Notes under the pieces: generated by a model
Told to the model about the DNA's origin: nothing
Seen by the model: only the letters and a program-made list of their open reading frames with translations
Database searches by the model: none
Origin: a virus
DNA: 64,000 bases
Strand: one strand, 5' to 3'
Virus record (IMG/VR): IMGVR_UViG_3300030116_004255
Span: 1-64,000 of that record
Shown here: positions 1 to 64,000 of the stretch, piece after piece
Position numbering within the stretch: position 1 is the first letter of the stretch
Layout of the letters: every line of letters begins with the position of its first letter
Position numbers and translations under genes: made by a program

Positions 1-1118
1 TTATCTACCCACGGTAAAGTAAACTCTGTCGTTGAAGTGTCAGTAGATCTATAAACTTCAGCCCAAGTATTAGCACTGTAATCAGCGTCATAAGTAGTAG
101 CGATCAAAACTCTATATCCACCTATGGCGGTACCATTATCGGCTGGTGTGTCCCAGTCCACCTTTACACCGCTTGTAGTTTCTGTAATTGTATAATTACT
201 TCCTACACCGTTTGGTGTTGGTGGTGTATTAGATACTTGCAATTCTGTTGTAGCTGAGGCCGAACTGTAAATACTGTTTTCATTGTCATATCCAACAATA
301 TAAAATTTGTAAGTATCGTCTGGTAATGAACTGTAAGGTATCGTACACTCTGTCACTAACACTGTACATATAATTTGTGCATTTTGTTGATTGTCTACTT
401 GGTAATAATATACTTCCCAACTTTCTGCTACTTGATTACCAGTGTCAGTAGCGTCCCAATCAATCAAAACTCCTGTTCCATAAGTTTGTGAGGAAGTCAC
501 ATTTATAGGTGCGCCCAATACTGGAGGTTGAGTAGTGGTTGTTGTAGTAGCAGCAAAACTACCAGTAGATACAGCATCGTCATATTGAAAATACATATCG
601 TCAAAGCTAGACCAATCGTGTATGTCAATAACAAACTTGGTAATAAATTTATCTGTATTGTTTTCATCTGCATTGTTATCAGTAAAAGATTTGTAAAATG
701 TGTCATACATATCTGCACCATTACTTCCATAAGACTGTGCAGTCTTGTTTTCTGTTTCGGTTGTATTATCTGAATAATGGAAAGTGACTGAATATGCTTG
801 ATTTACTGCACCTACTTCAAAACCTACTTCATATACATCTATATCGCTAGAAAATTCAAAAGTATATTCGTGTGTACAACCACTATGAACTTGATGACAC
901 AAACTTAGAAATTGTCCCTGCGTTCCGTAATTACTACTTTCTGTATAAACAGTATTGTGTGAACTACCATCTTCTCTTGTAATAGTAAAATAGCCATCCC
1001 AATCTTGATCACTAAAACCCTCGTTTACTGTGACTTCAGTTGCAACTGCTATTGGAAAAGGATATATCAGTAAGCCAACAATTAATAAACGAACTAAGGT
1101 ATTGAACTTACGAAGCAC
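1..1118 (-). CDS. Secreted fibronectin-III-like protein, partial (3' end outside window)
   Basis: A reading frame stays open from a GTG at 1118 to the window edge, so the C-terminus is missing. The start is chosen because AGGTAGGAAG lies about 10 nt upstream and the first ATG upstream (1126) hits a stop after ten codons. The N-terminus is signal-peptide-like: VLRKFN followed by a hydrophobic run (LVRLLIVGLLIYPF) and a possible cleavage after AVA. A Thr-rich linker (AATTTTTTQPP) precedes two segments with FN3 character (VLIDWDAT..., VKVDWDTP...GGYRVLI). It directly follows the nuclease-like gene in the same operon. Exported carbohydrate- or cell-surface-binding is a guess from FN3 domains; the function is unknown. 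Confidence 0.72.
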   Translation of the reverse strand, partial: MLRKFNTLVRLLIVGLLIYPFPIAVATEVTVNEGFSDQDWDGYFTITREDGSSHNTVYTESSNYGTQGQFLSLCHQVHSGCTHEYTFEFSSDIDVYEVGFEVGAVNQAYSVTFHYSDNTTETENKTAQSYGSNGADMYDTFYKSFTDNNADENNTDKFITKFVIDIHDWSSFDDMYFQYDDAVSTGSFAATTTTTTQPPVLGAPINVTSSQTYGTGVLIDWDATDTGNQVAESWEVYYYQVDNQQNAQIICTVLVTECTIPYSSLPDDTYKFYIVGYDNENSIYSSASATTELQVSNTPPTPNGVGSNYTITETTSGVKVDWDTPADNGTAIGGYRVLIATTYDADYSANTWAEVYRSTDTSTTEFTLPWVD

Positions 1119-1132
1119 TCTCTCATCACTTC

Positions 1133-1477
1133 CTACCTCTTCCCACCATCATATATAGTTGCGTGTCCTTCTTTTACAAGAAGATCATTTATATTTACTT
1201 TGTCTTTATAAATTACACCTAAAACACGACCATATTTACCAACGCCAAAAGATTGCATTTCTAGATCTGATTTTTCGTCTGTTAGAAGTTCGATAAGTCT
1301 AGCTTTAGCCGCAAGTCCCAGGGCTTTTTCTTCGAGATCTCTAGTTCTAGACTCAGGTGCGTTAATTCCCTGGAGCCTAACACGAGATTTATGCCACACA
1401 TCAAAACCCAAATCAATTCTAACATCAACGGTATCTCCATCTACTACCTTTAATACTTCTATTTTATAATAATACAT
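1133..1477 (-). CDS. Staphylococcal-nuclease-like (thermonuclease) protein
   Basis: A 114-aa protein with the SNase fold signatures: VVDGDTVDV at residues 11-19, RLQGINAPE at 34-42 and GKYGR at 80-84. These supply the Arg34, Glu42 and Arg84 equivalents of the catalytic Arg/Glu/Arg set of micrococcal nuclease. Family members are Ca2+-dependent phosphodiesterases acting on DNA or RNA. No signal peptide is visible, so it would act in the cytoplasm, perhaps in host DNA turnover. It is shorter than secreted thermonucleases but spans the whole core. It is preceded by a hairpin after the holin gene and followed immediately by the FN3 protein gene. Confidence 0.85.
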   Translation of the reverse strand: MYYYKIEVLKVVDGDTVDVRIDLGFDVWHKSRVRLQGINAPESRTRDLEEKALGLAAKARLIELLTDEKSDLEMQSFGVGKYGRVLGVIYKDKVNINDLLVKEGHATIYDGGKR

Positions 1478-1498
1478 AAATGATCTCCTATATAGTAA

Positions 1499-1517
1499 AG
1501 GGGGAAATAATCCCCCT
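1499..1517 (-). terminator. Hairpin after holin gene
   Basis: AGGGGG and CCCCCT pair around a 7-nt loop in the gap between the holin stop and the nuclease start. The following T tract on the minus strand is weak, so it may attenuate or stabilise RNA rather than stop transcription. Confidence 0.4.
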
Positions 1518-1538
1518 AAACCATAAAATTTTGTTTAA

Positions 1539-1763
1539 TTAGCCTTTAGGCATATTAGACATAAATTTGAAAGGTGCTTCTTCTAAAACATTTTGCAATG
1601 CTGAGAAAAACGCAGCACCACCTGCTACTACTGCACCTTCAACGACTGACATATCTAGCCAGCCTGATTGAGCAGCTAGTATTACTCCAAGACCTGCTTG
1701 TAGTCCAGTTCTTACTGCTCTAATTAATGACACTTTAAAAGCGTCTGTTAATTCCCAATTCAT
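1539..1763 (-). CDS. Putative holin
   Basis: A 74-aa protein starting at MNWELTDAF; the start at 1763 is set by AGGAG 6 nt upstream, just after the endolysin stop. It has two hydrophobic stretches, LQAGLGVILAAQ and VVEGAVVAGGAAFFSAL, joined by a short polar turn, and a charged C-terminus. Size, amphipathic N-terminus, Ala/Gly-rich membrane segments and adjacency to the endolysin fit small phage holins (r1t-like type) that permeabilise the membrane. The family call rests on architecture and context, not on a unique motif. Confidence 0.7.
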   Translation of the reverse strand: MNWELTDAFKVSLIRAVRTGLQAGLGVILAAQSGWLDMSVVEGAVVAGGAAFFSALQNVLEEAPFKFMSNMPKG

Positions 1764-1773
1764 ATTGGATCTC

Positions 1774-2571
1774 CTAACTTTCTTTTGCAAAAGAAATGTC
1801 CCAAGTTTTTTTACCTAAGACACCATCTTGTTGTAGCCCAAACTCTTTTTGAAGTTCGAGTACCTTTTTCCTAGATCCATTCCCATACCAACCGTCAGGA
1901 CTTAAACCAACAGCTTTCTGCCATTCTTTTAGTTCATCTGATTGAATCATAGGTACTTGTACCTTATAGTATATTCCTGGCCATTTAGGAAAATCTTTAG
2001 AAAAATCATAAACTTCTGTTTCTGGCTTTGGTTGATCAGTAGGACTTACAGAGTAAACTGGCTCATTTCCAGATACAGCAATGTACTCATTGTCACCTGT
2101 GTCGTCAAAATCTACATACTTGACCATAACTTTTTCACCAGACAATATTGCATCTCTCACTTTTGGATATACAAATTTATATGCTGAAACGCTACTTCCC
2201 ACCCAGCCGTCAGGTTTTATCAAATTACTTTCTTGATTTTGTCCTAAAATTAAACAACCACTGGTCGCCTCGTCATTATTACCTGTGTGCCAAAGAATAT
2301 ATTCGAAATTAGGGACATTATTGACATAGATCATGCCACGATGCCAGTCAGGTCCATATTTCTTTAAGTAGCGTGAGTGAAAGCCACCTTCGCTACGAAG
2401 CGTTAATTCATACACACCAGCAGGTATTCTGGTTTCATGTTTCTGCTTAACAGCCCTATATTCGTCCTCAACCGTGTAGCAGAGGAATTTTCGTTTATTG
2501 TCTGTTATATCAAATAGTATTCCACTAGTGGAATCTTTTTGTGAACTTATCCTTAATACTTCTAAAAACAT
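1774..2571 (-). CDS. Endolysin-like protein: DUF5675-type domain plus peptidoglycan-binding domain
   Basis: 265 aa. The N-terminal two thirds carries the DUF5675 pattern: FLCYTVEDEYR (29-39), TRIPAGVYEL (47-56), WHTGNNDEATSGCLILG (94-110), with conserved His95 and Cys106 that recall an L,D-transpeptidase/peptidase-like active site. The C-terminal ~60 residues (WQKAVGLSPDGWYG... LQKEFGLQQDGVLGKKTW) form a PG_binding_1 type repeat. Together with the adjacent holin this is the likely lysis enzyme. DUF5675 chemistry is not established, so the cleavage specificity is unknown. No signal peptide is seen, consistent with holin-dependent release. Confidence 0.75.
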   Translation of the reverse strand: MFLEVLRISSQKDSTSGILFDITDNKRKFLCYTVEDEYRAVKQKHETRIPAGVYELTLRSEGGFHSRYLKKYGPDWHRGMIYVNNVPNFEYILWHTGNNDEATSGCLILGQNQESNLIKPDGWVGSSVSAYKFVYPKVRDAILSGEKVMVKYVDFDDTGDNEYIAVSGNEPVYSVSPTDQPKPETEVYDFSKDFPKWPGIYYKVQVPMIQSDELKEWQKAVGLSPDGWYGNGSRKKVLELQKEFGLQQDGVLGKKTWDISFAKES

Positions 2572-2611
2572 ACAATTTCATCATAAATGATGTAAATGTC
2601 GTTTCAGGTAT

Positions 2612-3853
2612 TTAACTCTCGAAAGGAAAATATTCTTCGTTTCTTACAAAATATCCGCCAGATTTACTACTAATTGTAAAGCTGACCTGTCCTGGTGGTG
2701 CTTCATCCCCAGTCATATCTTTAAACCACTTAGATCCGTCGTCCATTGACGGTGCTTGTATAAACCATCTACCACGATTTGGATATTTTATATAGTGATG
2801 AAAATGTCCCCATACAAGTAGATCAGCGTCGCCAATAGGTGCGCGCCCCATACATTGACCAGCAAACCACTTTATTCCTTTATCAAAAGCAAATCTACCA
2901 GTTTTCACTGAAACTCCAGATCTAAATTGGTGGCCGTGAGCAAATCCAACTATCTTTCCTGATATTTCTATTGTTGCTGATAATTCCTCTTCTGGTATGT
3001 AAAACTTAACATGACCAAATGCTTTAGGGTTTTGTTCAAGTATTTCCTGTACTTGCTCGACAACTGCAACATCGTGATTGTCTGCAAAATTAGTAAAGGT
3101 CTTACCATTATCACGATTTTCACCGTGATTACCAGCTATTGCACATACAACTACATTTTTAAATAAAGGTGACCACTCCGTAAGAGCTTTTACCATTATT
3201 CTACGAGCTACCTTAACCTGATCACGAAGATTGAGCTCGACTCCATAGGTCATGTTGGCGTAGAATCCTGCGCAATTTTCGATAATATCCCCTAAAGATA
3301 ATATGTATAAATTCTCGATCTTCTTACCACTTGCTCTTAGAGTTTCAACATGAGTTATAAAATCAGGTATCATTCTTGTCAAACGATCAACAATAGCCTC
3401 TGTACCTTTACCATCTGGTTTACCGATCTGCCAGTCACTCCAGCAAAACACAATGCTTTCGCCTTTATCAACTGCTATTTTCTTTGGTTTTTTAACTTTC
3501 TTTACTTCTTTAAGTAAAGCGTCATAATCAGGATCATCCTTTGATACTGGTTGTAGTGATTGTATCCTCGCTTTGTAGTAAAAAAGCCTAGTCCCCCCAT
3601 CAGTCGGACTGTCCCAAGATCTTACCTCAACTGGTTCTATGACCTCATATTTTTTTGGATCAAGCTCCAGTTGTTTTAAAATATCATCGTAATGATTGAT
3701 ATTGCTTTCTTTTTGTGGCTCTGATACTATTTCGCCTTTGTCACCTTTTATCCTATAACCAGGCTCAAATCCAGTTGGATGATCTCTTTTCTTTCTACCT
3801 TTAGGCTTTGGTGCATTAGATTTGTTCTTGTTGTATTCTTCAAGACTTGACAT
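2612..3853 (-). CDS. Calcineurin-like metallophosphoesterase
   Basis: 413 aa from the ATG at 3853 (MSSLEEYNK), which overlaps the upstream gene by 14 nt. A longer form starting at 3895 is possible but would overlap more. The metallophosphoesterase motifs appear in order: CWSDWQIGK, SLGDIIEN, AIAGNHGEN, AHGHQ and WGHFHHY, which give the two-metal site (D-x-H variant DWQ, GD, GNH, GHxH). Family members cleave phosphodiesters, including DNA ends. The basic N-terminus (KPKGRKKRDH) could bind nucleic acid. Its place after the two small genes and before lysis gives no clear role; a phage nuclease or phosphatase is most likely. Confidence 0.83.
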   Translation of the reverse strand: MSSLEEYNKNKSNAPKPKGRKKRDHPTGFEPGYRIKGDKGEIVSEPQKESNINHYDDILKQLELDPKKYEVIEPVEVRSWDSPTDGGTRLFYYKARIQSLQPVSKDDPDYDALLKEVKKVKKPKKIAVDKGESIVFCWSDWQIGKPDGKGTEAIVDRLTRMIPDFITHVETLRASGKKIENLYILSLGDIIENCAGFYANMTYGVELNLRDQVKVARRIMVKALTEWSPLFKNVVVCAIAGNHGENRDNGKTFTNFADNHDVAVVEQVQEILEQNPKAFGHVKFYIPEEELSATIEISGKIVGFAHGHQFRSGVSVKTGRFAFDKGIKWFAGQCMGRAPIGDADLLVWGHFHHYIKYPNRGRWFIQAPSMDDGSKWFKDMTGDEAPPGQVSFTISSKSGGYFVRNEEYFPFES

Positions 3854-4079
3854 AATGTTCCATAGTGTTTCGGATAGCACATCGTATAGAGTCAACTGTT
3901 AAAGGACAATCTTTGTGTTCTTTAAGCCATTTAGCAGCAGTTGCTGCTGTGACATTACCAGACTTGACACCTTCACACGCTTCTACCCACGCAGCCCTGT
4001 TAGACTCATTTAAATCTCTCCAAGCTACTGATCCAGCTTTGCTTGGATTTGATTGTGAGTATTCTGTCAAAGAAGTCAT
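3840..4079 (-). CDS. Small protein, possible DNA-binding helix-turn-helix
   Basis: 79 aa; its ATG overlaps the stop of the preceding gene as TAATG, so translation is coupled. The segment GNVTAATAAKWLKEHKDCPLTVDSIRCAIRN looks like consecutive helices of a terminase-small or HTH type regulator, but no family is recognised. It overlaps the phosphoesterase start by 14 nt, suggesting joint expression. Confidence 0.65.
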   Translation of the reverse strand: MTSLTEYSQSNPSKAGSVAWRDLNESNRAAWVEACEGVKSGNVTAATAAKWLKEHKDCPLTVDSIRCAIRNTMEHYVKS

Positions 4080-4318
4080 TACTCTTCTTCTGATTTAACT
4101 TCTGCTGGTTCTACTGGTGTCGTAGTACCACTAGAGGCCTGCAATACTTCTTGTAAAGCTCTGTTTTGAACTTTTAATTCAGAGTTTTTTAACTCTAATT
4201 GTGCAATTTTTTCAGCAGTGTCATTTAACATAGCTCTGAAAGTTTTATTTTCAGCTACTAATTTATTCACTAAATCTGCTGTTTGTTCTGCACTAAGTTG
4301 TTGCGTTTCTTCAGCCAT
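4079..4318 (-). CDS. Small coiled-coil protein
   Basis: 79 aa, start supported by AAGGAG at the right distance. Heptad-rich centre (LVAENKTFRAMLNDTAEKIA, then LELKNSELKVQNRALQEVL) and an acidic Pro/Thr tail. It has no catalytic motif and could be a scaffold or oligomerisation partner for the next two genes. Function unknown. Confidence 0.68.
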   Translation of the reverse strand: MAEETQQLSAEQTADLVNKLVAENKTFRAMLNDTAEKIAQLELKNSELKVQNRALQEVLQASSGTTTPVEPAEVKSEEE

Positions 4319-4387
4319 AAATTACTCCTTCTATATTCAGTAATATAATCAATAGTATATACTAATTAAGACAATTTTTCTGTGTTT

Positions 4388-4531
4388 TTAGGATTGTTTT
4401 ATACAACCACATTTACAATGATCTGAATTGTAAATATGCGAAAATGACTCTTCTGTGATTGTTCTTGGGGATCTAGTAGTAATTCTGCTTTTTTTAAGCA
4501 GTTCCTCTTCAAGATTATAATTACTTACCAT
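4388..4531 (-). CDS. Small Cys-containing protein, 47 aa
   Basis: An open frame from ATG 4531 fills the otherwise empty gap between two genes. It encodes MVSNYNLEEELLKKSRITTR followed by a polar stretch ending SDHCKCGCIKQS. The closing H-C-x-C-x-C cluster could bind metal. The ribosome binding site is weak, so this is a plausible but unproven gene. Confidence 0.4.
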   Translation of the reverse strand: MVSNYNLEEELLKKSRITTRSPRTITEESFSHIYNSDHCKCGCIKQS

Positions 4532-4568
4532 ACTCAATTATAAACTTATAATTAGCGTTTACCGGTCT

Positions 4569-4742
4569 TTAGTCGTCACCAGCCCAGTTAGGATTACCTC
4601 TATATTCGTCATATATAGTTCTTTCATAGAGATCTTCCATAGATAAGTATATCTTTTTAGCAGTAATGTAGCCCTTTGTGATCAACCACTTATATGGCGC
4701 AGTAAATATCTTGTTTTCCCACTCTAAAAACTTATCAAACAC
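4569..4742 (-). CDS. Small protein of unknown function
   Basis: 57 aa if started at the GTG at 4742, preferred because AAGGT lies 8 nt upstream and the overlap with the PAPS-reductase-like gene is then only 8 nt. Starts at 4763 or 4802 are possible. Aromatic-rich sequence (FLEWENKIFTAPYKWLITKG) with an acidic C-terminus (GNPNWAGDD). No family recognised. Confidence 0.55.
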   Translation of the reverse strand: MFDKFLEWENKIFTAPYKWLITKGYITAKKIYLSMEDLYERTIYDEYRGNPNWAGDD

Positions 4743-5619
4743 CACACATACCTTCGCACTCATCATCAAATAAAGATCCCTGATAATCTTTTGGTTCTGC
4801 AAATGTAGCCTCTCTTAGAGGTATTTTAGATCTATATAAGTATTGCTCTGAACCATCGTCATACTTTTTAAAGTTGGTTAAGGCAGCGGACTCGGAATTA
4901 GGGTTTCTTAACCACTCGTCAAACTCAACAGCATAAGCAAACTCTTCTGGGTAATGTTCTTTTAATCGTTTCCACTCTACATCATTGTGGTATGGACAAA
5001 TAATACAAGCAGATCTTGGTGGTTTCGGATAACCCTCTTTCTGTGTCCAGTCTATTATGTCTTGTCTTGTAATTTCCTCTTGTATATATGGATAGCAGTT
5101 AACCTGCCATTTTGTCATAGGCTCTTTTACTCTTTGTATTTCGTCAAAGGAAATACCCATAACCATTTCTACATATTTATTTCTTAAATTCTTAACACCT
5201 AAAATTTCTCTAACTTTTTCTTGTATTGGCCTGATCTTGTATTCAGCAGTACAAGTCCTTCTACCAAAACCCATTTTTCCGTCTGATTTTTTTATATAAA
5301 CAGGAATTAGTGCGTATCTACCTTCCTTAGCTTTGTAGTCGTTAATTATATGTCCTGTATTCATAGAGTTTCTTACAACTTCAAACTCAACACGGCCTTT
5401 CATTATCTTTTTTAAATATTTAAGCCACTCGTAAACTTCTTTAGGCTCATTACCAGTATCAGCAAACATTGCAATATCGACTGGTTCTATTTCTTCTCTA
5501 AGTAATTTAAAAACTAAAGCAGAGCTTTGTACTCCAGCACCTAAAGATAAAACTCTTAGATCTCGATCTCTTTCTAGTGTTTTTTCGTCACCAACTTTTA
5601 ATTCCTGCATATAAGCCAT
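4735..5619 (-). CDS. PAPS reductase-like PP-loop ATPase/sulfotransferase
   Basis: 294 aa. The PP-loop nucleotide-binding motif is SLGAGVQSS at residues 25-33, followed by MFADTGNEP, typical of the adenosine-phosphosulfate reductase/DndC-like fold. A Cys-containing segment RRTCTAEYKI and a late CIICPYH motif (near residue 210) give three cysteines that could hold a metal or Fe-S cluster. Homologues are common in phages, where their role is unsettled: sulfur assimilation or thiolation of nucleic acid. The gene sits 1 nt from the ferredoxin gene, a plausible electron donor. Classic assimilatory PAPS reductases carry a C-terminal ECGLH; I do not see it, so a nucleic-acid or other substrate is as likely. 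Confidence 0.8.
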   Translation of the reverse strand: MAYMQELKVGDEKTLERDRDLRVLSLGAGVQSSALVFKLLREEIEPVDIAMFADTGNEPKEVYEWLKYLKKIMKGRVEFEVVRNSMNTGHIINDYKAKEGRYALIPVYIKKSDGKMGFGRRTCTAEYKIRPIQEKVREILGVKNLRNKYVEMVMGISFDEIQRVKEPMTKWQVNCYPYIQEEITRQDIIDWTQKEGYPKPPRSACIICPYHNDVEWKRLKEHYPEEFAYAVEFDEWLRNPNSESAALTNFKKYDDGSEQYLYRSKIPLREATFAEPKDYQGSLFDDECEGMCGV

Positions 5620-5620
5620 A

Positions 5621-5869
5621 TCAGTTCCCCTCTATAAATATACACTCTCCTGGACACTCCTCCGCAGACTCAATAACCAAACTTTCTTTACCTTTAGGAA
5701 CAACAGCTTGACCTTCTGCCCCCTGTGGATTACCGAGATCTTCTGCAAATATTTTGTCACCCTCTTTAACATAAGCTAGTCCATCATTTTGCATTACAAA
5801 AACTTCTGGACATATCTCTGCACATAAACCATCTCCTGTACATAAATCTTGATCAATCCAAACTTTCAT
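5621..5869 (-). CDS. Ferredoxin (3Fe-4S type)
   Basis: 82 aa. Cysteines at 10, 16 and 72 with prolines after C20 and C72 (CTGDGLCAEICP, ECPGECIF) follow the single-cluster pattern in which the second ligand Cys is replaced by Asp13, typical of 3Fe-4S ferredoxins of Actinobacteria that feed P450s and other oxygenases. C20 and C76 are extra. It overlaps the cupin-like gene upstream by 17 nt and abuts the PAPS-reductase-like gene, so it probably donates electrons to a product of this operon. A phage ferredoxin of actinobacterial type supports the host call. Confidence 0.85.
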   Translation of the reverse strand: MKVWIDQDLCTGDGLCAEICPEVFVMQNDGLAYVKEGDKIFAEDLGNPQGAEGQAVVPKGKESLVIESAEECPGECIFIEGN

Positions 5870-6605
5870 TTTTGTTTCTTCTTGTTATTTCCCTATATCC
5901 GCCTGTAAACTTAGATCTTAATCGAAAAGACTCATTATCTATGGCTTTGTGTTCAGTATCACTAAAAAGCTCCACCGCTAACTCAGTTTTTTCTCTTTTA
6001 AACGGTATGCAGTGTAAAAAAGGTGTTCCTCTTTTAATAATAGTGTCACCTTCAGCATGCCAGATACTAGGAAAATTTACTTGATGGAAACTGTCTGTTT
6101 CAACAATTCCAGGAATTACGGTAAAGTCGTCATTTTTATGTAATAAAGGTGGTATAAAAAGTGTTGACCAACCTGGTGGTGTCCAAAAAAACCAGGGACT
6201 AGTAAATTTTACAGCTCTTTTATAATCGCTATCTTCAAGAGGATAAGTAGAAAACTGCTCATTGTCGTGAAATTCTATATGACTGCTTGGTAAGTTTATT
6301 TGGTTTGTTTCAAAATGAAATGTATCACCGTGTCTTTGTACCAGCATGTCGTACCACATAGGTATAATGTATCCCTGCGTAAAGTAGTCAACAACTGCTG
6401 GACATTTTTTAATTGTATGACTGTTGTAATCTTTAAGCATTTCCCCCATTTTTGGAAATGGTTGTATATCTAGTCTAGCTAGATCAAGTGGTAAGTTTTG
6501 GAACCAATCAGGGATCATCTGTCCTGCTGGTACTGGTGGTGCAGTGTCAATTAAAGCTGGCGACATAGTTGCAAACTTTATTTCATTTTTTTTAATCCAT
6601 TTCAT
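5853..6605 (-). CDS. Cupin-like unknown protein, paralogue A
   Basis: 250 aa, one of three clear paralogues in the window (with 7915..8727 and 25421..26185). Shared landmarks in order: APP.PA...PDWF near the N-terminus, KKCPAVVDYFTQGYIIPMW, FHD, SPWFFWTPPGWS, IPGIVETDSFHQVNFPSIWH, RGTPFLHCIPFKRE. The regular beta-rich spacing with conserved His/Asp/Glu (ETD, H, WH) suggests a double-stranded beta-helix that may bind metal. The pattern resembles proteins grouped as DUF6065, but I cannot confirm that. It lies next to a 2OG-Fe(II) oxygenase and the ferredoxin. Function unknown. Confidence 0.75.
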   Translation of the reverse strand: MKWIKKNEIKFATMSPALIDTAPPVPAGQMIPDWFQNLPLDLARLDIQPFPKMGEMLKDYNSHTIKKCPAVVDYFTQGYIIPMWYDMLVQRHGDTFHFETNQINLPSSHIEFHDNEQFSTYPLEDSDYKRAVKFTSPWFFWTPPGWSTLFIPPLLHKNDDFTVIPGIVETDSFHQVNFPSIWHAEGDTIIKRGTPFLHCIPFKREKTELAVELFSDTEHKAIDNESFRLRSKFTGGYREITRRNKNESLD

Positions 6606-7110
6606 TTATACCTCTTTTAAAAAACCAATGATCAGGCTCCGCATAATGCAAAAACAACATACCAACTTGATTTGTTTCTGGATTAGGGAACTTTGATCTC
6701 CAATGCTCTTGATCTTCACCATAAAAAGCTAAGGCCTGATTGTCCCCTAAAGTATATTCTTTACCCTCTACATATAAAGGCCACGGTGTATTTTGATACA
6801 AACACAGATCTAAAGTATATGTACAAGCGTTATCGTCTTTATGTGGTAATAACTCTGCCTCTGTACCTTCGTAATGTGCAAACAATATGTAAGTCTTTTT
6901 TAAAGTATCAGAGTTAAATATTTTTTTAGCTTTTTGTTCTACGCTTGACAAATATGTGCGCATTTCTGGATAATCGTAATCAGATACAGAATATCGACCA
7001 AAATAACTATCATAACTAAATGTCTTATGTTTACTTTTAAGTAGATTTCTAACATAATTAAAACTACCAAAATCTAGTAGGCTATCAATAACCTTTACTT
7101 CTTGAACCAT
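6592..7110 (-). CDS. 2-oxoglutarate/Fe(II)-dependent oxygenase-like protein
   Basis: 172 aa with the facial triad H90-x-D92 (LLPHKDDN) and distal H136 (EDQEHWRSKF) expected for the 2OG-Fe(II) superfamily. The 2OG-binding basic residue is probably R138 or K140. The central TYTLDLCLYQNTPWPLYVEG matches the jelly-roll strands. It overlaps both neighbours (13 nt with paralogue A, 16 nt with the next gene), so the cluster is co-translated. The substrate is unknown; hydroxylation of protein or small molecule is possible. Confidence 0.7.
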   Translation of the reverse strand: MVQEVKVIDSLLDFGSFNYVRNLLKSKHKTFSYDSYFGRYSVSDYDYPEMRTYLSSVEQKAKKIFNSDTLKKTYILFAHYEGTEAELLPHKDDNACTYTLDLCLYQNTPWPLYVEGKEYTLGDNQALAFYGEDQEHWRSKFPNPETNQVGMLFLHYAEPDHWFFKRGINEMD

Positions 7111-7928
7111 TTTTTCTTCGGTAATAATTTTTTTGGTCTACGAGCAAGTGCGTCAGTGTATAAAGTATTTGTTTCTCTTCTGTTTATTGCTGAACCTACA
7201 ATCATATTCCATCTTTTACTAAATTTTTCGTTCCACTCTACAAACTCTATTTTCACTGGTTTAGAAAAGAGTATGTTAAACATTACAGTATCGTGGTTTA
7301 ATTCAAGTGTATCTTGTGTTGTGTCTGTCCACTCAAAAGCCCAAGATAAACCCCTAGTCCAAGCGTGTATAGGCATAAAACCACCAATTAAAGATATTGG
7401 TAGATTTTTACCTGCGTTTCTATCACTAGGCACTACATCAAGCCAAACTTCTGGATCATCTGTAAAAAACATAAAAGGCATAGTTATTTGCATAACAGGT
7501 TGATTAGGATTAGCCCAGGCCTCTTTTTCCTCCATAATTACATCATTAAAAGGTCCGTGATGTTTTACAGCACCGTGATAATTAGCAGAAAAATTAAAAC
7601 CACCAAAACGATCAACCTCGTCAGCAAATTGATTTTTACCTAAATTTACTTTTACATGACTATAAGGGAAGTACATTTCATAAAGTCTATTTCTTTGAAA
7701 CTGTGTAGATACACAACCATTTGGAGCTTTTACAAACTTACGAGGCATACCATAATTAATTACAGGGATACTTCTTTCTTCTTCGTGTTCCTTACCAGCT
7801 ACATCTGCAAGTGGTTGAGGTATTGTAAATGCAACGACTGGTAAATTTCTATTACTTTCCCTTAATGGTTTTTCCCAAATACTTGCTATATCAGGTATTT
7901 TTATTGGGCATTTGTTAAATAATCCCAT
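7095..7928 (-). CDS. Unknown protein, possibly a divergent member of the cupin-like family
   Basis: 277 aa from MGLFNKCPIK; ATG 7928 is preceded by AGAGGTGGGAAGAAG. The central part (MQITMPFMFFTDDPEVWLDV, GGFMPIHAWTRGLSWAFEW, NHDTVMFNILFSKPVKIEF) has the same strand order as the nearby cupin-like paralogues (PW..TPPG, G.VETD.H, IPFKRE) but the identities are low. The C-terminus is very basic (RRPKKLLPKKKWFKK). It lies between a 2OG oxygenase and paralogue B. Relationship and function are inference. Confidence 0.65.
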   Translation of the reverse strand: MGLFNKCPIKIPDIASIWEKPLRESNRNLPVVAFTIPQPLADVAGKEHEEERSIPVINYGMPRKFVKAPNGCVSTQFQRNRLYEMYFPYSHVKVNLGKNQFADEVDRFGGFNFSANYHGAVKHHGPFNDVIMEEKEAWANPNQPVMQITMPFMFFTDDPEVWLDVVPSDRNAGKNLPISLIGGFMPIHAWTRGLSWAFEWTDTTQDTLELNHDTVMFNILFSKPVKIEFVEWNEKFSKRWNMIVGSAINRRETNTLYTDALARRPKKLLPKKKWFKK

Positions 7929-8727
7929 CTTCTTCCCACCTCTTTCTATTTTTTTGAGTAAGCCAACGGTAATAACCGTTTTGTCTAGTTCTTTCCGCAG
8001 CCCTACTCTTATCATAATATTCTTTATCTTGTTCGTCCATAACCCTTACATCTAAATTTGGTAGAGTTTCTCTTTTAAATGGTATAACTTGTATCAATGG
8101 CATACCCTGTCTAAATATTCTTTCACCTGTACCGTGATAGATAAAAGGTATATTCATTTGATGATATGAGTCTGTTTCAACTAAAGCTGGCATAATTTCT
8201 AGATCTAGATTTCTGTGATACCACGGATCTACTATCATAACAGACCAACCTGGAGGTGTGACTATATCCCAGGGATTTTCAAATTTTAGAGCAGTATTAA
8301 ATGAGTGTTCTAAGTAAGGCATCTCACCTATTGATTTGCGATCATGGAAAGTTATTGTGTTTTCAAAAGCGTGTTTGTTATACCAGTTCAAACCAGTTTC
8401 TTTTGTATGATCTATTTTTAAATCCAGCCACAGGGGTATGATGTATCCTTCATACATTATATCTTTAACACTAGGACACTTTTTAAGTGAGTTATCCTTA
8501 TATGGAACAGTATTCCAACTTTCATCTTTCAAAGCACCGTCTTTACCGTCACGCATTTCAGTCCACTCACGCTGTAAATTTTTATACCAAGCTGGTACAA
8601 ACTCTTTAGCTGGTCTTGGCGGTGCTAGATCAATATACTCTGGTTTCTGTGTTAAAAATTCTATTGTATCAAATTTTAGTTTGTGCTTTTTTGTTTCTAA
8701 AAATCTGTTGTACTTTTTCCCCATCAC
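7915..8727 (-). CDS. Cupin-like unknown protein, paralogue B
   Basis: 270 aa; GTG at 8727 or the next codon ATG may start it (GGAGTAGGAATA upstream). Family landmarks: YIDLAPPRPAKEFVPAWYKN, LKKCPSVKDIMYEGYIIPLW, ITFHDRKS, NPWDIVTPPGWS, MPALVETDSYHQMNIPFIYH, QGMPLIQVIPFKRE. The WH of the other copies is YH here and the FP is IP, so it has diverged while keeping ETD-x-x-H. Overlaps the next gene by 14 nt. Function unknown. Confidence 0.74.
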   Translation of the reverse strand: MMGKKYNRFLETKKHKLKFDTIEFLTQKPEYIDLAPPRPAKEFVPAWYKNLQREWTEMRDGKDGALKDESWNTVPYKDNSLKKCPSVKDIMYEGYIIPLWLDLKIDHTKETGLNWYNKHAFENTITFHDRKSIGEMPYLEHSFNTALKFENPWDIVTPPGWSVMIVDPWYHRNLDLEIMPALVETDSYHQMNIPFIYHGTGERIFRQGMPLIQVIPFKRETLPNLDVRVMDEQDKEYYDKSRAAERTRQNGYYRWLTQKNRKRWEEDGII

Positions 8728-8734
8728 TATATTC

Positions 8735-9442
8735 CTACTCCAGTAATAGATCCGCAGTCATTACTGCTTGTAAGTGATCTTCAGTTTGAGCAGTAAATTG
8801 TTCTTTTAGTGATATTGTGTCATCAGACTCCCAGTGAATAATATTTACACTAGAAAAATTACTTTGCAAATATGAAATAGCAGTATTAAGAGAAGTTATC
8901 AGATCAGGCCTCCAATTTATTACTACTTTTACACCAGTATTGTTTGCAATAGTAGTTTCTGCACCTTTTAGTACATCTAACTCTTGTCCATTTACATTTA
9001 TAACAATTAGATCAAGATCGGTTAGTCCTAAACTATCAACCGTAATAATATCTACTTCTTCATTTGCGTCACCAAAAATTAGATCTAACAAAGCACCAGA
9101 TTTATTGTCTGCAAAATAATACATATTACCTGTACCGCTCTCATTACTACAAGCCTTTTCTATATTTGTTGCAGTATCAAAATTACCATTCAATATAGTA
9201 AACCTTTCGCTTACTGGTTCTATATTTATAGTTTCAACAGACTCAGCTTCCAATATACCAGTTGCTACACCTACACCAGCACCCACAATTAGTGCTTTTG
9301 AAAAGCTACTTGCATTTTCTTTAAGCCAAAACTCAACAGACGGATTTATGTGTCCAAGTAAATCTACTCTTCCAAATTCTGTATGGTCAGTTTCGTCAAT
9401 ATTAATAGTTATACCATTTCTAAATAGTTGTGATTGTGTCAT
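8735..9442 (-). CDS. FkbM-like methyltransferase
   Basis: 235 aa. The first half has a nucleotide-binding-like motif ALIVGAGVGVATGIL (49-63) and the acidic strand end INIEPVSERF. The second half carries the FkbM hallmark ITVDSLGLTDLDLIVINVNG followed by ELDVLKGAETTI. FkbM enzymes O-methylate sugars or polyketides. The canonical DVEG is NVNG here, a change near the SAM/metal site that may affect activity. Its place in the oxygenase cluster suggests modification of a glycan or small molecule. Confidence 0.7.
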   Translation of the reverse strand: MTQSQLFRNGITINIDETDHTEFGRVDLLGHINPSVEFWLKENASSFSKALIVGAGVGVATGILEAESVETINIEPVSERFTILNGNFDTATNIEKACSNESGTGNMYYFADNKSGALLDLIFGDANEEVDIITVDSLGLTDLDLIVINVNGQELDVLKGAETTIANNTGVKVVINWRPDLITSLNTAISYLQSNFSSVNIIHWESDDTISLKEQFTAQTEDHLQAVMTADLLLE

Positions 9443-9446
9443 AAAT

Positions 9447-10148
9447 CTATCCTAACATTTCTTGTGGTAAATTAGAACCTTCTGGAAAGTACATAGGTGG
9501 CATACCATCAAAGTCTAACTTATGTCCTAACCAAGTCACGATAGCATACTTAGTACCACTAATAACAGGCATAGCTTGATGTGCGTAAGCCCAATTACTT
9601 GGAAACAATACTAGTGCTGGTTTTTCTGGTTTTACCATTTCGTCAAAGTGAGTAAAGTATGTACCACCACCCTGATATTCAGAGGGGTTTAAAAGTATTA
9701 GCGCTGATAAATGACGAGGGTTATGTGGTGCATAATCACAGTGAGCTTTATACTCTTGTCCACCCTGATAACGCAATAATGTATATCCTTCGTCAAAATG
9801 TATATTCACTTCATACTTATTACAATATTCATTTACATAATCTTGTAATTTTGTTGCTAAAAGTGTTTGTATATCTTTTAAAGCAGAAAATTCTTTATCT
9901 TTACCGTGCTTAACCATTTGTCTTACAGTCCTGTGTTCAGGTGGTAAGGTAGCATATTTACTTATAGGAAATAACTTATTACTTCTTATTTGACCGCCTT
10001 TATGTCCTTTACCTATACCTGCGTCTTCAAACTTAATTTCAATATTTTCGTCTTGATCAATGTTTTCTATAACATCTATTATTTTTTTAGACACCTCGTC
10101 ACTTAAAAAATCCTCGTATATCTCTACACAACCCATTACTATTTTCAT
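9447..10148 (-). CDS. 2OG-Fe(II) oxygenase, prolyl-4-hydroxylase-like
   Basis: 233 aa. The catalytic set is complete: H136-C-D138 (KAHCDYAPH), H190 (WAYAHQAMPV) and K200 in GTKYAIVTWLGH for the 2-oxoglutarate carboxylate. YQGGGTYF and VLFPSNWAYAH match the prolyl-4-hydroxylase alpha-like domain. Such proteins are frequent in marine phages, with substrates rarely known. It overlaps the next oxygenase by 4 nt. Expected reaction: O2 plus 2-oxoglutarate hydroxylation with CO2 and succinate release. Confidence 0.88.
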   Translation of the reverse strand: MKIVMGCVEIYEDFLSDEVSKKIIDVIENIDQDENIEIKFEDAGIGKGHKGGQIRSNKLFPISKYATLPPEHRTVRQMVKHGKDKEFSALKDIQTLLATKLQDYVNEYCNKYEVNIHFDEGYTLLRYQGGQEYKAHCDYAPHNPRHLSALILLNPSEYQGGGTYFTHFDEMVKPEKPALVLFPSNWAYAHQAMPVISGTKYAIVTWLGHKLDFDGMPPMYFPEGSNLPQEMLG

Positions 10149-10852
10149 AATATTTGTCTCCCTGATAAGTTTTCTAGATCCTCTCCGTCTAAATATGAAT
10201 CTAAATCAAATCCACTAGAGCAGGATACTAAAAAAGCTGACTTTCTACCATTAAGTAAAGGTGTTGTAGCGTGAGAAAAAACAAATGAACTAGGCATAAT
10301 AACAACTGTTCCTGCTGGTGGTTTATAAGCACCATTATCAAAATATCTAAAATCTAAACCACCACCCTTAAAATTATCGTTTAAATATGTAAGTATTGTT
10401 ATACGCCTAAGAAATGGTGCGTTCCAAAATCTACCTGTTTCAGGATTTCTAGTAGATCTATTGTCGCCATGATAATTCATAAATTTTGGTGGTCTGTAAG
10501 TTATATACTGGTATTGCTCCATCCAATGTATTTCGTCTTTAACATCTGGGTATACATCACAATACTCATTTATTTTATCCAGTGCATTTTGTTGAACTTG
10601 CCAAAAAAAATCTTGACTTTCTTTGTGTCTAAATTCTCTTTCTGGATCAAACCTTATAGGACCATTTACATTTTTTACAGTTTGATTATTTCCAGGCTGG
10701 CTTAGATCTTCCTCTGTTAAATTGTCTTTCCACCTATCTACTTCTGAATCCATTAAATCAACAATACCCTCTGGAACTTCTAAACACTTTTCCCAAGCTA
10801 ATACACCAGGAACTATTTTTTTAATTTCAGCTTGTTTCCAAAGTCTATTCAT
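10145..10852 (-). CDS. 2OG-Fe(II) oxygenase, second prolyl-hydroxylase-like protein
   Basis: 235 aa. H128-G-D130 (NYHGDNRS), H194 (FVFSHATTPLLNG) and R203/K204 give a full iron/2OG site; GGGLDFRYFDNGAYKPPAGT is the usual loop between strands. It overlaps both neighbours by 4 nt (ATGA type), showing a tight operon. It is a distinct subfamily from the gene downstream. Substrate unknown. Confidence 0.86.
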   Translation of the reverse strand: MNRLWKQAEIKKIVPGVLAWEKCLEVPEGIVDLMDSEVDRWKDNLTEEDLSQPGNNQTVKNVNGPIRFDPEREFRHKESQDFFWQVQQNALDKINEYCDVYPDVKDEIHWMEQYQYITYRPPKFMNYHGDNRSTRNPETGRFWNAPFLRRITILTYLNDNFKGGGLDFRYFDNGAYKPPAGTVVIMPSSFVFSHATTPLLNGRKSAFLVSCSSGFDLDSYLDGEDLENLSGRQIL

Positions 10853-11319
10853 TCCTCTTCCCCAACAAGTTCAAAAACTGATAGTTCTGAGTCAGCACAT
10901 AATTTATCATCTTTGAAAAATTTTAGAATATACCAACCTGGATCTAGCCTTATATGATCAGTTCCCCATCTACTTTTTTGATGTGTATAACTTAATGGAT
11001 GCTTGCTTACTAATTTATGATCTTTTTGTGGATTGTCATAATCTTTAGACCATATTTCTAATTTAAATACTGGGTTCTCTTCAAACTCTGCGAAATCATC
11101 ATGAAGTAAAAATTTTGTAAAATCGGTATTAGCACAGGTATCAGGCACTAACAAATGTTGATATTCAGGTATTTCAAAGCTGTGTTCTTTGTCTTCAAAC
11201 TTTATATAATGTTTGTTATTTTCTGATACACCGTGGTGTATTTCTTGAAACTTACCTTCCCACTGATCTTTACAGTCGGCTAAAGACTTATCTTTAGGTA
11301 CAAAATATACCTTCTTCAT
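10849..11319 (-). CDS. Unknown protein at the head of the oxygenase operon
   Basis: 156 aa, preceded by GGGAGGAGATC, a strong ribosome binding site. No transmembrane or known catalytic motif. Alternating beta-like segments (HYIKFEDKEHSFEIPEY, VFKLEIWSKDYDNP, GWYILKFFKDDK) and an acidic C-terminus suggest a beta-sandwich. Start codons of the next gene overlap by 4 nt. Function unknown. Confidence 0.65.
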   Translation of the reverse strand: MKKVYFVPKDKSLADCKDQWEGKFQEIHHGVSENNKHYIKFEDKEHSFEIPEYQHLLVPDTCANTDFTKFLLHDDFAEFEENPVFKLEIWSKDYDNPQKDHKLVSKHPLSYTHQKSRWGTDHIRLDPGWYILKFFKDDKLCADSELSVFELVGEEE

Positions 11320-11339
11320 GATCTCCTCCCTTTACAGAT

Positions 11340-12251
11340 CTAAACTAGATTTGGTCTTGTTGTAAGTAATTCTTCAAGATAGTCAACGGTGTTCGCTAAT
11401 ACATCGCTTTTAGTTGCTTTGTATGCTGCTACATCGGCTTGAAAAGCATCTTCGTCAAAATCTGCTGGTACTTCACCGAGTTTATAAAGACAATTAGCAA
11501 TCGCTTTGTCAACCATTTGTAATGCGTCAGCTTTTTCAACATTTAAAGCGTCTGCGTCTATTGATAAGTCCATACTTTCTCCTATATCGTAAGTATTACC
11601 ACACAAGTATAACATTAAAACTGTCGAGATTAAGTCCATATCATGACCTACTTCTAGGTCTAATGTTTCTTGCGGTATTTGTATTGTAGTAGATTTTCTA
11701 TAAGTATTGTAGATTTTTGCATAGGTATAATGTAGTTCAGTATCTACACCAGGATTTCCGTGTTCTACTGTGTCGTGTAGTGTTTCGTCATCATCAGATA
11801 CTTCTTCGCTATATTGTAAAACAATTCTTTGAGGGGCTATTGCCGAATAAGTATTGTCTGTAAATAAATATTCTGAATCTTCTTTTATAAATACTTCTGA
11901 ATAGTATGTTTCACCAACTATATATTTATAACCTGTTTCTCCACAGAAACCGCATAATGGTTCAGTACAAAATGAACCGCATAATTCTTTACCGTACTCT
12001 ATACCAAAGTCTTTTCTGCGAATATAAACATCAGCTACCTTTGATCCGTTAAAGTCTAGATCTACATAGCCAAGATCTCCTTCAACTGTAAAATCTAAAC
12101 CAGTTCTAGGAAATTCGTGAAACTCGCCGTCTGTGTCATTATCAGGAAACAAAAGATCTTTATCACCCTGATGTTCTCCAGGCATATAATACAACTGGTA
12201 GTCATCGTAATTTTCGTCTGATCTTTTATAGTGGATTCTAACTGTCGCCAT
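11340..12251 (-). CDS. Unknown protein with N-terminal pullulanase-like beta domain and Cys knot
   Basis: 303 aa. The N-terminus (VRIHYKRSDENYDDYQLYY) resembles the bacterial pullulanase-associated PUD/CBM41 starch-binding fold, only by eye. Residues 90-108 hold four close cysteines (ELCGSFCTEPLCGFCGETGY) that could bind zinc or form disulfides. The C-terminal part is helical and acidic. It overlaps the Cys-rich miniprotein gene by 14 nt. It may be a virion accessory protein or part of the oxygenase cluster; unknown. Confidence 0.65.
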   Translation of the reverse strand: MATVRIHYKRSDENYDDYQLYYMPGEHQGDKDLLFPDNDTDGEFHEFPRTGLDFTVEGDLGYVDLDFNGSKVADVYIRRKDFGIEYGKELCGSFCTEPLCGFCGETGYKYIVGETYYSEVFIKEDSEYLFTDNTYSAIAPQRIVLQYSEEVSDDDETLHDTVEHGNPGVDTELHYTYAKIYNTYRKSTTIQIPQETLDLEVGHDMDLISTVLMLYLCGNTYDIGESMDLSIDADALNVEKADALQMVDKAIANCLYKLGEVPADFDEDAFQADVAAYKATKSDVLANTVDYLEELLTTRPNLV

Positions 12252-12333
12252 TTTCTACCTCTGTATCTGGTTTGTCGTGTAAACCCACGCAGTATCCAGT
12301 TGGACTTTTACCACAGGTACATTTCTTAGCCAT
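12238..12333 (-). CDS. CDGSH-like miniprotein, 31 aa
   Basis: Encodes MAKKCTCGKSPTGYCVGLHD and an acidic tail. The spacing C-x-C-x2-S-...-C-x-G-x-H closely resembles the CDGSH iron-sulfur motif, with the Asp replaced by Val and one residue fewer before the third Cys. It lies precisely between the fibre gene and the 303-aa gene and overlaps the latter. A metal- or [2Fe-2S]-binding peptide is likely if translated. Confidence 0.55.
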   Translation of the reverse strand: MAKKCTCGKSPTGYCVGLHDKPDTEVENGDS

Positions 12334-12335
12334 TG

Positions 12336-13019
12336 TTATACCTTAAATGTCTTGACTGTACCAGCCGCGTATCCTGTCACATCAGTAGCTACACCTGTCA
12401 AAGGTATGCTTTGAGAAACTATAAATATTACACCACCACCAGTAGTCGTTTCACCACTAGCTTCAATAGTTCCATACCCCTGTAATTTTCTTGCACAGAG
12501 AATAACAATTCCACCACCGTGATTAACACTATCTCCAGCGCCACCCTGTAATGCTTCTGCTGTTGTTTGGCCACCGTGATGTACAAGAGCTTGTATAGCA
12601 ATGTCAGGATGATTAAAGTATTCTGCACCTTCGCCTGGTGCGGTAGCTGTATAACCATTACCATTACCACCTAAAGAGTTTGTGACATTACCAATAGCAC
12701 CACCTCTTAATGTTCCTGAAGTAGAAACACCGCCTACTCGTCCAATTTTCGTATCACTTTGGTTTGATGAAGTAGGTGCTAAAGCACATACATTTCTTAC
12801 AAAAACTCTATACCCTGCTGTATCTAAAACTATTCCTGGATTTACTGTCAAATTGTTATAGTGCATATCTCTGGTCAAAGTTGTATTAGAAGATATTGTG
12901 ACATTACCATCCATACCAGATCCATAAATGCTATCTGGTATCACATCATAGGTTGTGTAATCTGGTGGTATATAACCGTATTCTTTTATATTGTATTCAC
13001 CTGTTCTTGATATTGGCAT
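12336..13019 (-). CDS. Glycine-rich tail fibre-associated protein
   Basis: 227 aa. Its N-terminal third (IYGSGMDGNVTISSNTTLTR...NLTVNPGIVLDTAGYRVFVR) is paralogous to residues ~20-65 of the next gene upstream in the operon. The rest is Gly/Thr-rich with parallel beta-like turns (GRVGGVSTSGTLRGGAIGNV) and a hydrophobic C-terminal strand set (GGGVIFIVSQ). Such proteins usually form trimeric fibre or collar structures. The paralogous pair suggests gene duplication. Position at the end of the virion block supports a structural role. Confidence 0.72.
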   Translation of the reverse strand: MPISRTGEYNIKEYGYIPPDYTTYDVIPDSIYGSGMDGNVTISSNTTLTRDMHYNNLTVNPGIVLDTAGYRVFVRNVCALAPTSSNQSDTKIGRVGGVSTSGTLRGGAIGNVTNSLGGNGNGYTATAPGEGAEYFNHPDIAIQALVHHGGQTTAEALQGGAGDSVNHGGGIVILCARKLQGYGTIEASGETTTGGGVIFIVSQSIPLTGVATDVTGYAAGTVKTFKV

Positions 13020-13027
13020 AATTACTC

Positions 13028-14368
13028 CTATGATCCTGGATCAGTATCGTTTGCATTGATGTTATATACTGTCACGACTGATCCTGCTGTTGCTGTTCCT
13101 GAACCACCTGTACCTGCTGCTGCTGCAACTGTTAAACCGCTAGGTAGTGGTTTCTTACCTGATATTAAAACTACTGCACCACCACCAGCGTTATAAGATA
13201 CTGATGCTGTGCCTTTTGATCCGCCTGCGCCACCTGGGTGATAGTTTGTTGGATTAGAGTCATAGTTTGTTGGATTGTTGTTTCCACCATAAGAATATCC
13301 ATAAGAATATCCATAGCTATACCCATAGCTATATCCGTAAGAATAGTTGTTTCCAGGATACGAATAGTTATTTCCTGGATAGGAATAGTTATTACCTGGA
13401 TGATAATGTGCGTAATGATAATGATAAAAACCACCAGGAAAGTTATTTATTGGTGGACTTGGGTGCCAATGATAATGTGTATGTGAGCTACCTGGATTAG
13501 ATCCATAGTTTGTAGAGTTAGATCCATAGTTGGTTGGATTTGATCCTGAGTTTGAACCATAGTTTGCACCGTAATTTGCTCCATAGTTTGCACCATAGTT
13601 GGTTGGGTTAGTATTTCCAGGATAAGAATAATTATTACCTGGTGTTTGTGCGTCTGGTGCTGGTGCGCCGTCTGTTCCGTCAGAACTTGCTGTCGAGTCG
13701 TCAGCGTCAGCTCTAATTACACCATCTCCTACAATATTTTTTGCTACGATTAATACAACACCACCGCCGACTGCACCTGTGCCTGCTGTGGCTGCATTAC
13801 CGTCTGCACCTCTACCACCATCAGCACCGACAGTCTGATAATCAGACCAGTTAGTATCACTACCGTCTGAACCACTTGTTGGGGTTCCTGTTATCGCACC
13901 GTCGTCTGCGCCTGATCCACCACCTAAAAATTTAAATGTATCTGTTGCTTGATCAAACTTTTTACCTGCTAAAGCTGTTGTTAAGTTAAAAAATTCACTT
14001 GATCCGTCAAAAAATTGATTGTTGTTATGATCACTATCAGTTTGTTCTGATGATCTACCACCTAAAGTATCTGTTGCTGCTGTTCCTTTAGCAAAACCAC
14101 CTTTTAAAGTACCAGCAGTTGATTTATTACTAAACCTACCGATACGAGAGGTACCGTCTGTAAATGTTAATGTACCACGAACAAATAAACGATAACCGTT
14201 AGTATCTAGTGTGCAACTAGAGTTTATTGTTAGATCGTTGTAATACATATCTCTTGACAAAGTAGTATTAGCAGCGATAGTGACATCGCCGTCTTGACCA
14301 TAGCCGTATATCTCGTCTCCGCCTAGTCTGTCAATAAAGACTGGCTCTGGTACATCTATAATGGCCAT
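13028..14368 (-). CDS. Low-complexity Asn/Tyr/Gly/His-rich tail fibre protein
   Basis: 446 aa from MAIIDVPEPV; ATG 14368 overlaps the upstream stop as TAATG and follows GAGGTGACA. The N-terminus matches the 227-aa neighbour (YGQDGDVTIAANTTLSRDM). Residues ~270-400 are repeats: NYGA x3, NNYSYPG, SYGY x5 and NPTNY, interrupted by His clusters (SSHTHYHWHPS, YHYHYAHYHPG). The C-terminal end (GGAVVLISGKKPLPSGL) matches the same region of the paralogue. Function: fibre or tail-tip decoration, perhaps metal-binding through the His clusters. Confidence 0.75.
   Translation of the reverse strand: MAIIDVPEPVFIDRLGGDEIYGYGQDGDVTIAANTTLSRDMYYNDLTINSSCTLDTNGYRLFVRGTLTFTDGTSRIGRFSNKSTAGTLKGGFAKGTAATDTLGGRSSEQTDSDHNNNQFFDGSSEFFNLTTALAGKKFDQATDTFKFLGGGSGADDGAITGTPTSGSDGSDTNWSDYQTVGADGGRGADGNAATAGTGAVGGGVVLIVAKNIVGDGVIRADADDSTASSDGTDGAPAPDAQTPGNNYSYPGNTNPTNYGANYGANYGANYGSNSGSNPTNYGSNSTNYGSNPGSSHTHYHWHPSPPINNFPGGFYHYHYAHYHPGNNYSYPGNNYSYPGNNYSYGYSYGYSYGYSYGYSYGGNNNPTNYDSNPTNYHPGGAGGSKGTASVSYNAGGGAVVLISGKKPLPSGLTVAAAAGTGGSGTATAGSVVTVYNINANDTDPGS
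13283..13420. repeat. Tandem DNA repeats coding SYGY and NNYSYPG
   Basis: Direct repeats of about 12 to 24 nt (CATAAGAATATC and CATAGCTATACC variants, then ATAGTTATTTCCTGG variants) encode the Tyr/Ser/Gly blocks of the fibre protein. Such tracts vary in copy number by slippage and assemble poorly from short reads. Confidence 0.75.
13500..13640. repeat. Tandem DNA repeats coding NYGA and NPTNYGS
   Basis: About a dozen 12-nt units such as CATAGTTTGCAC encode alternating Asn-Tyr-Gly-Ala/Ser tetrapeptides of the same fibre protein. Confidence 0.7.
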
Positions 14369-14697
14369 TATGTCACCTCGACACCAGAAATATGTATATT
14401 CACGGAAGTAGCTGCTGAACATTTTGCTGCTACTGAAGCGCTAGCTGGTATAACCATAGCCAAGTCAATAACTGTGGTTGTATTAGCTGATACAGTAATA
14501 TCACCAAAAATGATATGTTGATCTCCTGTTGTATCCCCTGAAGGAATAATTTTGATCTCTACTGTTCTATCAGTAGCGGTATAGTTCGCTAACATAATTT
14601 GCTTGATAATACACTTATTAGAATTACTGAATACTTGTGCTTCAGAAGTTCCTAATGCTGTGACCTCTGCTAACTCCGCTGCATTATATATCGCCAT
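14368..14697 (-). CDS. Small virion-type beta-rich protein
   Basis: 109 aa with alternating strands (AQVFSNSNKCIIKQIMLANY, RTVEIKIIPSGD, HIIFGDITVSANTTTVIDL) and an Ala/Ser-rich end. The pattern is common in small proteins lying among phage fibre genes. Its stop overlaps the next start (TAATG). No specific family; probably structural. Confidence 0.6.
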   Translation of the reverse strand: MAIYNAAELAEVTALGTSEAQVFSNSNKCIIKQIMLANYTATDRTVEIKIIPSGDTTGDQHIIFGDITVSANTTTVIDLAMVIPASASVAAKCSAATSVNIHISGVEVT

Positions 14698-14705
14698 TTA
14701 TTCTC

Positions 14706-15161
14706 CTATAATCCCATCCATACCAACGCTTCATTTGTGAATAGTTGGACTGGATTTACTTTTTTCATTGCTGTTGCTGAATTGTCATATAACATGACTA
14801 AATCGTTATCTTCGTCAACATCTATTGATGTACCGTCTGTTAATCTTGTAGCGTCAATCGCTATATCGACAGCACCGCTTGTTGCACCACCAGAAATACC
14901 TGAAGTTGCACCAGTTGTGACACCTGTGACATCACCAACATCTAGTTGCAACCAAGCGCTTGAAGTTCGCACTTCTAGTCGGTCATCGTCAGTATTGTAG
15001 ATCACCATACCTTCAGTTGCAGTTGTTATAGCATCTCTTTCGGTTTCTGTATAGGCAGGTATTAAAGGTCCGCCGTCTACATGGCCATTTTGAAATTCTG
15101 CTAGACCTGTTGAATCAGATCCAGTCATTGCTACTCTTATTAATTGTTGTCTATCAGCCAT
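14706..15161 (-). CDS. Tail fibre-like structural protein
   Basis: 151 aa. The N-terminus (MADRQQLIRV..STGLAEFQNG) and C-terminus (DNDLVMLYDNSATAMKKVNP) are relatives of the two ends of the 2110-aa fibre protein (MAEKNPIRLN..GFAEFQS and TDLIVVYDGSANALKKVAKS). It therefore looks like a short version of that protein lacking the repeats, and may be a fibre attachment or alternative tip. Confidence 0.68.
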   Translation of the reverse strand: MADRQQLIRVAMTGSDSTGLAEFQNGHVDGGPLIPAYTETERDAITTATEGMVIYNTDDDRLEVRTSSAWLQLDVGDVTGVTTGATSGISGGATSGAVDIAIDATRLTDGTSIDVDEDNDLVMLYDNSATAMKKVNPVQLFTNEALVWMGL

Positions 15162-15163
15162 AT

Positions 15164-15358
15164 TTATCTACCTTTTCCTAAATAGTTTTCTGGATCAAAC
15201 TTGGAATCTACATAATCCGCAAGTGTTTTCCCACCACCATTATTATATTCTAAAGATTTGTGATCTACGGCTTTTCGCTCTTGCTCAGACAATTTCTTTA
15301 TTTTAGTCCAATCAGTAGGCGCACCATTATAAGTAGGTGTTAATGCTTTATACTTCAT
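15164..15358 (-). CDS. Small unknown protein in fibre region
   Basis: 64 aa from MKYKALTPTY; ATG 15358 follows AGAGGAAGA and overlaps the upstream stop as ATGA. Basic N-half (TKIKKLSEQERKAVDHKS) and DPENYLGKGR at the end. Possibly a fibre assembly helper given its neighbours. Confidence 0.6.
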   Translation of the reverse strand: MKYKALTPTYNGAPTDWTKIKKLSEQERKAVDHKSLEYNNGGGKTLADYVDSKFDPENYLGKGR

Positions 15359-15441
15359 TCTTCCTCTTCTCCCCACTCGACATAATCGTTATCGTGTGTT
15401 GCTCTATGAATATGAAAATTAGCGTGTGAATACAAAGTCAT
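15355..15441 (-). CDS. 28-aa translationally coupled peptide
   Basis: Encodes MTLYSHANFHIHRATHDNDY ending VEWGEEEE. Its start overlaps the upstream stop as TAATG and its stop overlaps the next start as ATGA, so ribosomes would read it in passing. His-rich front, acidic tail. Could simply couple its neighbours. Confidence 0.5.
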   Translation of the reverse strand: MTLYSHANFHIHRATHDNDYVEWGEEEE

Positions 15442-15764
15442 TATTCACCTGGTTTCGGATTGTCAGATTTTACTTGTTCTATATGATCTTTCCATGTTGT
15501 AGTGCCATTTATTTGATCTTTATACTGCATATCTAACTGATCTTCAATCGAGGCATACGCATTACGCCTAGCATCTATATAAGAAAACTCTTGATCCTCG
15601 TAATTTTGCCACGCATTGTCTTTTATAGCTTGTTCATAATCTTCTTCAGTAAATTCCATACGAACATTATTTACTGTTTTATACATCCCATCACCACCAT
15701 TAGCAGTTTTCTTTGCTTCAATGTCAGTTCTTGCTTGATCTGTAAATTCTTCTAATGTAGCCAT
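15441..15764 (-). CDS. Tail fibre assembly-like protein
   Basis: 107 aa. The segment RRNAYASIEDQLDMQYKDQI followed by NGTTTWKDHIEQVKSDNPKP matches the recurring phage pattern (YP-S-I-x-D-Q-L-D-M-x-Y-x-D...G-T-x-W-x-x-x-I-x-x-V-K) found in small proteins next to fibre genes. Likely cytoplasmic chaperone or accessory factor for fibre folding. Confidence 0.68.
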   Translation of the reverse strand: MATLEEFTDQARTDIEAKKTANGGDGMYKTVNNVRMEFTEEDYEQAIKDNAWQNYEDQEFSYIDARRNAYASIEDQLDMQYKDQINGTTTWKDHIEQVKSDNPKPGE

Positions 15765-15785
15765 AATTCTCCTATCTTAACATAT

Positions 15786-16307
15786 TTATTCTTCGACTTT
15801 GTACAAGCTAAATACACCAGAGGAAATATTGGCACCTCCAATATTCAGCATTTGTACGCCATCGTGAGTTCCTGTACTTTGTAATATTCCACCACCATGA
15901 AAACTTCCCATTCTTCCCTGTGATGTATTCCTGTGGATATTTTCATAAACTATGTAGCTGTATTGTGAGCTGTCGTTAAAGTTGTGTAAATAAGCTACCA
16001 TATTAAAAGCATTATTCATAGATGTACCAAGTCCTTGACTAAGATCAATATTTCCTGTGTTGTCAATGATTGTTCCACCTGAGCTTGCATCGTTATACAA
16101 TGTGTAGTGTCTGTAATCGTAATCAGAAGAAGTGACAGCACTACCACTTGCAGTAAACCTTATTCTTATATCTTGATTTGTTCCATCCATATACAACCCC
16201 TGAACAACGAGCATATATACATTTGTGCTGTCTATACCTGTTAATATGACTTGGGCTGTATCGCTACTGACAGTAGTAGTTGTTATAAGATTTAGTTTCC
16301 CTGCCAT
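15786..16307 (-). CDS. Virion protein, member 1 of a three-gene paralogous set
   Basis: 173 aa from MAGKLNLIT; ATG 16307 overlaps the upstream stop. Pattern shared with the next two genes: LxLI...T at the N-terminus, strands ending in D.RIRF, a TY/YDYR segment, HGGGI, a hydrophobic repeat and a final SLYKVE. These three probably form related knobs or fibre tips; none shows enzyme motifs. Confidence 0.66.
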   Translation of the reverse strand: MAGKLNLITTTTVSSDTAQVILTGIDSTNVYMLVVQGLYMDGTNQDIRIRFTASGSAVTSSDYDYRHYTLYNDASSGGTIIDNTGNIDLSQGLGTSMNNAFNMVAYLHNFNDSSQYSYIVYENIHRNTSQGRMGSFHGGGILQSTGTHDGVQMLNIGGANISSGVFSLYKVEE

Positions 16308-16846
16308 TACTGTTCCAATCCATATATTCTGCAAGTAAGAGTTTCAATATCATAGCTATCTCTATTTGTAAAAGATATACCTGTAATACTTGTGTTAGCT
16401 TTATGAACACCACCACCTCTAATATGTACTCCTATTTTTGTTGAAGATGGATATGCCATAGATCCTGTTTCTTGAAAACTTTGGTATGTGTAATTACTAC
16501 CAAATGGATCATAGATCCACATTGATCCATTACCATTACCATGATTATCATCTTTGTCGTGATATATCAAAGCAAACTCATCTCTATTACTACCACCCAA
16601 ATCAAATGGTGCATTTGTATATCCACGAAACATTAAATTTCTATGATCATAGTTAGCTGTAATTTCTGTTCCTGTGCTATCTACTAACCTAACATCCATA
16701 CTATTGTTTTCTCTTTGTGTATCAGCACTTGTATTGTTGAATTGAACAAAATAGACTTTGTAGTCAGCAGAAAATACAGGATTAATAGTAATCTTGTTTG
16801 CATTTCCCTGCGTCACTTCTGTAGTGCTAATTAATTTTAAACTCAT
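16307..16846 (-). CDS. Virion protein, member 2 of a three-gene paralogous set
   Basis: 179 aa. N-terminus MSLKLISTTEVTQGNANKIT, centre NYDHRNLMFRGY and IRGGGVHKANT, C-terminus LTCRIYGLEQ. The three genes overlap end to end by 1 to 4 nt. Receptor-binding or decoration by analogy with multi-copy fibre tip genes; not shown. Confidence 0.66.
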   Translation of the reverse strand: MSLKLISTTEVTQGNANKITINPVFSADYKVYFVQFNNTSADTQRENNSMDVRLVDSTGTEITANYDHRNLMFRGYTNAPFDLGGSNRDEFALIYHDKDDNHGNGNGSMWIYDPFGSNYTYQSFQETGSMAYPSSTKIGVHIRGGGVHKANTSITGISFTNRDSYDIETLTCRIYGLEQ

Positions 16847-17400
16847 TGTTTCAATCCATATAAACTTGCATCTAAAACATCTATTGTTCCTGATATAGGG
16901 TACAACCTGATTCCGTCGACATTACTAAATTGTGGTAAATATCCACCACCGAAAACTACACGAAATCCACCTGTGCTATGTATTTGACCATGCATCATGT
17001 TTTGATAACTTTGTGTCGAACTACCACCTAATTCATAAAACCATGAATGACCACTACCACTTTCCCCTGCTGCGTTTCCTGTACTATAAATTGCTCTTAT
17101 TCTGCTGTAAGTTGTAGTTAAACTATTGGCTGTTCCTGTGTCCATATATTTATAACCAAATTGATAAACTGAATCACTTTCTAAAGTTCCATTTTCAAAA
17201 AATCTTATTCCTAGTGCTTTACTGTCAGTATTAGGTTGAAAATTCGTGACAGTCAAAAGATGAGCTTTATAACTACTTTCTTGAATATCGCTAAAATCCA
17301 TAACACTATCGCCTGTTGTAGCTGATTGATGTTGTATGAGTTCTAAATCCCCACTTGCTACTGCACCTAGAAGTCCAAATCTTGCGCTACCTAATGGCAT
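16843..17400 (-). CDS. Virion protein, member 3 of a three-gene paralogous set
   Basis: 185 aa. After a leader (MPLGSARFGLLGAVAS) the shared pattern follows: LELIQHQSATTGDSVMDFSD, ALGIRFFENG, HGQIHSTGGFRVVFGGG and final ASLYGLKQ. It lies directly behind the giant fibre gene. Divergence between the three copies suggests host-range diversification. Confidence 0.67.
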   Translation of the reverse strand: MPLGSARFGLLGAVASGDLELIQHQSATTGDSVMDFSDIQESSYKAHLLTVTNFQPNTDSKALGIRFFENGTLESDSVYQFGYKYMDTGTANSLTTTYSRIRAIYSTGNAAGESGSGHSWFYELGGSSTQSYQNMMHGQIHSTGGFRVVFGGGYLPQFSNVDGIRLYPISGTIDVLDASLYGLKQ

Positions 17401-17408
17401 AACTACTC

Positions 17409-20400
17409 CTAACTAAAGTTTTGTTGAGCATTGAGTAGAGGTGTTCCTGCATCGACAAATAAAAATGTTATAAGATCAATAGATCCTGATCCTGTGGTCA
17501 TTGTATATCCTGCGCCCCCTACTGTTTTTGCAGTCACATCGCTACCACCATTTATAGTCACAGCGTTTATTGCAACAGTTCTGTCTGTGCTGTCTTGTGT
17601 AAGTTGAAGTGTAAATGTGGCTACACCTGAAGTAGGTACATTTGTAAAGTCTATGTCTGTTATGTTTTCTGAAAGAGTTATAGCACCTGTATTACCTGCT
17701 GACATATCTATTGCAACTACACCTGAAGAAGAAGTGACAGTTTGTTTTGTTTCTGAATATGCTTTTAGATTATTACCTTTAAAATCAAACACACCTGCAC
17801 TAGAAATATTTAATCTTTCTGTGCCTGCTGTGTGCATTTCTATTTCATCATTATCAGAACTTGAACTTTCTACTCTTATAAATGTATCTGTATCACCATC
17901 TCTAAATGTTGTTGCTGAGTTTGAAGTTCCTGTAATATTTATTGGATCAACAGTTCCGTCTGCAAGAGTTAGATCAAGATCCGTTGCTGATGTACCGACA
18001 TTTGTAAATTCTATAGGATCTGAACTACCATCAGCTAAGGTAAGTGGCATTTCGTCATTAACGCTAAATGTTGCGCTTGCTGCAAAGTTAGACTTAGCTA
18101 CTTTCTTTAGTGCATTAGCGCTTCCGTCATAAACAACAATAAGATCTGTTTCTGCTGGCGAACTATCTTCTGTTAAAGCTGTAATAGCAGCAGTTGTTAT
18201 ACCAGTTGCATTACCCTCAAATGTACCTGCAACAAATGTTTCAGATCCAACAGTCCACTTGTCTGTTGATTCGTTCCATATAAGTGTTTTATTAGTATCG
18301 TCACCTCTTTCAATTTCAATACCACCGTTCTCTGAAGCAGAGCCAGTTGCATTGGAATTGATAACTATGACATTATCAGCTAAGTTTATTGTTTCTGTAT
18401 TAACAGTTGTTGTTGTACCTGATACAGTTAAGTTTCCTGATACTACTAGATCATTGAAAGTCACATTAGAAGTTGTAGCAACAGCCTGTCCAATAGCTAC
18501 TTCACCAGAAGAAATAGTCACTCCTGTACCGCCTGTGACATAACTATCTATCTTGGTTTGTACTCTTGCATCTGTGTAATATAGATTTGAAGATCCCTCA
18601 CTAAGATTATCTGTGTCCTTTGTAGCAAGTCTTGTATCAAACGCAGTATTTACTCTTGCGTCTGTGTAATACAAGTTTGTTGAACCTTCGCCAATATCGT
18701 CGGTATCAGCAGTAAAGTTAACAAAAGCAGAACCATTATATTTAATTAACTGACCATTTGAAGGGGAAGTTATTGTTGTATCAGTCAAACCTGACAAAGT
18801 TGCTGTGACATCTCCAGGCTCAAATCTAGAGTTAGAGGAACTATAAACTAGTGCTTGTCCGTCTGATACAGAAGTAGTAATTACATCGCTTAGATCTGCA
18901 ATAGAAACAGTACCAAAGTCTATATCTATTTCGTCATTTGTAGTATCGTTTGTGACAGTTATTTTGGCGGATCCAGCATTGATACCTCTAAATTCAAGAT
19001 CTTCACCTGTCTTTTGTTTAAATACTCCAATACCTGCTGTGTTTTGATTAGATGCTGTATTAACTTCACCTGATCCAGATAAGCCACCAAGAGAGGACAG
19101 AACGAAACCACCAGAAGTGTCGCTATAAGAAACAACTTTTGCGTCGTCGCTTGATGTTGGATCGCTAAACAATACATCGTTTAGATCGTTTAGATCGGCT
19201 GCTGCAATTCTTGCGTCTGCTCTAGCGTTAGTAAAGTAAAGGTTTGTTCCACCTTCAGCAAGACTATCTGTAAAGCTAGGTACATCTGTTGTGTATGCAA
19301 CAGTTCCAGATTGATTTTTAAATGTTATTGTTCTATCAGCAGTTGGATTAGCAACTGTTAATTTTGTTTCAAAACCATTTAAAGAACTACCTTCAAATTT
19401 AATAGTTCTTCCTGCGTGTAAATGTAAGCCATCATCGTTAAATTCTGCTACTTTACTTGAACTTGTGACTATTTCTAAAGCACCTTTGCTACCAACTGTA
19501 TCTATTCGTCCCTGTATACTTGCATACTTAAAGTCGCCACCATCACCTGAACCAGATGAATTACCATAAAAGTTTATTGTTCCTAATGTGTCGCCTGAAC
19601 CACCAATGTCTGTTCCACCACCAGCAGGACTATCGCTGTCTGTATAAAAATCTAAAGCTGGTCCAAAGAAAGTATTGCTACCACTAGCATATAATCTTGT
19701 TCCTGTACCAAAAATAGGTGTATCTGTATTAACCCAAGCTGAACCATTGTAAGCAAGTATTTCGTTTGTTGCTAAAGAGCTTATTGTTGTATCGCTTAAA
19801 CCTGTAAGACTTGAAGTGACATCACCAGGTTCAAATTCACTATTGCTTGCGTTCCATACTAGAGCTTGACCACTAGTAGGTGCAGATGTTGTTATATCTA
19901 CATCTGATAGATCACCGACACTTGCAGCAGATATTCTTGCGTCAGCTCTAGTGTCTGTGTAATAAAGATTATTAGGACCTTCACTGAGATTATCAGTATT
20001 TTTAGTAGCCAACCTAGTGTCAAAAGCTGAATTGACACGAGTATCTGTGTAATATAAATTGCTTGAACCTTCTGACAAGCTGTCAGTATCGTGATTGGAA
20101 ATACTGCTTACTGTTCCTGTGACATTACCAGTCACATTACCAGTTAAGTTTCCTGTAAATGTAGAGTAGATACTTCCTGCATCAAATCTTTCTGAGCCAA
20201 CAGTCCATTTATCATCTGATTCATCCCAAATTAAAGTTTTATTTGTAGAAGTACCACGCTCTATTTCTATACCTGCGTTTTCACTTGGCGTTCCTGTGAC
20301 ATTGTTATTTAAAACTATTATGTTGTCGTCAACTGTTAATGTTTCAGTATTAATTGTTGTTGTTGTTCCACTTACAGTAAGATCTCCAGATACAGTCAGA

Positions 20401-23400
20401 TCATTAAAAGTGACATCACTTGTAGTTCCTACTGCTTGACCAATACTTATTTGACCTGAAGATAAAGTGACGCCTGTTCCAGCACTAAAGTGTGATCTAA
20501 CTTCGCTTGCACTAGGTCCTGTATAAGTTATAACACCAGTGCTTGAATTGTATGCTAAAGATCCGTCACCACCACTATCAGTGACACTTATAGCACTTCT
20601 TGATCTTGCGTCTGTATAGTAAAGATTGCTACTACCTTCTGTAAGGTTGTCTGTTGTACTTGCACTTAAACTTGAACCAGCAACAGAAACGACAGAGTCT
20701 CCACCCATACCTGAGTGTGCAGAACAGTAATAGTATAGAGTGTCTGGTGTTGCTGCGTTAACGACTATTTGAGTATATGCACCTGAAGATCCTGGTGATC
20801 CATTTGTTGTGACACTAGTTGTATATGCAGATCCAGAGTTATGTGTACCGTCTTTAGTTGTAGACAATACTAATGGGTGTCCATTGTTAGAACTGTCGCT
20901 TTGATCAAACCTATATGTGACACCAGGTATAAGCTGTATGCTTGCAGCAGTTTCTCCGTCTAAATGATATTTGTTTCCACTAACATTTGCTACTGTGACT
21001 GCAAATTCAATTATTGCAGTATTGCTTTCAAAATTAACTGTTTTATTGGTTAGTGTGTCTGTGCTTGTAGGTGTAAAATCTGCGCTCAGTGATCCTGAAG
21101 AATAGGTAAGTCCAGTTCCAATTTCGTTTTCGCCTATTAACTCAACCCAGTTTCCTGCGTGTGCGTAATATGCTCTACCTGTGCCGTGAACATGAGCAAA
21201 CATACCATGATAAGTTGAGGCGCTAGGTAGATCACTCTCATTTGAATATATGTTTGCAAATAATACTTTTTGTCCATTCATATCAAGATCTGAACTATTA
21301 TCAAAAGCTATTGTTCCAGAACTAAAACTTATATTTGTACCACCACTAAAACTAGAAAGAGTTGTAAAAGCAGAAGTAGAGTTGTCATAGTTTGACAAGT
21401 CATTATCTACAACAAAGTCATAATTATTATTTGCATCGTCATAAGTAATAGTAATAAGTGTCTGTGTTCCCATAGTAAGAGCTGTTCCAAGTGCGTCTTG
21501 TGCTCTTTCATTTGTAAAGTATAGATTTGTAGAACCTTCAGATAAATTGTCAGTATCAAACGCTGACATATTGACAGCAACAGTTGGGGTAGCTGTTTCA
21601 CCACTGTTGTTAGAAAGTGTTATACCTGTTCCAGCAACAAGACTTGCTACATAAGCACCCTCAGTATCAGTTCCCAAGTTAAGAGGTTCATTTACAAAAG
21701 CAGAACCGTTATATCTAAGTATGTCACCTGTTGTAGTTGAAGTCAGTGTGACATCTGTTAGATCTCCAATACTAGCTGCTGCTATACGAGCATCTGCTCT
21801 AGCGTTTGTATAATAAAGATTTGTGCTACCTTCTGATAAGTCGTCAGTATCTTTTGTTGCGAGTCTAGTATCAAAAGCACTGTTGACTCTGGCATCTGTA
21901 TAATAAAGGTTTGTACTTCCCTCACTTAAATCATCTGTGTCTTTAGCTGTAAATGCACTATCAAATCTTGCTTGTGTGTAGTAAAGGTTGCTTGATCCTT
22001 CAGAGAGATCGTCGGTAGTATTGTTAGAAAGATCATCCTCAGTTGCAGATATTGTTAATGTTCCAGCAGCGTCATCATAAGTAAGACTTACATTTGATCC
22101 TGCTGTTAATAATGTATTAACTTGATCATCTACTCGTTCAGCAGTGAAGTATAAATTAGAAGATCCTTCACTCAAACTATCTGTATCGTGATTTGAAATA
22201 CTAGAAACTGTACCAGTGACAGTACCTTCTAAGTTTGCGATTAATGTACCAACAGTGTGTCCAGTTGCAGTTATGTCAACAGTAGAGGTTGGCTCAGTCT
22301 GTAATCCGTGAAATAATCTAAATTTATCAGATTGGCTTGCGTCCCAAACTAAACCTGCATATTTTGTTGTTGATGATTGTACATATTCACCATAGAAACC
22401 AATATCAACTGAGTTTCCAGAGTTTTCGTCAGCATACTTAAATAATGGATCATTGACAGTCACAGTAGTTGAGTCAACTGTTGTAGTAGTTCCCTGTACT
22501 GTTAAGTTTCCTGTAATTGTTGCATTACCAGCAACACTAATATTTGTAGATGTAATGTCGTCAGAAGTTAATGTTCCGTCAACTTGTACATTGTTAAACT
22601 GTACATTATCAGTAGTTCCTACGGCCTGACCAATAGATATTTCGCCAGACGAAATACCAACACCTGTTCCTGCACTAAAATGCGCTCTGACCTCTGATGC
22701 TGATGGACCTGTGTAAGTAAACACTCCTGTCGTGTTGTCATAACTTAGCGATCCATCTCCACCAGCATCAGAAACAGATAAACCTGTTAATGTAATAAAT
22801 GCTGAATTTGTATTTGAATAGTTTGCTAGATCATTATCTACAACAAAATCAAATCTGTCATTTGTGTCGTCAAAAGATACTGTAATTAAAGTTTCTGTTC
22901 CGCCAGTGACCATTGCACCAACTTTATCTGTAAAACTTTCGTCTATTTCAGTTAGATCTACAACAAAAGATAAAGTACCTGAGCTTTCAGTAATATCTAC
23001 ACCTGCACCACCAGTAAAGGTAATAGTATTACCTAAAGCAATATCAGTTGAATTGCTACCGTCAGTGACAGTTATAGAGCTATTAGTAAAAGCTGAGTTT
23101 GGTAAATTAGTAATTGTATTACTAGCACCACTTATTGTTTTGTTAGTTAATGTATCAGTTGAGCTTTGTGTAATAAGTTCGTCATAAGATTGATTTTCGC
23201 CAGCAACCCAACGATTAGCTGAAACATCATAAAATATTCTTGCGTCGTCTGTGTCGCTTGTTTCGACAATAATACCGCTATCTACTTCGCCATTACCATT
23301 ATTTAATTTTATAAACGCGTCATCAACATATACGACTTCAGCAGAAGTATTTAAAAATTCACCAGCAACACTTAAATTACCACCTATTGTCACAGATCCA

Positions 23401-23741
23401 GAAGTTGTTAATGTATTAAAAGTGACATCATCGCTTGTACCAAGACTTAAACTATCTCGTGCTGTTGAACCACTTTCTACAACCCATTGTGTTCCGTCTG
23501 AAACTATAAAAGATCCGTCTGCGTGTACTAAGTTAGCTAGTGTAGTGAGATCGGCGTCATAGGCTTGTACATCAGATCCAATTTGTAGACCTATACCAAT
23601 TCTTAATGCAGCTAGAGTAGCATAACTTGCACCAGTACCACCATCGTCTAAACCAATGTAATCTGCCGATTGAAACTCCGCAAAACCGTCAGGATTTCCT
23701 TCGCTATCAATATTCAGCCTTATGGGGTTTTTTTCTGCCAT
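17409..23741 (-). CDS. Giant repeat-rich tail fibre protein with cupredoxin-like insert
   Basis: 2110 aa. It is built from about eleven copies of a short module (TDxLSEGSxNLYYTDAR with variants), alternating with longer blocks (VTFNDLTVSGDLTVSGTTTT, then TVDDNIIVLNN, then ENAGIEIERG...KTLIWDES). Around residues 915-1015 a different domain appears: ITYRF-like strand VTYRFDQSDSSNNGHPLVL and YYYCSAHSGMGG, arranged like a blue-copper fold. The C-terminal 130 residues (TVDPINITGTSNSATTFRDG onward) are non-repeated. No enzyme motif. It is almost certainly a long fibre or tail needle, with repeats setting the length. Confidence 0.85.
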   Translation of the reverse strand: MAEKNPIRLNIDSEGNPDGFAEFQSADYIGLDDGGTGASYATLAALRIGIGLQIGSDVQAYDADLTTLANLVHADGSFIVSDGTQWVVESGSTARDSLSLGTSDDVTFNTLTTSGSVTIGGNLSVAGEFLNTSAEVVYVDDAFIKLNNGNGEVDSGIIVETSDTDDARIFYDVSANRWVAGENQSYDELITQSSTDTLTNKTISGASNTITNLPNSAFTNSSITVTDGSNSTDIALGNTITFTGGAGVDITESSGTLSFVVDLTEIDESFTDKVGAMVTGGTETLITVSFDDTNDRFDFVVDNDLANYSNTNSAFITLTGLSVSDAGGDGSLSYDNTTGVFTYTGPSASEVRAHFSAGTGVGISSGEISIGQAVGTTDNVQFNNVQVDGTLTSDDITSTNISVAGNATITGNLTVQGTTTTVDSTTVTVNDPLFKYADENSGNSVDIGFYGEYVQSSTTKYAGLVWDASQSDKFRLFHGLQTEPTSTVDITATGHTVGTLIANLEGTVTGTVSSISNHDTDSLSEGSSNLYFTAERVDDQVNTLLTAGSNVSLTYDDAAGTLTISATEDDLSNNTTDDLSEGSSNLYYTQARFDSAFTAKDTDDLSEGSTNLYYTDARVNSAFDTRLATKDTDDLSEGSTNLYYTNARADARIAAASIGDLTDVTLTSTTTGDILRYNGSAFVNEPLNLGTDTEGAYVASLVAGTGITLSNNSGETATPTVAVNMSAFDTDNLSEGSTNLYFTNERAQDALGTALTMGTQTLITITYDDANNNYDFVVDNDLSNYDNSTSAFTTLSSFSGGTNISFSSGTIAFDNSSDLDMNGQKVLFANIYSNESDLPSASTYHGMFAHVHGTGRAYYAHAGNWVELIGENEIGTGLTYSSGSLSADFTPTSTDTLTNKTVNFESNTAIIEFAVTVANVSGNKYHLDGETAASIQLIPGVTYRFDQSDSSNNGHPLVLSTTKDGTHNSGSAYTTSVTTNGSPGSSGAYTQIVVNAATPDTLYYYCSAHSGMGGDSVVSVAGSSLSASTTDNLTEGSSNLYYTDARSRSAISVTDSGGDGSLAYNSSTGVITYTGPSASEVRSHFSAGTGVTLSSGQISIGQAVGTTSDVTFNDLTVSGDLTVSGTTTTINTETLTVDDNIIVLNNNVTGTPSENAGIEIERGTSTNKTLIWDESDDKWTVGSERFDAGSIYSTFTGNLTGNVTGNVTGTVSSISNHDTDSLSEGSSNLYYTDTRVNSAFDTRLATKNTDNLSEGPNNLYYTDTRADARISAASVGDLSDVDITTSAPTSGQALVWNASNSEFEPGDVTSSLTGLSDTTISSLATNEILAYNGSAWVNTDTPIFGTGTRLYASGSNTFFGPALDFYTDSDSPAGGGTDIGGSGDTLGTINFYGNSSGSGDGGDFKYASIQGRIDTVGSKGALEIVTSSSKVAEFNDDGLHLHAGRTIKFEGSSLNGFETKLTVANPTADRTITFKNQSGTVAYTTDVPSFTDSLAEGGTNLYFTNARADARIAAADLNDLNDVLFSDPTSSDDAKVVSYSDTSGGFVLSSLGGLSGSGEVNTASNQNTAGIGVFKQKTGEDLEFRGINAGSAKITVTNDTTNDEIDIDFGTVSIADLSDVITTSVSDGQALVYSSSNSRFEPGDVTATLSGLTDTTITSPSNGQLIKYNGSAFVNFTADTDDIGEGSTNLYYTDARVNTAFDTRLATKDTDNLSEGSSNLYYTDARVQTKIDSYVTGGTGVTISSGEVAIGQAVATTSNVTFNDLVVSGNLTVSGTTTTVNTETINLADNVIVINSNATGSASENGGIEIERGDDTNKTLIWNESTDKWTVGSETFVAGTFEGNATGITTAAITALTEDSSPAETDLIVVYDGSANALKKVAKSNFAASATFSVNDEMPLTLADGSSDPIEFTNVGTSATDLDLTLADGTVDPINITGTSNSATTFRDGDTDTFIRVESSSSDNDEIEMHTAGTERLNISSAGVFDFKGNNLKAYSETKQTVTSSSGVVAIDMSAGNTGAITLSENITDIDFTNVPTSGVATFTLQLTQDSTDRTVAINAVTINGGSDVTAKTVGGAGYTMTTGSGSIDLITFLFVDAGTPLLNAQQNFS
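20684..21010 (-). other. Cupredoxin-like domain inside the giant fibre
   Basis: A non-repetitive block has an N-terminal His (NNGHPL) and a late C-x2-H-x2-M (YYYCSAHSGMGG), the residue types that form type-1 copper sites, though C-to-M spacing is shorter than in plastocyanin. It may bind copper, or use the fold only as structure. Confidence 0.5.
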
Positions 23742-24922
23742 TATTCGCTCATATCTATATTTTCTGTTTCCGTAGTCCCATCAGCTTTAGTTCTTGTGAA
23801 AACTAGTGATTTACCGTCTGAGGTTGGGGGCATAATAATTCTGGACAAAGTGCTACCGTCTGCTTGTAGAACTTCTATTGCTCTTGTACTCATAGCCACC
23901 GTTGATCCACCACCATTTACCGATGCTGTCGTTGTGACAGGAATAAAATGATTTTTAAGCGGAACACCACTACTCGAACCAGTTTTCAACGCTAGTGGCA
24001 TTTTACCACTATGACTTAGAGTTATTGGTATCTTGGCTGATAGGTTAACAATCCTTTGCGTTGCGTCAGTTGTTATATCAAGTTTTCCAGATCTTTCAAC
24101 TCTATTTATTGAGGGTGTAAAAGTTTCCAAACTTAAAGTATCTGTGGTGCTACTTGCTGCAACAGTAGTTTCATTTGCTACTGCTATGTTTTGAAATATG
24201 TTTTGTGATCCTGATCCGCTAGCAGTGGAGGTTATAGTTATTTGATCATTGTTAGAATCAGAAGTTAATGTAATACCGCTACCTGCAATAAAAGTAAGTG
24301 TGTCTGAAGAGGAGTCTGCTACTACTGAAGATCCACTAGCACTTCCAGATCCAGCACTTACGCCGAAATTTGTAAAAGCATTTGCTGCTGTGTTGGTGTT
24401 TGCAATAGTGACTTTTTTTGGTGTAGCACTTGTATCCGTGCTGATAGAAATACCAGAACCAGCCTCAAACTCTACATTTTCAGAAGTTGAACTAGCTGAT
24501 ATTGTGGTATTACCATTTACAACAATTCCTGCAAAAGCATATTGTGCTGTTGCTGGTGTTGACCAAGATATATTACCTAACCCATCTGTTGTTAATACTT
24601 GTCCAGAATCACCGTCAGAACCGTTAATTCTTAATTTAGCTGAAAGAATATCAATTCTTTGTGAACTATCAATTTTTAAAGCCTCAGTGCTTGCAGTACC
24701 AAATTTTATATATGTATTTGACGCAGTAGTACCAATAGATAAATTACCGTCTGATACTACTGTTTGTCCGTCAAGATATAAGTTATCGTTTAAAGATACG
24801 ATTTGCACAGTTGCATTTGATAGGGTATATCCTTCGCCAGAACTAGAGCTGTCGAAAAAATCGTCTTGTGTTGTTAAATTGTTTATTTCTAAAGTTGATC
24901 TGCTATGTGTTGTTAAAGACAT
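23741..24922 (-). CDS. Tail fibre protein with S/T/G-rich beta repeats
   Basis: 393 aa. N-terminus contains IDILSAKLRINGSDGDSGQV followed by LTTDGLGNISWSTPATAQYA, a motif often found in phage fibre proteins. The middle repeats (VEFEAGSGISIS, LTFIAGSGITLTSDSNND) are beta-helix-like. The C-terminal part (FIPVTTTASVNGGG) ends in an acidic motif. Its stop touches the giant fibre start, so the two are likely co-assembled. Confidence 0.75.
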   Translation of the reverse strand: MSLTTHSRSTLEINNLTTQDDFFDSSSSGEGYTLSNATVQIVSLNDNLYLDGQTVVSDGNLSIGTTASNTYIKFGTASTEALKIDSSQRIDILSAKLRINGSDGDSGQVLTTDGLGNISWSTPATAQYAFAGIVVNGNTTISASSTSENVEFEAGSGISISTDTSATPKKVTIANTNTAANAFTNFGVSAGSGSASGSSVVADSSSDTLTFIAGSGITLTSDSNNDQITITSTASGSGSQNIFQNIAVANETTVAASSTTDTLSLETFTPSINRVERSGKLDITTDATQRIVNLSAKIPITLSHSGKMPLALKTGSSSGVPLKNHFIPVTTTASVNGGGSTVAMSTRAIEVLQADGSTLSRIIMPPTSDGKSLVFTRTKADGTTETENIDMSE

Positions 24923-25160
24923 TGCTTAACTCCTGTATGTCGTAAGAACCCCCTAAACTTACATATACATCTTTTAAATTCTTTGTTTTACTTTTAAGGT
25001 CTTCTAACTGATATTTCCACTCTTCATAATCAGGGTGAGATTGATCAAGTGGTTCTAATAAAATAGTGAATATCTGGACTTCGCTTTGTAGTATTTGATC
25101 AATTAAAAATCTTCTTTTTAATTTGTCGTTAAATACATTAAATTCATAAGATTCAGACAT
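24903..25160 (-). CDS. Small helical unknown protein
   Basis: 85 aa after AGGGAG. Helical, charged: KLKRRFLIDQILQSEVQIFT and YEEWKYQLEDLKSKTKNLKD. Overlaps the fibre gene by 20 nt. Possibly fibre chaperone or connector. Confidence 0.55.
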   Translation of the reverse strand: MSESYEFNVFNDKLKRRFLIDQILQSEVQIFTILLEPLDQSHPDYEEWKYQLEDLKSKTKNLKDVYVSLGGSYDIQELSNVFNNT

Positions 25161-25219
25161 AGACTCCCTATTAGATACTTTTTATATTACTTAGGGATTT
25201 TTGGATTTAAGGTTTTTGG

Positions 25220-25411
25220 TTATTCCTGCAATTCAGTAAGTTTAGCTTTTAGATCTGTAATTCTATCTGTAAGAATAGCAATTTCATTATCGTGGCCACC
25301 TTCAGCATTTGAAAGTTCCATTTCAAATATTCTTTCCTCTTCACTTTTAATTCTTGCTTGAACGAAAGCTATTTGATCTTCAGTTGATAAGTATTCGTAT
25401 GTATAAGGCAT
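25220..25411 (-). CDS. Small coiled-coil protein
   Basis: 63 aa with heptad-like IAFVQARIKSEEERIFEMEL and IAILTDRITDLKAKLTEL. Lies between the cupin-like paralogue C and the fibre genes. Function unknown. Confidence 0.58.
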   Translation of the reverse strand: MPYTYEYLSTEDQIAFVQARIKSEEERIFEMELSNAEGGHDNEIAILTDRITDLKAKLTELQE

Positions 25412-25420
25412 AGTTAAATA

Positions 25421-26185
25421 CTACCTTTTATCTTTAAATCTTTGAGTAATTGCTCTATAAGAGTTTTTGAATTTAGAATTAAGTTCACTCTTTTCAACTC
25501 TATCTAAATCTATATCTTTTTGTGTCATTTGATCAACTTTAAAATCCCAATCTTCTCTTTTAAAAGGTATGACTTGTATAAAAGGCGTTCCTCTGTCTAT
25601 GACTACATCTTTTGTTGAGTGCCATATTGTAGGAAAGTTTATGTGGTGATAGTGATCTGTTTCTACTATGCCAGGCAACACAGTAAATCTTTTTTCAAAC
25701 TGATACACAGGTTGCATAAATAAAACTGAATATCCTGGTGGTGTGTAAATGCGCCACGGATTATTAAATTTTACCCCTTCTTTAAAATCTGTTTTCTTTA
25801 ATGGCCAATTATATATTTGTTGATTCGAGTGAAAATCTATACCATATTGGGACATACCTTTATTGTCCCACTCCAAAGTTTCCATATCTCTTTGAACTAA
25901 AAAGTCAGCCCACATTGGAATAATATAACCCTGAGTTATTAGATCGACAATAGCAGGACATCTTTTTACTGTTCCACCACTCCATTTAATAGCCGTTTCT
26001 TTTGATTTTCCAAAGTAATTTGGTTTACCTTTTTCGTGAACAGCTTCTTGAATTATGTATTCATTCATACTTTTAAACCAATTAGGTATAAAAAATTTAG
26101 ATGGTTTTATACGAGCATAATTTTCAAGACCTGCAACATCCGTCTTAAATTCTATAAACTTGTTTCCCCCCAAATCAAATTTCAA
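25421..26185 (-). CDS. Cupin-like unknown protein, paralogue C
   Basis: 254 aa. The same landmarks as the two copies near 6 and 8 kb: IKPSKFFIPNWFKSM, VKRCPAIVDLITQGYIIPMW, IDFHSNQQ, NPWRIYTPPGYS, LPGIVETDHYHHINFPTIWH, RGTPFIQVIPFKRE. It is closer to copy A than to copy B. Unlike them it sits among tail genes, directly after the tail-tip/fibre gene, so a role tied to fibre maturation is reasonable. Overlaps the coiled-coil gene upstream by 4 nt. Function unknown. Confidence 0.75.
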   Translation of the reverse strand: MKFDLGGNKFIEFKTDVAGLENYARIKPSKFFIPNWFKSMNEYIIQEAVHEKGKPNYFGKSKETAIKWSGGTVKRCPAIVDLITQGYIIPMWADFLVQRDMETLEWDNKGMSQYGIDFHSNQQIYNWPLKKTDFKEGVKFNNPWRIYTPPGYSVLFMQPVYQFEKRFTVLPGIVETDHYHHINFPTIWHSTKDVVIDRGTPFIQVIPFKREDWDFKVDQMTQKDIDLDRVEKSELNSKFKNSYRAITQRFKDKR

Positions 26186-26394
26186 TCGAATGTACCTCCT
26201 GCATCAGTATATTCAGTAGCTTTAGCGTTAATTTCATTTTCTATTTCGGTAAGAATGTCATCTTCTTTATCAGTTCTATTTTTGTAATTGTAATGTTTCA
26301 TTTCAAGTTCTTGCAATTCATCTTTAAGTCTTTCAAGTAATTCTTCATTAGACTCTGATTCTGGCTCTTCAAAAATTTTATATGTTATAGTCAT
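26182..26394 (-). CDS. Small acidic coiled-coil protein
   Basis: 70 aa. Strong coiled-coil (ELLERLKDELQELEMKHYNY) followed by EDDILTEIENEINAKATEY. Start overlaps the large fibre stop by 1 nt (TAATG). Probably a chaperone or trimerisation partner for the fibre. Confidence 0.6.
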   Translation of the reverse strand: MTITYKIFEEPESESNEELLERLKDELQELEMKHYNYKNRTDKEDDILTEIENEINAKATEYTDAGGTFD

Positions 26395-29300
26395 TAAGCA
26401 CCTTCTAGCTCATCTATTCTTGCTTCTAATACATCTATCTTAGCTGATAATTGCTGAACTGCTTTTACTAATGGTCCTACAAATTGTGTATAGTCGACTC
26501 TTCCAAAGTCATCTGAATCACTTGTATAACTTTTATCTGTTTCAGTTATATCACCTATCTTTAAGCCACCAAAAGCATTATTACTCCCTGTTTCTGCAAA
26601 CACAGCACTTTTAACTTCCTGTGCTATAAAACCCTGTTGAGTATTTCCAACTAAACTTTTATATTTAGATGCTTCATCGTTATCATCGCTATACTCATTG
26701 TCTAAATATGATGATTTCCAATTAAAATCTCTTGGTTGTAATCTATTAATGAAATCAAGACCTAATGTTATGTCTGTAATATTTTCTTTAAGTCTTTCAT
26801 CAGAGTGACTCACATCAAATCTGTGTTGAGTGATTTGTCCATTTACATAGTTTTGATTTGCGTAGTTTGAGTGATTATGATTATTACCTGTTATTCCGTG
26901 TGGGTTTGTGGAGTTCATAACATGGCTAACTGAAAGTAAGCCGTTATGTGTATTGTGTATTCCACTATGATTGTGTGCGTTTCCATCTATATTATTGTTT
27001 GTTAAGTTTGAATTACCATTTCCATTTCCATTACCATTACCAGTTCCGTATGGGTGATTATGTCCTGCTGAAATATTAGTGCTATTATTTCCAAAACTTA
27101 AATTTATATTTCCATTTGAATTGTTAATGGTTATACCATTTGAGTTGTTAGAAAAGTTAGAAGTTGTTTCGACATTACCCCAAGACATACCATTTCCATT
27201 ACTTTTTAACACTTGACCTGAATTACCTGTATTACCTGATAATGACAAAGCTGTACTAACAGGTGTATAAATAGTCAAATTTGAAGTTGATGATCCTGAT
27301 AGTGTAAGACCTTCTGCTCTAAGTTCCATATCACCCTGACCAGATAATCCACCTGCATATATCTGTATATCATCCCCTATTTCATAACCATAAATTCTAA
27401 ATATATCAGTTCCAACAGCTTCTATAATTCCTCTTGTTCCTGAACTATAAATAAAGTCAATAGCAGAGCCTAAAGCAGCACCTATTTTTACTCTATTAGC
27501 ACCTGTCGAAGATTGTATAATTCCATTAGATCCACCACTTAAAGATGTGTCAACAGTTCCACTTATTGTTCCCCTAGCAGTCACATCATTAAAGAAAGCA
27601 TCGCCATCTGACTCAATGCGGAAACCCTGACTAGAACTATAATTTGTAGTTCTTATATTGTCGCTATCAATAGTTATTCCACCTAAAGTTCCACTTGTTA
27701 AAGCATCACCATCTTGAAAAGGTGTAAAATTTAGTTGGTTAGTTGTTATAGTGCTTGAAGCTATTTGACTTGCTGTAATAGAGTCAGCAGTAATTTTACC
27801 ACCATCAATAGTCGTAGAGTTTGAGTTTACATCACTTGCTGCACCACTAACTTGAATAAAACTAGTATTTAATAAAGAAGCATTTAAAGTTCCTGTTGTA
27901 ATATCACTAGCGTTTAGTGATCCTCTTATAGTTGCATTTTGAAACTCAGCGCTACCATCAGAATTTATAGACCAACCTGCTGATCCTGTTGAATAATTAG
28001 ATGATTTTATAATAGAGTCATTACCAGTATCGCCACTAGCGTCAAGAATTATTGTCTGTCCTGATATTGTACCTGCGGTGACTTTGCCTGCTGAAACATC
28101 AGCAACTTTTAAATCTGTTATTGCTGCATTAGCTATAAGTGCATTTGTGACAGCTAGGTTTGCAATATTTTGTGAATCAACTAAATCTGCACTACCGCTT
28201 TGTTCGTCAGAGGGTTCAGACTCATTACCAGAACTATCAACTGCTGTCACTCTAAAGTAATGAGTATCTGCATTATCTAGATCTATGTAGCCAACAGCAG
28301 CAATACTATTTTGTATATGTGCAGATGTTGCAACTAACTCACCAATTTTAAAACCTGTTTGTGTGACTTTTTTTGTTGTTGAGTTATATTCAAGATCAAA
28401 ACCAGTAGTGGTTGAAGCATATATATTTAAATGGCTAATATCTTTTGCAAGTGTAAAGTTTACAACTGGACTTACTGCATTACCATTGCTATCTTTTGCT
28501 TGTCCTAAGTTATGTACAAATTGAACTCTTAGTGGATTTGAGGCAATAGTTGCAAATCCGTCTGGTTTGTTTGGTGCGCCTGAGTCAGCAGGGGTTTGTA
28601 TTGAACTAACTGTTGAGTATGCACTGTCAAAACCTGCTAAGTCAACTGCTTGAACACCTATCTCATAATAAGTATTAGGTGAAAGATCATAAATAATAAA
28701 TTCTCTTGTATCAAACTCAACTGCTGAATATACATATTGAGTAGCTTGGTTATCATTAGTGTCAATAATATTATTACCGTCACTATCTTGAACTACACGC
28801 CATCTAATTCTGTAATAATCACCGTCAGTAATTGTAGATCCGTCAGTGTTGGTCGGTTGATTCCAAGTGACTTTTACAAATGCTTTAGATATACCATTAC
28901 CGTCTGAGTAAACACCAGCAACAGTATCTATACCATTATTACCAGCAGAGTTAACAGGTTGATCTGGAATAGACTTATCTGGGGAACCTGTTTGGTCAAC
29001 AGTATAACCACTCATTCCCAAACTCTCGCCAATAGTAGGTGCGACATCGCCAATTTCTAATTGGACATCTCCACTTTCCCAAAGTACATAATCAGTAAGT
29101 TCTGTATAGTTTCCATCTTTATCTCTGTAAAAAACACCATAACCCTGTTTCACAGGCCAAGTGACACCTAATATTCTTATCTTTGACGGATTAAGTATTT
29201 GTCCCTGATAAACAGTTTCGTGTAATGAAGATCTCCCATCTTCTATTCTGTCTGCTTCTGTATCTACAAAACCTATATCAGGATCAAAAATAAAAATTTT

Positions 29301-30248
29301 ATCGCCGACTGTAAAGTCTCCAGATATGTCATACTCCTCTAAAGAAACATTTAAAGTTTTCTTTAGTTCGTTCATTTCATTTAAATATGAAGTAGCCCTA
29401 GTAGTTTTGTTTTCACTTGTAGTTTGTGGATCTGAAACATATTGGGTTCTTGATAAAGCTGATCCAAATAAATCTTTGTATGGATTACTACTTACAGTTG
29501 CTTGTCCAATATTTGCTTCTGCACCATACTTATTAGCTATTAACTCTACTGATTTTACAAACTCACTAGCGTCATACTGAGCAACTAAAGTTGTTGTGTT
29601 TATACCAGAAATATTAGGATCGTCACCACTTTGTCCTCTCACAATAATTGTGGAGGGATCACTTGTGTGTCCAGAAAATATAGCGCCTACCGGTCCAGCG
29701 TCAATGAAACCTTTATTATCTACTTTAAATTCAACATTTAAATCTTGACATACATACTTAATTGCTTTTATTGCTGATTCTGCATAATGTTTACCAGTAT
29801 ATTTTTTGCTGTCAGTTGGCTCTGTTATAGTACCTTTTCTAATAGGTCCCTGACCACCAGATTCGTCCCTTAATAATCCTCTTGGTGTTCCTGTAAAATC
29901 TAATGTGTCCTCTAATGTTTTATTTTTATATGACCTAACACCAGTAGGACCACCTGTTTGAGCTATTGGCATACCTCTTGTGTCACTGTCACCTAAATAA
30001 GCAATCAAGCCCTGACCAGTTATTAAAACACTCTCGTCATCTCCTATTTCTAAAGAATAAACAATACCTGTGTATTCTGACGCTGATAGCAAAACACTAT
30101 CAGAAAATTCTTGCACATTTAGATCTCCTGGAACTATAACTATATGTCCCCAAGCATCTATTGTATTTATAACTGAGTTAGGTGTTATCTCTTTATTTAA
30201 AGACAAACTAAATTGTCCTGGAGCCATTAATTTTTCGGTGACAGACAT
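26394..30248 (-). CDS. Tail tip/central fibre with FN3 domain and S74 intramolecular chaperone
   Basis: 1284 aa. N-terminal 400 residues resemble a tail hub (LMAPGQFSLSLN..GHIVIVPGDL, DFTGTPRGLL). A fibronectin-III-like domain follows (VKVTWNQPTN...YRIRWRVVQDSDGNN...LSPNTYYEIGVQAVDLAGFD), then stacked beta repeats, a Gly-Asn stretch with HNH pairs, and a C-terminal Peptidase_S74 chaperone (SDERLKENITD, LQPRDFNWK, QQGFIAQEV, FVGPLVKAVQQL). S74 domains trimerise fibres and then cut themselves off with a Ser/Lys dyad. It sits between the distal tail gene and the fibre block, the right place for a hub-fibre fusion. Confidence 0.83.
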   Translation of the reverse strand: MSVTEKLMAPGQFSLSLNKEITPNSVINTIDAWGHIVIVPGDLNVQEFSDSVLLSASEYTGIVYSLEIGDDESVLITGQGLIAYLGDSDTRGMPIAQTGGPTGVRSYKNKTLEDTLDFTGTPRGLLRDESGGQGPIRKGTITEPTDSKKYTGKHYAESAIKAIKYVCQDLNVEFKVDNKGFIDAGPVGAIFSGHTSDPSTIIVRGQSGDDPNISGINTTTLVAQYDASEFVKSVELIANKYGAEANIGQATVSSNPYKDLFGSALSRTQYVSDPQTTSENKTTRATSYLNEMNELKKTLNVSLEEYDISGDFTVGDKIFIFDPDIGFVDTEADRIEDGRSSLHETVYQGQILNPSKIRILGVTWPVKQGYGVFYRDKDGNYTELTDYVLWESGDVQLEIGDVAPTIGESLGMSGYTVDQTGSPDKSIPDQPVNSAGNNGIDTVAGVYSDGNGISKAFVKVTWNQPTNTDGSTITDGDYYRIRWRVVQDSDGNNIIDTNDNQATQYVYSAVEFDTREFIIYDLSPNTYYEIGVQAVDLAGFDSAYSTVSSIQTPADSGAPNKPDGFATIASNPLRVQFVHNLGQAKDSNGNAVSPVVNFTLAKDISHLNIYASTTTGFDLEYNSTTKKVTQTGFKIGELVATSAHIQNSIAAVGYIDLDNADTHYFRVTAVDSSGNESEPSDEQSGSADLVDSQNIANLAVTNALIANAAITDLKVADVSAGKVTAGTISGQTIILDASGDTGNDSIIKSSNYSTGSAGWSINSDGSAEFQNATIRGSLNASDITTGTLNASLLNTSFIQVSGAASDVNSNSTTIDGGKITADSITASQIASSTITTNQLNFTPFQDGDALTSGTLGGITIDSDNIRTTNYSSSQGFRIESDGDAFFNDVTARGTISGTVDTSLSGGSNGIIQSSTGANRVKIGAALGSAIDFIYSSGTRGIIEAVGTDIFRIYGYEIGDDIQIYAGGLSGQGDMELRAEGLTLSGSSTSNLTIYTPVSTALSLSGNTGNSGQVLKSNGNGMSWGNVETTSNFSNNSNGITINNSNGNINLSFGNNSTNISAGHNHPYGTGNGNGNGNGNSNLTNNNIDGNAHNHSGIHNTHNGLLSVSHVMNSTNPHGITGNNHNHSNYANQNYVNGQITQHRFDVSHSDERLKENITDITLGLDFINRLQPRDFNWKSSYLDNEYSDDNDEASKYKSLVGNTQQGFIAQEVKSAVFAETGSNNAFGGLKIGDITETDKSYTSDSDDFGRVDYTQFVGPLVKAVQQLSAKIDVLEARIDELEGA

Positions 30249-31483
30249 TAGGCTCTAACCAATCTGACAACTTCATAGACATTGTCTAAGTATTGATCTC
30301 TGATCTTGTCAGCAGTATCAATAGAAGTTGCAGATGTCCCATCAAATTCAAAGCCTATAAATGCTTTGAGTGTTGCAGTGTTGCTTGTGCTATTAATACC
30401 ACCATTAGTTGTGTCAACATCAAAGTTGTTTGGTGATCCTAAAACAATTCTATTACCTTCTGTATCGTTAGCTGTTGAGGTTGAATAACTTGTGTTATCA
30501 GTGTAAGCGATAGCAGTAGTTGGCTTTATATTGAATTGAGCAGAAGACCATTGTGACGCAACTATTGAAAAGTGCCTAGCACCTCTTCTTAGTGTCACAT
30601 CAAAAGTTAGTCTTTGATCACGATCAGTAGCGTCGTAATAACTTGTAAGTCTGATTGTTGCTACTTCAGGTTCGTTTTTTAAAATCTTAATTGATCTCCA
30701 ACCCTGCCACTCTGTAAAGCTCGTACCTCTTGAAACAGCAAATTCAGTTGCAGATTTATAACCGTCACCATCATAAGTTTGTATAGTAAACCTAGTTTGT
30801 GCTGTGTTGTTATCAAAAGTCATTTTTACTAAACCATTTTCCAGTATGGTTGATGACGGTGAGTTGTTAGGTGACTCTAGACCACATCTTAGTCTTGACA
30901 CATCAGCAACATCGTCAGTGTATATCTTGCAAGAGTTCTTATAAAAATCGTCAGTATCTATCAAATATTTAGCGTTGTATGATCTTATATCTGACGCATA
31001 CCTTACTATCGTATTACCGTCTGCACCTACTCTTGTAAAGTTTGACGGTGTATTGCTATGGCTATGGTTATATGAGTCAACTGGTCCTGCATAAAACTGT
31101 GTTGTTGTAGAAGTAATAGAGTGATCATTTTCTATCAAACCACCAGAAAACTGGCTTTCAAATTCCAGTTCACCCATATTTCCTAAATAATCTAGATCTA
31201 TATTGTATTCATATCCACCGATCATGACTCTGTTGGTACTAATACCAGCACCCATAACTTTTACATATCCAGACATTGAACTATCCCCAGACCAAATAAA
31301 AGGAACTGTATAATATCCATTTGCACAAGCAAGTAATTCATCCCTTAAATACTTAATAGTGTCTAAGCTACTATCAACAAAAACTCCATTTAAACTTAAA
31401 GAGTGTTCATTACCGCTTTTATTTTGAGTTAAAGATCCTGGTGAAGTAAAAGTTAATCTACCTATTGTTATTGTATTAGACAT
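30248..31483 (-). CDS. Distal tail/minor tail protein
   Basis: 411 aa directly after the tape measure in the transcription order, the usual site of the distal tail protein. It begins TITIGRLTFTSPGSLTQNKS and contains GYYTVPFIWSGDSSMSGYVK; the C-terminal half is beta-rich with many aromatic strands. No enzyme motif. Assignment is by synteny; it could alternatively be a second hub component. Confidence 0.65.
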   Translation of the reverse strand: MSNTITIGRLTFTSPGSLTQNKSGNEHSLSLNGVFVDSSLDTIKYLRDELLACANGYYTVPFIWSGDSSMSGYVKVMGAGISTNRVMIGGYEYNIDLDYLGNMGELEFESQFSGGLIENDHSITSTTTQFYAGPVDSYNHSHSNTPSNFTRVGADGNTIVRYASDIRSYNAKYLIDTDDFYKNSCKIYTDDVADVSRLRCGLESPNNSPSSTILENGLVKMTFDNNTAQTRFTIQTYDGDGYKSATEFAVSRGTSFTEWQGWRSIKILKNEPEVATIRLTSYYDATDRDQRLTFDVTLRRGARHFSIVASQWSSAQFNIKPTTAIAYTDNTSYSTSTANDTEGNRIVLGSPNNFDVDTTNGGINSTSNTATLKAFIGFEFDGTSATSIDTADKIRDQYLDNVYEVVRLVRA

Positions 31484-31595
31484 TTCTTAACCTACACTTT
31501 GGACACACTTGATGATTACCCATTTGATAGAAGTAATCACTACAACCATCTTGTTGACAATAAATCATATTTTCTACCTGTTTATTGTCGATCAT
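31476..31595 (-). CDS. Zinc-ribbon-like miniprotein, 39 aa
   Basis: Lies in the gap after the tape measure and starts with TAATG coupling. Sequence MIDNKQVENMIYCQQDGCSD then YFYQMGNHQVCPKCRLRNV has C-x4-C and CPKC, a compact zinc ribbon. It overlaps the start of the distal tail gene by 8 nt. Possible role in tail assembly; unknown. Confidence 0.55.
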   Translation of the reverse strand: MIDNKQVENMIYCQQDGCSDYFYQMGNHQVCPKCRLRNV

Positions 31596-34500
31596 TATCT
31601 ACCTCTAATACCTGTTCCTATTAATCCTTCTCTATCGAGTTTGGACAATTCTTTTCTAATTGCGATTGCTGCTTTTCTTGCTTGCATTGGATCAGAAGGA
31701 ACACCTGAAACATTTACATTTAAATTTTGTACGCTAATACTACTACCAGTTGTTTTACCTATTGGTGTTATATCAACTCCACCACCAGGTATTGCTCTTA
31801 TCAACTCTGGTCCGTACTCACCAACTAGACCAATTCCAGCGCCCAAGAAACCACCGCCGTAATATCCTGGTATCCTACCGCCTTTGTAATTACCATAAAT
31901 TGTTCCACTACCAGTAGTAAGTTTTATAGTTCTTTCTTGTCCAGTCACTCTTTCTAGATCTTGTTCTATTTGATCTAGTCCAGCATCAAATTGTGATTTA
32001 TCAATATTGATTGTTATTGCTTCTTGCTCTATCTTTAAGTTCGTATTGAAATATTTTTCTGCTATTCCGTCAACTTCATTTGCAAAGTCTTGACCAAGAG
32101 TATCTGCAAGTTCTGATGTCGTATCAACTATTTTGTTTATAACATCATTGTCAATACCTACTACTTGTCCTAGTTTTTTAAATGTTTCAATAGCACCAGG
32201 TCCCATTTGTAGTAATTGAAATGCTTGATTTGCTAAACCAAATTGCTGTTGTGCTAAACGCATTTTTGCGTCTTCTATTTCTTCGTCTAGTTCACTTAAT
32301 CTATTTGCTCTTGCGTTTTCAGCTTTATCCAACTCTTGCTCTGCTAATTGATATTCTGCAAGAGATATGGTGCCTTCTTCGTAAGCAAGTTTTAAGAAAT
32401 CTCTTTTATCTGTGGCGTCCTGTATAGCTTTATTTTGTGCTGCTGTATTACCTTTAAGTAATTCTGTTTGTTCCGATATAAGTTCGTTTAAGTTCTTTTC
32501 AGCTTTTGCTCTACTTCTTTGAGCATTAAATACACCAAATTGAGAACCAAATGCTGAATTAATTTCATTTGTAGCCTCACCAACAGATTGTTTAATTAGA
32601 TCTAAAAAGTCAATCATTGTTCCTTTAAATTCCATTTCTAAATTTGGATAACCCTGTTGTATACCCTCTACAAAACCTAACATTAAGAAATTACCAAGTT
32701 CTTTTGTGACTCTTGATGGTGATCCGAATCCACCCTCTTCTTCTATAACTTTGATAGTATTATCAAAAACTTTTCTCATTGTTTTGTATAATTCTGGTGA
32801 TTCTTCCCTGATACCCTCGATCATACCGCCAATAGTATTACGGCCTAATTCTGTCATTTTATCTACGGCCTCTTCACTTACACCATCAACACTGTCAAAT
32901 AATGCGTCTTTTAATTCGTTAGAGGTAGATAGGTTTGCACCTTCAAGCATTACTTCAAATAGATTTAATTGATCAGCATCGTTTAATAAGTTTTGTATAA
33001 CTTGTGCATATTCAGGTCCTAGAGATGAAAACAATAATGCTGCGTCGTCAAAGCCCTCTTGGACTAAGAAATCAATTTGTTGTTCAAATATTTCTTTAAG
33101 TCTTATTTTGTCAGCTAAATTTTTATTTATTTCTTCAGCAGACATTTGGGCTAATTCCCCAACACCGTCTAAAGTATTAAATAAACCTTCAGCACCAGCT
33201 CTAGCTTGTTCTGCAATTCTTTCAAAAATATTTTCACTATTTTTAACTTCGTCAAATAGACTTGAATAACTATCTTCCGCGTCACCATTTAAACGAATTT
33301 GTTCCATTGTTTGACGGATCATAGTCTCTTGTGCAGGGAACATAACTTCGGTTATACCAAGCTGTTCCATAGCTTGTATTCTTAGTGTTCTTTCTTTTTC
33401 GTCATTGTAAGCCTTTACAACTTGTCTATTTTTTTCAATAGGTCCTAATATTCCATTGTAAAAACTTACTAGTTCTTGATTTTGAGTGACCATCATTGCT
33501 CGTTCTTTTGGACTCATCATTAAGAAATCAAACAAGACAGATTTATCTATATAGTCGTCCTCGTACCCAGCCGTAATGTCTTCAATAAAGGCCTCGACAC
33601 CTTCTCTTGTTTTTGTGACTGTGTTATCAAACCCCTCTATAAAACCACTTTCTAATAGTTTATAACCTTTGCTTGATCCTGGACCGCTAGCTAAAAAGTT
33701 ATTTATATCACCCATAGCTGCTACAAATTGTTGTTCATTTAATATTTGATCTACAAATGCTTCCCAACCGTTTGTATCGCCAGCAATAGCAAAAATTGTT
33801 TTTTCAAGAAAAGCATCTTTATCAAAACCCTCTGGTGCTTTTTCTAAGGCCTCTTGAAACTCCGCGCTGTTAAACAACATTGCTTGTACACCCTGAGCAT
33901 CTGGTCCATCAATACCTGAAAACGCTTCTAATGTACGCCTCATCATTTCTAGCTCACCTGTGGCTGCTGCTGATCTTGCACCTATAATTCCAAGAGTTGT
34001 TCCTAGTAATACAAAGAACCCTGCTGGACCACTAACTAATCCCATAGCTATGGCTTGTACTCTTTGTAGCTGTGCGCCAAAAATAGCTAATGCTAATGTC
34101 AAAGATCCAAGAGCTACTTTCAAAAATCCCATTGCGTTTTCTGACTCAACTATTCCTAATAAAAAGTTTTGTACAAACCTGTTAGCATCTTTAAGAGTTG
34201 GTACTAATTGATCTCCAATTTGTACTTGTAATTCGTTAAATATGTTTTTAGTTATTTGTAATTGTGATTCTAAAGTTGCATATTTCTTTAAGGCCTCTTC
34301 TGTTGCTGCTGTGTTCTCTATCATTGCTTTTGTAGCTAGATCTAGAGTTTCGCCAACCAAACCACCTGCTTCAGCAAGACCAAGAAGTGCAAGCATTGTT
34401 CTACGCTGTGACAGGCCTAGCTTATCTAATAATCCAACTACATCTGTACCACTATCATTTAAAGCACCTAATCCTTCAATAAAGGCCTGTACTGCTCTTG

Positions 34501-35341
34501 CAGGATCGTCTTGGAAAAATGCGGAAAAAGCCTCAGTGACAGATCCACCAAAGTCAGAAAAATCTTGTGTTCCGTTAGCTGCTATTTGTGCAAATAACTG
34601 TACTTCGTCACCAGCAGATATTACAGAAGAGTTAATACTTTGAAATACACGAGCAACCGCAGTACCACCAGCCTGAGCAGGAACACCGATTGCTTGTAAA
34701 GCTGTTGCAAATGCTAACGCATCTTCAGTACCAGCACCTACCTGAGCTGCGGCCTGTTGGATACGCAAAACAGTAGTCATAATTTCTGACTCTGTTGCAG
34801 CAAAGTTGTTTCCTAGATCTACAATTACAGAAGCTATATTTGAAAAAGTTTCGCCATTTGTTTGTGCAATAGCATCTAACCTAGCAAGACCTAGTGCTGC
34901 GTTTTCAACTGTTAAGTTAGTTGTGACAGCTAATTGAGATACAACTTGAATAAATGATGGTAAGTTTTCTACCGCTACACCTAACTGTCCACCAAGCTCA
35001 CCAATTCTATTTAAGTCGTCAGTGCTGACTGGTGATATTGTAGATAATTCTTTTACAGATTCAGCTAAGGCATCAAATTGTTCTTCAGTAGCCTCTACTG
35101 TTTTTCTAATACCAGCAAAGCTAGCTTCAAAAGCTATAGCAGATTGAGCAGCTTTAAAAAATTCAATAGTGATTGCGCCGATACCGATCATTGCAGCAGA
35201 GGCAGCTTTCGCAGCTTGGGCTGCTACCATTTGTTGCTTTTGTGCAGTTTTCTCTACTACATCATCAACATCTTTTTTAAGTTCAACAAAGCCCTTTTGT
35301 TCTATGGGGGTATATACATTAATTACTGCTGGTCTGGTCAT
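31595..35341 (-). CDS. Tape measure protein
   Basis: 1248 aa, the longest alpha-helical protein in the window and located just after the tail chaperones. The N-terminal region (FEASFAGIRKTVEATEEQFD, ELSTISPVSTDDLNRIGELG) is the PhageMin_Tail/TP901 core. Ala/Gly-rich hydrophobic helices around residues 400-460 (GSLTLALAIFGAQLQ, LVSGPAGFFVLLGTTLGIIG) are the usual membrane-active part. The C-terminus has GGGFLGAGIGLVGEYGPEL, the common end motif. The length would set a tail of about 190 nm if the 0.15 nm per residue rule holds. Confidence 0.92.
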   Translation of the reverse strand: MTRPAVINVYTPIEQKGFVELKKDVDDVVEKTAQKQQMVAAQAAKAASAAMIGIGAITIEFFKAAQSAIAFEASFAGIRKTVEATEEQFDALAESVKELSTISPVSTDDLNRIGELGGQLGVAVENLPSFIQVVSQLAVTTNLTVENAALGLARLDAIAQTNGETFSNIASVIVDLGNNFAATESEIMTTVLRIQQAAAQVGAGTEDALAFATALQAIGVPAQAGGTAVARVFQSINSSVISAGDEVQLFAQIAANGTQDFSDFGGSVTEAFSAFFQDDPARAVQAFIEGLGALNDSGTDVVGLLDKLGLSQRRTMLALLGLAEAGGLVGETLDLATKAMIENTAATEEALKKYATLESQLQITKNIFNELQVQIGDQLVPTLKDANRFVQNFLLGIVESENAMGFLKVALGSLTLALAIFGAQLQRVQAIAMGLVSGPAGFFVLLGTTLGIIGARSAAATGELEMMRRTLEAFSGIDGPDAQGVQAMLFNSAEFQEALEKAPEGFDKDAFLEKTIFAIAGDTNGWEAFVDQILNEQQFVAAMGDINNFLASGPGSSKGYKLLESGFIEGFDNTVTKTREGVEAFIEDITAGYEDDYIDKSVLFDFLMMSPKERAMMVTQNQELVSFYNGILGPIEKNRQVVKAYNDEKERTLRIQAMEQLGITEVMFPAQETMIRQTMEQIRLNGDAEDSYSSLFDEVKNSENIFERIAEQARAGAEGLFNTLDGVGELAQMSAEEINKNLADKIRLKEIFEQQIDFLVQEGFDDAALLFSSLGPEYAQVIQNLLNDADQLNLFEVMLEGANLSTSNELKDALFDSVDGVSEEAVDKMTELGRNTIGGMIEGIREESPELYKTMRKVFDNTIKVIEEEGGFGSPSRVTKELGNFLMLGFVEGIQQGYPNLEMEFKGTMIDFLDLIKQSVGEATNEINSAFGSQFGVFNAQRSRAKAEKNLNELISEQTELLKGNTAAQNKAIQDATDKRDFLKLAYEEGTISLAEYQLAEQELDKAENARANRLSELDEEIEDAKMRLAQQQFGLANQAFQLLQMGPGAIETFKKLGQVVGIDNDVINKIVDTTSELADTLGQDFANEVDGIAEKYFNTNLKIEQEAITINIDKSQFDAGLDQIEQDLERVTGQERTIKLTTGSGTIYGNYKGGRIPGYYGGGFLGAGIGLVGEYGPELIRAIPGGGVDITPIGKTTGSSISVQNLNVNVSGVPSDPMQARKAAIAIRKELSKLDREGLIGTGIRGR

Positions 35342-36013
35342 AGTCTTCCTTAACTACTCTTTTTTGATCTTCCAAAAGTTGATCAACAGAAGTAGGAACA
35401 CGATTTCTATTTCTACCCATTCTGCGATCAAGCTCTTCTTTATACCAGCCTGGTGGTGGATCATCGCCTTCAGCTTCTTTACTGTTAGAGAGTTCTTCCA
35501 TAGCAGGCCTAAAGAAGTTTGATTGTTCTAAGGGCATTTTACCAAGTAATCTATAAAATTTGCGCCATTCAACTTCTAGGGGTTCATGTAGATTATAAAA
35601 TCTGAGAAAGTCAGATTCCACATCAGACCATCGATCTACTATGTCAATGATCTTGTATGTTATTTTGGGGAATCAGCGTCATCCTCATCAGTTGGCAGTT
35701 CTTGATCTTGGACTACATCTGCGCCTAGGCCATATTGTTCCATTAGCCAAGCTGATATTTCTTGTAGGGTTTTGAAATCGACTTCTTTTTCTAGTGCGAC
35801 TAAATTTTCAAGACCGAAAATTGAACTAAACCATTGTTTTAAATTTGAGGCTGCTAGCGAGCCATCGTCATTCATCCAAGTCATTTGATCTAAAACAACT
35901 TTGGCTGATAAGAATGGTGGAAAGTTATATTCTTTTCCATTTACCTTAACCACTATTGGTTCGGTATTACTCGCTTCTTTAGCAGCATCAAAATCTTTAA
36001 AACGCTTACTCAT
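35319..36013 (-). CDS. Tail assembly chaperone long form, -1 frameshift product (gpGT-like)
   Basis: Two overlapping frames join through a slippery heptamer C-CCA-AAA at 35669..35663, directly before the short form's TAA. After a -1 slip the frame stays open (ATA ACA TAC AAG ATC ATT GAC) into the region ending at 35319, giving about 231 aa. The downstream part has RKFYRLLGKMPLEQSNFFRP and DPPPGWYKEELDRRMGRN. The arrangement, between major tail protein and tape measure, is that of lambda G/GT chaperones. The second frame has no good start of its own, which supports a fusion. Confidence 0.8.
35660..36013 (-). CDS. Tail assembly chaperone short form (gpG-like)
   Basis: 117 aa: VVKVNGKEYNFPPFLSAKVV then a helical core (LKQWFSSIFGLENLVALEKE) and an acidic end (LPTDEDDADSPK). 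It is the zero-frame product that stops just after the slippery sequence. Such proteins bind the tape measure before tail-tube assembly, with the long form at low stoichiometry. Confidence 0.82.
   Translation of the reverse strand: MSKRFKDFDAAKEASNTEPIVVKVNGKEYNFPPFLSAKVVLDQMTWMNDDGSLAASNLKQWFSSIFGLENLVALEKEVDFKTLQEISAWLMEQYGLGADVVQDQELPTDEDDADSPK
35663..35669 (-). promoter_or_regulatory. Programmed -1 frameshift slippery site CCCAAAA
   Basis: In zero frame TCC CCA AAA TAA; slip gives CCC AAA ATA. It obeys the X XXY YYZ rule and is next to the zero-frame stop. Confidence 0.82.
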
Positions 36014-36040
36014 TGTATCCTCCCATCTTAATTAAGCATT

Positions 36041-36697
36041 TTAGTTGACGGAACCTTCAGTTGTACTGTTGGTGTTGTCAACAATTCTAAACAGATTGTT
36101 CTTACCGTCAGTAGTTCCTACTGCGGTTGATGAGCTATCTGGTACTAATATTTTAAACTCAACAGCAATAAGCACTTTTTGAGGTGCTTTTTGGTGAGCC
36201 ATAGAAAAAGCTCCAACATTGACAGCACGAGGGATCTGTATGTGACGGATAGCGCCACTTGGACCACTTGTGACCAACAATAAGGCTTTTTCACCAAAAG
36301 TAGTTGTTGCAGGTGGAACTAATGAATCATAACCAGTTCCATAAGTTGCATCGTTTTCACTTAATTGTGAAGATGTACCACCAAAAGCAACATTTAAATT
36401 TGCTAAACTAGCTTGTGCTAGAGTACCAGTTAGTCGAACTTCTTGTGCAGTCTTTACAGACTTAATAGGATCAATTTCTTCTGCGACCATAATGTCTTCA
36501 AAAGTCTTGTCATATTCAAGAGTCCAGCCATCTTCAGAGTATCCTATGTCGCCCCAGGAAGAGCTATTGTCTGCCCATTCAGTAGCAGTTGTACTGTCTG
36601 CGCCTGGAAATGCTGTTCCTTTATCTGCTGTATATAGAACACCTGTACCAATAAGAACATCGGATATAGTACCTGATGTATTATATGTTGTTGGCAT
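36041..36697 (-). CDS. Major tail (tube) protein
   Basis: 218 aa, directly upstream of the tail chaperones in transcription order. The N-terminus TYNTSGTISDVLIGTGVLYT plus EVRLTGTLAQASLANLNVAF and LIAVEFKILVPDSSS fits the Ig-like/beta-barrel tail tube of siphoviruses. The downstream frameshift module makes the position diagnostic. A ribosome site AGGAG precedes it and a palindrome lies in the leader. Confidence 0.8.
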   Translation of the reverse strand: MPTTYNTSGTISDVLIGTGVLYTADKGTAFPGADSTTATEWADNSSSWGDIGYSEDGWTLEYDKTFEDIMVAEEIDPIKSVKTAQEVRLTGTLAQASLANLNVAFGGTSSQLSENDATYGTGYDSLVPPATTTFGEKALLLVTSGPSGAIRHIQIPRAVNVGAFSMAHQKAPQKVLIAVEFKILVPDSSSTAVGTTDGKNNLFRIVDNTNSTTEGSVN

Positions 36698-36726
36698 ATA
36701 TTCTCCTAACTTAACTTATACTTTTA

Positions 36727-36744
36727 ATATGTTTGCAAACATAT
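36727..36744. promoter_or_regulatory. 18-bp perfect palindrome in front of the major tail gene
   Basis: ATATGTTTGCAAACATAT begins right after the stop of the 36745..37053 gene and about 30 nt before the major tail start. It could fold as a hairpin in mRNA or be a protein site; the sequence has no T tract. Confidence 0.6.
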
Positions 36745-37053
36745 CTATTCTTCCTCAGAGAACCAATCCTCTTCGGAAACAGTGTCATCTACCTCATCGC
36801 TAGATTTATCGTCATTGTCTTCTGATAAAACAGTCTGACTGACTTCTTTGACTTCCCAATCTGATCCTTCTTCAATGAATTTAGGTATCCCTAGAGTACC
36901 GTTCCATTGACGACCAGTTGACTCTTTAAGTCTTTTCCAATCAGTCCCATTAACTTCTGTCCACTCATCTTTCGTAAATGTCAACCCAGTAATTTCATCA
37001 CCGATTGTCCCTGCTGGGTACAAAGGGTTAACTTTTATTTTTACTTTAGCCAT
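36745..37053 (-). CDS. Small head-tail region protein
   Basis: 102 aa. The first half (KIKVNPLYPAGTIGDEITGL..TKDEWTEVNGTDWKRLKEST) is beta-like; the second is strongly acidic (DNDDKSSDEVDDTVSEEDWF). It lies between the tail terminator and major tail protein. Unknown; perhaps a decoration or assembly protein. Confidence 0.62.
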   Translation of the reverse strand: MAKVKIKVNPLYPAGTIGDEITGLTFTKDEWTEVNGTDWKRLKESTGRQWNGTLGIPKFIEEGSDWEVKEVSQTVLSEDNDDKSSDEVDDTVSEEDWFSEEE

Positions 37054-37099
37054 AATTTACTCCTGAGATTATATTAGAGGATTTTTTTGCAGATTAGTG

Positions 37100-37579
37100 T
37101 TATTCAGTATATCGATAAGTCATTGCAACACTGATTTGGAATTGTGCTACTTGTATATCTCTTTGTTCTACTCTTGTAGGGGCTACTTGTACTTCAAAAT
37201 CGTAAATGAGAGCTTTAACTCCAGATCCAGTTGTGACTTCTATTTGTCCCTCAGTAAAGGCCTCTTTAAATATTATCTGTGCAATATTACTAGCAGTAGT
37301 AAAGTCTGGTTCTGATTTAGTACCATCACTACCCCATCTACCTGCATATACGATCATTGTCATGTCAGCTATATTGACTGCTGATTGAGAAGCTGGATCT
37401 AATAAAGAATTTCCGTTATTTGTTATAACAATAAAAGGTAATGTAGGACTACTAGGTAATCTAGTAGATATTCTTGTTGACACCTCGTCTGTTATGCTTG
37501 TTTTACTTAAAAGCCACGCCCTTAATACAATTTCAGGATCAGGTGGCATATTTGCGTTATCATTTATTCCAAAACCCAT
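37100..37579 (-). CDS. Tail terminator/tail completion protein
   Basis: 159 aa. PEIVLRAWLLSKTSITDEVS, TRISTRLPSSPTLPFIVITN and IYDFEVQVAPTRVEQRDIQV match the DUF3168/tail-terminator style fold, and the gene lies immediately before the tail tube genes. This protein closes the tail at the head-proximal end. Starts 1 nt from the gp10-like stop. Confidence 0.7.
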   Translation of the reverse strand: MGFGINDNANMPPDPEIVLRAWLLSKTSITDEVSTRISTRLPSSPTLPFIVITNNGNSLLDPASQSAVNIADMTMIVYAGRWGSDGTKSEPDFTTASNIAQIIFKEAFTEGQIEVTTGSGVKALIYDFEVQVAPTRVEQRDIQVAQFQISVAMTYRYTE

Positions 37580-38559
37580 TAGAAAGGAACCTCTCCACTA
37601 CCGCTTACAAATTCTATTGCTTGTGTTTCACCAGCATTTTCTACACTTAATTCATCTGCATCTTGCGGTGGTCTTACTGGCTGATAAGACATATAATTCA
37701 TCTTATTAGACATTTTCTTACCATTTACTACTAAATCATAATCAACTTGTGGAAAATAATGGGTTAATGCGGCCATAAGAGATTTACCTAACCAACCAAA
37801 GTTTCTTGCAGGACTAAAACTTTCTCTACCAGGATACCAACCACCATAAACAGTTTTCCACCAGTATGGAGCTTGATCCGCCTCACGAAGATTACCACCT
37901 GGTCCTGATCCAATACTAATACGACCAGTTGCTACTGATCTTGCGTCGCTAAAATAAATACCCCTAATTCTTATACTATCTCTTAAATTACCAGTGACAA
38001 TAGGTGCCTCTCTATTACCATCAGCATTACCAGTCTTCACTCCACCAATCATGTTGTACTGTATATCCCTAAGTAAGTTGGGCATACTAAACTCTTCAAT
38101 CGTCAAACCTTTTTTTTGCATATCCTTTAGAGCCTTTAAATATTCACGCTCTAACTTACCACCCATTTCTTTATTAATTTTTGCTTTTACATCTTCAGTT
38201 AATACTTGTCCAAACACTTGCGTTTTTTGTTGAACTTTGTTGTTATAGTAATTCTGCACTTTTTGTGTTGCAATTTTTCCGTAAAACCTATTTGCAATAC
38301 GAGTTGCTACACCCATAGTTTGAGGTATAACAGTTTGTCCAATACGACCAGATATTCTACCTGCAACTCTTCTTTGTATACGCAAAGAAGCACCCTGTCC
38401 TCTAGGTGTTAAAGATTTTAAGTCAGCACCAATTCTTGCATATTGTAGGCCTAAACTTCTTATAGGACGCAAGCCCTGATCAAGAACATTAAGAGATATA
38501 ACATCGCCAATACCTATGGAAGTTTGGTATAAAAGATCTGTAAAACGATTGCTAGCCAT
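37579..38559 (-). CDS. HK97 gp10-like head-tail protein, long variant
   Basis: 326 aa, about twice the length of typical gp10 proteins. The diagnostic region is IVTGNLRDSIRIRGIYFSDA followed by GRISIGSGPGGN and APYWWKTVYGGWYPGRESFS. The extra N-terminal ~180 residues are basic (RIQRRVAGRISGRIGQTVI), perhaps DNA-contacting. The C-terminal tail is acidic. Position between stopper and terminator supports a neck role. Confidence 0.72.
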   Translation of the reverse strand: MASNRFTDLLYQTSIGIGDVISLNVLDQGLRPIRSLGLQYARIGADLKSLTPRGQGASLRIQRRVAGRISGRIGQTVIPQTMGVATRIANRFYGKIATQKVQNYYNNKVQQKTQVFGQVLTEDVKAKINKEMGGKLEREYLKALKDMQKKGLTIEEFSMPNLLRDIQYNMIGGVKTGNADGNREAPIVTGNLRDSIRIRGIYFSDARSVATGRISIGSGPGGNLREADQAPYWWKTVYGGWYPGRESFSPARNFGWLGKSLMAALTHYFPQVDYDLVVNGKKMSNKMNYMSYQPVRPPQDADELSVENAGETQAIEFVSGSGEVPF

Positions 38560-38891
38560 TAGCTACTCTTTCTTACTTGTAGCCTTTTTATAACTGCACT
38601 TCCGTGTCTATTTTTCATAATACTAATACCAATGATTTCGTAATATGTTGAACCAATAGCAATACGATTACCATTATTTACAGTGACGCTAGCTGGTATG
38701 TAAAGATCATATTCGTCAACAAGAAGTTCTTTATTCTCTTGTGTTTCATCAGATCTTTGGGTGACTAATCTACCCTTAGTTGTAGTTGAAGTTGTCCAAC
38801 TAGAACTATACAAACCTCTGTCATCTACTGAAGAGGTATCTACTGTTTGAACTGTTATATCTTCTTTAAGATTTTTTGTATATACTGACAT
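38559..38891 (-). CDS. Head-tail stopper (head closure) protein
   Basis: 110 aa. LKEDITVQTVDTSSVDDRGL and KGRLVTQRSDET...LYIPASVTVNNGNRIAIGST and YYEIIGISIMKNRHGSAVIK fit the gp16/Phage_H_T_join beta-barrel. Stop and next start share one base. Function: seals the packaged head before tail joining. Confidence 0.7.
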   Translation of the reverse strand: MSVYTKNLKEDITVQTVDTSSVDDRGLYSSSWTTSTTTKGRLVTQRSDETQENKELLVDEYDLYIPASVTVNNGNRIAIGSTYYEIIGISIMKNRHGSAVIKRLQVRKSS

Positions 38892-38930
38892 ATCATTACT
38901 TTAGTAAGCAATTCCAGAATCATAAGGATT

Positions 38931-39464
38931 TTAGTTTTCTAGTTTTTTTCTTAATTTTTCTAGAGTTTCTCTTTTTTTCTGTATGTCAGCTAATTTACCG
39001 CTAGGATTTTCTAAACAATTTTTACAAACTTTTTGTCTACCGTCTTTGTATTTTTGTGTCTTACCAAAACTTTTTATAGGTACTATATCACCACATTTAG
39101 CACATTGTTTTTCTGTTGGGTTCCAACTTTGTTTTTCTACATACTGCTGTGCTTCTTTGACGCCAAGCCAAATAGCAGGATCTTCTTTCATCCAACTTAA
39201 AAACTTTTCTAGGCCTATTGGTAGATCTTCATACAATTCTCTAACAGTAAGGCCGTATTTACCATCTCTAATTCTGTCAATAACAGTAATTGCTACTTGA
39301 TGATCTATTGCAGATATAGGATCAAAGCCTGCTTGTTCTCTTAATTGTCTAACTCTTTCGTGTGAACACTCCCACTCTCTAGCCCAATCACTTAAAGGTT
39401 TGTGTGGATCAGCTTTAAATAATTCATAAGCCTTTTCAACATTAGGTACTTTTCTACTTGGCAT
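38931..39464 (-). CDS. DNA-binding-like protein: HTH plus zinc ribbon
   Basis: 177 aa. N-terminal helix-turn-helix-like KPLSDWAREWECSHERVRQL and a central zinc ribbon CAKCGDIVPIKSFGKTQKYK...VCKNC with two CxxC knuckles, followed by a basic coiled end (KKRETLEKLRKKLEN). The ribbon resembles those of HNH endonucleases and recombination endonucleases, but no HNH core is seen. It is inserted in the head-tail block beside WhiB, so a regulatory role in late expression is plausible. Confidence 0.65.
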   Translation of the reverse strand: MPSRKVPNVEKAYELFKADPHKPLSDWAREWECSHERVRQLREQAGFDPISAIDHQVAITVIDRIRDGKYGLTVRELYEDLPIGLEKFLSWMKEDPAIWLGVKEAQQYVEKQSWNPTEKQCAKCGDIVPIKSFGKTQKYKDGRQKVCKNCLENPSGKLADIQKKRETLEKLRKKLEN

Positions 39465-39744
39465 CTTTCCTCTTTCTAGTTAGTCCTCTTTCTTTTCTAA
39501 TTTTCCTACGCTCTCTTTCTGATAGTCCACCCCATATACCAAACTTTTCATTATTCACTATGGAATATTCTAAACAGTGTTCTTGGGCAACACAGGAATT
39601 ACATAATTCTTTTGCTTTTCTTGTGCTTGCACCTCTATCTGGAAAAAATAGATCAGGATCTTCGCCTATGCAGTTGGCATCAACCTGCCACCATAACTCT
39701 TGTAGTCTTAGTAGATTACTTAGAGCTTCCTGTTTATAGTCCAC
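39454..39744 (-). CDS. whiB: WhiB-family iron-sulfur regulator
   Basis: 96 aa, GTG start at 39744 after AAGGGTG. The four cluster cysteines are C25, C48, C51, C57 (C-x22-C-x2-C-x5-C), and the beta-turn is GIWGG at 69-73, followed by a basic DNA-binding tail (RERRKIRKERGLTRKRK). WhiB proteins occur only in Actinobacteria and their phages, bind [4Fe-4S] and act with the principal sigma factor. Placed among head-tail genes, it could retune late transcription or host redox/division genes, as TM4 WhiBTM4 does. It overlaps its neighbours on both sides. Confidence 0.93.
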   Translation of the reverse strand: MDYKQEALSNLLRLQELWWQVDANCIGEDPDLFFPDRGASTRKAKELCNSCVAQEHCLEYSIVNNEKFGIWGGLSERERRKIRKERGLTRKRKDAK

Positions 39745-39893
39745 TGTTCACCCTTAATGATTTCATCAAATTGTTTGTTTACTTCTATCATTTGATTCAC
39801 ATTTTTTCTTGTGTACTCATTAAGGTGTGCGTGTAGCAAACCGTGGTAATTTAAAAATCCAATTAGCCAAGTGTATGTTGCTAGATCTAGCAT
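39720..39893 (-). CDS. 57-aa protein upstream of whiB
   Basis: Starts by TAATG overlap with the stop of the connector gene and overlaps the whiB start by 25 nt. Sequence MLDLATYTWLIGFLNYHGLL then HAHLNEYTRKNVNQMIEVNK is helical. Likely real because it fills the gap exactly and couples translation. Unknown function. Confidence 0.6.
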   Translation of the reverse strand: MLDLATYTWLIGFLNYHGLLHAHLNEYTRKNVNQMIEVNKQFDEIIKGEQWTINRKL

Positions 39894-40531
39894 TAAACAA
39901 ACACCTGTTTTTTATAAGGTGCTAATAATAACTTATCACTTTCTCTAAGTAATGGTCCATCGAAATATGCTAAAGGATCAGCATACTTTACATCTAAATC
40001 GCCGATGCGTTCTTCAATAACTGTGTTCATATTTGCCCCATTGGTCGAGTCCGCTAAATGAGTGTTCACAGCACCACTATCAGCGTTTGAACTTAAATTC
40101 AAACTCGACAATATTATTCTTGCACATATTCTTGCGCTTGTAAACTTTATATCGTCAGGAATTGTTGAATAGCCTGCATTGTAAGATACTGATATATTCT
40201 TAGGTTTAGCACCTGACCAACGACCTAATACTCTTTCTACTCTACCGTTAGAGTGAAATACAAAATCATTTTCATTACCTTCAGTAAGAGCATTACCATC
40301 TTCAGTGATAGAGCTGACAGAGTTTACAGGAATATGTTTTAAATTAATTTCTCTGTTATTGTCACCAAATAGTGTTTCAGTTTGATTTGCTGCCTCAACA
40401 TCATATCCTAGATATGTTTTAATTATTTGATCAGCAAAGGGAATGATCGAATTGGTCACAGTTGTTTCAACTGTTGAACTTAGATCTACACCTAATATAG
40501 TTTCGACATCAGTGTAAGCGCAAAGAGCCAT
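39893..40531 (-). CDS. Head-tail connector (gp6-like) protein
   Basis: 212 aa. ALCAYTDVETILGVDLSSTV, ITNSIIPFADQIIKTYLGYD, PVNSVSSITEDGNALTEGND-like region and AGYSTIPDDIKFTSARICAR match the phage gp6-like adaptor (first connector below the portal). GVGD-like elements are absent. Position after the capsid block supports it. It forms a dodecameric ring in relatives. Confidence 0.75.
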   Translation of the reverse strand: MALCAYTDVETILGVDLSSTVETTVTNSIIPFADQIIKTYLGYDVEAANQTETLFGDNNREINLKHIPVNSVSSITEDGNALTEGNENDFVFHSNGRVERVLGRWSGAKPKNISVSYNAGYSTIPDDIKFTSARICARIILSSLNLSSNADSGAVNTHLADSTNGANMNTVIEERIGDLDVKYADPLAYFDGPLLRESDKLLLAPYKKQVFV

Positions 40532-40542
40532 TTAGGATCTCC

Positions 40543-40785
40543 TTACTTATTTTCAGATGGTTTAACTGCTTTTGTTTCTACTTTTTTCTTTGGAGCTTCT
40601 TTTTTCTTAGCAGGAGCTTTTTTACCCCAACCTTTTTCTTTTAACCAGCTTTCTGGATATGTTTTTCCAGCTCCACCAATTTTAGAAGCATTTGATTTAG
40701 GAAGTTCAGCTTTAGGTCCTTCAAATAAAGTACCATCGCCTAATTCCCAAAGATCTTTTTCCAATTTAACGAATTTTTCACTCAT
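40543..40785 (-). CDS. Small Lys-rich head-region protein
   Basis: 80 aa. N-half FVKLEKDLWELGDGTLFEGP; C-half is Lys/Ala/Pro-rich (KKAPAKKKEAPKKKVETKAV), like DNA-binding or decoration tails. It is the first sizeable gene downstream of the capsid terminator. Function unknown. Confidence 0.6.
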   Translation of the reverse strand: MSEKFVKLEKDLWELGDGTLFEGPKAELPKSNASKIGGAGKTYPESWLKEKGWGKKAPAKKKEAPKKKVETKAVKPSENK

Positions 40786-40808
40786 AATTATTTAATCCTA
40801 ACTTATTT

Positions 40809-40871
40809 TTATCTCTTTTTAGGTCTTTTACCCATAGGCTTTTTTTTCTTTGGCTTATTATGATAAGGCAT
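40809..40871 (-). CDS. 20-aa basic peptide
   Basis: Encodes MPYHNKPKKKKPMGKRPKKR, with eleven Lys/Arg. ATG follows AGGAATATTAT. Very short basic peptides of this type occur next to capsid genes in other marine phages (recollection, not verified). It could bind DNA or RNA. Confidence 0.45.
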   Translation of the reverse strand: MPYHNKPKKKKPMGKRPKKR

Positions 40872-40952
40872 AATATTCCTTTCTGTCGTGGTAGGTGGCT
40901 AAGTATGCCCTTACTTTATATCGCTTTGAAACCTACCGATTGTATACAATCT

Positions 40953-40986
40953 AAAAAAATATAGGGGCTATTGCTAACCCCTATAT
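40953..40986 (-). terminator. Rho-independent terminator after major capsid gene
   Basis: ATATAGGGG pairs with CCCCTATAT around a 10-nt loop and is followed by seven T on the minus strand. It would separate capsid from connector transcripts or lower the latter. Confidence 0.88.
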
Positions 40987-41002
40987 TTAAAGTTAAATGC
41001 TA

Positions 41003-42244
41003 TTAAGCACTTGTGATCTTGTGGAAAGCCTCTTGTCTGTAAACAGGGAATCCAACGCGCATTGTAGCTCTGATCACCATGATGTTCTTTGTAAAGTTTT
41101 CACCGTGGGAATCGCTAACTGCGACATCAATACCTTGCCTCATTACGACATGAGCTGCTTCACCGCCACCGAACTTACCAACTAGGATAGTTCCTTCAGA
41201 GATTGCAGTTGTTGGAACAACTTTTAATCCCCAAAGTTGGTTAGCTACTGCACCAGCGTATCCGCCTGCGGATGTGAACACTGGAGCTTTTGCTGCATAA
41301 CCAGCAGATGATGTGCCAGCAAAATCTTCGTCTAATTGAAGAACGATTTGTGACCAATCATTTGGGTGGATTACGATAGCATCTGGCTCTGTGAAAGCAT
41401 TTACTCTAATATCTGTAATTGCTCCATAGATTGCGCCAATTCTACCAAGTCCGCCTGCATAAGATCCATAAGCAGTAGATCCAACATTGGATTTTCCTGC
41501 GTCTAATAGACCTTCTAGGTTAGGTGATGTACCATCACCAGCAATAAGCTGACCGTCTAGTCTTAATCTCATCATGGTTTGTAGTCTAGAGTTCAAATAT
41601 GATTCTAAACCGCTAACATCTTGCATCAACTCATCTGTGACTGGAATGTTAACACCAAGTTTTGAGATTGTGGCTGTTCTCTCGGTGAATGCTAATGCTG
41701 CTTCTCCAACTGCTGCTGCTTCTGCGGCTTCAGCTGCGTTATTTGTGAAAGTAGTTTCTTCCAAATATACGAAAGCATTTTGATCTGTTTGAATTTGATC
41801 AAACAAGTTAATTACTGCATTAGGATCACGAAGAGCTGTTTCTAAAATACCAGGTTGTCTTAATGACTCTGGTGGGTATCCTGTTGTAGTTAAGTTTGTT
41901 TTTAACTCAAAAGGAACTGTGGATTGAATATTCTTCGCACCATTTTCGACATAGCTTTTGTAAGCTGCTGATTTCATAACCTCAGCACCGAAAGATCCAA
42001 CTTTTGGCTCTTCTGATGGGTTAGGAACAGATGCTACTGCATTATCAGAAAGATCTAATTTAGATTTAGCTTCAGCTACTTTTAAATCATCTCTTAAAGA
42101 TGCAAGTTCTTCATTTCTGTCAATGATTGCTTGCTTTTGCTCAGGGGTAGCACCACCTTCTTGACCTTTAACTTCGTCAAAAAGATTTTTTAATTCACCA
42201 GACTTTTGCGCTATATCATCACGAGTTTTTACAACTTCGCTCAT
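41003..42244 (-). CDS. HK97-type major capsid protein
   Basis: 413 aa. N-terminal helical delta-domain (RDDIAQKSGELKNLFDEVKG to ~residue 70) is usually removed by the prohead protease. Then the HK97 core: SLRQPGILETALRDPNAV, TATISKLGVNIPVTDELMQD, MMRLRLDGQLIAGDGTSPNL, DAIVIHPNDWSQIVLQLDED, and the C-terminal strand NFTKNIMVIRATMRVGFPVY. Start supported by GAGGAG. Followed by a strong terminator. Confidence 0.93.
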   Translation of the reverse strand: MSEVVKTRDDIAQKSGELKNLFDEVKGQEGGATPEQKQAIIDRNEELASLRDDLKVAEAKSKLDLSDNAVASVPNPSEEPKVGSFGAEVMKSAAYKSYVENGAKNIQSTVPFELKTNLTTTGYPPESLRQPGILETALRDPNAVINLFDQIQTDQNAFVYLEETTFTNNAAEAAEAAAVGEAALAFTERTATISKLGVNIPVTDELMQDVSGLESYLNSRLQTMMRLRLDGQLIAGDGTSPNLEGLLDAGKSNVGSTAYGSYAGGLGRIGAIYGAITDIRVNAFTEPDAIVIHPNDWSQIVLQLDEDFAGTSSAGYAAKAPVFTSAGGYAGAVANQLWGLKVVPTTAISEGTILVGKFGGGEAAHVVMRQGIDVAVSDSHGENFTKNIMVIRATMRVGFPVYRQEAFHKITSA

Positions 42245-42249
42245 AATAT

Positions 42250-43740
42250 TTACTCCTCAATAATCTCGTTATCTTGTACTTCTACATCGACTAATATTGA
42301 GTCTGTTAAGATTTCTTGTGATTCAAGCCATAGCTTGTCCAACTCGTCATCTAGGACTTCTTCTGTTGGTAATTCAGCTTCGTCAATAGGATCTTCCTCT
42401 GTTCTTTCGTCCCCTGTGTCTACTTCTGGTTCAGGATCTGCCACAACGGTTTCTACTTCAGCTTGCGCCTCAACAGTTTCCTCTGCTTTAGGTTCTTCCT
42501 CAGTTGTATCTACTGGTTCTGTTTGAACTTCGGTTTCCTCGACTTCTACTTCATTTACAACTTCTGCTGTTTCTGACAAATCGCCCTCACTTCCAAATTC
42601 ATCTACGAATTTATCTATTTCCGCAAAAGCGTCTGAAACGCTTTCTTGGACTGCTCTGAGAGCTTCTGTCGCTGAAACTCCCAACTTCCTACCATTCTTT
42701 TGCCTGAGTTCCCCAATGGATTGAACTCTGGCCACTAGGCTATTCAATGCAGCAAGCACATCTTTTACCTCATCAGAAAATCGCTTACCTTGCACGCTGG
42801 CACGATCTTCTAAAACCTCTTCGCCTTTTACTACTGACATTTTTTTTGCTATTTCATTTAACAGATCTAGCGAGTCTTGATCTGTTGGTACTTCTTTGAG
42901 TATGTCTTTCATATTCAAAGCTATGTCATTTAAAACTTCCATAGCTTTTTTGGTTTTACCCATTACTTTGTCATAGTCTTCGTGTGTAGCACACGGCATA
43001 TAAAAAATTTGTCCATCTGCGTCATGAGTATGTGATCCACTGCAACCTAATTGTTTAGCACGATCTTCAGCTTCTTCTGCTGACATATACATATCGCCAG
43101 TAGGTTTTGCTTTTTCTTCTTTCATACCCTCTTTAGCACATTTACCTGTCTTGTCGTAATCACACTCACCATATCCTTTTTCTTCCTCTTCAGGATCTTC
43201 TTTTTGGATACTGTCGTGTGATAAAACACCTTTTTGATCTGTATCATCTTTTTGACTTTTTATAGCCATAGTAAATGTTTCTTGATTAGCACCGACTAAT
43301 ACTGGGCTTACTTCATAAACGCTTAGATCTTTTAAGTATCTAACATCTTGTTCTTCGTCATTTGCACTTTTAGCAAACTTACCATATTCACTGTCATTTA
43401 CTCTAAAACCAAATGACCATTGTTGTAGATTACCCATATTCTTGACGAGCTTGTAGGCCTCTGCACCAGACTCGGTGTCCATAAAAAATTCACCGTCAAA
43501 AATTGCTTTCTCTTCGTCTTTTACAATTTTACCTTTACCGATTGGTTTATCCCATTGGTGCGCCCAGACCATTGGTACTGTTTCTGATTCTTTATCAAAG
43601 CCTGATTTGATAGCTTGTGGTAATACAACATCGCCATCTGTATCAATGTCGTTGAACAGTGAGAATACTGCTGCAACCTTTCCTTTTTCCTCGTCACCTT
43701 CTTTAAATTCTACTTGTATTTTTTTATACTCGTCTGACAT
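42250..43740 (-). CDS. Prohead protease (HK97 family) with long C-terminal extension
   Basis: 496 aa starting at MSDEYKKIQV (ATG 43740, GGAG upstream). The first ~190 residues are the S78 protease: AVFSLFNDIDTDGDVVLPQA, VPMVWAHQWDKPIGKG (catalytic His), LQQWSFGFRV (catalytic Ser), VYEVSPVLVGANQ. A mid-section (residues 220-290) has a Cys/His-containing domain (GECDYDKTGKCAKEG, GCSGSHTHDADGQIFYMPCA). The last ~150 residues are acidic (EVEVEETEVQTEPVDTTEEE), scaffold-like, so protease and scaffold may be fused. Confidence 0.88.
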   Translation of the reverse strand: MSDEYKKIQVEFKEGDEEKGKVAAVFSLFNDIDTDGDVVLPQAIKSGFDKESETVPMVWAHQWDKPIGKGKIVKDEEKAIFDGEFFMDTESGAEAYKLVKNMGNLQQWSFGFRVNDSEYGKFAKSANDEEQDVRYLKDLSVYEVSPVLVGANQETFTMAIKSQKDDTDQKGVLSHDSIQKEDPEEEEKGYGECDYDKTGKCAKEGMKEEKAKPTGDMYMSAEEAEDRAKQLGCSGSHTHDADGQIFYMPCATHEDYDKVMGKTKKAMEVLNDIALNMKDILKEVPTDQDSLDLLNEIAKKMSVVKGEEVLEDRASVQGKRFSDEVKDVLAALNSLVARVQSIGELRQKNGRKLGVSATEALRAVQESVSDAFAEIDKFVDEFGSEGDLSETAEVVNEVEVEETEVQTEPVDTTEEEPKAEETVEAQAEVETVVADPEPEVDTGDERTEEDPIDEAELPTEEVLDDELDKLWLESQEILTDSILVDVEVQDNEIIEE

Positions 43741-43863
43741 AGCATTTAACTCCAATTCAAAAATATATTTTCTATCGCTATTATGCAATATTAACTAAAA
43801 ATTTTTTACTTTTGTGTATTTACGATAGCCAACAGTAAATACTCAAATGTTGCATACTAGTGG

Positions 43864-43869
43864 TATAAT
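43864..43869 (+). promoter_or_regulatory. Extended -10 promoter for the moron genes
   Basis: TGGTATAAT (TG-n-TATAAT) ends 5 nt before ATG 43875, so the mRNA is probably leaderless. No clear -35, as is usual for extended -10. Confidence 0.65.
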
Positions 43870-43874
43870 TGCCT

Positions 43875-44114
43875 ATGGACGATATATTAGTGATTGCGAC
43901 ACTTCATATCTCCTCTGGAAGTTTCCAGATGACTGTAAAGTCTGACAAGACTGCGACTGCGGAAATTTTCGGTGAATTAATCACATTAAAAATGATTAAT
44001 AATAAAATAGAAATATCAGACAAGTTCAGCGCTAGTCAATTTAAAGGCGGTGCTGAAGAAAGAGATGAATTAATCAAATGGCTGAAACAAACAATGAAAG
44101 AAGCGCTAGCATAG
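43875..44114 (+). CDS. Moron gene 1, unknown 79-aa protein
   Basis: Plus-strand gene between portal and protease, both minus strand. The ATG at 43875 is preferred over a TTG at 43869 because TATAAT ends 5 nt before it. Sequence: DILVIATLHISSGSFQMTVK, ISDKFSASQFKGGAEERDEL and a helical end IKWLKQTMKEALA. No family recognised. A convergent autonomous unit inside the late operon is typical of a moron. Confidence 0.68.
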   Translation: MDDILVIATLHISSGSFQMTVKSDKTATAEIFGELITLKMINNKIEISDKFSASQFKGGAEERDELIKWLKQTMKEALA

Positions 44115-44308
44115 ATAGTTCAAATGACAACTTTGCTCTTTTTATGGACGCTATATCAGTATCAGATCGATCCAACAGAAATAAAATTATAACTGATTGG
44201 TTGGCTGTTTTATCTGCATCTGATCAAGATAGATTAGTTAACAAACTAAAAAATCGTGGTATTGAATATCAACCAAAAGAAAATTCTAGATTTTTTGAAA
44301 ATTCTTAA
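44078..44308 (+). CDS. Moron gene 2, unknown 76-aa protein
   Basis: Overlaps the previous gene by 37 nt in another frame, which may mean the true start is further in (for example MDAISVSDRS). It contains NRNKIITDWLAVLSASDQDR and ends facing the portal stop with a 4-nt overlap. Helical, acidic. Function unknown. Confidence 0.58.
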   Translation: MAETNNERSASIDSSNDNFALFMDAISVSDRSNRNKIITDWLAVLSASDQDRLVNKLKNRGIEYQPKENSRFFENS

Positions 44309-46932
44309 TTTCTGAAGTCTTTAATTTTTCTTAATTTAGATATTGGTTGAGTGACTGACCTGTCAGTTTTCTTATGTGATCCATCTTCCATAATAGCCCA
44401 CACAACCATAGTGGCTTCGTTATCAGTGTTATTTACTGAACTAACTATTCCGTGAACAGTTGATGGCGGATCAGGATCTTTATTTATTGACCAAGAAACA
44501 GCATCTCCCACTTTTACTGAATCTGCTTTTTCAGATCTAGCTGAGTTCATTTCTACTTCTGATAAGGCCTCGGCCTCTTCAGTAGATACATTTATTTCCT
44601 CAATAACATCAAAAGCATTTTTCTTAGAACTTAGTGGATGACTGCTAGGTAGTAAATCAGTATCGTATGGTTTTCTTTTAAACTTACCTGTTCTTAAAGC
44701 TCTTAATAGGCCATTCACTCTGGCCATTGCCCACTGGGCTGGACCTGCAACATTACCTCTTACTGATCCAGGGTTATTTTGATACGCTGCTAAACCTCTG
44801 TTATAACAAGCAGTCAACATTCTTAAAGTTGCTCTATGTCTAGGATTTTTAGCGTTATGATCGTCTACTTTTTTCTGCAATGCTTTTCTTGTTGCTGCAC
44901 TAAGAGCTTTAGCTTCTATTTCATCTAGTAAAGCCTCTTGTATCTTTCTTCTTTCACGAATAACTTTTTTGTATTCGTTAACTGTTTTTTTCATAGCACT
45001 AACACCAGTTTTTGTAGTACCGCCCCATTTCATTACAGCAATGTATCCATTTAGTTTTGTATTACCAGAGTGTCTGGCCATAAAACTTTCACGCCTTTTA
45101 ACCCAGTTCAATACTGATTCTGATCTATCGCCAGATCTGTATTTTGTCCACCTGTTGAAAGCATCATTACCAGTAAAAGAGGTTGGTGGATTACCACCTG
45201 TACCAGCTCTACGCCAGATTTCAGGCCAGTTCTCTTTAAGATCTTTTACATAGTTATAATCTGGAAATTGTTTAAATTTGCTATTACTAATCGATATAGT
45301 TTGGTTATCTCCAGAACTTGGAAAGTTTGTTTTCTTTGGTGCTTTACCTTCTTTTTTCATACGACCTAAAGCGTTTCTTGCTTGATCTTCATTTTCATAA
45401 CATTTAATTACTTCGTTAGTATCGTGATCTAATATACACCAAGCACCATTAGGCATTTCAGCAACATACTTTTCCTCATTCAATTCAGTAGGTTTTGGTT
45501 TTAAAATTTGTGATCTAATTGACTCAACATCAACAGAAATAGTTGTCATAACTTTTTCTTTAAGTTCTTGCATATCATTTCTTAGTTTCGCTACTTCTTC
45601 CTCTGTTGTGATTTCTGGTTGTTCTGTTTCCTCAACAGGTTTAGCGTCTATTGATCTTTCAACCATATTCATAGGTCTTAAATATATATCGTGTGTTTCA
45701 TCTGAATTAAGGCCTGCTTGTTTTCTGGCCTCTCCGATTGTGATCCAACCACCCTGAACAGCAGTATTCATTCTTTTATAAATATCATCTTTGTCTTGTG
45801 ATAAAGCCCTTACATCTTCTAAATTGTAATTTACATACATACCCTCAGCGTCATAATCTTTTCTAAGAAGTTGATGTGTTAACTCTGACGCAACTGATTT
45901 CCATAAAGGTACTAATTTTTGTTCTGTAAAAAATTCTCTAAGTTCTCTGGTGTTGTTATAAGTAGCTGCGTCCAAACCAGCACCTAAACCTGCAAGAATA
46001 GCTGGGACACCAAGAACTGCTGATACTCTTTCTTCTGGTAATTTTCTTAACTCTGTTAAATTCATTTGATCAGGTGAGAAAGATACGACTTCTACATTCA
46101 TAGATCCAGATAAGACCATAGGTGCGCCACGATTTTTTCCGCCAAACTTTTGTTTGTACATAGCGGATATTGCTTCGGCCTCTTCTTTTGAGGGTCCGCC
46201 CATTGAGTCATCTTTTGGTGAGAGGATGACACCTGGTACAGCCATGTTATGTAAGAGTGCTGCTGCATACTGTCCTGCGGCCTCGTCACCTAAAATTTCT
46301 CTTAATACAGATTTTAGAGGAGCAAAGCCTCGCCTATGGTTATTTGGATCAATTCCGTTTCGGATATGCACTATATCATTGGTTGGAACGACTATACTAT
46401 TACCCCCAAGTCCACCGTGAGGTGCATACTTGAAGTGAGTTATTAAAGTATCTTCATTACCTTTTGGTTCAACTAAGTTAGGCATCAAAGGAACTAGCTG
46501 TACCACATTTCCATCTGAGTTTCGGTTTTTATATAAAAAAGCATCTCCATAAGCAGATAAAGCAACAACTATGTAATGTGCTAATAGGTTTCCAGAAGTA
46601 AAAGGATTTGGCCTATCAAGTAGTTTTGATAAAGGGTGTTGTTTGACTACTTCTTGATCTCCATCTTCTTGATCAGTTAAAACTCTTATTCTTGGTTCTG
46701 CAAAAGAAGTTGCTAAAACATTTAAACAAGCGACTACTGCTGAGTTATTAGATCCATCACCAATATCATCTAATTGTGAAACAGGCCAATAACCTGAGTC
46801 TGTATTATATCCGTAAACCGCTCTGTCTAAACTTGTTTGTTGATTGTATCTACTGTATTTTTGTTCTTGTCTTTTCGTAGGTGCGTTTAAATAATCTACT
46901 ACTCTTCTGTACCTCGATTTATTCTCAGCCAT
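44305..46932 (-). CDS. Portal protein fused to a long C-terminal extension
   Basis: 875 aa, about twice an ordinary HK97 portal. Residues 1-430 are portal: SAVVACLNVLATSFAEPRIR, HPLSKLLDRPNPFTSGNLLA, LVPLMPNLVEPKGNE, RGFAPLKSVLREILGDEAAG, AVPGVILSPKDDSM, LPEERVSAVLGVPAILAGLG. After a coiled-coil stretch come a WCILDHDTNEVIKCYENEDQ segment, a W-rich block (WPEIWRRAGTGGNPPTSFTG, WVKRRESFMARHSGNTKLNG, MKWGGTTKTG), and a C-terminal Tudor-like module (VKVGDAVSWSINKDPDPPST...GIVSSV). Begins right after the terminase stop (TAAATG). Confidence 0.9.
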   Translation of the reverse strand: MAENKSRYRRVVDYLNAPTKRQEQKYSRYNQQTSLDRAVYGYNTDSGYWPVSQLDDIGDGSNNSAVVACLNVLATSFAEPRIRVLTDQEDGDQEVVKQHPLSKLLDRPNPFTSGNLLAHYIVVALSAYGDAFLYKNRNSDGNVVQLVPLMPNLVEPKGNEDTLITHFKYAPHGGLGGNSIVVPTNDIVHIRNGIDPNNHRRGFAPLKSVLREILGDEAAGQYAAALLHNMAVPGVILSPKDDSMGGPSKEEAEAISAMYKQKFGGKNRGAPMVLSGSMNVEVVSFSPDQMNLTELRKLPEERVSAVLGVPAILAGLGAGLDAATYNNTRELREFFTEQKLVPLWKSVASELTHQLLRKDYDAEGMYVNYNLEDVRALSQDKDDIYKRMNTAVQGGWITIGEARKQAGLNSDETHDIYLRPMNMVERSIDAKPVEETEQPEITTEEEVAKLRNDMQELKEKVMTTISVDVESIRSQILKPKPTELNEEKYVAEMPNGAWCILDHDTNEVIKCYENEDQARNALGRMKKEGKAPKKTNFPSSGDNQTISISNSKFKQFPDYNYVKDLKENWPEIWRRAGTGGNPPTSFTGNDAFNRWTKYRSGDRSESVLNWVKRRESFMARHSGNTKLNGYIAVMKWGGTTKTGVSAMKKTVNEYKKVIRERRKIQEALLDEIEAKALSAATRKALQKKVDDHNAKNPRHRATLRMLTACYNRGLAAYQNNPGSVRGNVAGPAQWAMARVNGLLRALRTGKFKRKPYDTDLLPSSHPLSSKKNAFDVIEEINVSTEEAEALSEVEMNSARSEKADSVKVGDAVSWSINKDPDPPSTVHGIVSSVNNTDNEATMVVWAIMEDGSHKKTDRSVTQPISKLRKIKDFRN

Positions 46933-48174
46933 TTAGTAAGCACTCCATTCTCGTCTTATTTGTGCGCTTATAATTCCATATCCTATTGCGTCTACAATGT
47001 CATCATGATGACCTACTGGAAATGTCATTAATTCTCTTTCCACTTCCACTAACCAAGTAGCGCCCTGTCTGAAATAAACATCTCCAGCTTCCATACGAGC
47101 AGCTAGAGGTAAAGCTCTTGAAACTTTATCTTTATCTGCACGCAACTCTTTAACGGCTAGTCCATCTCGTTTCGCAAACTGAATAAGCGAAAGCTGGAAA
47201 CCTGCTCGTTCCATACCAACCCATTGTAAATCATATTCTGCCATTTTTTGTCTTATTCGAGGTATTATGTCAGGAGCTTCCATACGCTTTCGATCAACAT
47301 CTAAGACTAAAATTTTACCTTTTGGTGTTATTGCAAAGCTAGCTATTACTGTATAATCAGCACCTTTTTCGACAGAAGTAGCTAAGTCAACTGTGCAAAA
47401 TCTAGTACATTCGTATAGATCTATGTTTTCACCACTAGCAAAAAACATACCATTTTTTTCTTTAAAGTACCTTAACCACTCTGGTTGTAGTATTCCCTGT
47501 CCTGCTTCTACAAATTCAGCTAAATATTCTTGTGCAAAAACTATTGATCCTACTTCGTCTTTGGCCTTTTCAACCTCTTCTCTTTCAATAAAAGGATTAT
47601 CCCAAGTAGCAAATTGGAATCTTTCCCAATCAGGTTTATCTTGTGCAAACTCCCATAATTCATAAAACCAATTATTCATACCCATAGGTGTACTAATAAA
47701 TAAAGCTGATCCTCTTCTTTCAGTTAAAGTAGGCCTTAACACCTGGTGCCATACATCTGGTTTTACGAAAGCAGCCTCGTCCATTACTAAGAAATCCAAA
47801 CCCTCACCTCGAAGTCTATGTGGTGTATCTGCTGATCTTACTGCTATTGATCCACCGCCAGGAAACTTAACTTCCATATTAACTAACGATATTTCTGGCT
47901 CTATTGCTTCTGGAAAAGATCTTGCTGCCTCTAAAATATCACGCCAACCAACACGAGCAATAGTATAAGTTGGTGCAACCCACCAAGCTCTTTTACCAGC
48001 TAAAGCAATTTGTAAGCATAATTGGACACCAAGTCTTGATTTTCCAAATCGTCTACCAGCACATAAAATTTTCCAACGAGCATCGCTTTCTGTGACTTTT
48101 AGTTGAGCCTCGTGTAGTGGTGGTAGTTTAGCAATGGCTTTTCTACCATCTTTCATCTTTACTTGTGTTTCCAT
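46933..48174 (-). CDS. Terminase large subunit
   Basis: 413 aa from the ATG at 48174, 7 nt after TATACT. Walker A GRRFGKS, VAPTYTIARVGW, Walker B LDFLVMDEAA and coupling motif FISTPMG form the ATPase that drives packaging; the RNase-H-like nuclease has TVDLATSVEKGADYT and GHHDDIVDAIGY. This order is complete and normal in length. It cuts concatemers and pumps DNA through the portal, whose gene follows without spacing. Confidence 0.95.
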   Translation of the reverse strand: METQVKMKDGRKAIAKLPPLHEAQLKVTESDARWKILCAGRRFGKSRLGVQLCLQIALAGKRAWWVAPTYTIARVGWRDILEAARSFPEAIEPEISLVNMEVKFPGGGSIAVRSADTPHRLRGEGLDFLVMDEAAFVKPDVWHQVLRPTLTERRGSALFISTPMGMNNWFYELWEFAQDKPDWERFQFATWDNPFIEREEVEKAKDEVGSIVFAQEYLAEFVEAGQGILQPEWLRYFKEKNGMFFASGENIDLYECTRFCTVDLATSVEKGADYTVIASFAITPKGKILVLDVDRKRMEAPDIIPRIRQKMAEYDLQWVGMERAGFQLSLIQFAKRDGLAVKELRADKDKVSRALPLAARMEAGDVYFRQGATWLVEVERELMTFPVGHHDDIVDAIGYGIISAQIRREWSAY

Positions 48175-48181
48175 CAAGTAA

Positions 48182-48187
48182 AGTATA
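48182..48187 (-). promoter_or_regulatory. -10 element of a leaderless terminase transcript
   Basis: TATACT on the minus strand ends 7 nt before the ATG at 48174; no ribosome binding site is present. Confidence 0.5.
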
Positions 48188-48192
48188 GCGAT

Positions 48193-49254
48193 TTATTTGA
48201 TCAGAACTAGTATGTAGGCGAAGTCGTCTAATAGTTTCTTATTAGCTATTGCTTCTATTTGATCTTCTCTTGTATATTTCTTTTTAGTATGTGTTGCAAT
48301 AAATTCATTAACGCCAAATTCTGTGCTGTCGTAGATTAAAGAAAATGTATTTTCTAATTTCATAGTTTCAAACTCTGGTGATATAACAATCAGCTTTGAT
48401 CCTGTTTTCATATATTGATTAAAGTTTAAAATATTAGCTTTTAAATAATTTTCTGGATCAACCTCTAAAGAACTATCGTCAACAACATCAAGCATATTTA
48501 AAATTACTACATCGGCTTGGGTTATTTCGTCAGGCCACATTTCATTAACAAAATCAAATTTAGAAACTTTTTTAGTTAGTAAGTTTGGGTTTAGATCATA
48601 ACTAGCAACTTTATAACCCATAGCTAAACCTATGTCGTATGTCACTTGGTACTTATCTGATATATCAATAATTTTTGTATTGTCTGGATCGTCACCAAAA
48701 AAGTAAAGCAAATTTGCAATCATTTGAGGTGGTGTCTTTTTAGTGCTGTCATACCCAAACAATTCATTGTTTATTCCAAATGACCAGTTGTTTGTAGGTT
48801 TGAAGTTTATATTAAGCGTATCAAGATCAACATTTGTATTTGTTGATTCTAATTTTTCTACAATCTTTTGTTTTTTTACAAGTGTCCTCAAAGCCTTAAC
48901 ACTCATTTTTTTATCGTAAGCTGTTTTTAAATATTTGTCTTGATCTTGCTCTTGTAAGGACGCTACTTCTTGATGATGAGAAAAAGTAAGTTCTTTTACT
49001 CTACGCTCTGAAGGTATTTTATTAGCCACATAAGAGGCGGTTGCAAATGTTGAATAAGGAATATCCATATCCAAAGCCTGCGCTGCTAATTCGCCGTACT
49101 TTCTTTCGCCAAAATTCCACCAGTCACCAATCCACCACATTATATTTTGAGTGGCCTGAATTAAATTTTTTCCTATTTCTATCCACTGATCATAAGTTGT
49201 ATCGTCAGCAAATACATAGTAATTAGAATCTCTGTGTGTAGTTATCTCTCCCAT
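48193..49254 (-). CDS. Methyltransferase-like protein with phage N-terminal domain
   Basis: 353 aa. N-terminal ~130 residues (WIGDWWNFGERKYGELAAQA, SERRVKELTFSHHQEVASLQ, MSVKALRTLVKKQK) match a conserved phage/plasmid helical domain often fused to DNA-binding or nuclease parts. The C-terminal half (NTKIIDISDKYQVTYDIGLA, MGYKVASYDLNPNLL, QADVVILNMLDVVDD) has Rossmann SAM-binding shape but no NPPY/DPPY motif, so it may be a degenerate or different methyltransferase. TAAAAT 6 nt before the ATG suggests a leaderless start. Directly upstream of terminase. Confidence 0.58.
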   Translation of the reverse strand: MGEITTHRDSNYYVFADDTTYDQWIEIGKNLIQATQNIMWWIGDWWNFGERKYGELAAQALDMDIPYSTFATASYVANKIPSERRVKELTFSHHQEVASLQEQDQDKYLKTAYDKKMSVKALRTLVKKQKIVEKLESTNTNVDLDTLNINFKPTNNWSFGINNELFGYDSTKKTPPQMIANLLYFFGDDPDNTKIIDISDKYQVTYDIGLAMGYKVASYDLNPNLLTKKVSKFDFVNEMWPDEITQADVVILNMLDVVDDSSLEVDPENYLKANILNFNQYMKTGSKLIVISPEFETMKLENTFSLIYDSTEFGVNEFIATHTKKKYTREDQIEAIANKKLLDDFAYILVLIK

Positions 49255-49293
49255 ACTGTTATTTTACTACCTTTCTGTTATATGCAATTAAAT

Positions 49294-49337
49294 AAAAAAA
49301 ATCTGATAGCCCCTAGACAAACAAAGCAAACTAGGGG
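49294..49337 (-). terminator. Terminator after thioredoxin gene
   Basis: CCCCTAG and CTAGGGG pair around a 14-nt loop, followed 8 nt later by a run of eight T on the minus strand. Confidence 0.65.
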
Positions 49338-49349
49338 ATACCAGAAATA

Positions 49350-49673
49350 TCAAACAACTATGTGTTTCTTAAAGCTGTCTTTTATGTTTCCAATATTTAC
49401 ATTAGATCTAACCTCTGCGACAGGTACACCTAACTTGAAAGCAATAAATGTAGGTACAGACTGAATTTGATAATGATTTGCTATCGTTGGATTTTTATCA
49501 ATATCTACTGCAACAAACTCACAATCTTGATCAGCCCAGTCATTAGAAAGATCTTCTACTGCTGGGGTGATTTGTTTGCATGGCTGACACCAATCTGCTT
49601 CAAACTTTACAACGGTGGTTGTGTCCCTAAGAACTGCATTTGTAAAATCTTCACCGTTAACTTTTCGAATCAT
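49350..49673 (-). CDS. Thioredoxin
   Basis: 107 aa, full-length thioredoxin fold with active site W28-C-Q-P-C32 (FEADWCQPCKQ) instead of the usual WCGPC, the cis-Pro motif SVPTF and the conserved FVAVDIDKNP. It would keep phage or host thiols reduced; phage thioredoxins can also serve as polymerase processivity partners or as donors to ribonucleotide or PAPS reductases. Transcribed divergently from the small basic gene at 49723. Confidence 0.92.
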   Translation of the reverse strand: MIRKVNGEDFTNAVLRDTTTVVKFEADWCQPCKQITPAVEDLSNDWADQDCEFVAVDIDKNPTIANHYQIQSVPTFIAFKLGVPVAEVRSNVNIGNIKDSFKKHIVV

Positions 49674-49710
49674 AGTTTTTTAATAATAACATAATTCAGA
49701 AATAATTAAG

Positions 49711-49716
49711 TAAAAT
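49711..49716 (+). promoter_or_regulatory. -10 element for small basic gene
   Basis: TAAAAT ends 6 nt before ATG 49723, consistent with a leaderless mRNA. Confidence 0.4.
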
Positions 49717-49722
49717 TTAAAT

Positions 49723-49890
49723 ATGAAAATTAGAACAGTACAAAAAAATTATGCACCAACTCTCAATCGTAAAGCGAGAAGACAGCTAGCAAAAAAGATT
49801 AGAAAAGATTTAAAGATTGAACAATCTAGATCTAAAAAAGGCAAGGCTGAACCTCTCGATTCAGCCGATGATGGGAGGAAGTCGGTTTAG
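49723..49890 (+). CDS. Small basic protein, 55 aa
   Basis: Plus-strand gene in a minus-strand region. MKIRTVQKNYAPTLNRKARR and QLAKKIRKDLKIEQSRSKKG are highly basic helices; the tail is acidic. It looks like a nucleic-acid-binding peptide. Its leaderless promoter and following terminators make it an independent unit. Confidence 0.6.
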   Translation: MKIRTVQKNYAPTLNRKARRQLAKKIRKDLKIEQSRSKKGKAEPLDSADDGRKSV

Positions 49891-49942
49891 TAGCCGACCT
49901 ATTCACTATACAACATCGGACTTTGATTTTAGGTAAATAAAA

Positions 49943-49964
49943 AGCAGGTGTCTTGGCACCTGCT
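49943..49964. terminator. Bidirectional terminator
   Basis: AGCAGGTG and CACCTGCT with a 6-nt loop, flanked by A-rich and T-rich tracts. It can stop the 49723 gene rightward and the 50047 gene leftward. Confidence 0.78.
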
Positions 49965-50046
49965 CTTTATATCAGTATTTCCAGAAAGGCTAGTTTATGG
50001 AAAACCTTACTATGACACTTAGCCATAGACGATTACTTAATATATA

Positions 50047-50244
50047 TTACTTCTCTTCAAATTTTTTGCAAATTCCTAGATACAAATTTACTAGATCATC
50101 TGCGTCTTGAACTAAATTAATTCCTTTGATCCTCATATAATTAAATTGCTTTAACACAACTTCTTTTAGATCAGAATCGCTAATAAGTTCGTCTATTGCA
50201 TCTTCTCTTTTTGTACCTGGCGGAAAATCTGGTATCTCTGCCAT
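50047..50244 (-). CDS. Small unknown protein
   Basis: 65 aa (MAEIPDFPPGTKREDAIDEL, FNYMRIKGINLVQDADDLVN). Its start overlaps the upstream stop by one base, so translation is coupled. Helical; no motif. Confidence 0.6.
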   Translation of the reverse strand: MAEIPDFPPGTKREDAIDELISDSDLKEVVLKQFNYMRIKGINLVQDADDLVNLYLGICKKFEEK

Positions 50245-50444
50245 TATGCTGTCCCTTCTGCTTTTATACCAGTATAGGCTTCATTACTATCTGATAAAGC
50301 TGGTCTTATACTACAAGTAGGGAAATCATCTTTACGATAAACAAAATGTTCTAACATTTGTATTTTAAAATTCTTAAAAGCGTCCTCATCATCTTTACCT
50401 TCAACTGTAAAAACAATTTCATAGTCTAAAATCGGTTCACTCAT
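50244..50444 (-). CDS. Small unknown protein
   Basis: 66 aa from MSEPILDYEIVFTVEGKDDE (ATG 50444, GAGGGAAC upstream). It is a relative of the next gene: both begin with a beta strand (YEIVFTVEGKDDEDAFKN, SFELTEDYIIEADNESDALK), a helix beginning D-A-x-K and a third segment. Possibly a duplicated small regulator. Confidence 0.6.
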   Translation of the reverse strand: MSEPILDYEIVFTVEGKDDEDAFKNFKIQMLEHFVYRKDDFPTCSIRPALSDSNEAYTGIKAEGTA

Positions 50445-50634
50445 TTGTTCCCTCAATACTTTTATATTTCTTGTGTATGTCACTATGATACTCTATATTG
50501 CTTTGCATTAAGAGATCATTTTGACTTGTTTGTTTAAAATCAAATATTTTTTGTACTTCTTTTAAAGCATCTGATTCATTATCAGCTTCTATAATGTAAT
50601 CTTCAGTTAATTCAAAACTAACCATTATTTTCAT
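50437..50634 (-). CDS. Small unknown protein
   Basis: 65 aa from MKIMVSFELTEDYIIEADNE (ATG 50634; GGGAGG about 11 nt upstream). Overlaps the next gene by 8 nt. It is first in an operon preceded by the palindrome and tandem repeats. Confidence 0.58.
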   Translation of the reverse strand: MKIMVSFELTEDYIIEADNESDALKEVQKIFDFKQTSQNDLLMQSNIEYHSDIHKKYKSIEGTNE

Positions 50635-50655
50635 TTTTACTGACACCTCCCAATA

Positions 50656-50704
50656 TCTATTCTACTCTATTCTATTCTTATCTACTCTATTCTACTCTAT
50701 TCTA
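50656..50704. repeat. Short tandem repeat CTATTCTACT
   Basis: About ten pentamers TCTAT/TCTAC in the leader of the 50634 gene, giving a purine-rich (GAATAGAGTA) minus-strand RNA. Confidence 0.75.
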
Positions 50705-50713
50705 GGGCGTGAC

Positions 50714-50736
50714 TGTCACAAATGTCACATGTGACA
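50714..50736. promoter_or_regulatory. Operator-like palindrome TGTCACATGTGACA with half site
   Basis: A perfect 14-bp palindrome at 50723..50736 with an extra TGTCACA at 50714. On the minus strand GTGACA could be the -35 of a promoter with TAGAAT 18 nt on, so a bound repressor would block the 50634 operon. Confidence 0.55.
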
Positions 50737-50820
50737 TAAAAACTTTGATTTCCTTATTTTTATTGACTTTTTTAAAAGTCGCAGTCGGAAACAGTTAACA
50801 AAAATTTAATACTGAAATAT

Positions 50821-50848
50821 TTGGTTTTCCGAACAAATGTTCTACTAT
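50821..50848 (+). promoter_or_regulatory. LexA-box promoter (SOS regulated)
   Basis: TTGGTT (-35) and TACTAT (-10) are 16 nt apart and the spacer is filled by CGAACAAATGTTC, which matches the Gram-positive LexA site GAAC-N4-GTTC perfectly. The -10 is 8 nt before ATG 50857, giving a leaderless mRNA. Confidence 0.78.
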
Positions 50849-50856
50849 GGTCAGCT

Positions 50857-51003
50857 ATGGATTATTTAATAGGATTTATATTTGGATATTTTGTTAAAGA
50901 AACTTTTGCATTTCTGAAAAGATTAAGCGAATGGGACTGGCAAAATCGTTTGGTTTATGACCAAGATATATTTATGCCTCTTACTGAGGATGATTTACCC
51001 TAA
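50857..51003 (+). CDS. Small membrane protein under SOS control
   Basis: 48 aa: MDYLIGFIFGYFVKETFAFL is one membrane helix; the rest (KRLSEWDWQNRLVYDQDIFM) is soluble and ends acidic. The ATG at 50857 is chosen for its fit to the promoter. SOS-induced one-helix proteins such as YneA or SidA stop division; that is an analogy only. It is convergent with the C5 methyltransferase (9-nt overlap). Confidence 0.66.
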   Translation: MDYLIGFIFGYFVKETFAFLKRLSEWDWQNRLVYDQDIFMPLTEDDLP

Positions 51004-52446
51004 AACCTCTTGATCAAACACAAGTGTGTCTTGTATCAAAGATCTAATAACTAATCGACCTGTTAATTCTGCAAAATGTGGTACAACTGCATTTCCGAGA
51101 GCTTTAAGTCTATCAATATCGTTTTCTTGTCTTTCTGCAACTCTTAGTATGTTATTTTCCCATTGACTATCTACACCCCAAGAATTTGTCATTCCAAGTT
51201 CAGCCAACCATCTGGGTAGCCCATAAGTCTGTTCACCCAAGCTGGGTTCAGTCGCATACCAATCAATTCTGGATTCCGTTCCCCAACATCCATCTCCAGC
51301 GTAGAGCCGTGTGATCCACTCGCCACTGAGGGAGCTTTCTTGTTTACTGGCTTGCTGGCCTGACTGGCTCTGGGTGTCGAAAATGTCTCCTTTTCCACCC
51401 ACTCTATCACTTCTATTGTCGTCAGTTCTTTCTCGAACTTTATTTCGTTCAAGTGTGGTTTGATCTTGCTCCAGTCCTCCAGACTCGGATAACTGAATCC
51501 GCTCTGATCGTAGCGATACCAATGATCCACTGTCGTTTTCTTTATCTTGGTCAGCTTTGCTAACTTGGTCGCCCCTATCTGACTTCTTATGTAGTCCACC
51601 CAGTCCTTCTGTGGTGGTAGAAGTGGTCGATTGATCATCTCGTGATCCTGATAATAAACCATTAGGCTCGGATCTTTCTCTATCATATCCATCCAAACTT
51701 GATCGCTCAATGTTCTCTGTATCCTGTGGCCTGACGATCTCCTGGTTTTCCCCTGCATTAGTTTCGTCGCGTGTTTCAAGCTGTCGTCTTTCTGATCCAT
51801 TGTCGTTGGTGTTAACCAAATCTTTGGGTTCTCTCGTAAGTTCCCAGTACCTTTTCTTTTGCTCTTCCTCTCTGGATCTCCACGATACAACGCTCTCTCC
51901 AAAGCGTCCCCTGATCTCGGTTCTAAGTGATCCAAAGTGTTCGGTGTCTCCCACGATTCCAACTCCCACCCATCTTTGTCTTTTGTGTCTTGCTCCAACG
52001 AATTTTGCTGATACAAGTTGCCATTCAAATCGATAGTACCGCATTTTGGCCACACCTTTGAGGACACGGTTAATGGCTTCTCCGTCACTTGCTCTGAGGA
52101 TGTTTGGTACATTTTCCAAGAGGAAGATTGGTGGTCGTAGCTCATCAATAAATCTTTCGACTTCATCCCATAACCATCTTTCATCTTTTACTCCTTTCTG
52201 GTTTCCTGCAACACTTACAGGCTGACATGGAAATCCAGCACTTAATATATCTATTTTAGGTAGATATTTTGTATTTATCTCTTCTACGCTTTTATTTAAA
52301 ACTAAACTATTAGGAAAATTTTGTTGTAAAACCTTTGTACAAAATTCGTCATTGTCTATCTGCCAAGCTACATCTGAAACCAGGCCTGATCTAATAAGGC
52401 CTAACTCTATACCGCCGATACCAGCAAACATACTTCCTAACTTCAT
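50995..52446 (-). CDS. DNA cytosine-5 methyltransferase
   Basis: 483 aa. Motif I SMFAGIGGIELG (5-16), motif IV GFPCQPVSVAG (71-81, catalytic Cys74), motif VI FLLENVPNIL, motif VIII GARHKRQRWVGVGI, and motif X-like LKALGNAVVPHFAELTG near the C-terminus. The middle (~190-390) is hydrophilic with many Glu, Arg, Ser and no clear target-recognition domain. It is read in parallel with another gene over the same DNA. Part of the methyltransferase island. Confidence 0.9.
   Translation of the reverse strand: MKLGSMFAGIGGIELGLIRSGLVSDVAWQIDNDEFCTKVLQQNFPNSLVLNKSVEEINTKYLPKIDILSAGFPCQPVSVAGNQKGVKDERWLWDEVERFIDELRPPIFLLENVPNILRASDGEAINRVLKGVAKMRYYRFEWQLVSAKFVGARHKRQRWVGVGIVGDTEHFGSLRTEIRGRFGESVVSWRSREEEQKKRYWELTREPKDLVNTNDNGSERRQLETRDETNAGENQEIVRPQDTENIERSSLDGYDRERSEPNGLLSGSRDDQSTTSTTTEGLGGLHKKSDRGDQVSKADQDKENDSGSLVSLRSERIQLSESGGLEQDQTTLERNKVRERTDDNRSDRVGGKGDIFDTQSQSGQQASKQESSLSGEWITRLYAGDGCWGTESRIDWYATEPSLGEQTYGLPRWLAELGMTNSWGVDSQWENNILRVAERQENDIDRLKALGNAVVPHFAELTGRLVIRSLIQDTLVFDQEVLG
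51189..52184 (-). CDS. Nested second-frame gene inside the C5 methyltransferase
   Basis: 331 codons open in a different frame of the same strand, wholly inside 50995..52446. The protein does not look like chance: SSSWKMYQTSSEQ, KVWPKCGTIDLNGNLYQ, WLTPTTMDQ and LNPAWVNRLMGYPDGWLNLE are the hallmark blocks of phage proteins associated with or fused to C5 methyltransferases. It also has a helix-turn-helix-like part (GATKLAKLTKIKKTTVDHWY). The ATG at 52184 is nominal; translation signal not clear. Probably real overprinted gene. Confidence 0.7.
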   Translation of the reverse strand: MKDGYGMKSKDLLMSYDHQSSSWKMYQTSSEQVTEKPLTVSSKVWPKCGTIDLNGNLYQQNSLEQDTKDKDGWELESWETPNTLDHLEPRSGDALERALYRGDPERKSKRKGTGNLRENPKIWLTPTTMDQKDDSLKHATKLMQGKTRRSSGHRIQRTLSDQVWMDMIEKDPSLMVYYQDHEMINRPLLPPQKDWVDYIRSQIGATKLAKLTKIKKTTVDHWYRYDQSGFSYPSLEDWSKIKPHLNEIKFEKELTTIEVIEWVEKETFSTPRASQASKPVNKKAPSVASGSHGSTLEMDVGERNPELIGMRLNPAWVNRLMGYPDGWLNLE

Positions 52447-53189
52447 TTAATTCTTTCTTTTGCTATCCTGCAATATTTTTCCATTATTTCTATTCCTATA
52501 AAATTTCTATTAGTGTTTAGACAAGCAACACCAGTAGATCCTGATCCCATTGTAAAATCTAGCACTGTTTGATCTTCAAGCGTATAAGTTTCTATTAAAT
52601 ATTCTAATAAAGCAACTGGTTTTTGTGTTGGGTGATATGACTTCTGATTTTTCTTTTGGTTATCTCTTGGAAAGTAAAGCATGTTGTGTTTTGTTCTGTG
52701 TGTGTAGGTCACATACTTTCTACGGCCATTTTCTAAATTCTTTTTAGCAGTGGAAAAACTCTCGCCACCAGAAATTGTGCGGACTCTAGTTATAGGCTTT
52801 GCTAGTTTTTCCCCCTGCCAATCGTAATCAGGTTGTTCTTTATAAAATATAGATATGTTTTCGTTTTTTCTCATAGGTTGTTTTTTACTAAAGGCCTGAC
52901 CAGTTCCTTTATCTTTTTCCCAGATCCAGTCATATCTATATTCCTCTATGTTAGATAATCTTAAAAAACTACTAAAAGGTTCTAGGCCGAATAAAGCTAT
53001 TGCTGTTCTGTCTTTTCTAATTCTTTTTATCTGACTCCACATTTCCTCTACTGGTACTTGTTTGTCCCAGTCGTATTGAGTAGTTCCGTAAGGAAGATCA
53101 GTTAGTATAAAATCAATAGAGTTGTCGTCAATTAATTTCATAATCTCTAAACAGTTTCCGTTATACAGCTTCAATTCTTTCCTTTGCAA
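52443..53189 (-). CDS. DNA N6-adenine/N4-cytosine methyltransferase (DLPY)
   Basis: 248 aa. TDLPYGTTQYDWDK gives the motif IV as DLPY, AIALFGLEPFSSFLRLS follows and the SAM-binding motif I is near the C-terminus (VLDFTMGSGSTGVACLNTNR, FIGIE). This late-motif-I order is the beta class (N6 or N4). HPTQKPVALLEYLI precedes motif I. Overlaps the C5 gene by 4 nt and the next gene by 29 nt. Confidence 0.88.
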   Translation of the reverse strand: MQRKELKLYNGNCLEIMKLIDDNSIDFILTDLPYGTTQYDWDKQVPVEEMWSQIKRIRKDRTAIALFGLEPFSSFLRLSNIEEYRYDWIWEKDKGTGQAFSKKQPMRKNENISIFYKEQPDYDWQGEKLAKPITRVRTISGGESFSTAKKNLENGRRKYVTYTHRTKHNMLYFPRDNQKKNQKSYHPTQKPVALLEYLIETYTLEDQTVLDFTMGSGSTGVACLNTNRNFIGIEIMEKYCRIAKERIK

Positions 53190-53823
53190 TGTTGTAATAA
53201 TCCTCTACCAGCTCTATTCCTATAAATGCTCTATTTAGTTTTTTACAAACAACTCCAGTAGTCCCTACACCTAAGAAAGGATCAAGTATTAACTGATTTT
53301 CACTTGTAAAGTTTTCTATAAAGTAATGTGCAAGTTGTTCAGGCATAACAGCATTAAAGTCGCCATAGCTTTTTGTTCCTTTTGGTATATCAACAAAGTT
53401 TGTTATGAAATGTGTGTTTGCTTTTACTTTTTTCTTAGAGAAACATAAAATATATTCGACTGAGTTAGTCACATAGTATTGTGCTGAACTAGGTGTAGCA
53501 TTTTTCTTATACCAAATAAAATTTTGTTCTAATAGATCTGCATAATGGCCTATTAATTTAAATACTTGTTTTTTGTTTCTAGCATTTGCTTGTATGTTCC
53601 AGAAAACATAGTGGTCTGTAATTCTTAATAGCTCGTCTATGATTTGTGTACACCAATCAAAATAGTCAGGCCTTTTGTCTTTAAATTGATCGTATTTAGA
53701 TTTTGCTTTAGAGTCTAATTCTTTGTTAAGGCCTATATTGTAAGGTGGACTTGTAAATGTATGATCTACTGTGTTTTCACCGAGTTCTTTTATAATTTCT
53801 AAACAGTCACCGTTATATATCAT
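53161..53823 (-). CDS. DNA N4/N6 methyltransferase (TSPPYN)
   Basis: 220 aa from MIYNGDCLEII (ATG 53823, AGG upstream). Motif IV is TSPPYNIGLN, motif I is LILDPFLGVGTTGVVCKKLN with FIGIEL. TSPPY is the usual signature of N4-cytosine and some N6-adenine beta enzymes. Adjacent to MetK with an 11-nt overlap. Confidence 0.88.
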   Translation of the reverse strand: MIYNGDCLEIIKELGENTVDHTFTSPPYNIGLNKELDSKAKSKYDQFKDKRPDYFDWCTQIIDELLRITDHYVFWNIQANARNKKQVFKLIGHYADLLEQNFIWYKKNATPSSAQYYVTNSVEYILCFSKKKVKANTHFITNFVDIPKGTKSYGDFNAVMPEQLAHYFIENFTSENQLILDPFLGVGTTGVVCKKLNRAFIGIELVEDYYNIAKERIEAV

Positions 53824-54880
53824 CAACCTGTTCCCAAGTTCTGGTGCGATCACCAAAATGAGAAAATTGACTATCTTTGTAATATTGCACCTGTTTTAAA
53901 TTCAATCTTTCTATTATTGCTTCAGGCCTAAAGTCAAAGCATTGAATAAATTTCTCTATACTTGCACGCCTCTTTTTTTCTGTTCCATTAAAAGCTACAC
54001 TTAGTTCTATTGGGTGTTCCATACCTATTCCATAGGACAACCTAACTAAGGCATCTTCGCACATACCATGTTCTACTAAATTGACAGCTAAGTGTCTAGC
54101 AGCATAAGCGCCAGATCTGTCAACTTTACTTGGATCTTTACCAGAGAAAGCACCACCGCCAACAGGTATTGTAGGTCCGTAGCTATCTACTACTATTTTC
54201 CTACCAGTCACTCCTGTGTCTGCTGCTGGTCCACCTTTTGTAAAAGATCCAGATGGATTTACATGAAGTGTAAAATCTGGACCTATTATATTTTCAACTA
54301 AGCTAACTAACTTACCTTCGTATTCATTTTTTTCTAATTCTGTTTGTACTGAGATAACTACTGTATATCCGCCATTTTCAGTCACTTGTACTTTTGAGTC
54401 CAAGCCATAAAAATAATCATACTTTTGTAGCTCCCATAGATCCATTTGTATTTCTCTAGCTAAATCAAATTCGTGAGGTAAAAGCGTTGATGTTTTATTT
54501 GTTGCAAATCCAATCATAATACCCTGATCTCCTGCACCCTTTTTAGCTACAACTGCATCTCTAATTTCTATACTTTGTGGTGATATATTTTCACTAAGAG
54601 TATATTTATTTAGATCAAATTCTTTATGACTGTTTCTTATGTTTTTTTCTAAAACATCTTTGACTAGATAAGGTATTGTTTGTTTTATTTCGTGATAGGT
54701 AGTTTCTGTCATTTCGCCACCCAACACAACTAATCCTCCACTTTCATTACCAGTAATTAATGTTTCTATTGCTACTTTACAATCTGGATTTTCTACTAAA
54801 GCTCTGTCTAATATTCTGTCAGAAATTTGATCTGCTATTTTATCTGGGTGTCCAGGGGACACAAATTCTGCTGTTTTCAT
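53813..54880 (-). CDS. metK: S-adenosylmethionine synthetase
   Basis: 355 aa, slightly shorter than cellular MetK (~380-400). All signature parts are there: FVSPGHPDKIADQISDRILD at the N-terminus (ATP/metal), GAGDQGIMIGFAT, and GGGAFSGKDPSKVDRSGAYA (methionine/triphosphate site), IGMEHPIELSV. It converts ATP and methionine to SAM, pyrophosphate and phosphate. It lies in the middle of five methyltransferase genes, so it likely supplies SAM for their reactions. Confidence 0.93.
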   Translation of the reverse strand: MKTAEFVSPGHPDKIADQISDRILDRALVENPDCKVAIETLITGNESGGLVVLGGEMTETTYHEIKQTIPYLVKDVLEKNIRNSHKEFDLNKYTLSENISPQSIEIRDAVVAKKGAGDQGIMIGFATNKTSTLLPHEFDLAREIQMDLWELQKYDYFYGLDSKVQVTENGGYTVVISVQTELEKNEYEGKLVSLVENIIGPDFTLHVNPSGSFTKGGPAADTGVTGRKIVVDSYGPTIPVGGGAFSGKDPSKVDRSGAYAARHLAVNLVEHGMCEDALVRLSYGIGMEHPIELSVAFNGTEKKRRASIEKFIQCFDFRPEAIIERLNLKQVQYYKDSQFSHFGDRTRTWEQVDDI

Positions 54881-55413
54881 TTACTCAACCTTTCCATAAT
54901 GATTTGTTTTGGTAAAAAGTTCCAACAGTAGTAGGAACTAGAAAAAGTAGGGCTACCCATACTCTTACCATCTTTAAAATATTGTATACGCTTATCAAAC
55001 ATAAGTAGTTCTAAATCACGATTTTCAAATAAATACTTAGGTGCGGAGTCATTTAGCCAAGTATTAGACATAAGCAGTGCAAAAGGTTTATTAAAAAATA
55101 AAGCTCTTTCAAATATTTGTCTTTTGTTGGTAAATGGTGGATTACTAACAATAATGTCCCAATGTTCGTCAGGTTCATAGGTATAAAAGTCTTGTCCGTC
55201 AAAAATGTGTGAATTTATAACTTTATTGCGTTCCTGGATCTTTTTTACAAAAAAACTGTGTTCTTGATCAAAAGGACACCAAACTACTGCATTTTCAGGA
55301 ATATATTTTAAAATTGGCTGAACTGCGTATTCTGGGGTATAACACTCGTCATTTTTACCTTTTGAGTATAAAACTTTATTACTTTCTAACCCCCAGCGAT
55401 CAGTTGACTTCAT
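54877..55413 (-). CDS. Adenine-methyltransferase-like protein (SNPPF)
   Basis: 178 aa. IVSNPPFTNKRQIFERALFF is the catalytic (N/S)PP(Y/F) motif; VVWCPFDQEHSFFVKKIQER and NSHIFDGQDFYTYEPDEHWD match a widespread phage family. SAM motif I is not evident at the N-terminus, so it may be a divergent methyltransferase. Overlaps MetK start by 4 nt. Confidence 0.75.
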   Translation of the reverse strand: MKSTDRWGLESNKVLYSKGKNDECYTPEYAVQPILKYIPENAVVWCPFDQEHSFFVKKIQERNKVINSHIFDGQDFYTYEPDEHWDIIVSNPPFTNKRQIFERALFFNKPFALLMSNTWLNDSAPKYLFENRDLELLMFDKRIQYFKDGKSMGSPTFSSSYYCWNFLPKQIIMERLSK

Positions 55414-55939
55414 TTCCCCAGCTATCCCATCCTTCGGCTGTTTCTCTTGCGAATAATTCTATTCTAGGAAGATCTCCACAAAGTTCAATGATATCGTTCC
55501 TAATTCTGTCAGGTTTCTTGCTGTGTCTTGATCGTGGTTCAATTACTAATTCTTTTACAGCTTTAGAAACTCTGCTTGGTTTTCCTTTTGTAGCTAATAA
55601 ACATAATTCTGGATTACCTCTTGTCCAATAACCTAAACCAGTAAAAAATCCCTCTGACTTAATATTTTTCTTTATCCAGTTAAAAGCTACTGTTTTATAA
55701 GTAAATCCCCAACTATCGATTACTTCAAAGGCCTGTGGTAATGAGTGATTAACTACCCAAAGAAATAAAACACAATTAGTATCTGCAATATCGTTTACTG
55801 GTAATGACTTTATCCAGTTAAGATCTTGTGTTTCGTAATGTTGATTAGGATTTCGTCCCTCGCCTTTTTTACTAAAGTTTTTAAAACTCCACGGTGGATC
55901 TGCATAAATTATGTTGTATTTATTATTTGGGAACTCCAT
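55400..55939 (-). CDS. MT-A70 family N6-adenine methyltransferase
   Basis: 179 aa. DPPW catalytic motif in YNIIYADPPWSFKNFSKKGE, then NQHYETQDLNWIKSL, LFLWVVNHSLPQAFEVIDSW, FNWIKKN, GYWTRGNPELCLLATKG and EPRSRHSKKPDRIRNDIIEL, the full MT-A70 order. These enzymes methylate adenine in DNA (or RNA). First gene of the methyltransferase operon, leaderless start. Confidence 0.92.
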   Translation of the reverse strand: MEFPNNKYNIIYADPPWSFKNFSKKGEGRNPNQHYETQDLNWIKSLPVNDIADTNCVLFLWVVNHSLPQAFEVIDSWGFTYKTVAFNWIKKNIKSEGFFTGLGYWTRGNPELCLLATKGKPSRVSKAVKELVIEPRSRHSKKPDRIRNDIIELCGDLPRIELFARETAEGWDSWGNEVN

Positions 55940-55945
55940 AAATAA

Positions 55946-55974
55946 ATTATAGAAATATTACAACTTAAAATCAA
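55946..55974 (-). promoter_or_regulatory. Near-consensus promoter of the methyltransferase operon (leaderless)
   Basis: TTGATT at 55974..55969, 17-nt spacer, TATAAT at 55951..55946, then 6 nt to the ATG at 55939. Confidence 0.78.
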
Positions 55975-55984
55975 GTTATGCTAA

Positions 55985-56047
55985 ATTATATATATAACGA
56001 GAAAGTCAATCTGTACTTCTGTACAAGACTGATCCTTTTTTGTTCGA
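55985..56047 (+). ncRNA. Candidate small RNA with hairpin and T tract
   Basis: A TATATATAA -10-like stretch, then AGTC...TGTAC TTCT GTACA...GACT hairpin (56004..56030) and six T (56036..56041). About 42 nt RNA would result, upstream of the methyltransferase operon in antisense. Weak evidence; could be the leader of the leftward transcript. Confidence 0.25.
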
Positions 56048-56057
56048 TACTGATCAG

Positions 56058-56079
56058 AGGCCTCACGCAAGTGAGGTCT
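56058..56079. terminator. Hairpin after small terminase gene
   Basis: AGGCCTCAC and GTGAGGTCT with loop GCAA form a stable 9-bp stem (one G.U) 9 nt after the stop at 56088. Little T tract follows on either strand, so termination is uncertain. Confidence 0.5.
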
Positions 56080-56087
56080 TTGTGATT

Positions 56088-56753
56088 CTAGCTCGAATAA
56101 CGGATTTCAAAGACGATTGGCTTATCACTGTCGTCTTTTTCTTTATGTTCTCGTCTTGACCAATCTTTAGGGTTAGATCTCTCTAAAAACCATGCACTAG
56201 CCTGCCAAACACCATTACTAGCTGCGTCTGTAATCACTGCTAAATGCGAAATTTCGCCATCAACTTTTGCTTTTTTTATAGACTCCCAAAACTCCCATAA
56301 ATTTAAATCATCAGCGTTTTTTATGAGATCTGGATCACCACCGCAGGCCTCATCTATCTTTTGCGCCTCTTGTTGCCACCTATAAAAGGTAGTTTCAGAG
56401 ATCCCTGCAAATGTAGCTGCTTTAGAATTAGCAAGTCCTAATTTCAGTGCTTTATCCAATTTTCCAATAGTATCAGTATTTAATTTACTAGGCCTACCAG
56501 TTGGTTTTCCTAATACTTCAACTTTTTCCTCTATTTCATCAATTTCGGCTGAATTTTCAACGATTTCGACTTCTTGAACCTTATCGTCGACTGTAAATTC
56601 TGTATCCGCCAGCTTTATATCGTCTATACCTAGATCATCTAGCGCTATTGGATCTGGATCCGCTACTGTGTTCTCTTGATCTATATTATCTTGGGAAACT
56701 GGATCATTATCTTGATCATCTTGCATTTGTTTCCAAATATTCGTCATATCCAT
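56088..56753 (-). CDS. Putative terminase small subunit
   Basis: 221 aa. Acidic N-terminal 75 residues (many Asp/Glu), then a DNA-binding segment GRPSKLNTDTIGKLDKALKL and AATFAGISETTFYRWQQEAQ typical of small terminases, and WFLERSNPKDWSRREHKEKD, another pattern common to that group. Leaderless start (TATAGT 7 nt upstream). It is far from the large subunit (7.9 kb), separated by the methyltransferase island, but lies next to the GC-rich hairpins that may be the packaging site. Confidence 0.72.
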   Translation of the reverse strand: MDMTNIWKQMQDDQDNDPVSQDNIDQENTVADPDPIALDDLGIDDIKLADTEFTVDDKVQEVEIVENSAEIDEIEEKVEVLGKPTGRPSKLNTDTIGKLDKALKLGLANSKAATFAGISETTFYRWQQEAQKIDEACGGDPDLIKNADDLNLWEFWESIKKAKVDGEISHLAVITDAASNGVWQASAWFLERSNPKDWSRREHKEKDDSDKPIVFEIRYSS

Positions 56754-56914
56754 AATTATTACTATACATTAGATCTTTGATTCTTTGTGCATATCTGCTG
56801 TTATACATAATTCCATTATTATTAGCGCGCATAGCATAATAATTAGGGCAAAAAAATTTTTTTTTAAAAAATATGGGGTATTGGGATAGGAAATGGCTGG
56901 TAATGGGAGGAAAT

Positions 56915-56980
56915 TCATACCCCTGGGTAGGGGGGCTAGGCCTAGGGTAAAGGAGGCGAAACCCCTAAGCCTAACCGTGC
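56915..56980. other. GC-rich nested hairpins, candidate cos/packaging site
   Basis: In AT-rich DNA this block has CCCCT gggt AGGGG (56920..56933), palindrome CTAGGCCTAG (56936..56945) and GGCCTAGGG pairing with CCCTAAGCC (56963..56971) with one mismatch. Adjacent to the small terminase gene. Confidence 0.4.
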
Positions 56981-57029
56981 ATCTAAGTTTATTTTAGTGT
57001 GTCGATCTTGATCTTAGGGATATAAGAAA

Positions 57030-57059
57030 AGGGACTACCGTGTCCATACAATAGTCCCT
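57030..57059. terminator. Hairpin AGGGACTA...TAGTCCCT
   Basis: A perfect 8-bp inverted repeat with a 14-nt loop; on the minus strand TTTTCTTAT follows, suggesting a leftward terminator with no obvious gene before it. Confidence 0.4.
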
Positions 57060-57200
57060 ATCTCTTCGCAACTGTGAATCGCTTATAGATCATAGTAATA
57101 CCAGATCTTCATATTGTATAGTATCGACTTGTATTTTTATTGCCGATCTGCTGACGCAATCAATTTCCATTATGATCGTGCTGGGGTATATTTTTGCTCG

Positions 57201-57223
57201 CATTAATTTTCAATAGCGATTTT
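57201..57223 (+). repeat. Right-arm repeat, degenerate copy
   Basis: CATTAATTTTCAATAGCGATTTT resembles the consensus ATTYTCAATCTCGTTTT and has the CATTAA flank, with two to four changes. Confidence 0.4.
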
Positions 57224-57267
57224 TTTAACTACCCCTACCCCTAGCAGTCCATAAGATTCTAAAGCTG

Positions 57268-57294
57268 AGGACCAGGTCCCCTGTGGACCTCAAA
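57268..57294. promoter_or_regulatory. GGACC inverted and direct repeats
   Basis: GGACC-A-GGTCC followed 5 nt on by GGACC, 140 nt before the first early gene. Possible operator or leader hairpin. Confidence 0.35.
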
Positions 57295-57382
57295 TCAAAT
57301 TAGCCGAAGTTGATCCAGAACAGCTACATTTTTGGTCTTTCGTAGATCTATTTTAGCTATTTAGATTTTTCTTAGAAAAGGG

Positions 57383-57421
57383 GTGCATACCTGTGATTTG
57401 CTGTTTAATATGGTTGTATCG
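57383..57421 (+). promoter_or_regulatory. Promoter of first rightward operon
   Basis: GTGCAT (57383..57388), 17-nt spacer and TAATAT (57406..57411), then GTATCG at 57416..57421. AAGAAAGGTTAG gives the ribosome site. Confidence 0.55.
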
Positions 57422-57441
57422 GTTAAAGAAAGGTTAGAAAA

Positions 57442-57870
57442 ATGACTGATAAAAAAGTGGTTATAAAGGCGAAAGCTAAGACCAAAAGTAATAGAAAAGC
57501 AGAACGACCAGAAATTAGAATATTTAATTCTGGTAAGTTCAACAATGATACAAATGGGGACAAAGAGGTTTTTAGAAATCTAAAGTCCTCTAGTATCTGT
57601 TCTCTTAAAATGGAACGCACTAGCGAAACTACTTGTAAAGTGTTCGTTGGGTTCGTTGGTTATACTACCGTTGAGGGCGACAAGAAAGACGATACTTTGT
57701 ATGTCGTTCACGCTGTCCCTCTAGCTGAGTGGCGTAAACTTCGTTCAAGTATCCTTAAAGGTAATAGCGTTGGTCGTGCTTACGGTAAGTTCAATAGTCC
57801 TATTGAAAGTATTAACGACAACCACGAAATTGAAAAGACACCACGATACGAAACAGAAAGACTAAAGTAA
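57442..57870 (+). CDS. Early protein of unknown function
   Basis: 142 aa. Basic N-terminus (KKVVIKAKAKTKSNRKAERP) then a beta-rich body (CKVFVGFVGYTTVEGDKKDD, TLYVVHAVPLAEWRKLRSSI). First gene of the rightward region. Stop overlaps the next start (TAATG). Could be an inhibitor or ssDNA-binding type protein; no motif recognised. Confidence 0.7.
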   Translation: MTDKKVVIKAKAKTKSNRKAERPEIRIFNSGKFNNDTNGDKEVFRNLKSSSICSLKMERTSETTCKVFVGFVGYTTVEGDKKDDTLYVVHAVPLAEWRKLRSSILKGNSVGRAYGKFNSPIESINDNHEIEKTPRYETERLK

Positions 57871-58010
57871 TGGAGTTTTATTGTTTCGTTTGTGATAAGG
57901 AAGTGGGCGACAATCAAGCACAATATTGCGACTGGGATAATATCCCAGTTGCATTTTGTCCTGACTGTAATGTTTCACTAAATAGAATAGTTATGAAAGT
58001 AGGTAAATAA
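57870..58010 (+). CDS. Zinc-ribbon small protein, 46 aa
   Basis: MEFYCFVCDKEVGDNQAQYC then DWDNIPVAFCPDCNVSLNRI: two CxxC pairs (C5/C8, C30/C33) make a zinc ribbon with an extra Cys20. Starts with TAATG coupling. Confidence 0.65.
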   Translation: MEFYCFVCDKEVGDNQAQYCDWDNIPVAFCPDCNVSLNRIVMKVGK

Positions 58011-58157
58011 ATGTTATCAATACAGGGACTAATATTAGTTTCAATGTTTTTCTTTGCAGTAGGCTTTTTCACTGCTGAGGGAATTTGGATACTAAAAGAT
58101 TATAAATTAGATAGAGAAGTCAAAAAGACTTATAAAGATATGGGGGTGCATAGTTGA
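58011..58157 (+). CDS. Small membrane protein, 48 aa
   Basis: MLSIQGLILVSMFFFAVGFF is a strong membrane helix; then TAEGIWILKDYKLDREVKKT basic soluble end. Start is immediately after the preceding TAA. Early phage membrane peptides often alter host physiology; role unknown. Confidence 0.62.
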   Translation: MLSIQGLILVSMFFFAVGFFTAEGIWILKDYKLDREVKKTYKDMGVHS

Positions 58158-58234
58158 GGTTCTTATTTAAAATATTAGAACACACACTCAACCCACCACC
58201 ACCGAAAAGAAAGTATAAAAAGAAAAAGCAATAG
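58154..58234 (+). CDS. 26-aa basic peptide with TTG start
   Basis: TTG overlaps the preceding stop as TTGA. LRFLFKILEHTLNPPPPKRK then YKKKKQ: amphipathic front, Pro run, basic end. Plausible by coupling but too short to be sure. Confidence 0.4.
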   Translation: MRFLFKILEHTLNPPPPKRKYKKKKQ

Positions 58235-58243
58235 GACAGAAAG

Positions 58244-58275
58244 TCCCCTCTAGGAAACTAGGGGGGATTTTTTTT
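58244..58275 (+). terminator. Strong terminator of first early operon
   Basis: TCCCCTCTAG pairs with CTAGGGGGGA (one G.U) around GAAA, followed by eight T. Confidence 0.92.
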
Positions 58276-58295
58276 ATGCTTTGATATGCGTGTCG

Positions 58296-58313
58296 CTGAT
58301 CAGATTTCGCTAG
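58296..58313 (+). repeat. Second right-arm repeat, copy 1
   Basis: CTGATCAGATTTCGCTAG; nearly repeated at 59267. Contains the palindrome CTGATCAG. Confidence 0.5.
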
Positions 58314-58323
58314 ATTAAGGGAA

Positions 58324-58340
58324 ATTTTCAATCTCGTTTT
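58324..58340 (+). repeat. Right-arm repeat copy
   Basis: ATTTTCAATCTCGTTTT, exact to consensus; 105 nt before the next operon. Confidence 0.75.
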
Positions 58341-58445
58341 AGAAATCTCGGAGCATGATCTGATTCAGCTAAATTTATAAATCCACCTTTAATACTTGAC
58401 GATCTTGCGTCGCTAGATCACAATAAGAGTAGAAAGGTTAGGTAT

Positions 58446-58628
58446 ATGATTAGAAAAAAGTGGTTATCTTTTGTTAGTCGTTTAAGTGATATTATTATCG
58501 CTTATCTACTTGAAAGAGAAATACCAATTTATTTTGACAGTTCTTTTATTTGCACAGAGGAAATATTAGATAGCTGTTATGTTGAACAAAAACACGACTG
58601 CAAGTATTGGGGGTATGACAATGACTAA
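58446..58628 (+). CDS. Early small protein, possible membrane anchor
   Basis: 60 aa: MIRKKWLSFVSRLSDIIIAY then LLEREIPIYFDSSFICTEEI. ATG after GAAAGGTTAGGT. N-terminal amphipathic helix and three Cys in the C-half. Overlaps the next gene by 8 nt. Confidence 0.65.
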   Translation: MIRKKWLSFVSRLSDIIIAYLLEREIPIYFDSSFICTEEILDSCYVEQKHDCKYWGYDND

Positions 58629-59193
58629 AAGCAGAGGCGACAGAGTAGAAATCTGCAAGAAGTGTAGGTCTATCAGTTCTCTTTACAAAGGGTTCTGGTT
58701 AGGTCTTAACTTTGGAACTCCTGGCGGTCCAGTAGAGGAAGTTGACCTATATTGTTCGCAATGTAGTTCTTTAGAACCTGAAACAGTGGAAGTCTACGCA
58801 AGACAATGCACTTTTTGTTCTAAAGGTTTTAGTCAGGGTTATCTAAGTGGGGACGAATACTTTTGTAATCAAGAGTGTGAAGTCAACCAATGTATTAAAA
58901 GACAAAGTTGCAAGTGCTTTGAAGTTCTTGTAAAAGAAATTGATACAACTAAGTTAGCGACTTCTGATCCTCAATGGTTAAAAATGACTATTAAGGGTGC
59001 GTTAGCTAAAGACTTGGGACAGATTGAACTAACTTCTAAACAATGGTATGAATTTATTGAAACAGAAATCGGTTCAGACTATTTTGAAAAGTTAGACAAT
59101 GAGTGGTGGTATTGGTCAGAGTGGGACTTGTCAGATTGTATTGGCGATATGGTTTATACAAGTAAAGGTAAGGAATACTTTTTAGAGGACTAA
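58621..59193 (+). CDS. Multi-zinc-ribbon early protein
   Basis: 190 aa from MTKSRGDRVEICKKCRSISS (ATG 58621, GGGGGT upstream). Successive CxxC pairs: CKKC, CSQC, CTFC and NQECEVNQC, then KRQSCKCF: at least three zinc sites in the first 105 residues. The C-terminal part (LTSKQWYEFIETEIGSDYFE, WWYWSEWDL) is acidic and aromatic. Likely a nucleic-acid- or protein-binding regulator of host takeover. Followed by a strong terminator. Confidence 0.72.
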   Translation: MTKSRGDRVEICKKCRSISSLYKGFWLGLNFGTPGGPVEEVDLYCSQCSSLEPETVEVYARQCTFCSKGFSQGYLSGDEYFCNQECEVNQCIKRQSCKCFEVLVKEIDTTKLATSDPQWLKMTIKGALAKDLGQIELTSKQWYEFIETEIGSDYFEKLDNEWWYWSEWDLSDCIGDMVYTSKGKEYFLED

Positions 59194-59210
59194 ACCAGCT
59201 TTAGCAGTAG

Positions 59211-59242
59211 AAAAAGAGGGACCTGGTGTCCCTCTTTTTTTT
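59211..59242 (+). terminator. Terminator AAAAAGAGGGAC...GTCCCTCTTTTTTTT
   Basis: Perfect 12-bp stem with a 5-nt loop and T tract; nearly symmetric, so it can work in both directions. Confidence 0.93.
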
Positions 59243-59266
59243 AGCGTAAGGAGATCTCCTGGTCCT

Positions 59267-59284
59267 CTGATCAGAAATCGCTAG
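59267..59284 (+). repeat. Second right-arm repeat, copy 2
   Basis: CTGATCAGAAATCGCTAG, two changes from the copy at 58296. Confidence 0.5.
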
Positions 59285-59370
59285 TTAGCGTTTTCCGGTC
59301 TTGGCTTTTATAGATCTACATAAGAGTTGGATATTCTCTTTCTTTTTTTTTTCTCATTTCATTAATTCAC

Positions 59371-59387
59371 ATTTTCAATCTCGTTTT
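59371..59387 (+). repeat. Right-arm repeat copy
   Basis: ATTTTCAATCTCGTTTT, with the CATTTCATTAATTCAC flank just before it. Confidence 0.78.
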
Positions 59388-59496
59388 CTGTGGGGTTGGG
59401 TTAAGGTCTGATTTTTTTAAACGCTTAAATCGGTTTTAAATGGTCTGTTTATTTTAGAAAATCTTAATTTTTAGTGATTTTACGAAAAAACGAGTA

Positions 59497-59516
59497 TATA
59501 ATTGAATCTAGTATCG
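59497..59516 (+). promoter_or_regulatory. Promoter with GTATCG
   Basis: TATAAT at 59497..59502 and GTATCG at 59511..59516; an AAAACGAG just upstream is the reverse complement of the repeat end CTCGTTTT. Confidence 0.5.
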
Positions 59517-59537
59517 GTTAAAAAAAGGAAAACGATT

Positions 59538-59894
59538 ATGAGTAAAGAAATACAGGAATTGTTTGACGCTGACGACTTAGGACTAGACATAACTGGTTTT
59601 AAGTTTATGGGTAAAGTCCCAGTTGATAGCGGTTCTGTTTTAATTACTGACGGTTGTTATACAAAATATATTGAGAGTGAAAATGAAACTTTTGATAAAT
59701 GGTATGACAAATATTGTAAGACATTAGACAACAACGGTGGTCGAGGTGGAAATATGGACGACAAACTTATGTTTGCAAGTCCTACTTCTCACGGCGACGG
59801 ACATTTTCCAGTTTATAGAGTTATGGACGAGGAAAATGGGTTTAGAGGTCTGTTCGTTGATTTCTGTGATTATGGGGACGCGTTCAATGTCTAA
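59538..59894 (+). CDS. Early acidic protein
   Basis: 118 aa from MSKEIQELFDADDLGLDITG (ATG 59538 with AAAAGGAAAACG). Contains SGSVLITDGCYTKYIESENE and SHGDGHFPVYRVMDEENGFR, a pattern recalling DUF4241-like proteins. No catalytic site recognised. Overlaps the next gene by 8 nt. Confidence 0.66.
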   Translation: MSKEIQELFDADDLGLDITGFKFMGKVPVDSGSVLITDGCYTKYIESENETFDKWYDKYCKTLDNNGGRGGNMDDKLMFASPTSHGDGHFPVYRVMDEENGFRGLFVDFCDYGDAFNV

Positions 59895-60117
59895 AAACGA
59901 TTTAACCCCAGAACAAATTAAAAACATAAAGGAATTTGAGGCGAAAATTCCAGACGAAATTAAGCGACTAACAGAAAAGGTTGGGGACTTAACAGAACTT
60001 ATCAATGAGTTAAGGTGGGACAATTACAACCCAGAATACATTGAAAAAAAACAACAAGAGAGATTCGAGTTAAACCAAGAAATTGAAAAACTAAAATCTC
60101 AATATAGGTCGTCTTAG
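59887..60117 (+). CDS. Early coiled-coil protein
   Basis: 76 aa from MSKNDLTPEQIKNIKEFEAK; an upstream in-frame extension has no translation signal. Helical throughout (EIKRLTEKVGDLTELINELR, QQERFELNQEIEKLKSQYR). Dimer-type coiled coil. Function unknown. Confidence 0.64.
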   Translation: MSKNDLTPEQIKNIKEFEAKIPDEIKRLTEKVGDLTELINELRWDNYNPEYIEKKQQERFELNQEIEKLKSQYRSS

Positions 60118-60145
60118 TTTCTAACCACTACTAAGACACTTACGG

Positions 60146-60175
60146 AAAAGGGACTGACGCCTCAGTCCCTTTTTC
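60146..60175 (+). terminator. Terminator of 59538 operon
   Basis: AAAGGGACTGA cgcc TCAGTCCCTTT perfect 11-bp stem and T tract. Confidence 0.93.
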
Positions 60176-60250
60176 TTTTGTCCAAAATTTAAAGCTGTTG
60201 ATCAACTTTGAGAATTTATTATTGATTTTATTTTTATTACATTAATGCTC

Positions 60251-60267
60251 ATTTTCAATCTCGTTTT
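60251..60267 (+). repeat. Right-arm repeat copy
   Basis: ATTTTCAATCTCGTTTT after ACATTAATGCTC. Confidence 0.78.
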
Positions 60268-60290
60268 AAGGGGATCAATTTCTTTTTTAA

Positions 60291-60315
60291 TTCATTATTG
60301 GGCATTCTCAATCCC
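60291..60315 (+). repeat. Right-arm repeat, partial copy
   Basis: TTCATTATTGGGCATTCTCAATCCC: left half matches, the right half is replaced by an A run that is the T tract of the leftward terminator. Confidence 0.55.
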
Positions 60316-60347
60316 AAAAAAAAACAACCCCAGAATTTCTGGGGCTG
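60316..60347 (-). terminator. Terminator of ArdC-like gene
   Basis: CAGCCCCAGA ... TCTGGGGTTG stem on the minus strand followed by nine T. Confidence 0.92.
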
Positions 60348-60369
60348 TCTTTTGTTTATCGGTTATTGG

Positions 60370-61230
60370 TTAGGTTAAAGCGTCTATTATTTTATTAGCT
60401 GTATTGTAAATATTGCTTAATGAGTTCTTGAAGGTTTTTTTATCGTCCTCCTGCCAGCCTGCAATATATTTAAGGCTGTAATCGTCTGTTTTAAATCCAA
60501 AGTAATTTAAAACTATGTAAGCAACAGACTCAGCCTCCACTTCTGCAATTTCTCGGCATTCTAAATAATTAAGTTCTTTGTGCATCAACTTGTGGGCAAC
60601 TTCGTGGGCTAGCGTCTTTGTTTTTTGTAATTGACTCATATCCTTTTGAATTTGAATTAATTTCTGGGTAAAGTTTGTGAAGCCGTTGCTTGCGTCATAG
60701 TAATTGACTACACGAAGGTGCCACTGATCAGCCTCAATTAATTTCTCTTGTATAGCAGTGAATAATTCGGCACTGTCCTCCCCTTTTAACAGTTCTGGCA
60801 TATAAGGGTTTACAATCTCTATGCCGTCATCGTTTAATGGTTCAGTATCTTTTAAATCAAATACATAATAAGCCCTATAATAAATTCTTTTGTCCTCTTC
60901 CTTTTGATTCTTATCTTCGATTATTATCGGTCTAAATTGTGGAATCTTTAAAGGGGCTAGGCGTTCCTTACATTTACATTCTTTATTTTTAAAAGCTCTG
61001 CAAGTGATACAAGCAACAACGATTCTATTTTTTTCTATCCATTGTTTATAAGTTAAAACAAGCTGGGCTTCTTTGTTATAGATAAAAATTAAAAATGTAT
61101 TGTTAAATGATCGGCGTCGGTCATTGGACTTTACAAAATTTAAATAATTTAAATATTGCTGTTCGTCAATAACAATAGAATTTAATTTAGTTTCTAATTC
61201 GTCAGTAATTTTTTTAATAACTGGATTCAT
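60370..61230 (-). CDS. ArdC-like antirestriction/metallopeptidase protein
   Basis: 286 aa. N-terminal part (FNNTFLIFIYNKEAQLVLTY then KQWIEKNR) resembles the ArdC ssDNA-binding domain, then an inserted Cys cluster CITCRAFKNKECKCKER, and a C-terminal zinc metallopeptidase: TLAHEVAHKLMH (HExxH variant HEVAH) and AEVEAESVAYIVLNYFGF, the helix with the third ligand. ArdC-type proteins protect incoming DNA from restriction. It is the only leftward gene in the early region, with its own promoter and terminator. Confidence 0.8.
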   Translation of the reverse strand: MNPVIKKITDELETKLNSIVIDEQQYLNYLNFVKSNDRRRSFNNTFLIFIYNKEAQLVLTYKQWIEKNRIVVACITCRAFKNKECKCKERLAPLKIPQFRPIIIEDKNQKEEDKRIYYRAYYVFDLKDTEPLNDDGIEIVNPYMPELLKGEDSAELFTAIQEKLIEADQWHLRVVNYYDASNGFTNFTQKLIQIQKDMSQLQKTKTLAHEVAHKLMHKELNYLECREIAEVEAESVAYIVLNYFGFKTDDYSLKYIAGWQEDDKKTFKNSLSNIYNTANKIIDALT

Positions 61231-61526
61231 TTTTTAACCTTCTTTTATTACGATACTTATTTAATTATATAAAGGTTTTTTAAATATATCTAATAAAATA
61301 AAATTTTTTCTGTTCTCTGGATCTATTTCTGAATTAGATCTGTAAAAGGTAAAGCTGACCGTGAAATTTTACTTTGATTGTTGTGTTTCTTTTTTTTTCT
61401 CATTGCATTAGTTCAGATTCTCAATCTCGTTTTTAAAAGGTCTTAAAAATTAATTTGTTTTAATACTTGTATTATCTCTGAAGTTGATCAATAATTATAT
61501 AAGTATCGTATAAATTAGGAGGACTT
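61231..61526. other. Divergent promoter region
   Basis: Leftward: TATAAT, GTATCG (61256..61251) and AAGAAGG lead to the ArdC-like gene. Rightward: repeat at 61417 and GTATCG at 61503..61508. No coding frame supported. Confidence 0.6.
61417..61433 (+). repeat. Right-arm repeat copy
   Basis: ATTCTCAATCTCGTTTT after CATTGCATTAGTTCAG. Confidence 0.78.
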
Positions 61527-61862
61527 ATGAAGGCTTTTAGTTTAGAAAACTTAAAAGACTACATTGAGAATCACGAAAAAACTATGTCTAAAGATTATGA
61601 CATAAGTGCTGACGACATTGATAGAGTTATGAAAAATAATGTTGAAATGGATGTCAGTTGGGAAGTTGGATTCTTAAAAGGAATGGAGCATATAGTCAAG
61701 ACCTTTGACATAGAAAGTTATGAAAAAGGTAGAGAGGGCTTACAAGAGGCTTATTCTTTTGCGTTAGAGTTGTTAAGCGAAAGAGAGTTAGAGATACACA
61801 ACAAATGGTCTGATGCTGATCCAGAAGAGAGAAAGCATATTGAAGACACTTGGGAAGTGTAA
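61527..61862 (+). CDS. Early acidic helical protein
   Basis: 111 aa, excellent ribosome site AGGAGGAC. MKAFSLENLKDYIENHEKTM, DISADDIDRVMKNNVEMDVS and YSFALELLSERELEIHNKWS. No motif; acidic and helical, like DNA-mimic or inhibitor proteins, but that is speculation. Confidence 0.68.
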   Translation: MKAFSLENLKDYIENHEKTMSKDYDISADDIDRVMKNNVEMDVSWEVGFLKGMEHIVKTFDIESYEKGREGLQEAYSFALELLSERELEIHNKWSDADPEERKHIEDTWEV

Positions 61863-61863
61863 G

Positions 61864-62184
61864 ATGCCTACATTCTATATAACTGAAACAGATAAAACCA
61901 CTTACGAAATTGAAGCGTCCAGTGAAGAGGACGCTTTGAAAAAGTTTGAAGACAGTTATGATATGAAACCTAGCAACTTTGAGAGAATTGACTTTTCTAT
62001 TAAGGAAGTTGGGGCTAAAGATAACTGGGTTTATGTTTGCACAGATTGTAAAGGGACTGAAGTATATACAGATATATGGCAGAACATTAACGATGAATCA
62101 GAGTTAAGTGAGGGTGCAGGCGAAAGATATTGTCAAGATTGTGCGTCATCGTGCAAGACAGAATATATATTAGAGGAGGAATAG
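61864..62184 (+). CDS. Early protein with zinc ribbon
   Basis: 106 aa from MPTFYITETDKTTYEIEASS (one nt after the preceding stop). EASSEEDALKKFEDSYDM resembles the small genes at 50244-50634 (beta strand then D-A-L-K helix). The C-terminal half has CTDC and CQDC, a zinc ribbon. Function unknown. Confidence 0.68.
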   Translation: MPTFYITETDKTTYEIEASSEEDALKKFEDSYDMKPSNFERIDFSIKEVGAKDNWVYVCTDCKGTEVYTDIWQNINDESELSEGAGERYCQDCASSCKTEYILEEE

Positions 62185-62729
62185 TGAGTAGAGAGAGAAT
62201 TAGGTTAGAAATAGACCTAGATTTTAGTAGGTTATTCTCTGGTTCATTTCAGTCAGCATTTGACGAAGTGGACTTTGAAAATAGCAGTATAAAAGAAATT
62301 GGGGATTCTATATCTAGTGAAATAATATCAACAGTGCAGGACGGTCTTAAAGACTGCAATATAAAAGTTAGGTGGTTTGATACAGTATATTTTTGGAATG
62401 AGTTTAAAAATGAAGATCACTTGCAAGACTGCATTAAGGATATGCTGGAGGAATACCTAGCAGAAGTTGGGTGTAAGGAATTAGACGAAAACGAAGTCGG
62501 TATGAACAGTCGCAGGTTTGATTTGTTTGCTGAGTCATTGGGCGTAGACTTTGACAGAGATAACGCTTATGAACCGTCTAAGGATACGAGATTCATCGAA
62601 GGTCTAATGGCTTTGAATAAATCTTGTGAGTATCCAGTAATTAAAGATAAATTTAATGAAATCTTTAAATATATGGAGTCAATGGGGTTTGATATATTTG
62701 ACCAATACCAAGACTGGTTAAACGAATAA
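62184..62729 (+). CDS. Early unknown protein
   Basis: 181 aa; GTG 62184 overlaps the stop (TAGTG) after GAGGAGGA. Helical and acidic: LEIDLDFSRLFSGSFQSAFD, NSSIKEIGDSISSEIISTVQ, FNEIFKYMESMGFDIFDQYQ. No motif recognised. Last gene of its operon. Confidence 0.67.
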   Translation: MSRERIRLEIDLDFSRLFSGSFQSAFDEVDFENSSIKEIGDSISSEIISTVQDGLKDCNIKVRWFDTVYFWNEFKNEDHLQDCIKDMLEEYLAEVGCKELDENEVGMNSRRFDLFAESLGVDFDRDNAYEPSKDTRFIEGLMALNKSCEYPVIKDKFNEIFKYMESMGFDIFDQYQDWLNE

Positions 62730-62753
62730 CCAACACCACTTAATTAATTAAAG

Positions 62754-62783
62754 ACTGGGGATCACAATCCCCAGTTTTTTTTT
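62754..62783 (+). terminator. Terminator of 61527 operon
   Basis: ACTGGGGAT ... ATCCCCAGT with a 4-nt loop and nine T. Confidence 0.93.
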
Positions 62784-62862
62784 GGATTGAAAACGAGTCA
62801 TAATGGTTGGGATTGGGATTGTAAATCTAATATAATGGATATTTTTTATTTCATTAATGCAG

Positions 62863-62880
62863 ATTCTCAATCTCGGTTTT
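62863..62880 (+). repeat. Right-arm repeat copy
   Basis: ATTCTCAATCTCGGTTTT (one inserted G) after TTCATTAATGCAG. Confidence 0.75.
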
Positions 62881-62944
62881 GGATTGGATTAGGAATATAA
62901 TGGTAATGGCGTAAGTTCTTTCTTTCTGTATTTCATTATTGCTG

Positions 62945-62960
62945 ATTTTCAATCTCGTTT
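62945..62960 (+). repeat. Right-arm repeat copy
   Basis: ATTTTCAATCTCGTTT after TTCATTATTGCTG. Confidence 0.75.
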
Positions 62961-63069
62961 GATCAGTGCTACCGATCCAGCTACGCTACCAAAATAGATC
63001 TAAACAGCAAGACGATCAGTTCCCAGCTTTAAGACGATTTTTCCTTTCTACTGCTATTTTTAATTTGTG

Positions 63070-63097
63070 TTGCATACCGATAATCTGCAACTATAAT
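63070..63097 (+). promoter_or_regulatory. Promoter TTGCAT-N16-TATAAT
   Basis: TTGCAT 63070..63075, TATAAT 63092..63097, then AGAAAGGTTAG ribosome site for ATG 63118. Confidence 0.7.
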
Positions 63098-63117
63098 TAA
63101 ATTTAGAAAGGTTAGAT

Positions 63118-63405
63118 ATGAACGATATTCAAAACAAAAACAAAGTTGAAGTCATTAACCCTAGAACTAACGAAGTAATGATTCTAGAAAATGACTTGCT
63201 TGATTTGGTTGAGGGAATTAATTATATCTGTGATTTTTACAGAAATAAAAAAGGCTTTGACCAAAATAAAGTTCTGGATACTTTTATCAAAGTGAGAGAG
63301 ATCGAGAGGCTAAGAGGCTTCAACACCTCTCAATCGTTTTCTATTGATAGTTTCAGTAGAGAACAAGTCTTTGAGTTAGTGACCAGAGAAATGGACAATG
63401 GGTAA
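63118..63405 (+). CDS. Early unknown protein
   Basis: 95 aa: MNDIQNKNKVEVINPRTNEV, LLDLVEGINYICDFYRNKKG, SIDSFSREQVFELVTREMDN. Helical second half. Stop overlaps the next start as TAATG. Confidence 0.67.
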   Translation: MNDIQNKNKVEVINPRTNEVMILENDLLDLVEGINYICDFYRNKKGFDQNKVLDTFIKVREIERLRGFNTSQSFSIDSFSREQVFELVTREMDNG

Positions 63406-63548
63406 TGAGTGACCTTTACAGAACTTATACTGTTGAGAAAACTATTACCCAGACCTGTGAGATATGTTTATCCAGCGATTACGAAATGGCTTTGGACAAA
63501 ACTGACACAGGTTTTAAACACGAGGAGTGTAATTATGGGGACGATTGA
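63405..63548 (+). CDS. Zinc-binding-like small protein, 47 aa
   Basis: MSDLYRTYTVEKTITQTCEI then CLSSDYEMALDKTDTGFKHE ECNYGDD: CxxC followed by H-x2-C, a compact zinc-finger pattern. Translation coupled to neighbours at both ends. Confidence 0.6.
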   Translation: MSDLYRTYTVEKTITQTCEICLSSDYEMALDKTDTGFKHEECNYGDD

Positions 63549-63732
63549 AGTAGACATAGAGGTCTATGATCAAATCAGTAAGGTTAGGGAATCAGGTGTC
63601 ACTAATATGCTGGACAAGAAAAGAGTTAGCGAATTAGTAAATGATAGAACTAAACAATGGATAACCGATAACCCTGAAATGTATTTATCAGGGATTATGT
63701 TAGGTTTCACTGTTATCACGGATACTACCTAA
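63535..63732 (+). CDS. Early unknown protein
   Basis: 65 aa from MGTIEVDIEVYDQISKVRES; ATG 63535 after GAGGAG, overlapping by 14 nt. Short helix KKRVSELVNDRTKQWITDNP. Its sheet-helix shape is reminiscent of ribbon-helix-helix or antitoxin-like folds, not established. Confidence 0.64.
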   Translation: MGTIEVDIEVYDQISKVRESGVTNMLDKKRVSELVNDRTKQWITDNPEMYLSGIMLGFTVITDTT

Positions 63733-63753
63733 CCTAGTATACGATACGAAAAG

Positions 63754-63784
63754 AAAACCCCAGACTTAAAAATCTGGGGTTTTT
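63754..63784 (+). terminator. Terminator of 63118 operon
   Basis: AAAACCCCAGA ... TCTGGGGTTTT perfect 11-bp stem then T tract. Confidence 0.93.
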
Positions 63785-63886
63785 CTTATTTACTGCTATC
63801 CGTTTGGGATAACCGTGTTGATTAGATCTATTTATCTTGACATTGCATAACCTCCAGTTTGTTTATTTTTTATTGCATTAATAGTG

Positions 63887-63903
63887 ATTCTCAATCTCGT
63901 TTT
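63887..63903 (+). repeat. Right-arm repeat copy
   Basis: ATTCTCAATCTCGTTTT after TATTGCATTAATAGTG; the element continues past the last gene in view. Confidence 0.78.
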
Positions 63904-64000
63904 GGATCTTGATCACTTACTACAAATAAGACTGTATGAGTTTTTTGATTTTCTTTGAATTAATTTTATTTTCTTTATATAATGGGTTTTAGTATTGGAC

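Follow-up and report, generated by a model that had tools for sequence, protein, structure and literature searches.

Antisense and accessory genes in phage late operons

The tail assembly blocker moron tab (gene 31) of phage JBD26 encodes an 83 aa protein, has its own promoter and, within the late operon, separates the two terminase genes in antisense orientation; it is expressed from the prophage, with anti-Tab encoded on the late strand (PMC10884400). The acrF1-aca1 pair of phage JBD30 has its own promoter (PMC9410906), and its two genes, which encode proteins of 78 aa (AcrF1) and 79 aa (Aca1), overlap by 29 nt and are located immediately upstream of the gene for the head maturation protease. 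In noncontiguous operons, exemplified by menE-menC in S. aureus and ith/tha in phage 80alpha, a gene with its own promoter lies antisense within an operon, an arrangement that allows mutually exclusive expression (PMC7154746, PMC11087260). Finally, Bacteroidetes phages carry reverse-strand bS21 genes among their terminase, portal, protease and capsid genes, and these are expressed late (PMC9723584).

We describe here a pair of small genes, ORF1 and ORF2, located between the portal and prohead protease genes of a virus from the IMG/VR collection. The window, by which we mean the whole stretch of DNA that was analyzed, covers 64 kb of the 81,955-base virus record. A Pfam search places the late genes on the minus strand in the order terminase, portal, prohead protease, HK97-type capsid. 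The relevant genes are:

41003..42244, minus strand: major capsid protein (HK97 fold, Phage_capsid; Pfam PF05065, 3.9e-35)
42250..43740, minus strand: prohead protease (Peptidase_S78; Pfam PF04586, 5.9e-21), divergent from ORF1/ORF2
43875..44114, plus strand: ORF1, 79 aa, leaderless start predicted
44078..44308, plus strand: ORF2, 76 aa, start within ORF1
44305..46932, minus strand: portal protein (Pfam PF04860, 2.2e-61)
46933..48177, minus strand: terminase large subunit, in the same late operon (Pfam PF03237 and PF17289)

The two small plus-strand genes reported between portal and protease by a first-pass annotation of this DNA are thus correctly placed, and both occur in all relatives whose sequence spans the junction. 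The label 'reverse-strand' given to them is apt relative to the late genes but not as an absolute strand, since they are encoded on the plus strand. The interval first given for them begins at the first base of TATAAT (43864) and ends at the final base of the ORF2 stop codon (44308). ORF1 and ORF2 overlap by 37 nt, and ORF2 is convergent with the portal gene, with a 4-nt overlap of the stops. A sequence check found no Shine-Dalgarno motif before either ORF, and a GGAG ribosome site is present upstream of the prohead protease gene. There is no terminator-like site at the end of ORF2, where the predicted fold is weakly above shuffled sequences (z -1.57).

Like tab, the pair is small, runs opposite to the late operon, has its own promoter and is situated between two packaging genes. 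It differs from the single-gene tab in consisting of two overlapping genes for unrelated proteins, in being fixed in its clade, and in that no integrase was found; there is no second gene on the late strand between portal and protease. With acrF1-aca1 it shares the arrangement of two overlapping small genes of similar size next to a protease gene. However, acrF1-aca1 lies on the late-gene strand and Aca1 is a helix-turn-helix repressor, and neither AcrF1 nor Aca1 has sequence similarity to ORF1 or ORF2. By analogy, then, the pair may be described as having the size and overlap of JBD30 acrF1-aca1 and the orientation of JBD26 tab. Its gene order resembles that of the noncontiguous operons, although those are supported by RNA, while the pair is known here from gene order and promoter. 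The bS21 genes are likewise small, opposite-strand and clade-conserved among head genes, but they encode a recognized ribosomal protein and are expressed late; ORF1 has no Pfam match at all and ORF2 none to ribosomal proteins.

The flanking head genes have features of their own. At 875 aa the portal protein (44305-46932) is of unusual length; it contains a DUF5824-like region, and its portal fold is followed by a conserved C-terminal domain. The prohead protease (42250-43788) has a long C-terminal extension that includes a DUF3721 motif (residues 234-269 in the frame starting with TTG) together with an acidic tail; it looks as though a scaffold had been fused to the protease.

Conservation and coding status of the pair

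Profiles built from ORF1 and ORF2 retrieved 37 and 36 IMG/VR contigs, respectively, and the genes are always antisense between portal and protease. As a lower bound, the pair is carried by at least 37 related marine contigs. Both ORFs occur on every contig that spans the whole junction, and the clade contigs that gave no match end short of it. Excluding two near-identical contigs, identity to the window ranges from 44 to 64% for ORF1 and from 32 to 63% for ORF2. Pairwise dN/dS falls mostly in the range 0.1-0.45; a single outlier of 0.81 comes from a comparison in which changes are few. Presence at the same junction in at least 37 contigs, combined with purifying selection, indicates that ORF1 and ORF2 are real genes. 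The frames are neither absent nor degraded in the relatives that cover this junction, the opposite of the outcome that the first-pass annotation had named as counting against its reading. A non-coding RNA was considered and ruled out: there is no Rfam match, and selection at the codon level favors proteins.

The promoter region

Upstream of ORF1 the following elements can be recognized:

43816..43842, no strand assigned: operator-like dyad GTATTTAC-11nt-GTAAATAC, centre TAGCCAAC, an inverted repeat
43826..43833, plus strand: upstream repeat copy, TAGCCAAC in the window and TTGCCAAT in most relatives
43850..43857, plus strand: downstream repeat copy, TTGCATAC in the window and TTGCMNAT in relatives
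43861..43869, plus strand: extended -10 promoter element TGGTATAAT, conserved in relatives

The ORF1 ATG is 5 nt downstream of the extended -10 TGGTATAAT. Among 20 distinct sequences from relatives the -10 has the form TGN-TATANT without exception, bearing out the extended -10 first proposed, and the spacing from the -10 to the start codon (ATG in 18, GTG in 2) is 5-6 nt in all 20. Ordinary sigma-70 spacing would put the transcript start at, or 1-2 bases from, the ORF1 start codon. On this spacing from TGGTATAAT, and on the sequence as it stands, we infer that the ORF1 mRNA is leaderless, as proposed earlier. The motif TGNTATAAT occurs a single time in the 64-kb window, against 6.1 expected, and not at all in the remaining ~20 kb of the record. 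We therefore rejected the idea that a TGNTATAAT-type promoter recurs through the phage, since it is unique in the record.

The dyad formed by GTATTTAC and GTAAATAC is a perfect 8-bp repeat between the divergent transcription units, and looks like an operator. A ATTGCCAAT core, the counterpart of the dyad centre, is retained in most relatives. Most lineages have two copies of the TTGCMNAT element, of which the first is sometimes degenerate and the second lies 12-14 nt upstream of the -10. Elsewhere among the late genes of the window the repeat element is absent; ATTGGCAAT occurs upstream of the protease gene in one sister lineage that lacks the insert (L184, L186, L188, L199). As a separate observation, TTGCCAA is found once in the window against 10.7 expected, and it is possible that the window avoids both this word and TGNTATAAT, each being rarer than expected.

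Two new protein families

ORF1 and ORF2, judged by their sequences, represent two new protein families. AlphaFold predicts a five-stranded beta sheet with a C-terminal helix for ORF1 (pLDDT 83), and the family has the core TLH.GSG.F ... EIFG ... GGAEERD..W. ORF2, with the family core RNKIITDW...RLINKLK.RGI.Y.P.EN, is predicted at low confidence (pLDDT 69) to have three helices and no clear helix-turn-helix. Neither protein has a match above cut-off in Pfam, PHROGs, PADLOC or NCBIfam, the best sub-threshold family matches being to phrog_3037 (0.003), DUF576 (0.006) and an MCM winged helix (0.016). The first of these, a transcriptional-repressor family, is matched weakly but recurrently by ORF2 (E 0.003, in 10 of 20 members).

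Structure-based searches were similarly unproductive. A PDB profile search gave nothing for ORF1 but OspA at E 0.5, and its match of ORF2 to the cytochrome P450 CYP125 (E 0.001) involves a single helix-rich stretch and was judged to be due to chance. Foldseek returned no match at E <= 0.001 for either ORF against the PDB, or for ORF1 against viral models. A cultured-phage collection yielded nothing similar to either ORF, even with E values of up to 1 allowed, and profiles of ORF1 and the capsid protein found no close homolog in the 84,980 bacterial and archaeal genomes of GTDB, so neither a host nor a prophage could be named. No relation in sequence or fold to any Acr, Aca or defence protein was found for either ORF.

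A single insertion followed by vertical inheritance

In sister lineages, whose portal proteins are 52-58% identical, the gap between portal and protease genes is ~80-115 nt and has no such ORFs, and neither ORF is found elsewhere in 21 sister records, some of which are fragments. Antisense genes of this kind are missing from the sister junctions and from most outgroup junctions. On a 32-row portal tree the insert maps as a single change, with support of 100/100. These insert-free junctions and the single change uphold the original proposal that an inserted unit with its own promoter interrupts the portal-protease-capsid order. Because the junction is contiguous in distant relatives too (Sinorhizobium phage Aussie and contigs L064-L069), gain is favored over loss.

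Distances among the ORF1 and ORF2 proteins rise and fall with the distances of their neighbors portal, protease and capsid, as a Mantel correlation shows (r 0.61-0.83, p 0.001). The single change on the tree, together with this correlation, points to one insertion followed by vertical inheritance and retention. Mean distances are 0.43 for ORF1 and 0.42 for ORF2 versus 0.19 for portal, 0.14 for capsid and 0.30 for protease, so that the pair has diverged at two to three times the rate of portal or capsid. Such fast divergence is as expected of host-facing proteins; the protease is also fast, to a lesser degree. By these sequence comparisons, the pair was placed antisense in an ancestor common to a single clade of uncultured marine phages, which has kept it since. 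One entry, presence in every covered junction and co-evolution together make it a fixed trait of the clade rather than patchy cargo. The term 'moron', under which the pair was first annotated, is thus apt insofar as the sequence suggests an inserted unit that is transcribed from its own promoter, and inapt insofar as it denotes patchy, dispensable cargo. The pair has the extra genes and the promoter of its own that are typical of morons, but a terminator of its own and patchiness or expression in a lysogen were not found.

Phage accessory genes are usually thought to come and go. Entry once at a defined site, followed by complete retention, contrasts with this usual turnover and suggests a function that every member of the clade needs and that is under selection for fast change.

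One further case bears on the insertion site. Phage ctLpZ231 has an antisense gene, UOF76936, at its portal-protease junction (MW202444 21568-21849; 3569-3850 of locus L206). Like ORF2, UOF76936 has a 4-nt tail overlap with the portal gene at the same junction. Unlike the pair, it encodes a single 93-aa protein, has a Shine-Dalgarno motif and lacks such a promoter, and no homology to ORF1 or ORF2 was found. The presence of an unrelated antisense gene in this distant phage means that the junction seems to accept insertions more than once, and hence seems to be used convergently. The case of ctLpZ231 suggests that the portal-protease site could be a useful place to look for new early or anti-defence genes.

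Possible functions of the pair

We tentatively favor, at somewhat less than an even chance, a reading in which the pair is an immediate-early, host-facing cassette for anti-defence or takeover that is read by host RNA polymerase and shut off by antisense late transcription. Host sigma-70 RNA polymerase would read the promoter as soon as the DNA has entered, before any phage factors exist, giving a leaderless mRNA. ORF1 would be made first and ORF2 by translational coupling, which the start of ORF2 inside ORF1 would suit. The target of ORF1 would then lie in the host; most likely it would block a defence or bring some cellular function under phage control. ORF2, as a small helical protein, would regulate or assist ORF1, possibly as an Aca-like autorepressor on the tandem TTGC elements. 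In terms of acr-aca hallmarks, the dyad and TTGC repeats could stand for the promoter repeats, and ORF2 is a predicted helical protein with a weak repressor match. Later, the terminase-portal mRNA would cross the whole cassette antisense and silence it in the manner of a noncontiguous operon; such a shut-off is to be expected given late genes on both flanks and no terminator-like site at the end of ORF2. The whole would amount to an early cassette of the acr-aca type set in reverse orientation within the late operon, a description of type that claims no membership of a known family. By analogy of architecture, an anti-defence role for the pair is plausible. Acr genes are usually patchy, which counts against the acr-aca-type reading given that the pair is fixed in its clade. 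Rather unlikely, in our estimation, is the extended form of this proposal, in which the locus founds a new class: a fixed leaderless antisense early cassette in a seemingly non-temperate phage, its inhibitor and autorepressor, from two new protein families, directed against a defence shared by almost all hosts of the clade and silenced by antisense late transcription. The architecture offers a testable design, that of an early leaderless cassette switched off by its surrounding operon.

The alternative that fares best, although we still regard it as unlikely, is a phage-internal regulator. ORF1 and ORF2 would time the late operon by repressing or delaying protease-capsid transcription from the divergent region that both units share, and the antisense transcript would damp early portal expression. 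A pair that the whole clade has, and that is inherited along with the head genes, would suit an integral regulator. Such a role also fits the presence of the dyad and of tandem TTGC elements in the divergent region, the ATTGGCAAT before the protease gene of an insert-free sister lineage, and the weak matches that make ORF2 look repressor-like. Against this, sister phages do without the pair, neither protein has a recognized DNA-binding domain, and the repeat element is not seen at further late genes in the window.

HK97 gp15 blocks superinfection and Tab blocks tail assembly, and the pair could similarly exclude or sabotage co-infecting phages. Tab resembles the pair very closely in size, strand and setting (83 aa, antisense, own promoter; PMC10884400), but both Tab and gp15 are prophage-expressed. 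Five clade records of 54-85 kb, possibly incomplete, contain no tyrosine integrase, resolvase or HTH_3 repressor, making expression in a lysogen unlikely and a role in the lytic phase likelier. Superinfection exclusion of the lysogen type therefore finds no support, and a lysogen-expressed moron is, from gene content, not our first choice. Since, in addition, the bacterial and archaeal genomes hold no close homolog and the late strand no anti-Tab-like partner, we consider phage-phage competition improbable.

We hold it quite improbable that the pair encodes a virion or assembly factor, such as a capsid decoration or a portal or protease chaperone, that is transcribed separately in the way of the reverse-strand bS21 genes. 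Its site among the head genes, its co-inheritance with them and the bS21 precedent (PMC9723584) would agree with this, but early expression is what the sigma-70-like promoter and the putative leaderless start would suggest, the sister clade assembles homologous heads while lacking the pair, and neither ORF matches a virion family. A toxin-antitoxin or plasmid-maintenance type pair, suggested by the overlapping small genes, the operator-like promoter and a ParB-like gene on the same record, is very improbable, as no such family is matched above cut-off (Pfam, NCBIfam, PADLOC), a partition or lysogeny system is not established, and toxin-antitoxin loci are as a rule mobile and patchy.

Other gene content

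Many DNA methyltransferase-like genes are also found in one phage (eight matches; 50995-55939 of the window and 16277-19608 of L015), and several adjacent frames of this kind match one family, phrog_67. The ParB-like gene and a replication initiator are found alongside them. Near the left end of the window (4735-7110) are two possible auxiliary metabolic genes, one of them PAPS reductase-like and the other from a family with the annotation ferrochelatase.

Follow-up and report, generated by a model that had tools for sequence, protein, structure and literature searches.

A C5 cytosine methyltransferase gene in a viral genome sequence was found to contain a second coding frame, nested within it on the same strand in phase +1; both frames are kept open, the inner one is under purifying selection, and the arrangement recurs in relatives. 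The 64,000-nucleotide stretch analysed, referred to as the window, is part of an 82-kb IMG/VR virus record. The outer and inner products, here designated alpha and beta, very probably make up one C5 methyltransferase split in the fashion of M.EcoHK31I, the nested beta supplying specificity and motif IX in trans. The features that define the locus are the following.

52446..50995, minus strand: alpha, catalytic subunit of a C5 cytosine methyltransferase, 483 aa, ATG start, PF00145 match (E 7e-46)
52184..51189, minus strand: beta, inside alpha in phase +1, 331 aa, ATG start, phrog_1008 match (E 4.5e-9)
52191..52197, minus strand: Shine-Dalgarno-type site AAAGGAG, 6 nt 5' of the beta ATG, retained in relatives

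Dual coding and selection at the locus

An earlier note on this DNA had described two long same-strand frames open over 51189..52184, and both ORFs were confirmed, on the minus strand. In the window 32 stops interrupt the remaining frame of that strand, and 25–39 do so across the window and its closest relatives. Synonymous recoding of alpha (2 x 20,000 recodings) gave a longest +1 open run of 202 codons, against 332 observed, while synonymous recoding of beta led to an expectation of 15–34 alpha-frame stops on average over the overlap, where none is observed.

Scanned with beta, viral sequences yielded 46 loci. Every viral relative spanning the gene (more than 40 loci) has beta open and in an unchanged phase, with an ATG at the matching place preceded by an AAGGAG-like site. 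Inner-frame stops in relatives, which the earlier note had named beforehand as grounds for abandoning its proposal, did not occur, and the homologues of the inner protein that it had called for are widespread in viral and bacterial-genome scans. At the Shine-Dalgarno site, 32 of the 34 distinct alleles use GGA as the glycine codon of alpha, compared with a GGA share of 35% elsewhere in the alpha N-terminus, and two alleles use GGT instead.

Constraint was computed in both frames, as the earlier note had suggested, and purifying selection was found to act on the inner one. Among relatives, identity is higher for the inner than for the outer protein (for example 85 vs 66% and 78 vs 64%), and substitutions are concentrated at the third inner codon position (rates of 0.162, 0.112 and 0.377 at positions 1 to 3). 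The inner dN/dS-type ratio, dNN/dNS, was 0.06–0.14, which denotes strong purifying selection on beta; this ratio and the outer dNN/dSN are pairwise estimates over related sequences, with intervals obtained by column bootstrap. Constraint is seen in both frames over alpha motifs V–VIII (inner 0.06, outer 0.04). Across the beta cassettes described below, the inner frame is constrained (dNN/dNS 0.14 [0.11–0.18]), and alpha, with dNN/dSN of 1.79 [1.32–2.57], is without amino-acid constraint, its frame nevertheless remaining open. Inner positions 1 and 2 are likewise better conserved than position 3 across 58 diverse loci, and in the block assigned below to motif IX the wobble base of alpha is conserved more than its first base. 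A chance ORF is ruled out by the recodings, the selection ratios, the 58-locus positions and the comparison of stop counts between nested and non-nested cassettes given below.

Probable division of the C5 motifs between alpha and beta

Motifs I, IV, VI, VIII and X had been read in the outer protein from the start; all are present, along with the PF00145 match, and of the features expected of that family (I, IV with PCQ, VI with ENV, VIII, IX and X) only IX is missing from the same polypeptide.

52411..52428, minus strand: motif I, FAGIGG, recognised in the sequence, columns mostly invariant in alignment A2
52213..52236, minus strand: motif IV, GFPCQPVS with the catalytic Cys, invariant in A2
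52108..52116, minus strand: motif VI, ENV, invariant in A2
51967..51990, minus strand: motif VIII, RHKRQRWV, with H, R and R invariant in A2
51208..51945, minus strand: hydrophilic linker overlapping the beta cassettes, low pLDDT, dNN/dSN as above, stop-free
51079..51108, minus strand: motif X, LKALGNAVVP, 3' of the beta stop, recognised in the sequence

The AlphaFold model of alpha contains a recognisable catalytic domain, with a Foldseek match to M.HhaI (E 1e-12). The linker, at about residues 168–413 and hydrophilic as remarked in the earlier note, is predicted to be disordered (pLDDT mostly 25–45). A canonical motif IX following VIII in the alpha frame was found in 0 of 80 loci, the window alpha being judged by inspection of its sequence.

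Beta consists of an N-terminal region, repeated segments that open with W-x-TP, and a nearly fixed C-terminal block, whose form in the window is RLNPAWVNRLMGYPDGW.

51954..52184, minus strand: N-terminal region (SSWKM, KVWPKCGTIDLNG), over alpha motifs V–VIII, both frames constrained
51819..51953, minus strand: cassette 1 (WETPNTLDH...), with a W-x-TP-type motif
51384..51818, minus strand: cassette 2 (WLTPTTMDQ...), including an HTH-like segment, with a homologue in sister phages, where it lies in the alpha frame
51450..51614, minus strand: HTH-like segment of cassette 2, pLDDT 57–82
51258..51383, minus strand: cassette 3 (FSTPRASQ...), recognised in the sequence and present in relatives
51192..51257, minus strand: motif-IX-like block MRLNPAWVNRLMGYPDGWLNLE, assigned from its position and its effect on the PF00145 score

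In sequence this C-terminal block is similar to canonical motif IX (RRLTPRECARLMGF in Dcm-like enzymes), and it stands at the place where IX is expected. When the beta tail was grafted between motifs VIII and X of alpha, the PF00145 score rose by 7–9 bits over that of shuffled tails (two families, three shuffles each), and canonical C5 controls showed no such block in +1. Three profiles were searched against the PDB, namely those of beta (alignment A1), of a wider set of betas (A4) and of the block itself (A5), and each gave chance matches only. On the basis of position, resemblance and the 7–9 bits, beta appears to carry the catalytic motif IX, and the enzyme therefore probably depends on beta as one of its two halves rather than having it as an add-on. 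Indeed, as IX is absent from the alpha frames and an IX-like block is present in beta, the two together would form one full C5 enzyme.

The same division was seen when viral sequences were scanned with the alpha N-domain alone. Among the 80 loci so found, the alpha frame includes motif X in 73, and the +1 frame includes an IX-like block in 67; such a block occurred in neither of the other two frames (0 and +2) at any locus. The figure of 67/80 is not a rate for all C5 enzymes, since most of the families behind the query alignment have the nested layout. At locus L005 (Gordonia phage Neville) an IX-like block (LEEWMMGFPPGW) and motif X are both in the alpha frame and a cassette-bearing +1 ORF persists, and this may be a one-piece or a transitional form.

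Cassettes and occurrence of the nested layout

The cassette motif occurs 1–7 times per beta with a median spacing of 44 aa, and its count tracks beta length (117 distinct betas); the order of cassettes differs between L043 and the window. With units of about 44 aa that vary in number and order, the beta cassettes resemble target recognition (TRD) arrays. None of the cassettes could be paired with a TRD whose specificity is known, a phmmer comparison of beta with canonical C5 monomers gave nothing significant, and the sole confident family match of beta is phrog_1008, listed as 'DNA methyltransferase'. A hit of beta to PF12114 (Period_C; E 5e-4) in the Pfam and NCBIfam searches was below the cut-off and was set aside as a low-complexity chance match.

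The AlphaFold model of beta has a mean pLDDT of 39, only the HTH segment (about residues 191–245) reaching 57–82, so that the description of the inner protein as 'well ordered' is unsupported where structure is concerned; Foldseek of the model gave nothing significant. Low confidence for beta alone fits, and does not prove, folding only with a partner. A Staphylococcus phage DNA methyltransferase belonging to a different class (L003:1922-3064) has an insert with 41% identity to the HTH-like segment of beta, which suggests exchange between enzyme classes.

In sister phages (L025-L036, L043-L046) the HTH cassette is found in the alpha frame, 3' of the beta stop. These alpha-borne HTH cassettes and the beta-borne ones of the window's clade are 46–57% identical (E 1e-47 to 1e-65), and shuffled betas gave no matches to the alpha-frame cassettes. 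Where the HTH cassette is nested, the overlapping frame has 0 stops in 15 of 15 alleles; where it is alpha-located, that same alternative frame has 11–22 stops in 13 of 13 alleles. No other observation speaks as strongly for the maintenance of both frames as coding sequence. Third-position G+C differs as well, being 0.32–0.58 in nested and 0.12–0.23 in alpha-located cassettes. In the alpha N-domain tree the nested form makes up one well-supported clade of 12 that includes the window, plus the distant L158, and the alpha-located form is scattered over the remainder; the direction of cassette movement is inferred, as the tree is midpoint-rooted. Two near-identical pairs, L043/L047 and L036/L039, differ in the presence of an alpha-located cassette. 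The distant beta (L158:2507-3703), of 399 aa, has a like HTH cassette nested, and there too the alpha frame is stop-free.

With the wider beta set (A4), 319 relatives were detected in bacterial genomes, and the narrower alignment (A1) gave none. Among the best 80 of the 319, beta lies in +1 over a C5 N-domain in 76. These come from Bacillota, Actinomycetota, Pseudomonadota, Bacteroidota, Spirochaetota, Planctomycetota and others. The nested layout was also seen on an archaeal plasmid, on a Leptospira plasmid and in E. coli prophages. One E. coli prophage allele (L289:2374-3135), annotated as a pseudogene, has both frames broken near one place, and a related E. coli prophage pair (L290) is intact. 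The annotation of phage Lily names the inner ORF 'g62 internal gene'; other phages annotate one of the two only.

It is rather probable that nested pairs are widespread among phage and prophage enzymes and mostly half-annotated, that cassettes swap frames with clearance of the stops in the opposite frame, and that the pairs arose by mutual overprinting, of the beta N-terminus over alpha motifs and of the alpha linker over beta cassettes. Overprinting of one frame had been proposed at the outset; a single direction is probably too simple, the newcomer probably being beta over motifs V–VIII and alpha over the cassettes.

A probable two-subunit enzyme, its alternatives and known counterparts

The suggestion that the inner protein is a specificity subunit remains the best reading, with the apparent motif IX added to its role. 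Two proteins would be made from overlapping frames of one mRNA, beta starting internally from its own ribosome site. Alpha would supply the SAM-binding and catalytic domain (I–VIII) and the closing helix (X), and beta the small DNA-binding domain in trans, with its N-terminal region, target-recognition-like cassettes and motif IX. Alpha and beta would then assemble into a working heterodimer whose methylated sites are set by beta.

Four other explanations were weighed. Beta may be a real gene with another role, such as a regulator or an anti-defence protein acting through its HTH; the segment itself and its top Foldseek matches, to HipB/repressor-type and restriction-modification control proteins (E 0.6, not significant), point that way, but the HTH is absent from most betas and the best-conserved part of beta is the IX-like block missing in alpha, which makes this improbable. 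Slightly less probable again is programmed frameshifting that yields a single chain in which the beta cassettes follow the alpha N-domain, perhaps with a return to X. The motif order along the DNA is indeed that of a one-piece C5 gene (I–VIII, TRD, IX, X) with TRD to IX read in +1, yet the conserved Shine-Dalgarno site and ATG of beta precede the catalytic motifs that beta overlaps, and the beta N-terminus is under selection there.

There is very little likelihood that the inner frame is a by-product, with alpha the sole gene and its conserved codons leaving +1 open and motif-like. 'WPRSGM-x-NG' and 'LMGFPxGW' can be read as alternative-frame renderings of conserved alpha segments; against this, the inner frame is constrained and the outer unconstrained over the cassettes, the open run was unmatched in 40,000 recodings, the wobble base of alpha outdoes its first base in the motif-IX block, and canonical C5 genes lack the +1 block. 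Just as hard to credit is that beta is the gene and alpha is not translated as a continuous protein past motif VIII, as its dNN/dSN of 1.79 and predicted disorder might suggest, given a frame stop-free over 331 or more codons, the 11–22 stops of the cassette when not overlapped, and motif X coming next in the alpha frame.

The proposed two-subunit enzyme has partial counterparts among known systems. The small-subunit gene of M.EcoHK31I reportedly lies within the large one in another frame, in work attributed to Lee et al. in 1995, and if so it is nested much as the +1 ORF is here. The alpha chain of M.EcoHK31I (YGGCCR) has motifs I–VIII and X, with IX on a smaller second polypeptide (PMC3404938), a division that alpha and the IX-like block of beta share by description. 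The TRD of M.EcoHK31I is, however, predicted in the large subunit, whereas the TRD-like cassettes here, one of them HTH-bearing, are in beta; the sister phages L025-L036 have cassettes in the alpha frame, unlike the window alpha. M.EcoHK31I is also part of a restriction-modification system, and the present pair belongs to a phage. In M.AquI two polypeptides likewise complete one C5 enzyme (PMC3404938), but the split falls within the TRD and both IX and X are on the small chain, whereas X stays on alpha here. A member of the same family (L090:2652-3512), with IX and X both in the beta frame and a short alpha, has an M.AquI-like split and looks intermediate between M.AquI and the nested layout.

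Multispecific C5 methyltransferases of Bacillus temperate phages carry TRD arrays directed against many restriction systems (PMC12707154), and the repeated cassettes of about 44 aa lie in the same region; those enzymes are one polypeptide in one frame, whereas the array here is nested and is found in either frame. Paenibacillus phage Lily gp62/gp63 is similar: the annotated C5 methyltransferase there also contains an 'internal gene' read in a different frame. The Lily beta is shorter (163 aa) and about 48% identical to its Lilo relative, and the inner gene is annotated only 'DNA methyltransferase', with a subunit role unstated. The breadth of the nested layout, nested TRD-like cassettes and cassettes in either frame were not described in the literature searched, which is weak evidence as few subscription papers were covered.

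If the two-subunit reading is true, many phage and prophage cytosine methyltransferases annotated as single genes are two-protein enzymes, and the annotated protein, expressed alone, would look inactive as the annotation omits half of the enzyme. The pairs would also be an extensive natural resource for studying long dual coding on one strand, in which the cassette, nested or not, serves as internal control, and they would point to a testable way in which phages alter their methylation specificity.

The pair adjoins four further DNA methyltransferase genes and a SAM synthetase gene (52443-55939).

52443-53189, minus strand: PF01555 methyltransferase
53161-53856, minus strand: PF01555 methyltransferase
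53813-54880, minus strand: SAM synthetase with three Pfam domains (PHROGs phrog_1569, listed as of unknown function)
54877-55413, minus strand: phrog_799 methyltransferase
55400-55939, minus strand: MT-A70 protein, DNA methyltransferase

This methylation gene cluster supports, by inference, an anti-restriction role, in which the phage DNA would probably be shielded from host restriction by the pair jointly with the neighbouring methyltransferases and SAM synthetase. Elsewhere in the window, a thioredoxin gene (PF00085; 49350-49673, minus strand) adjoins the terminase genes.
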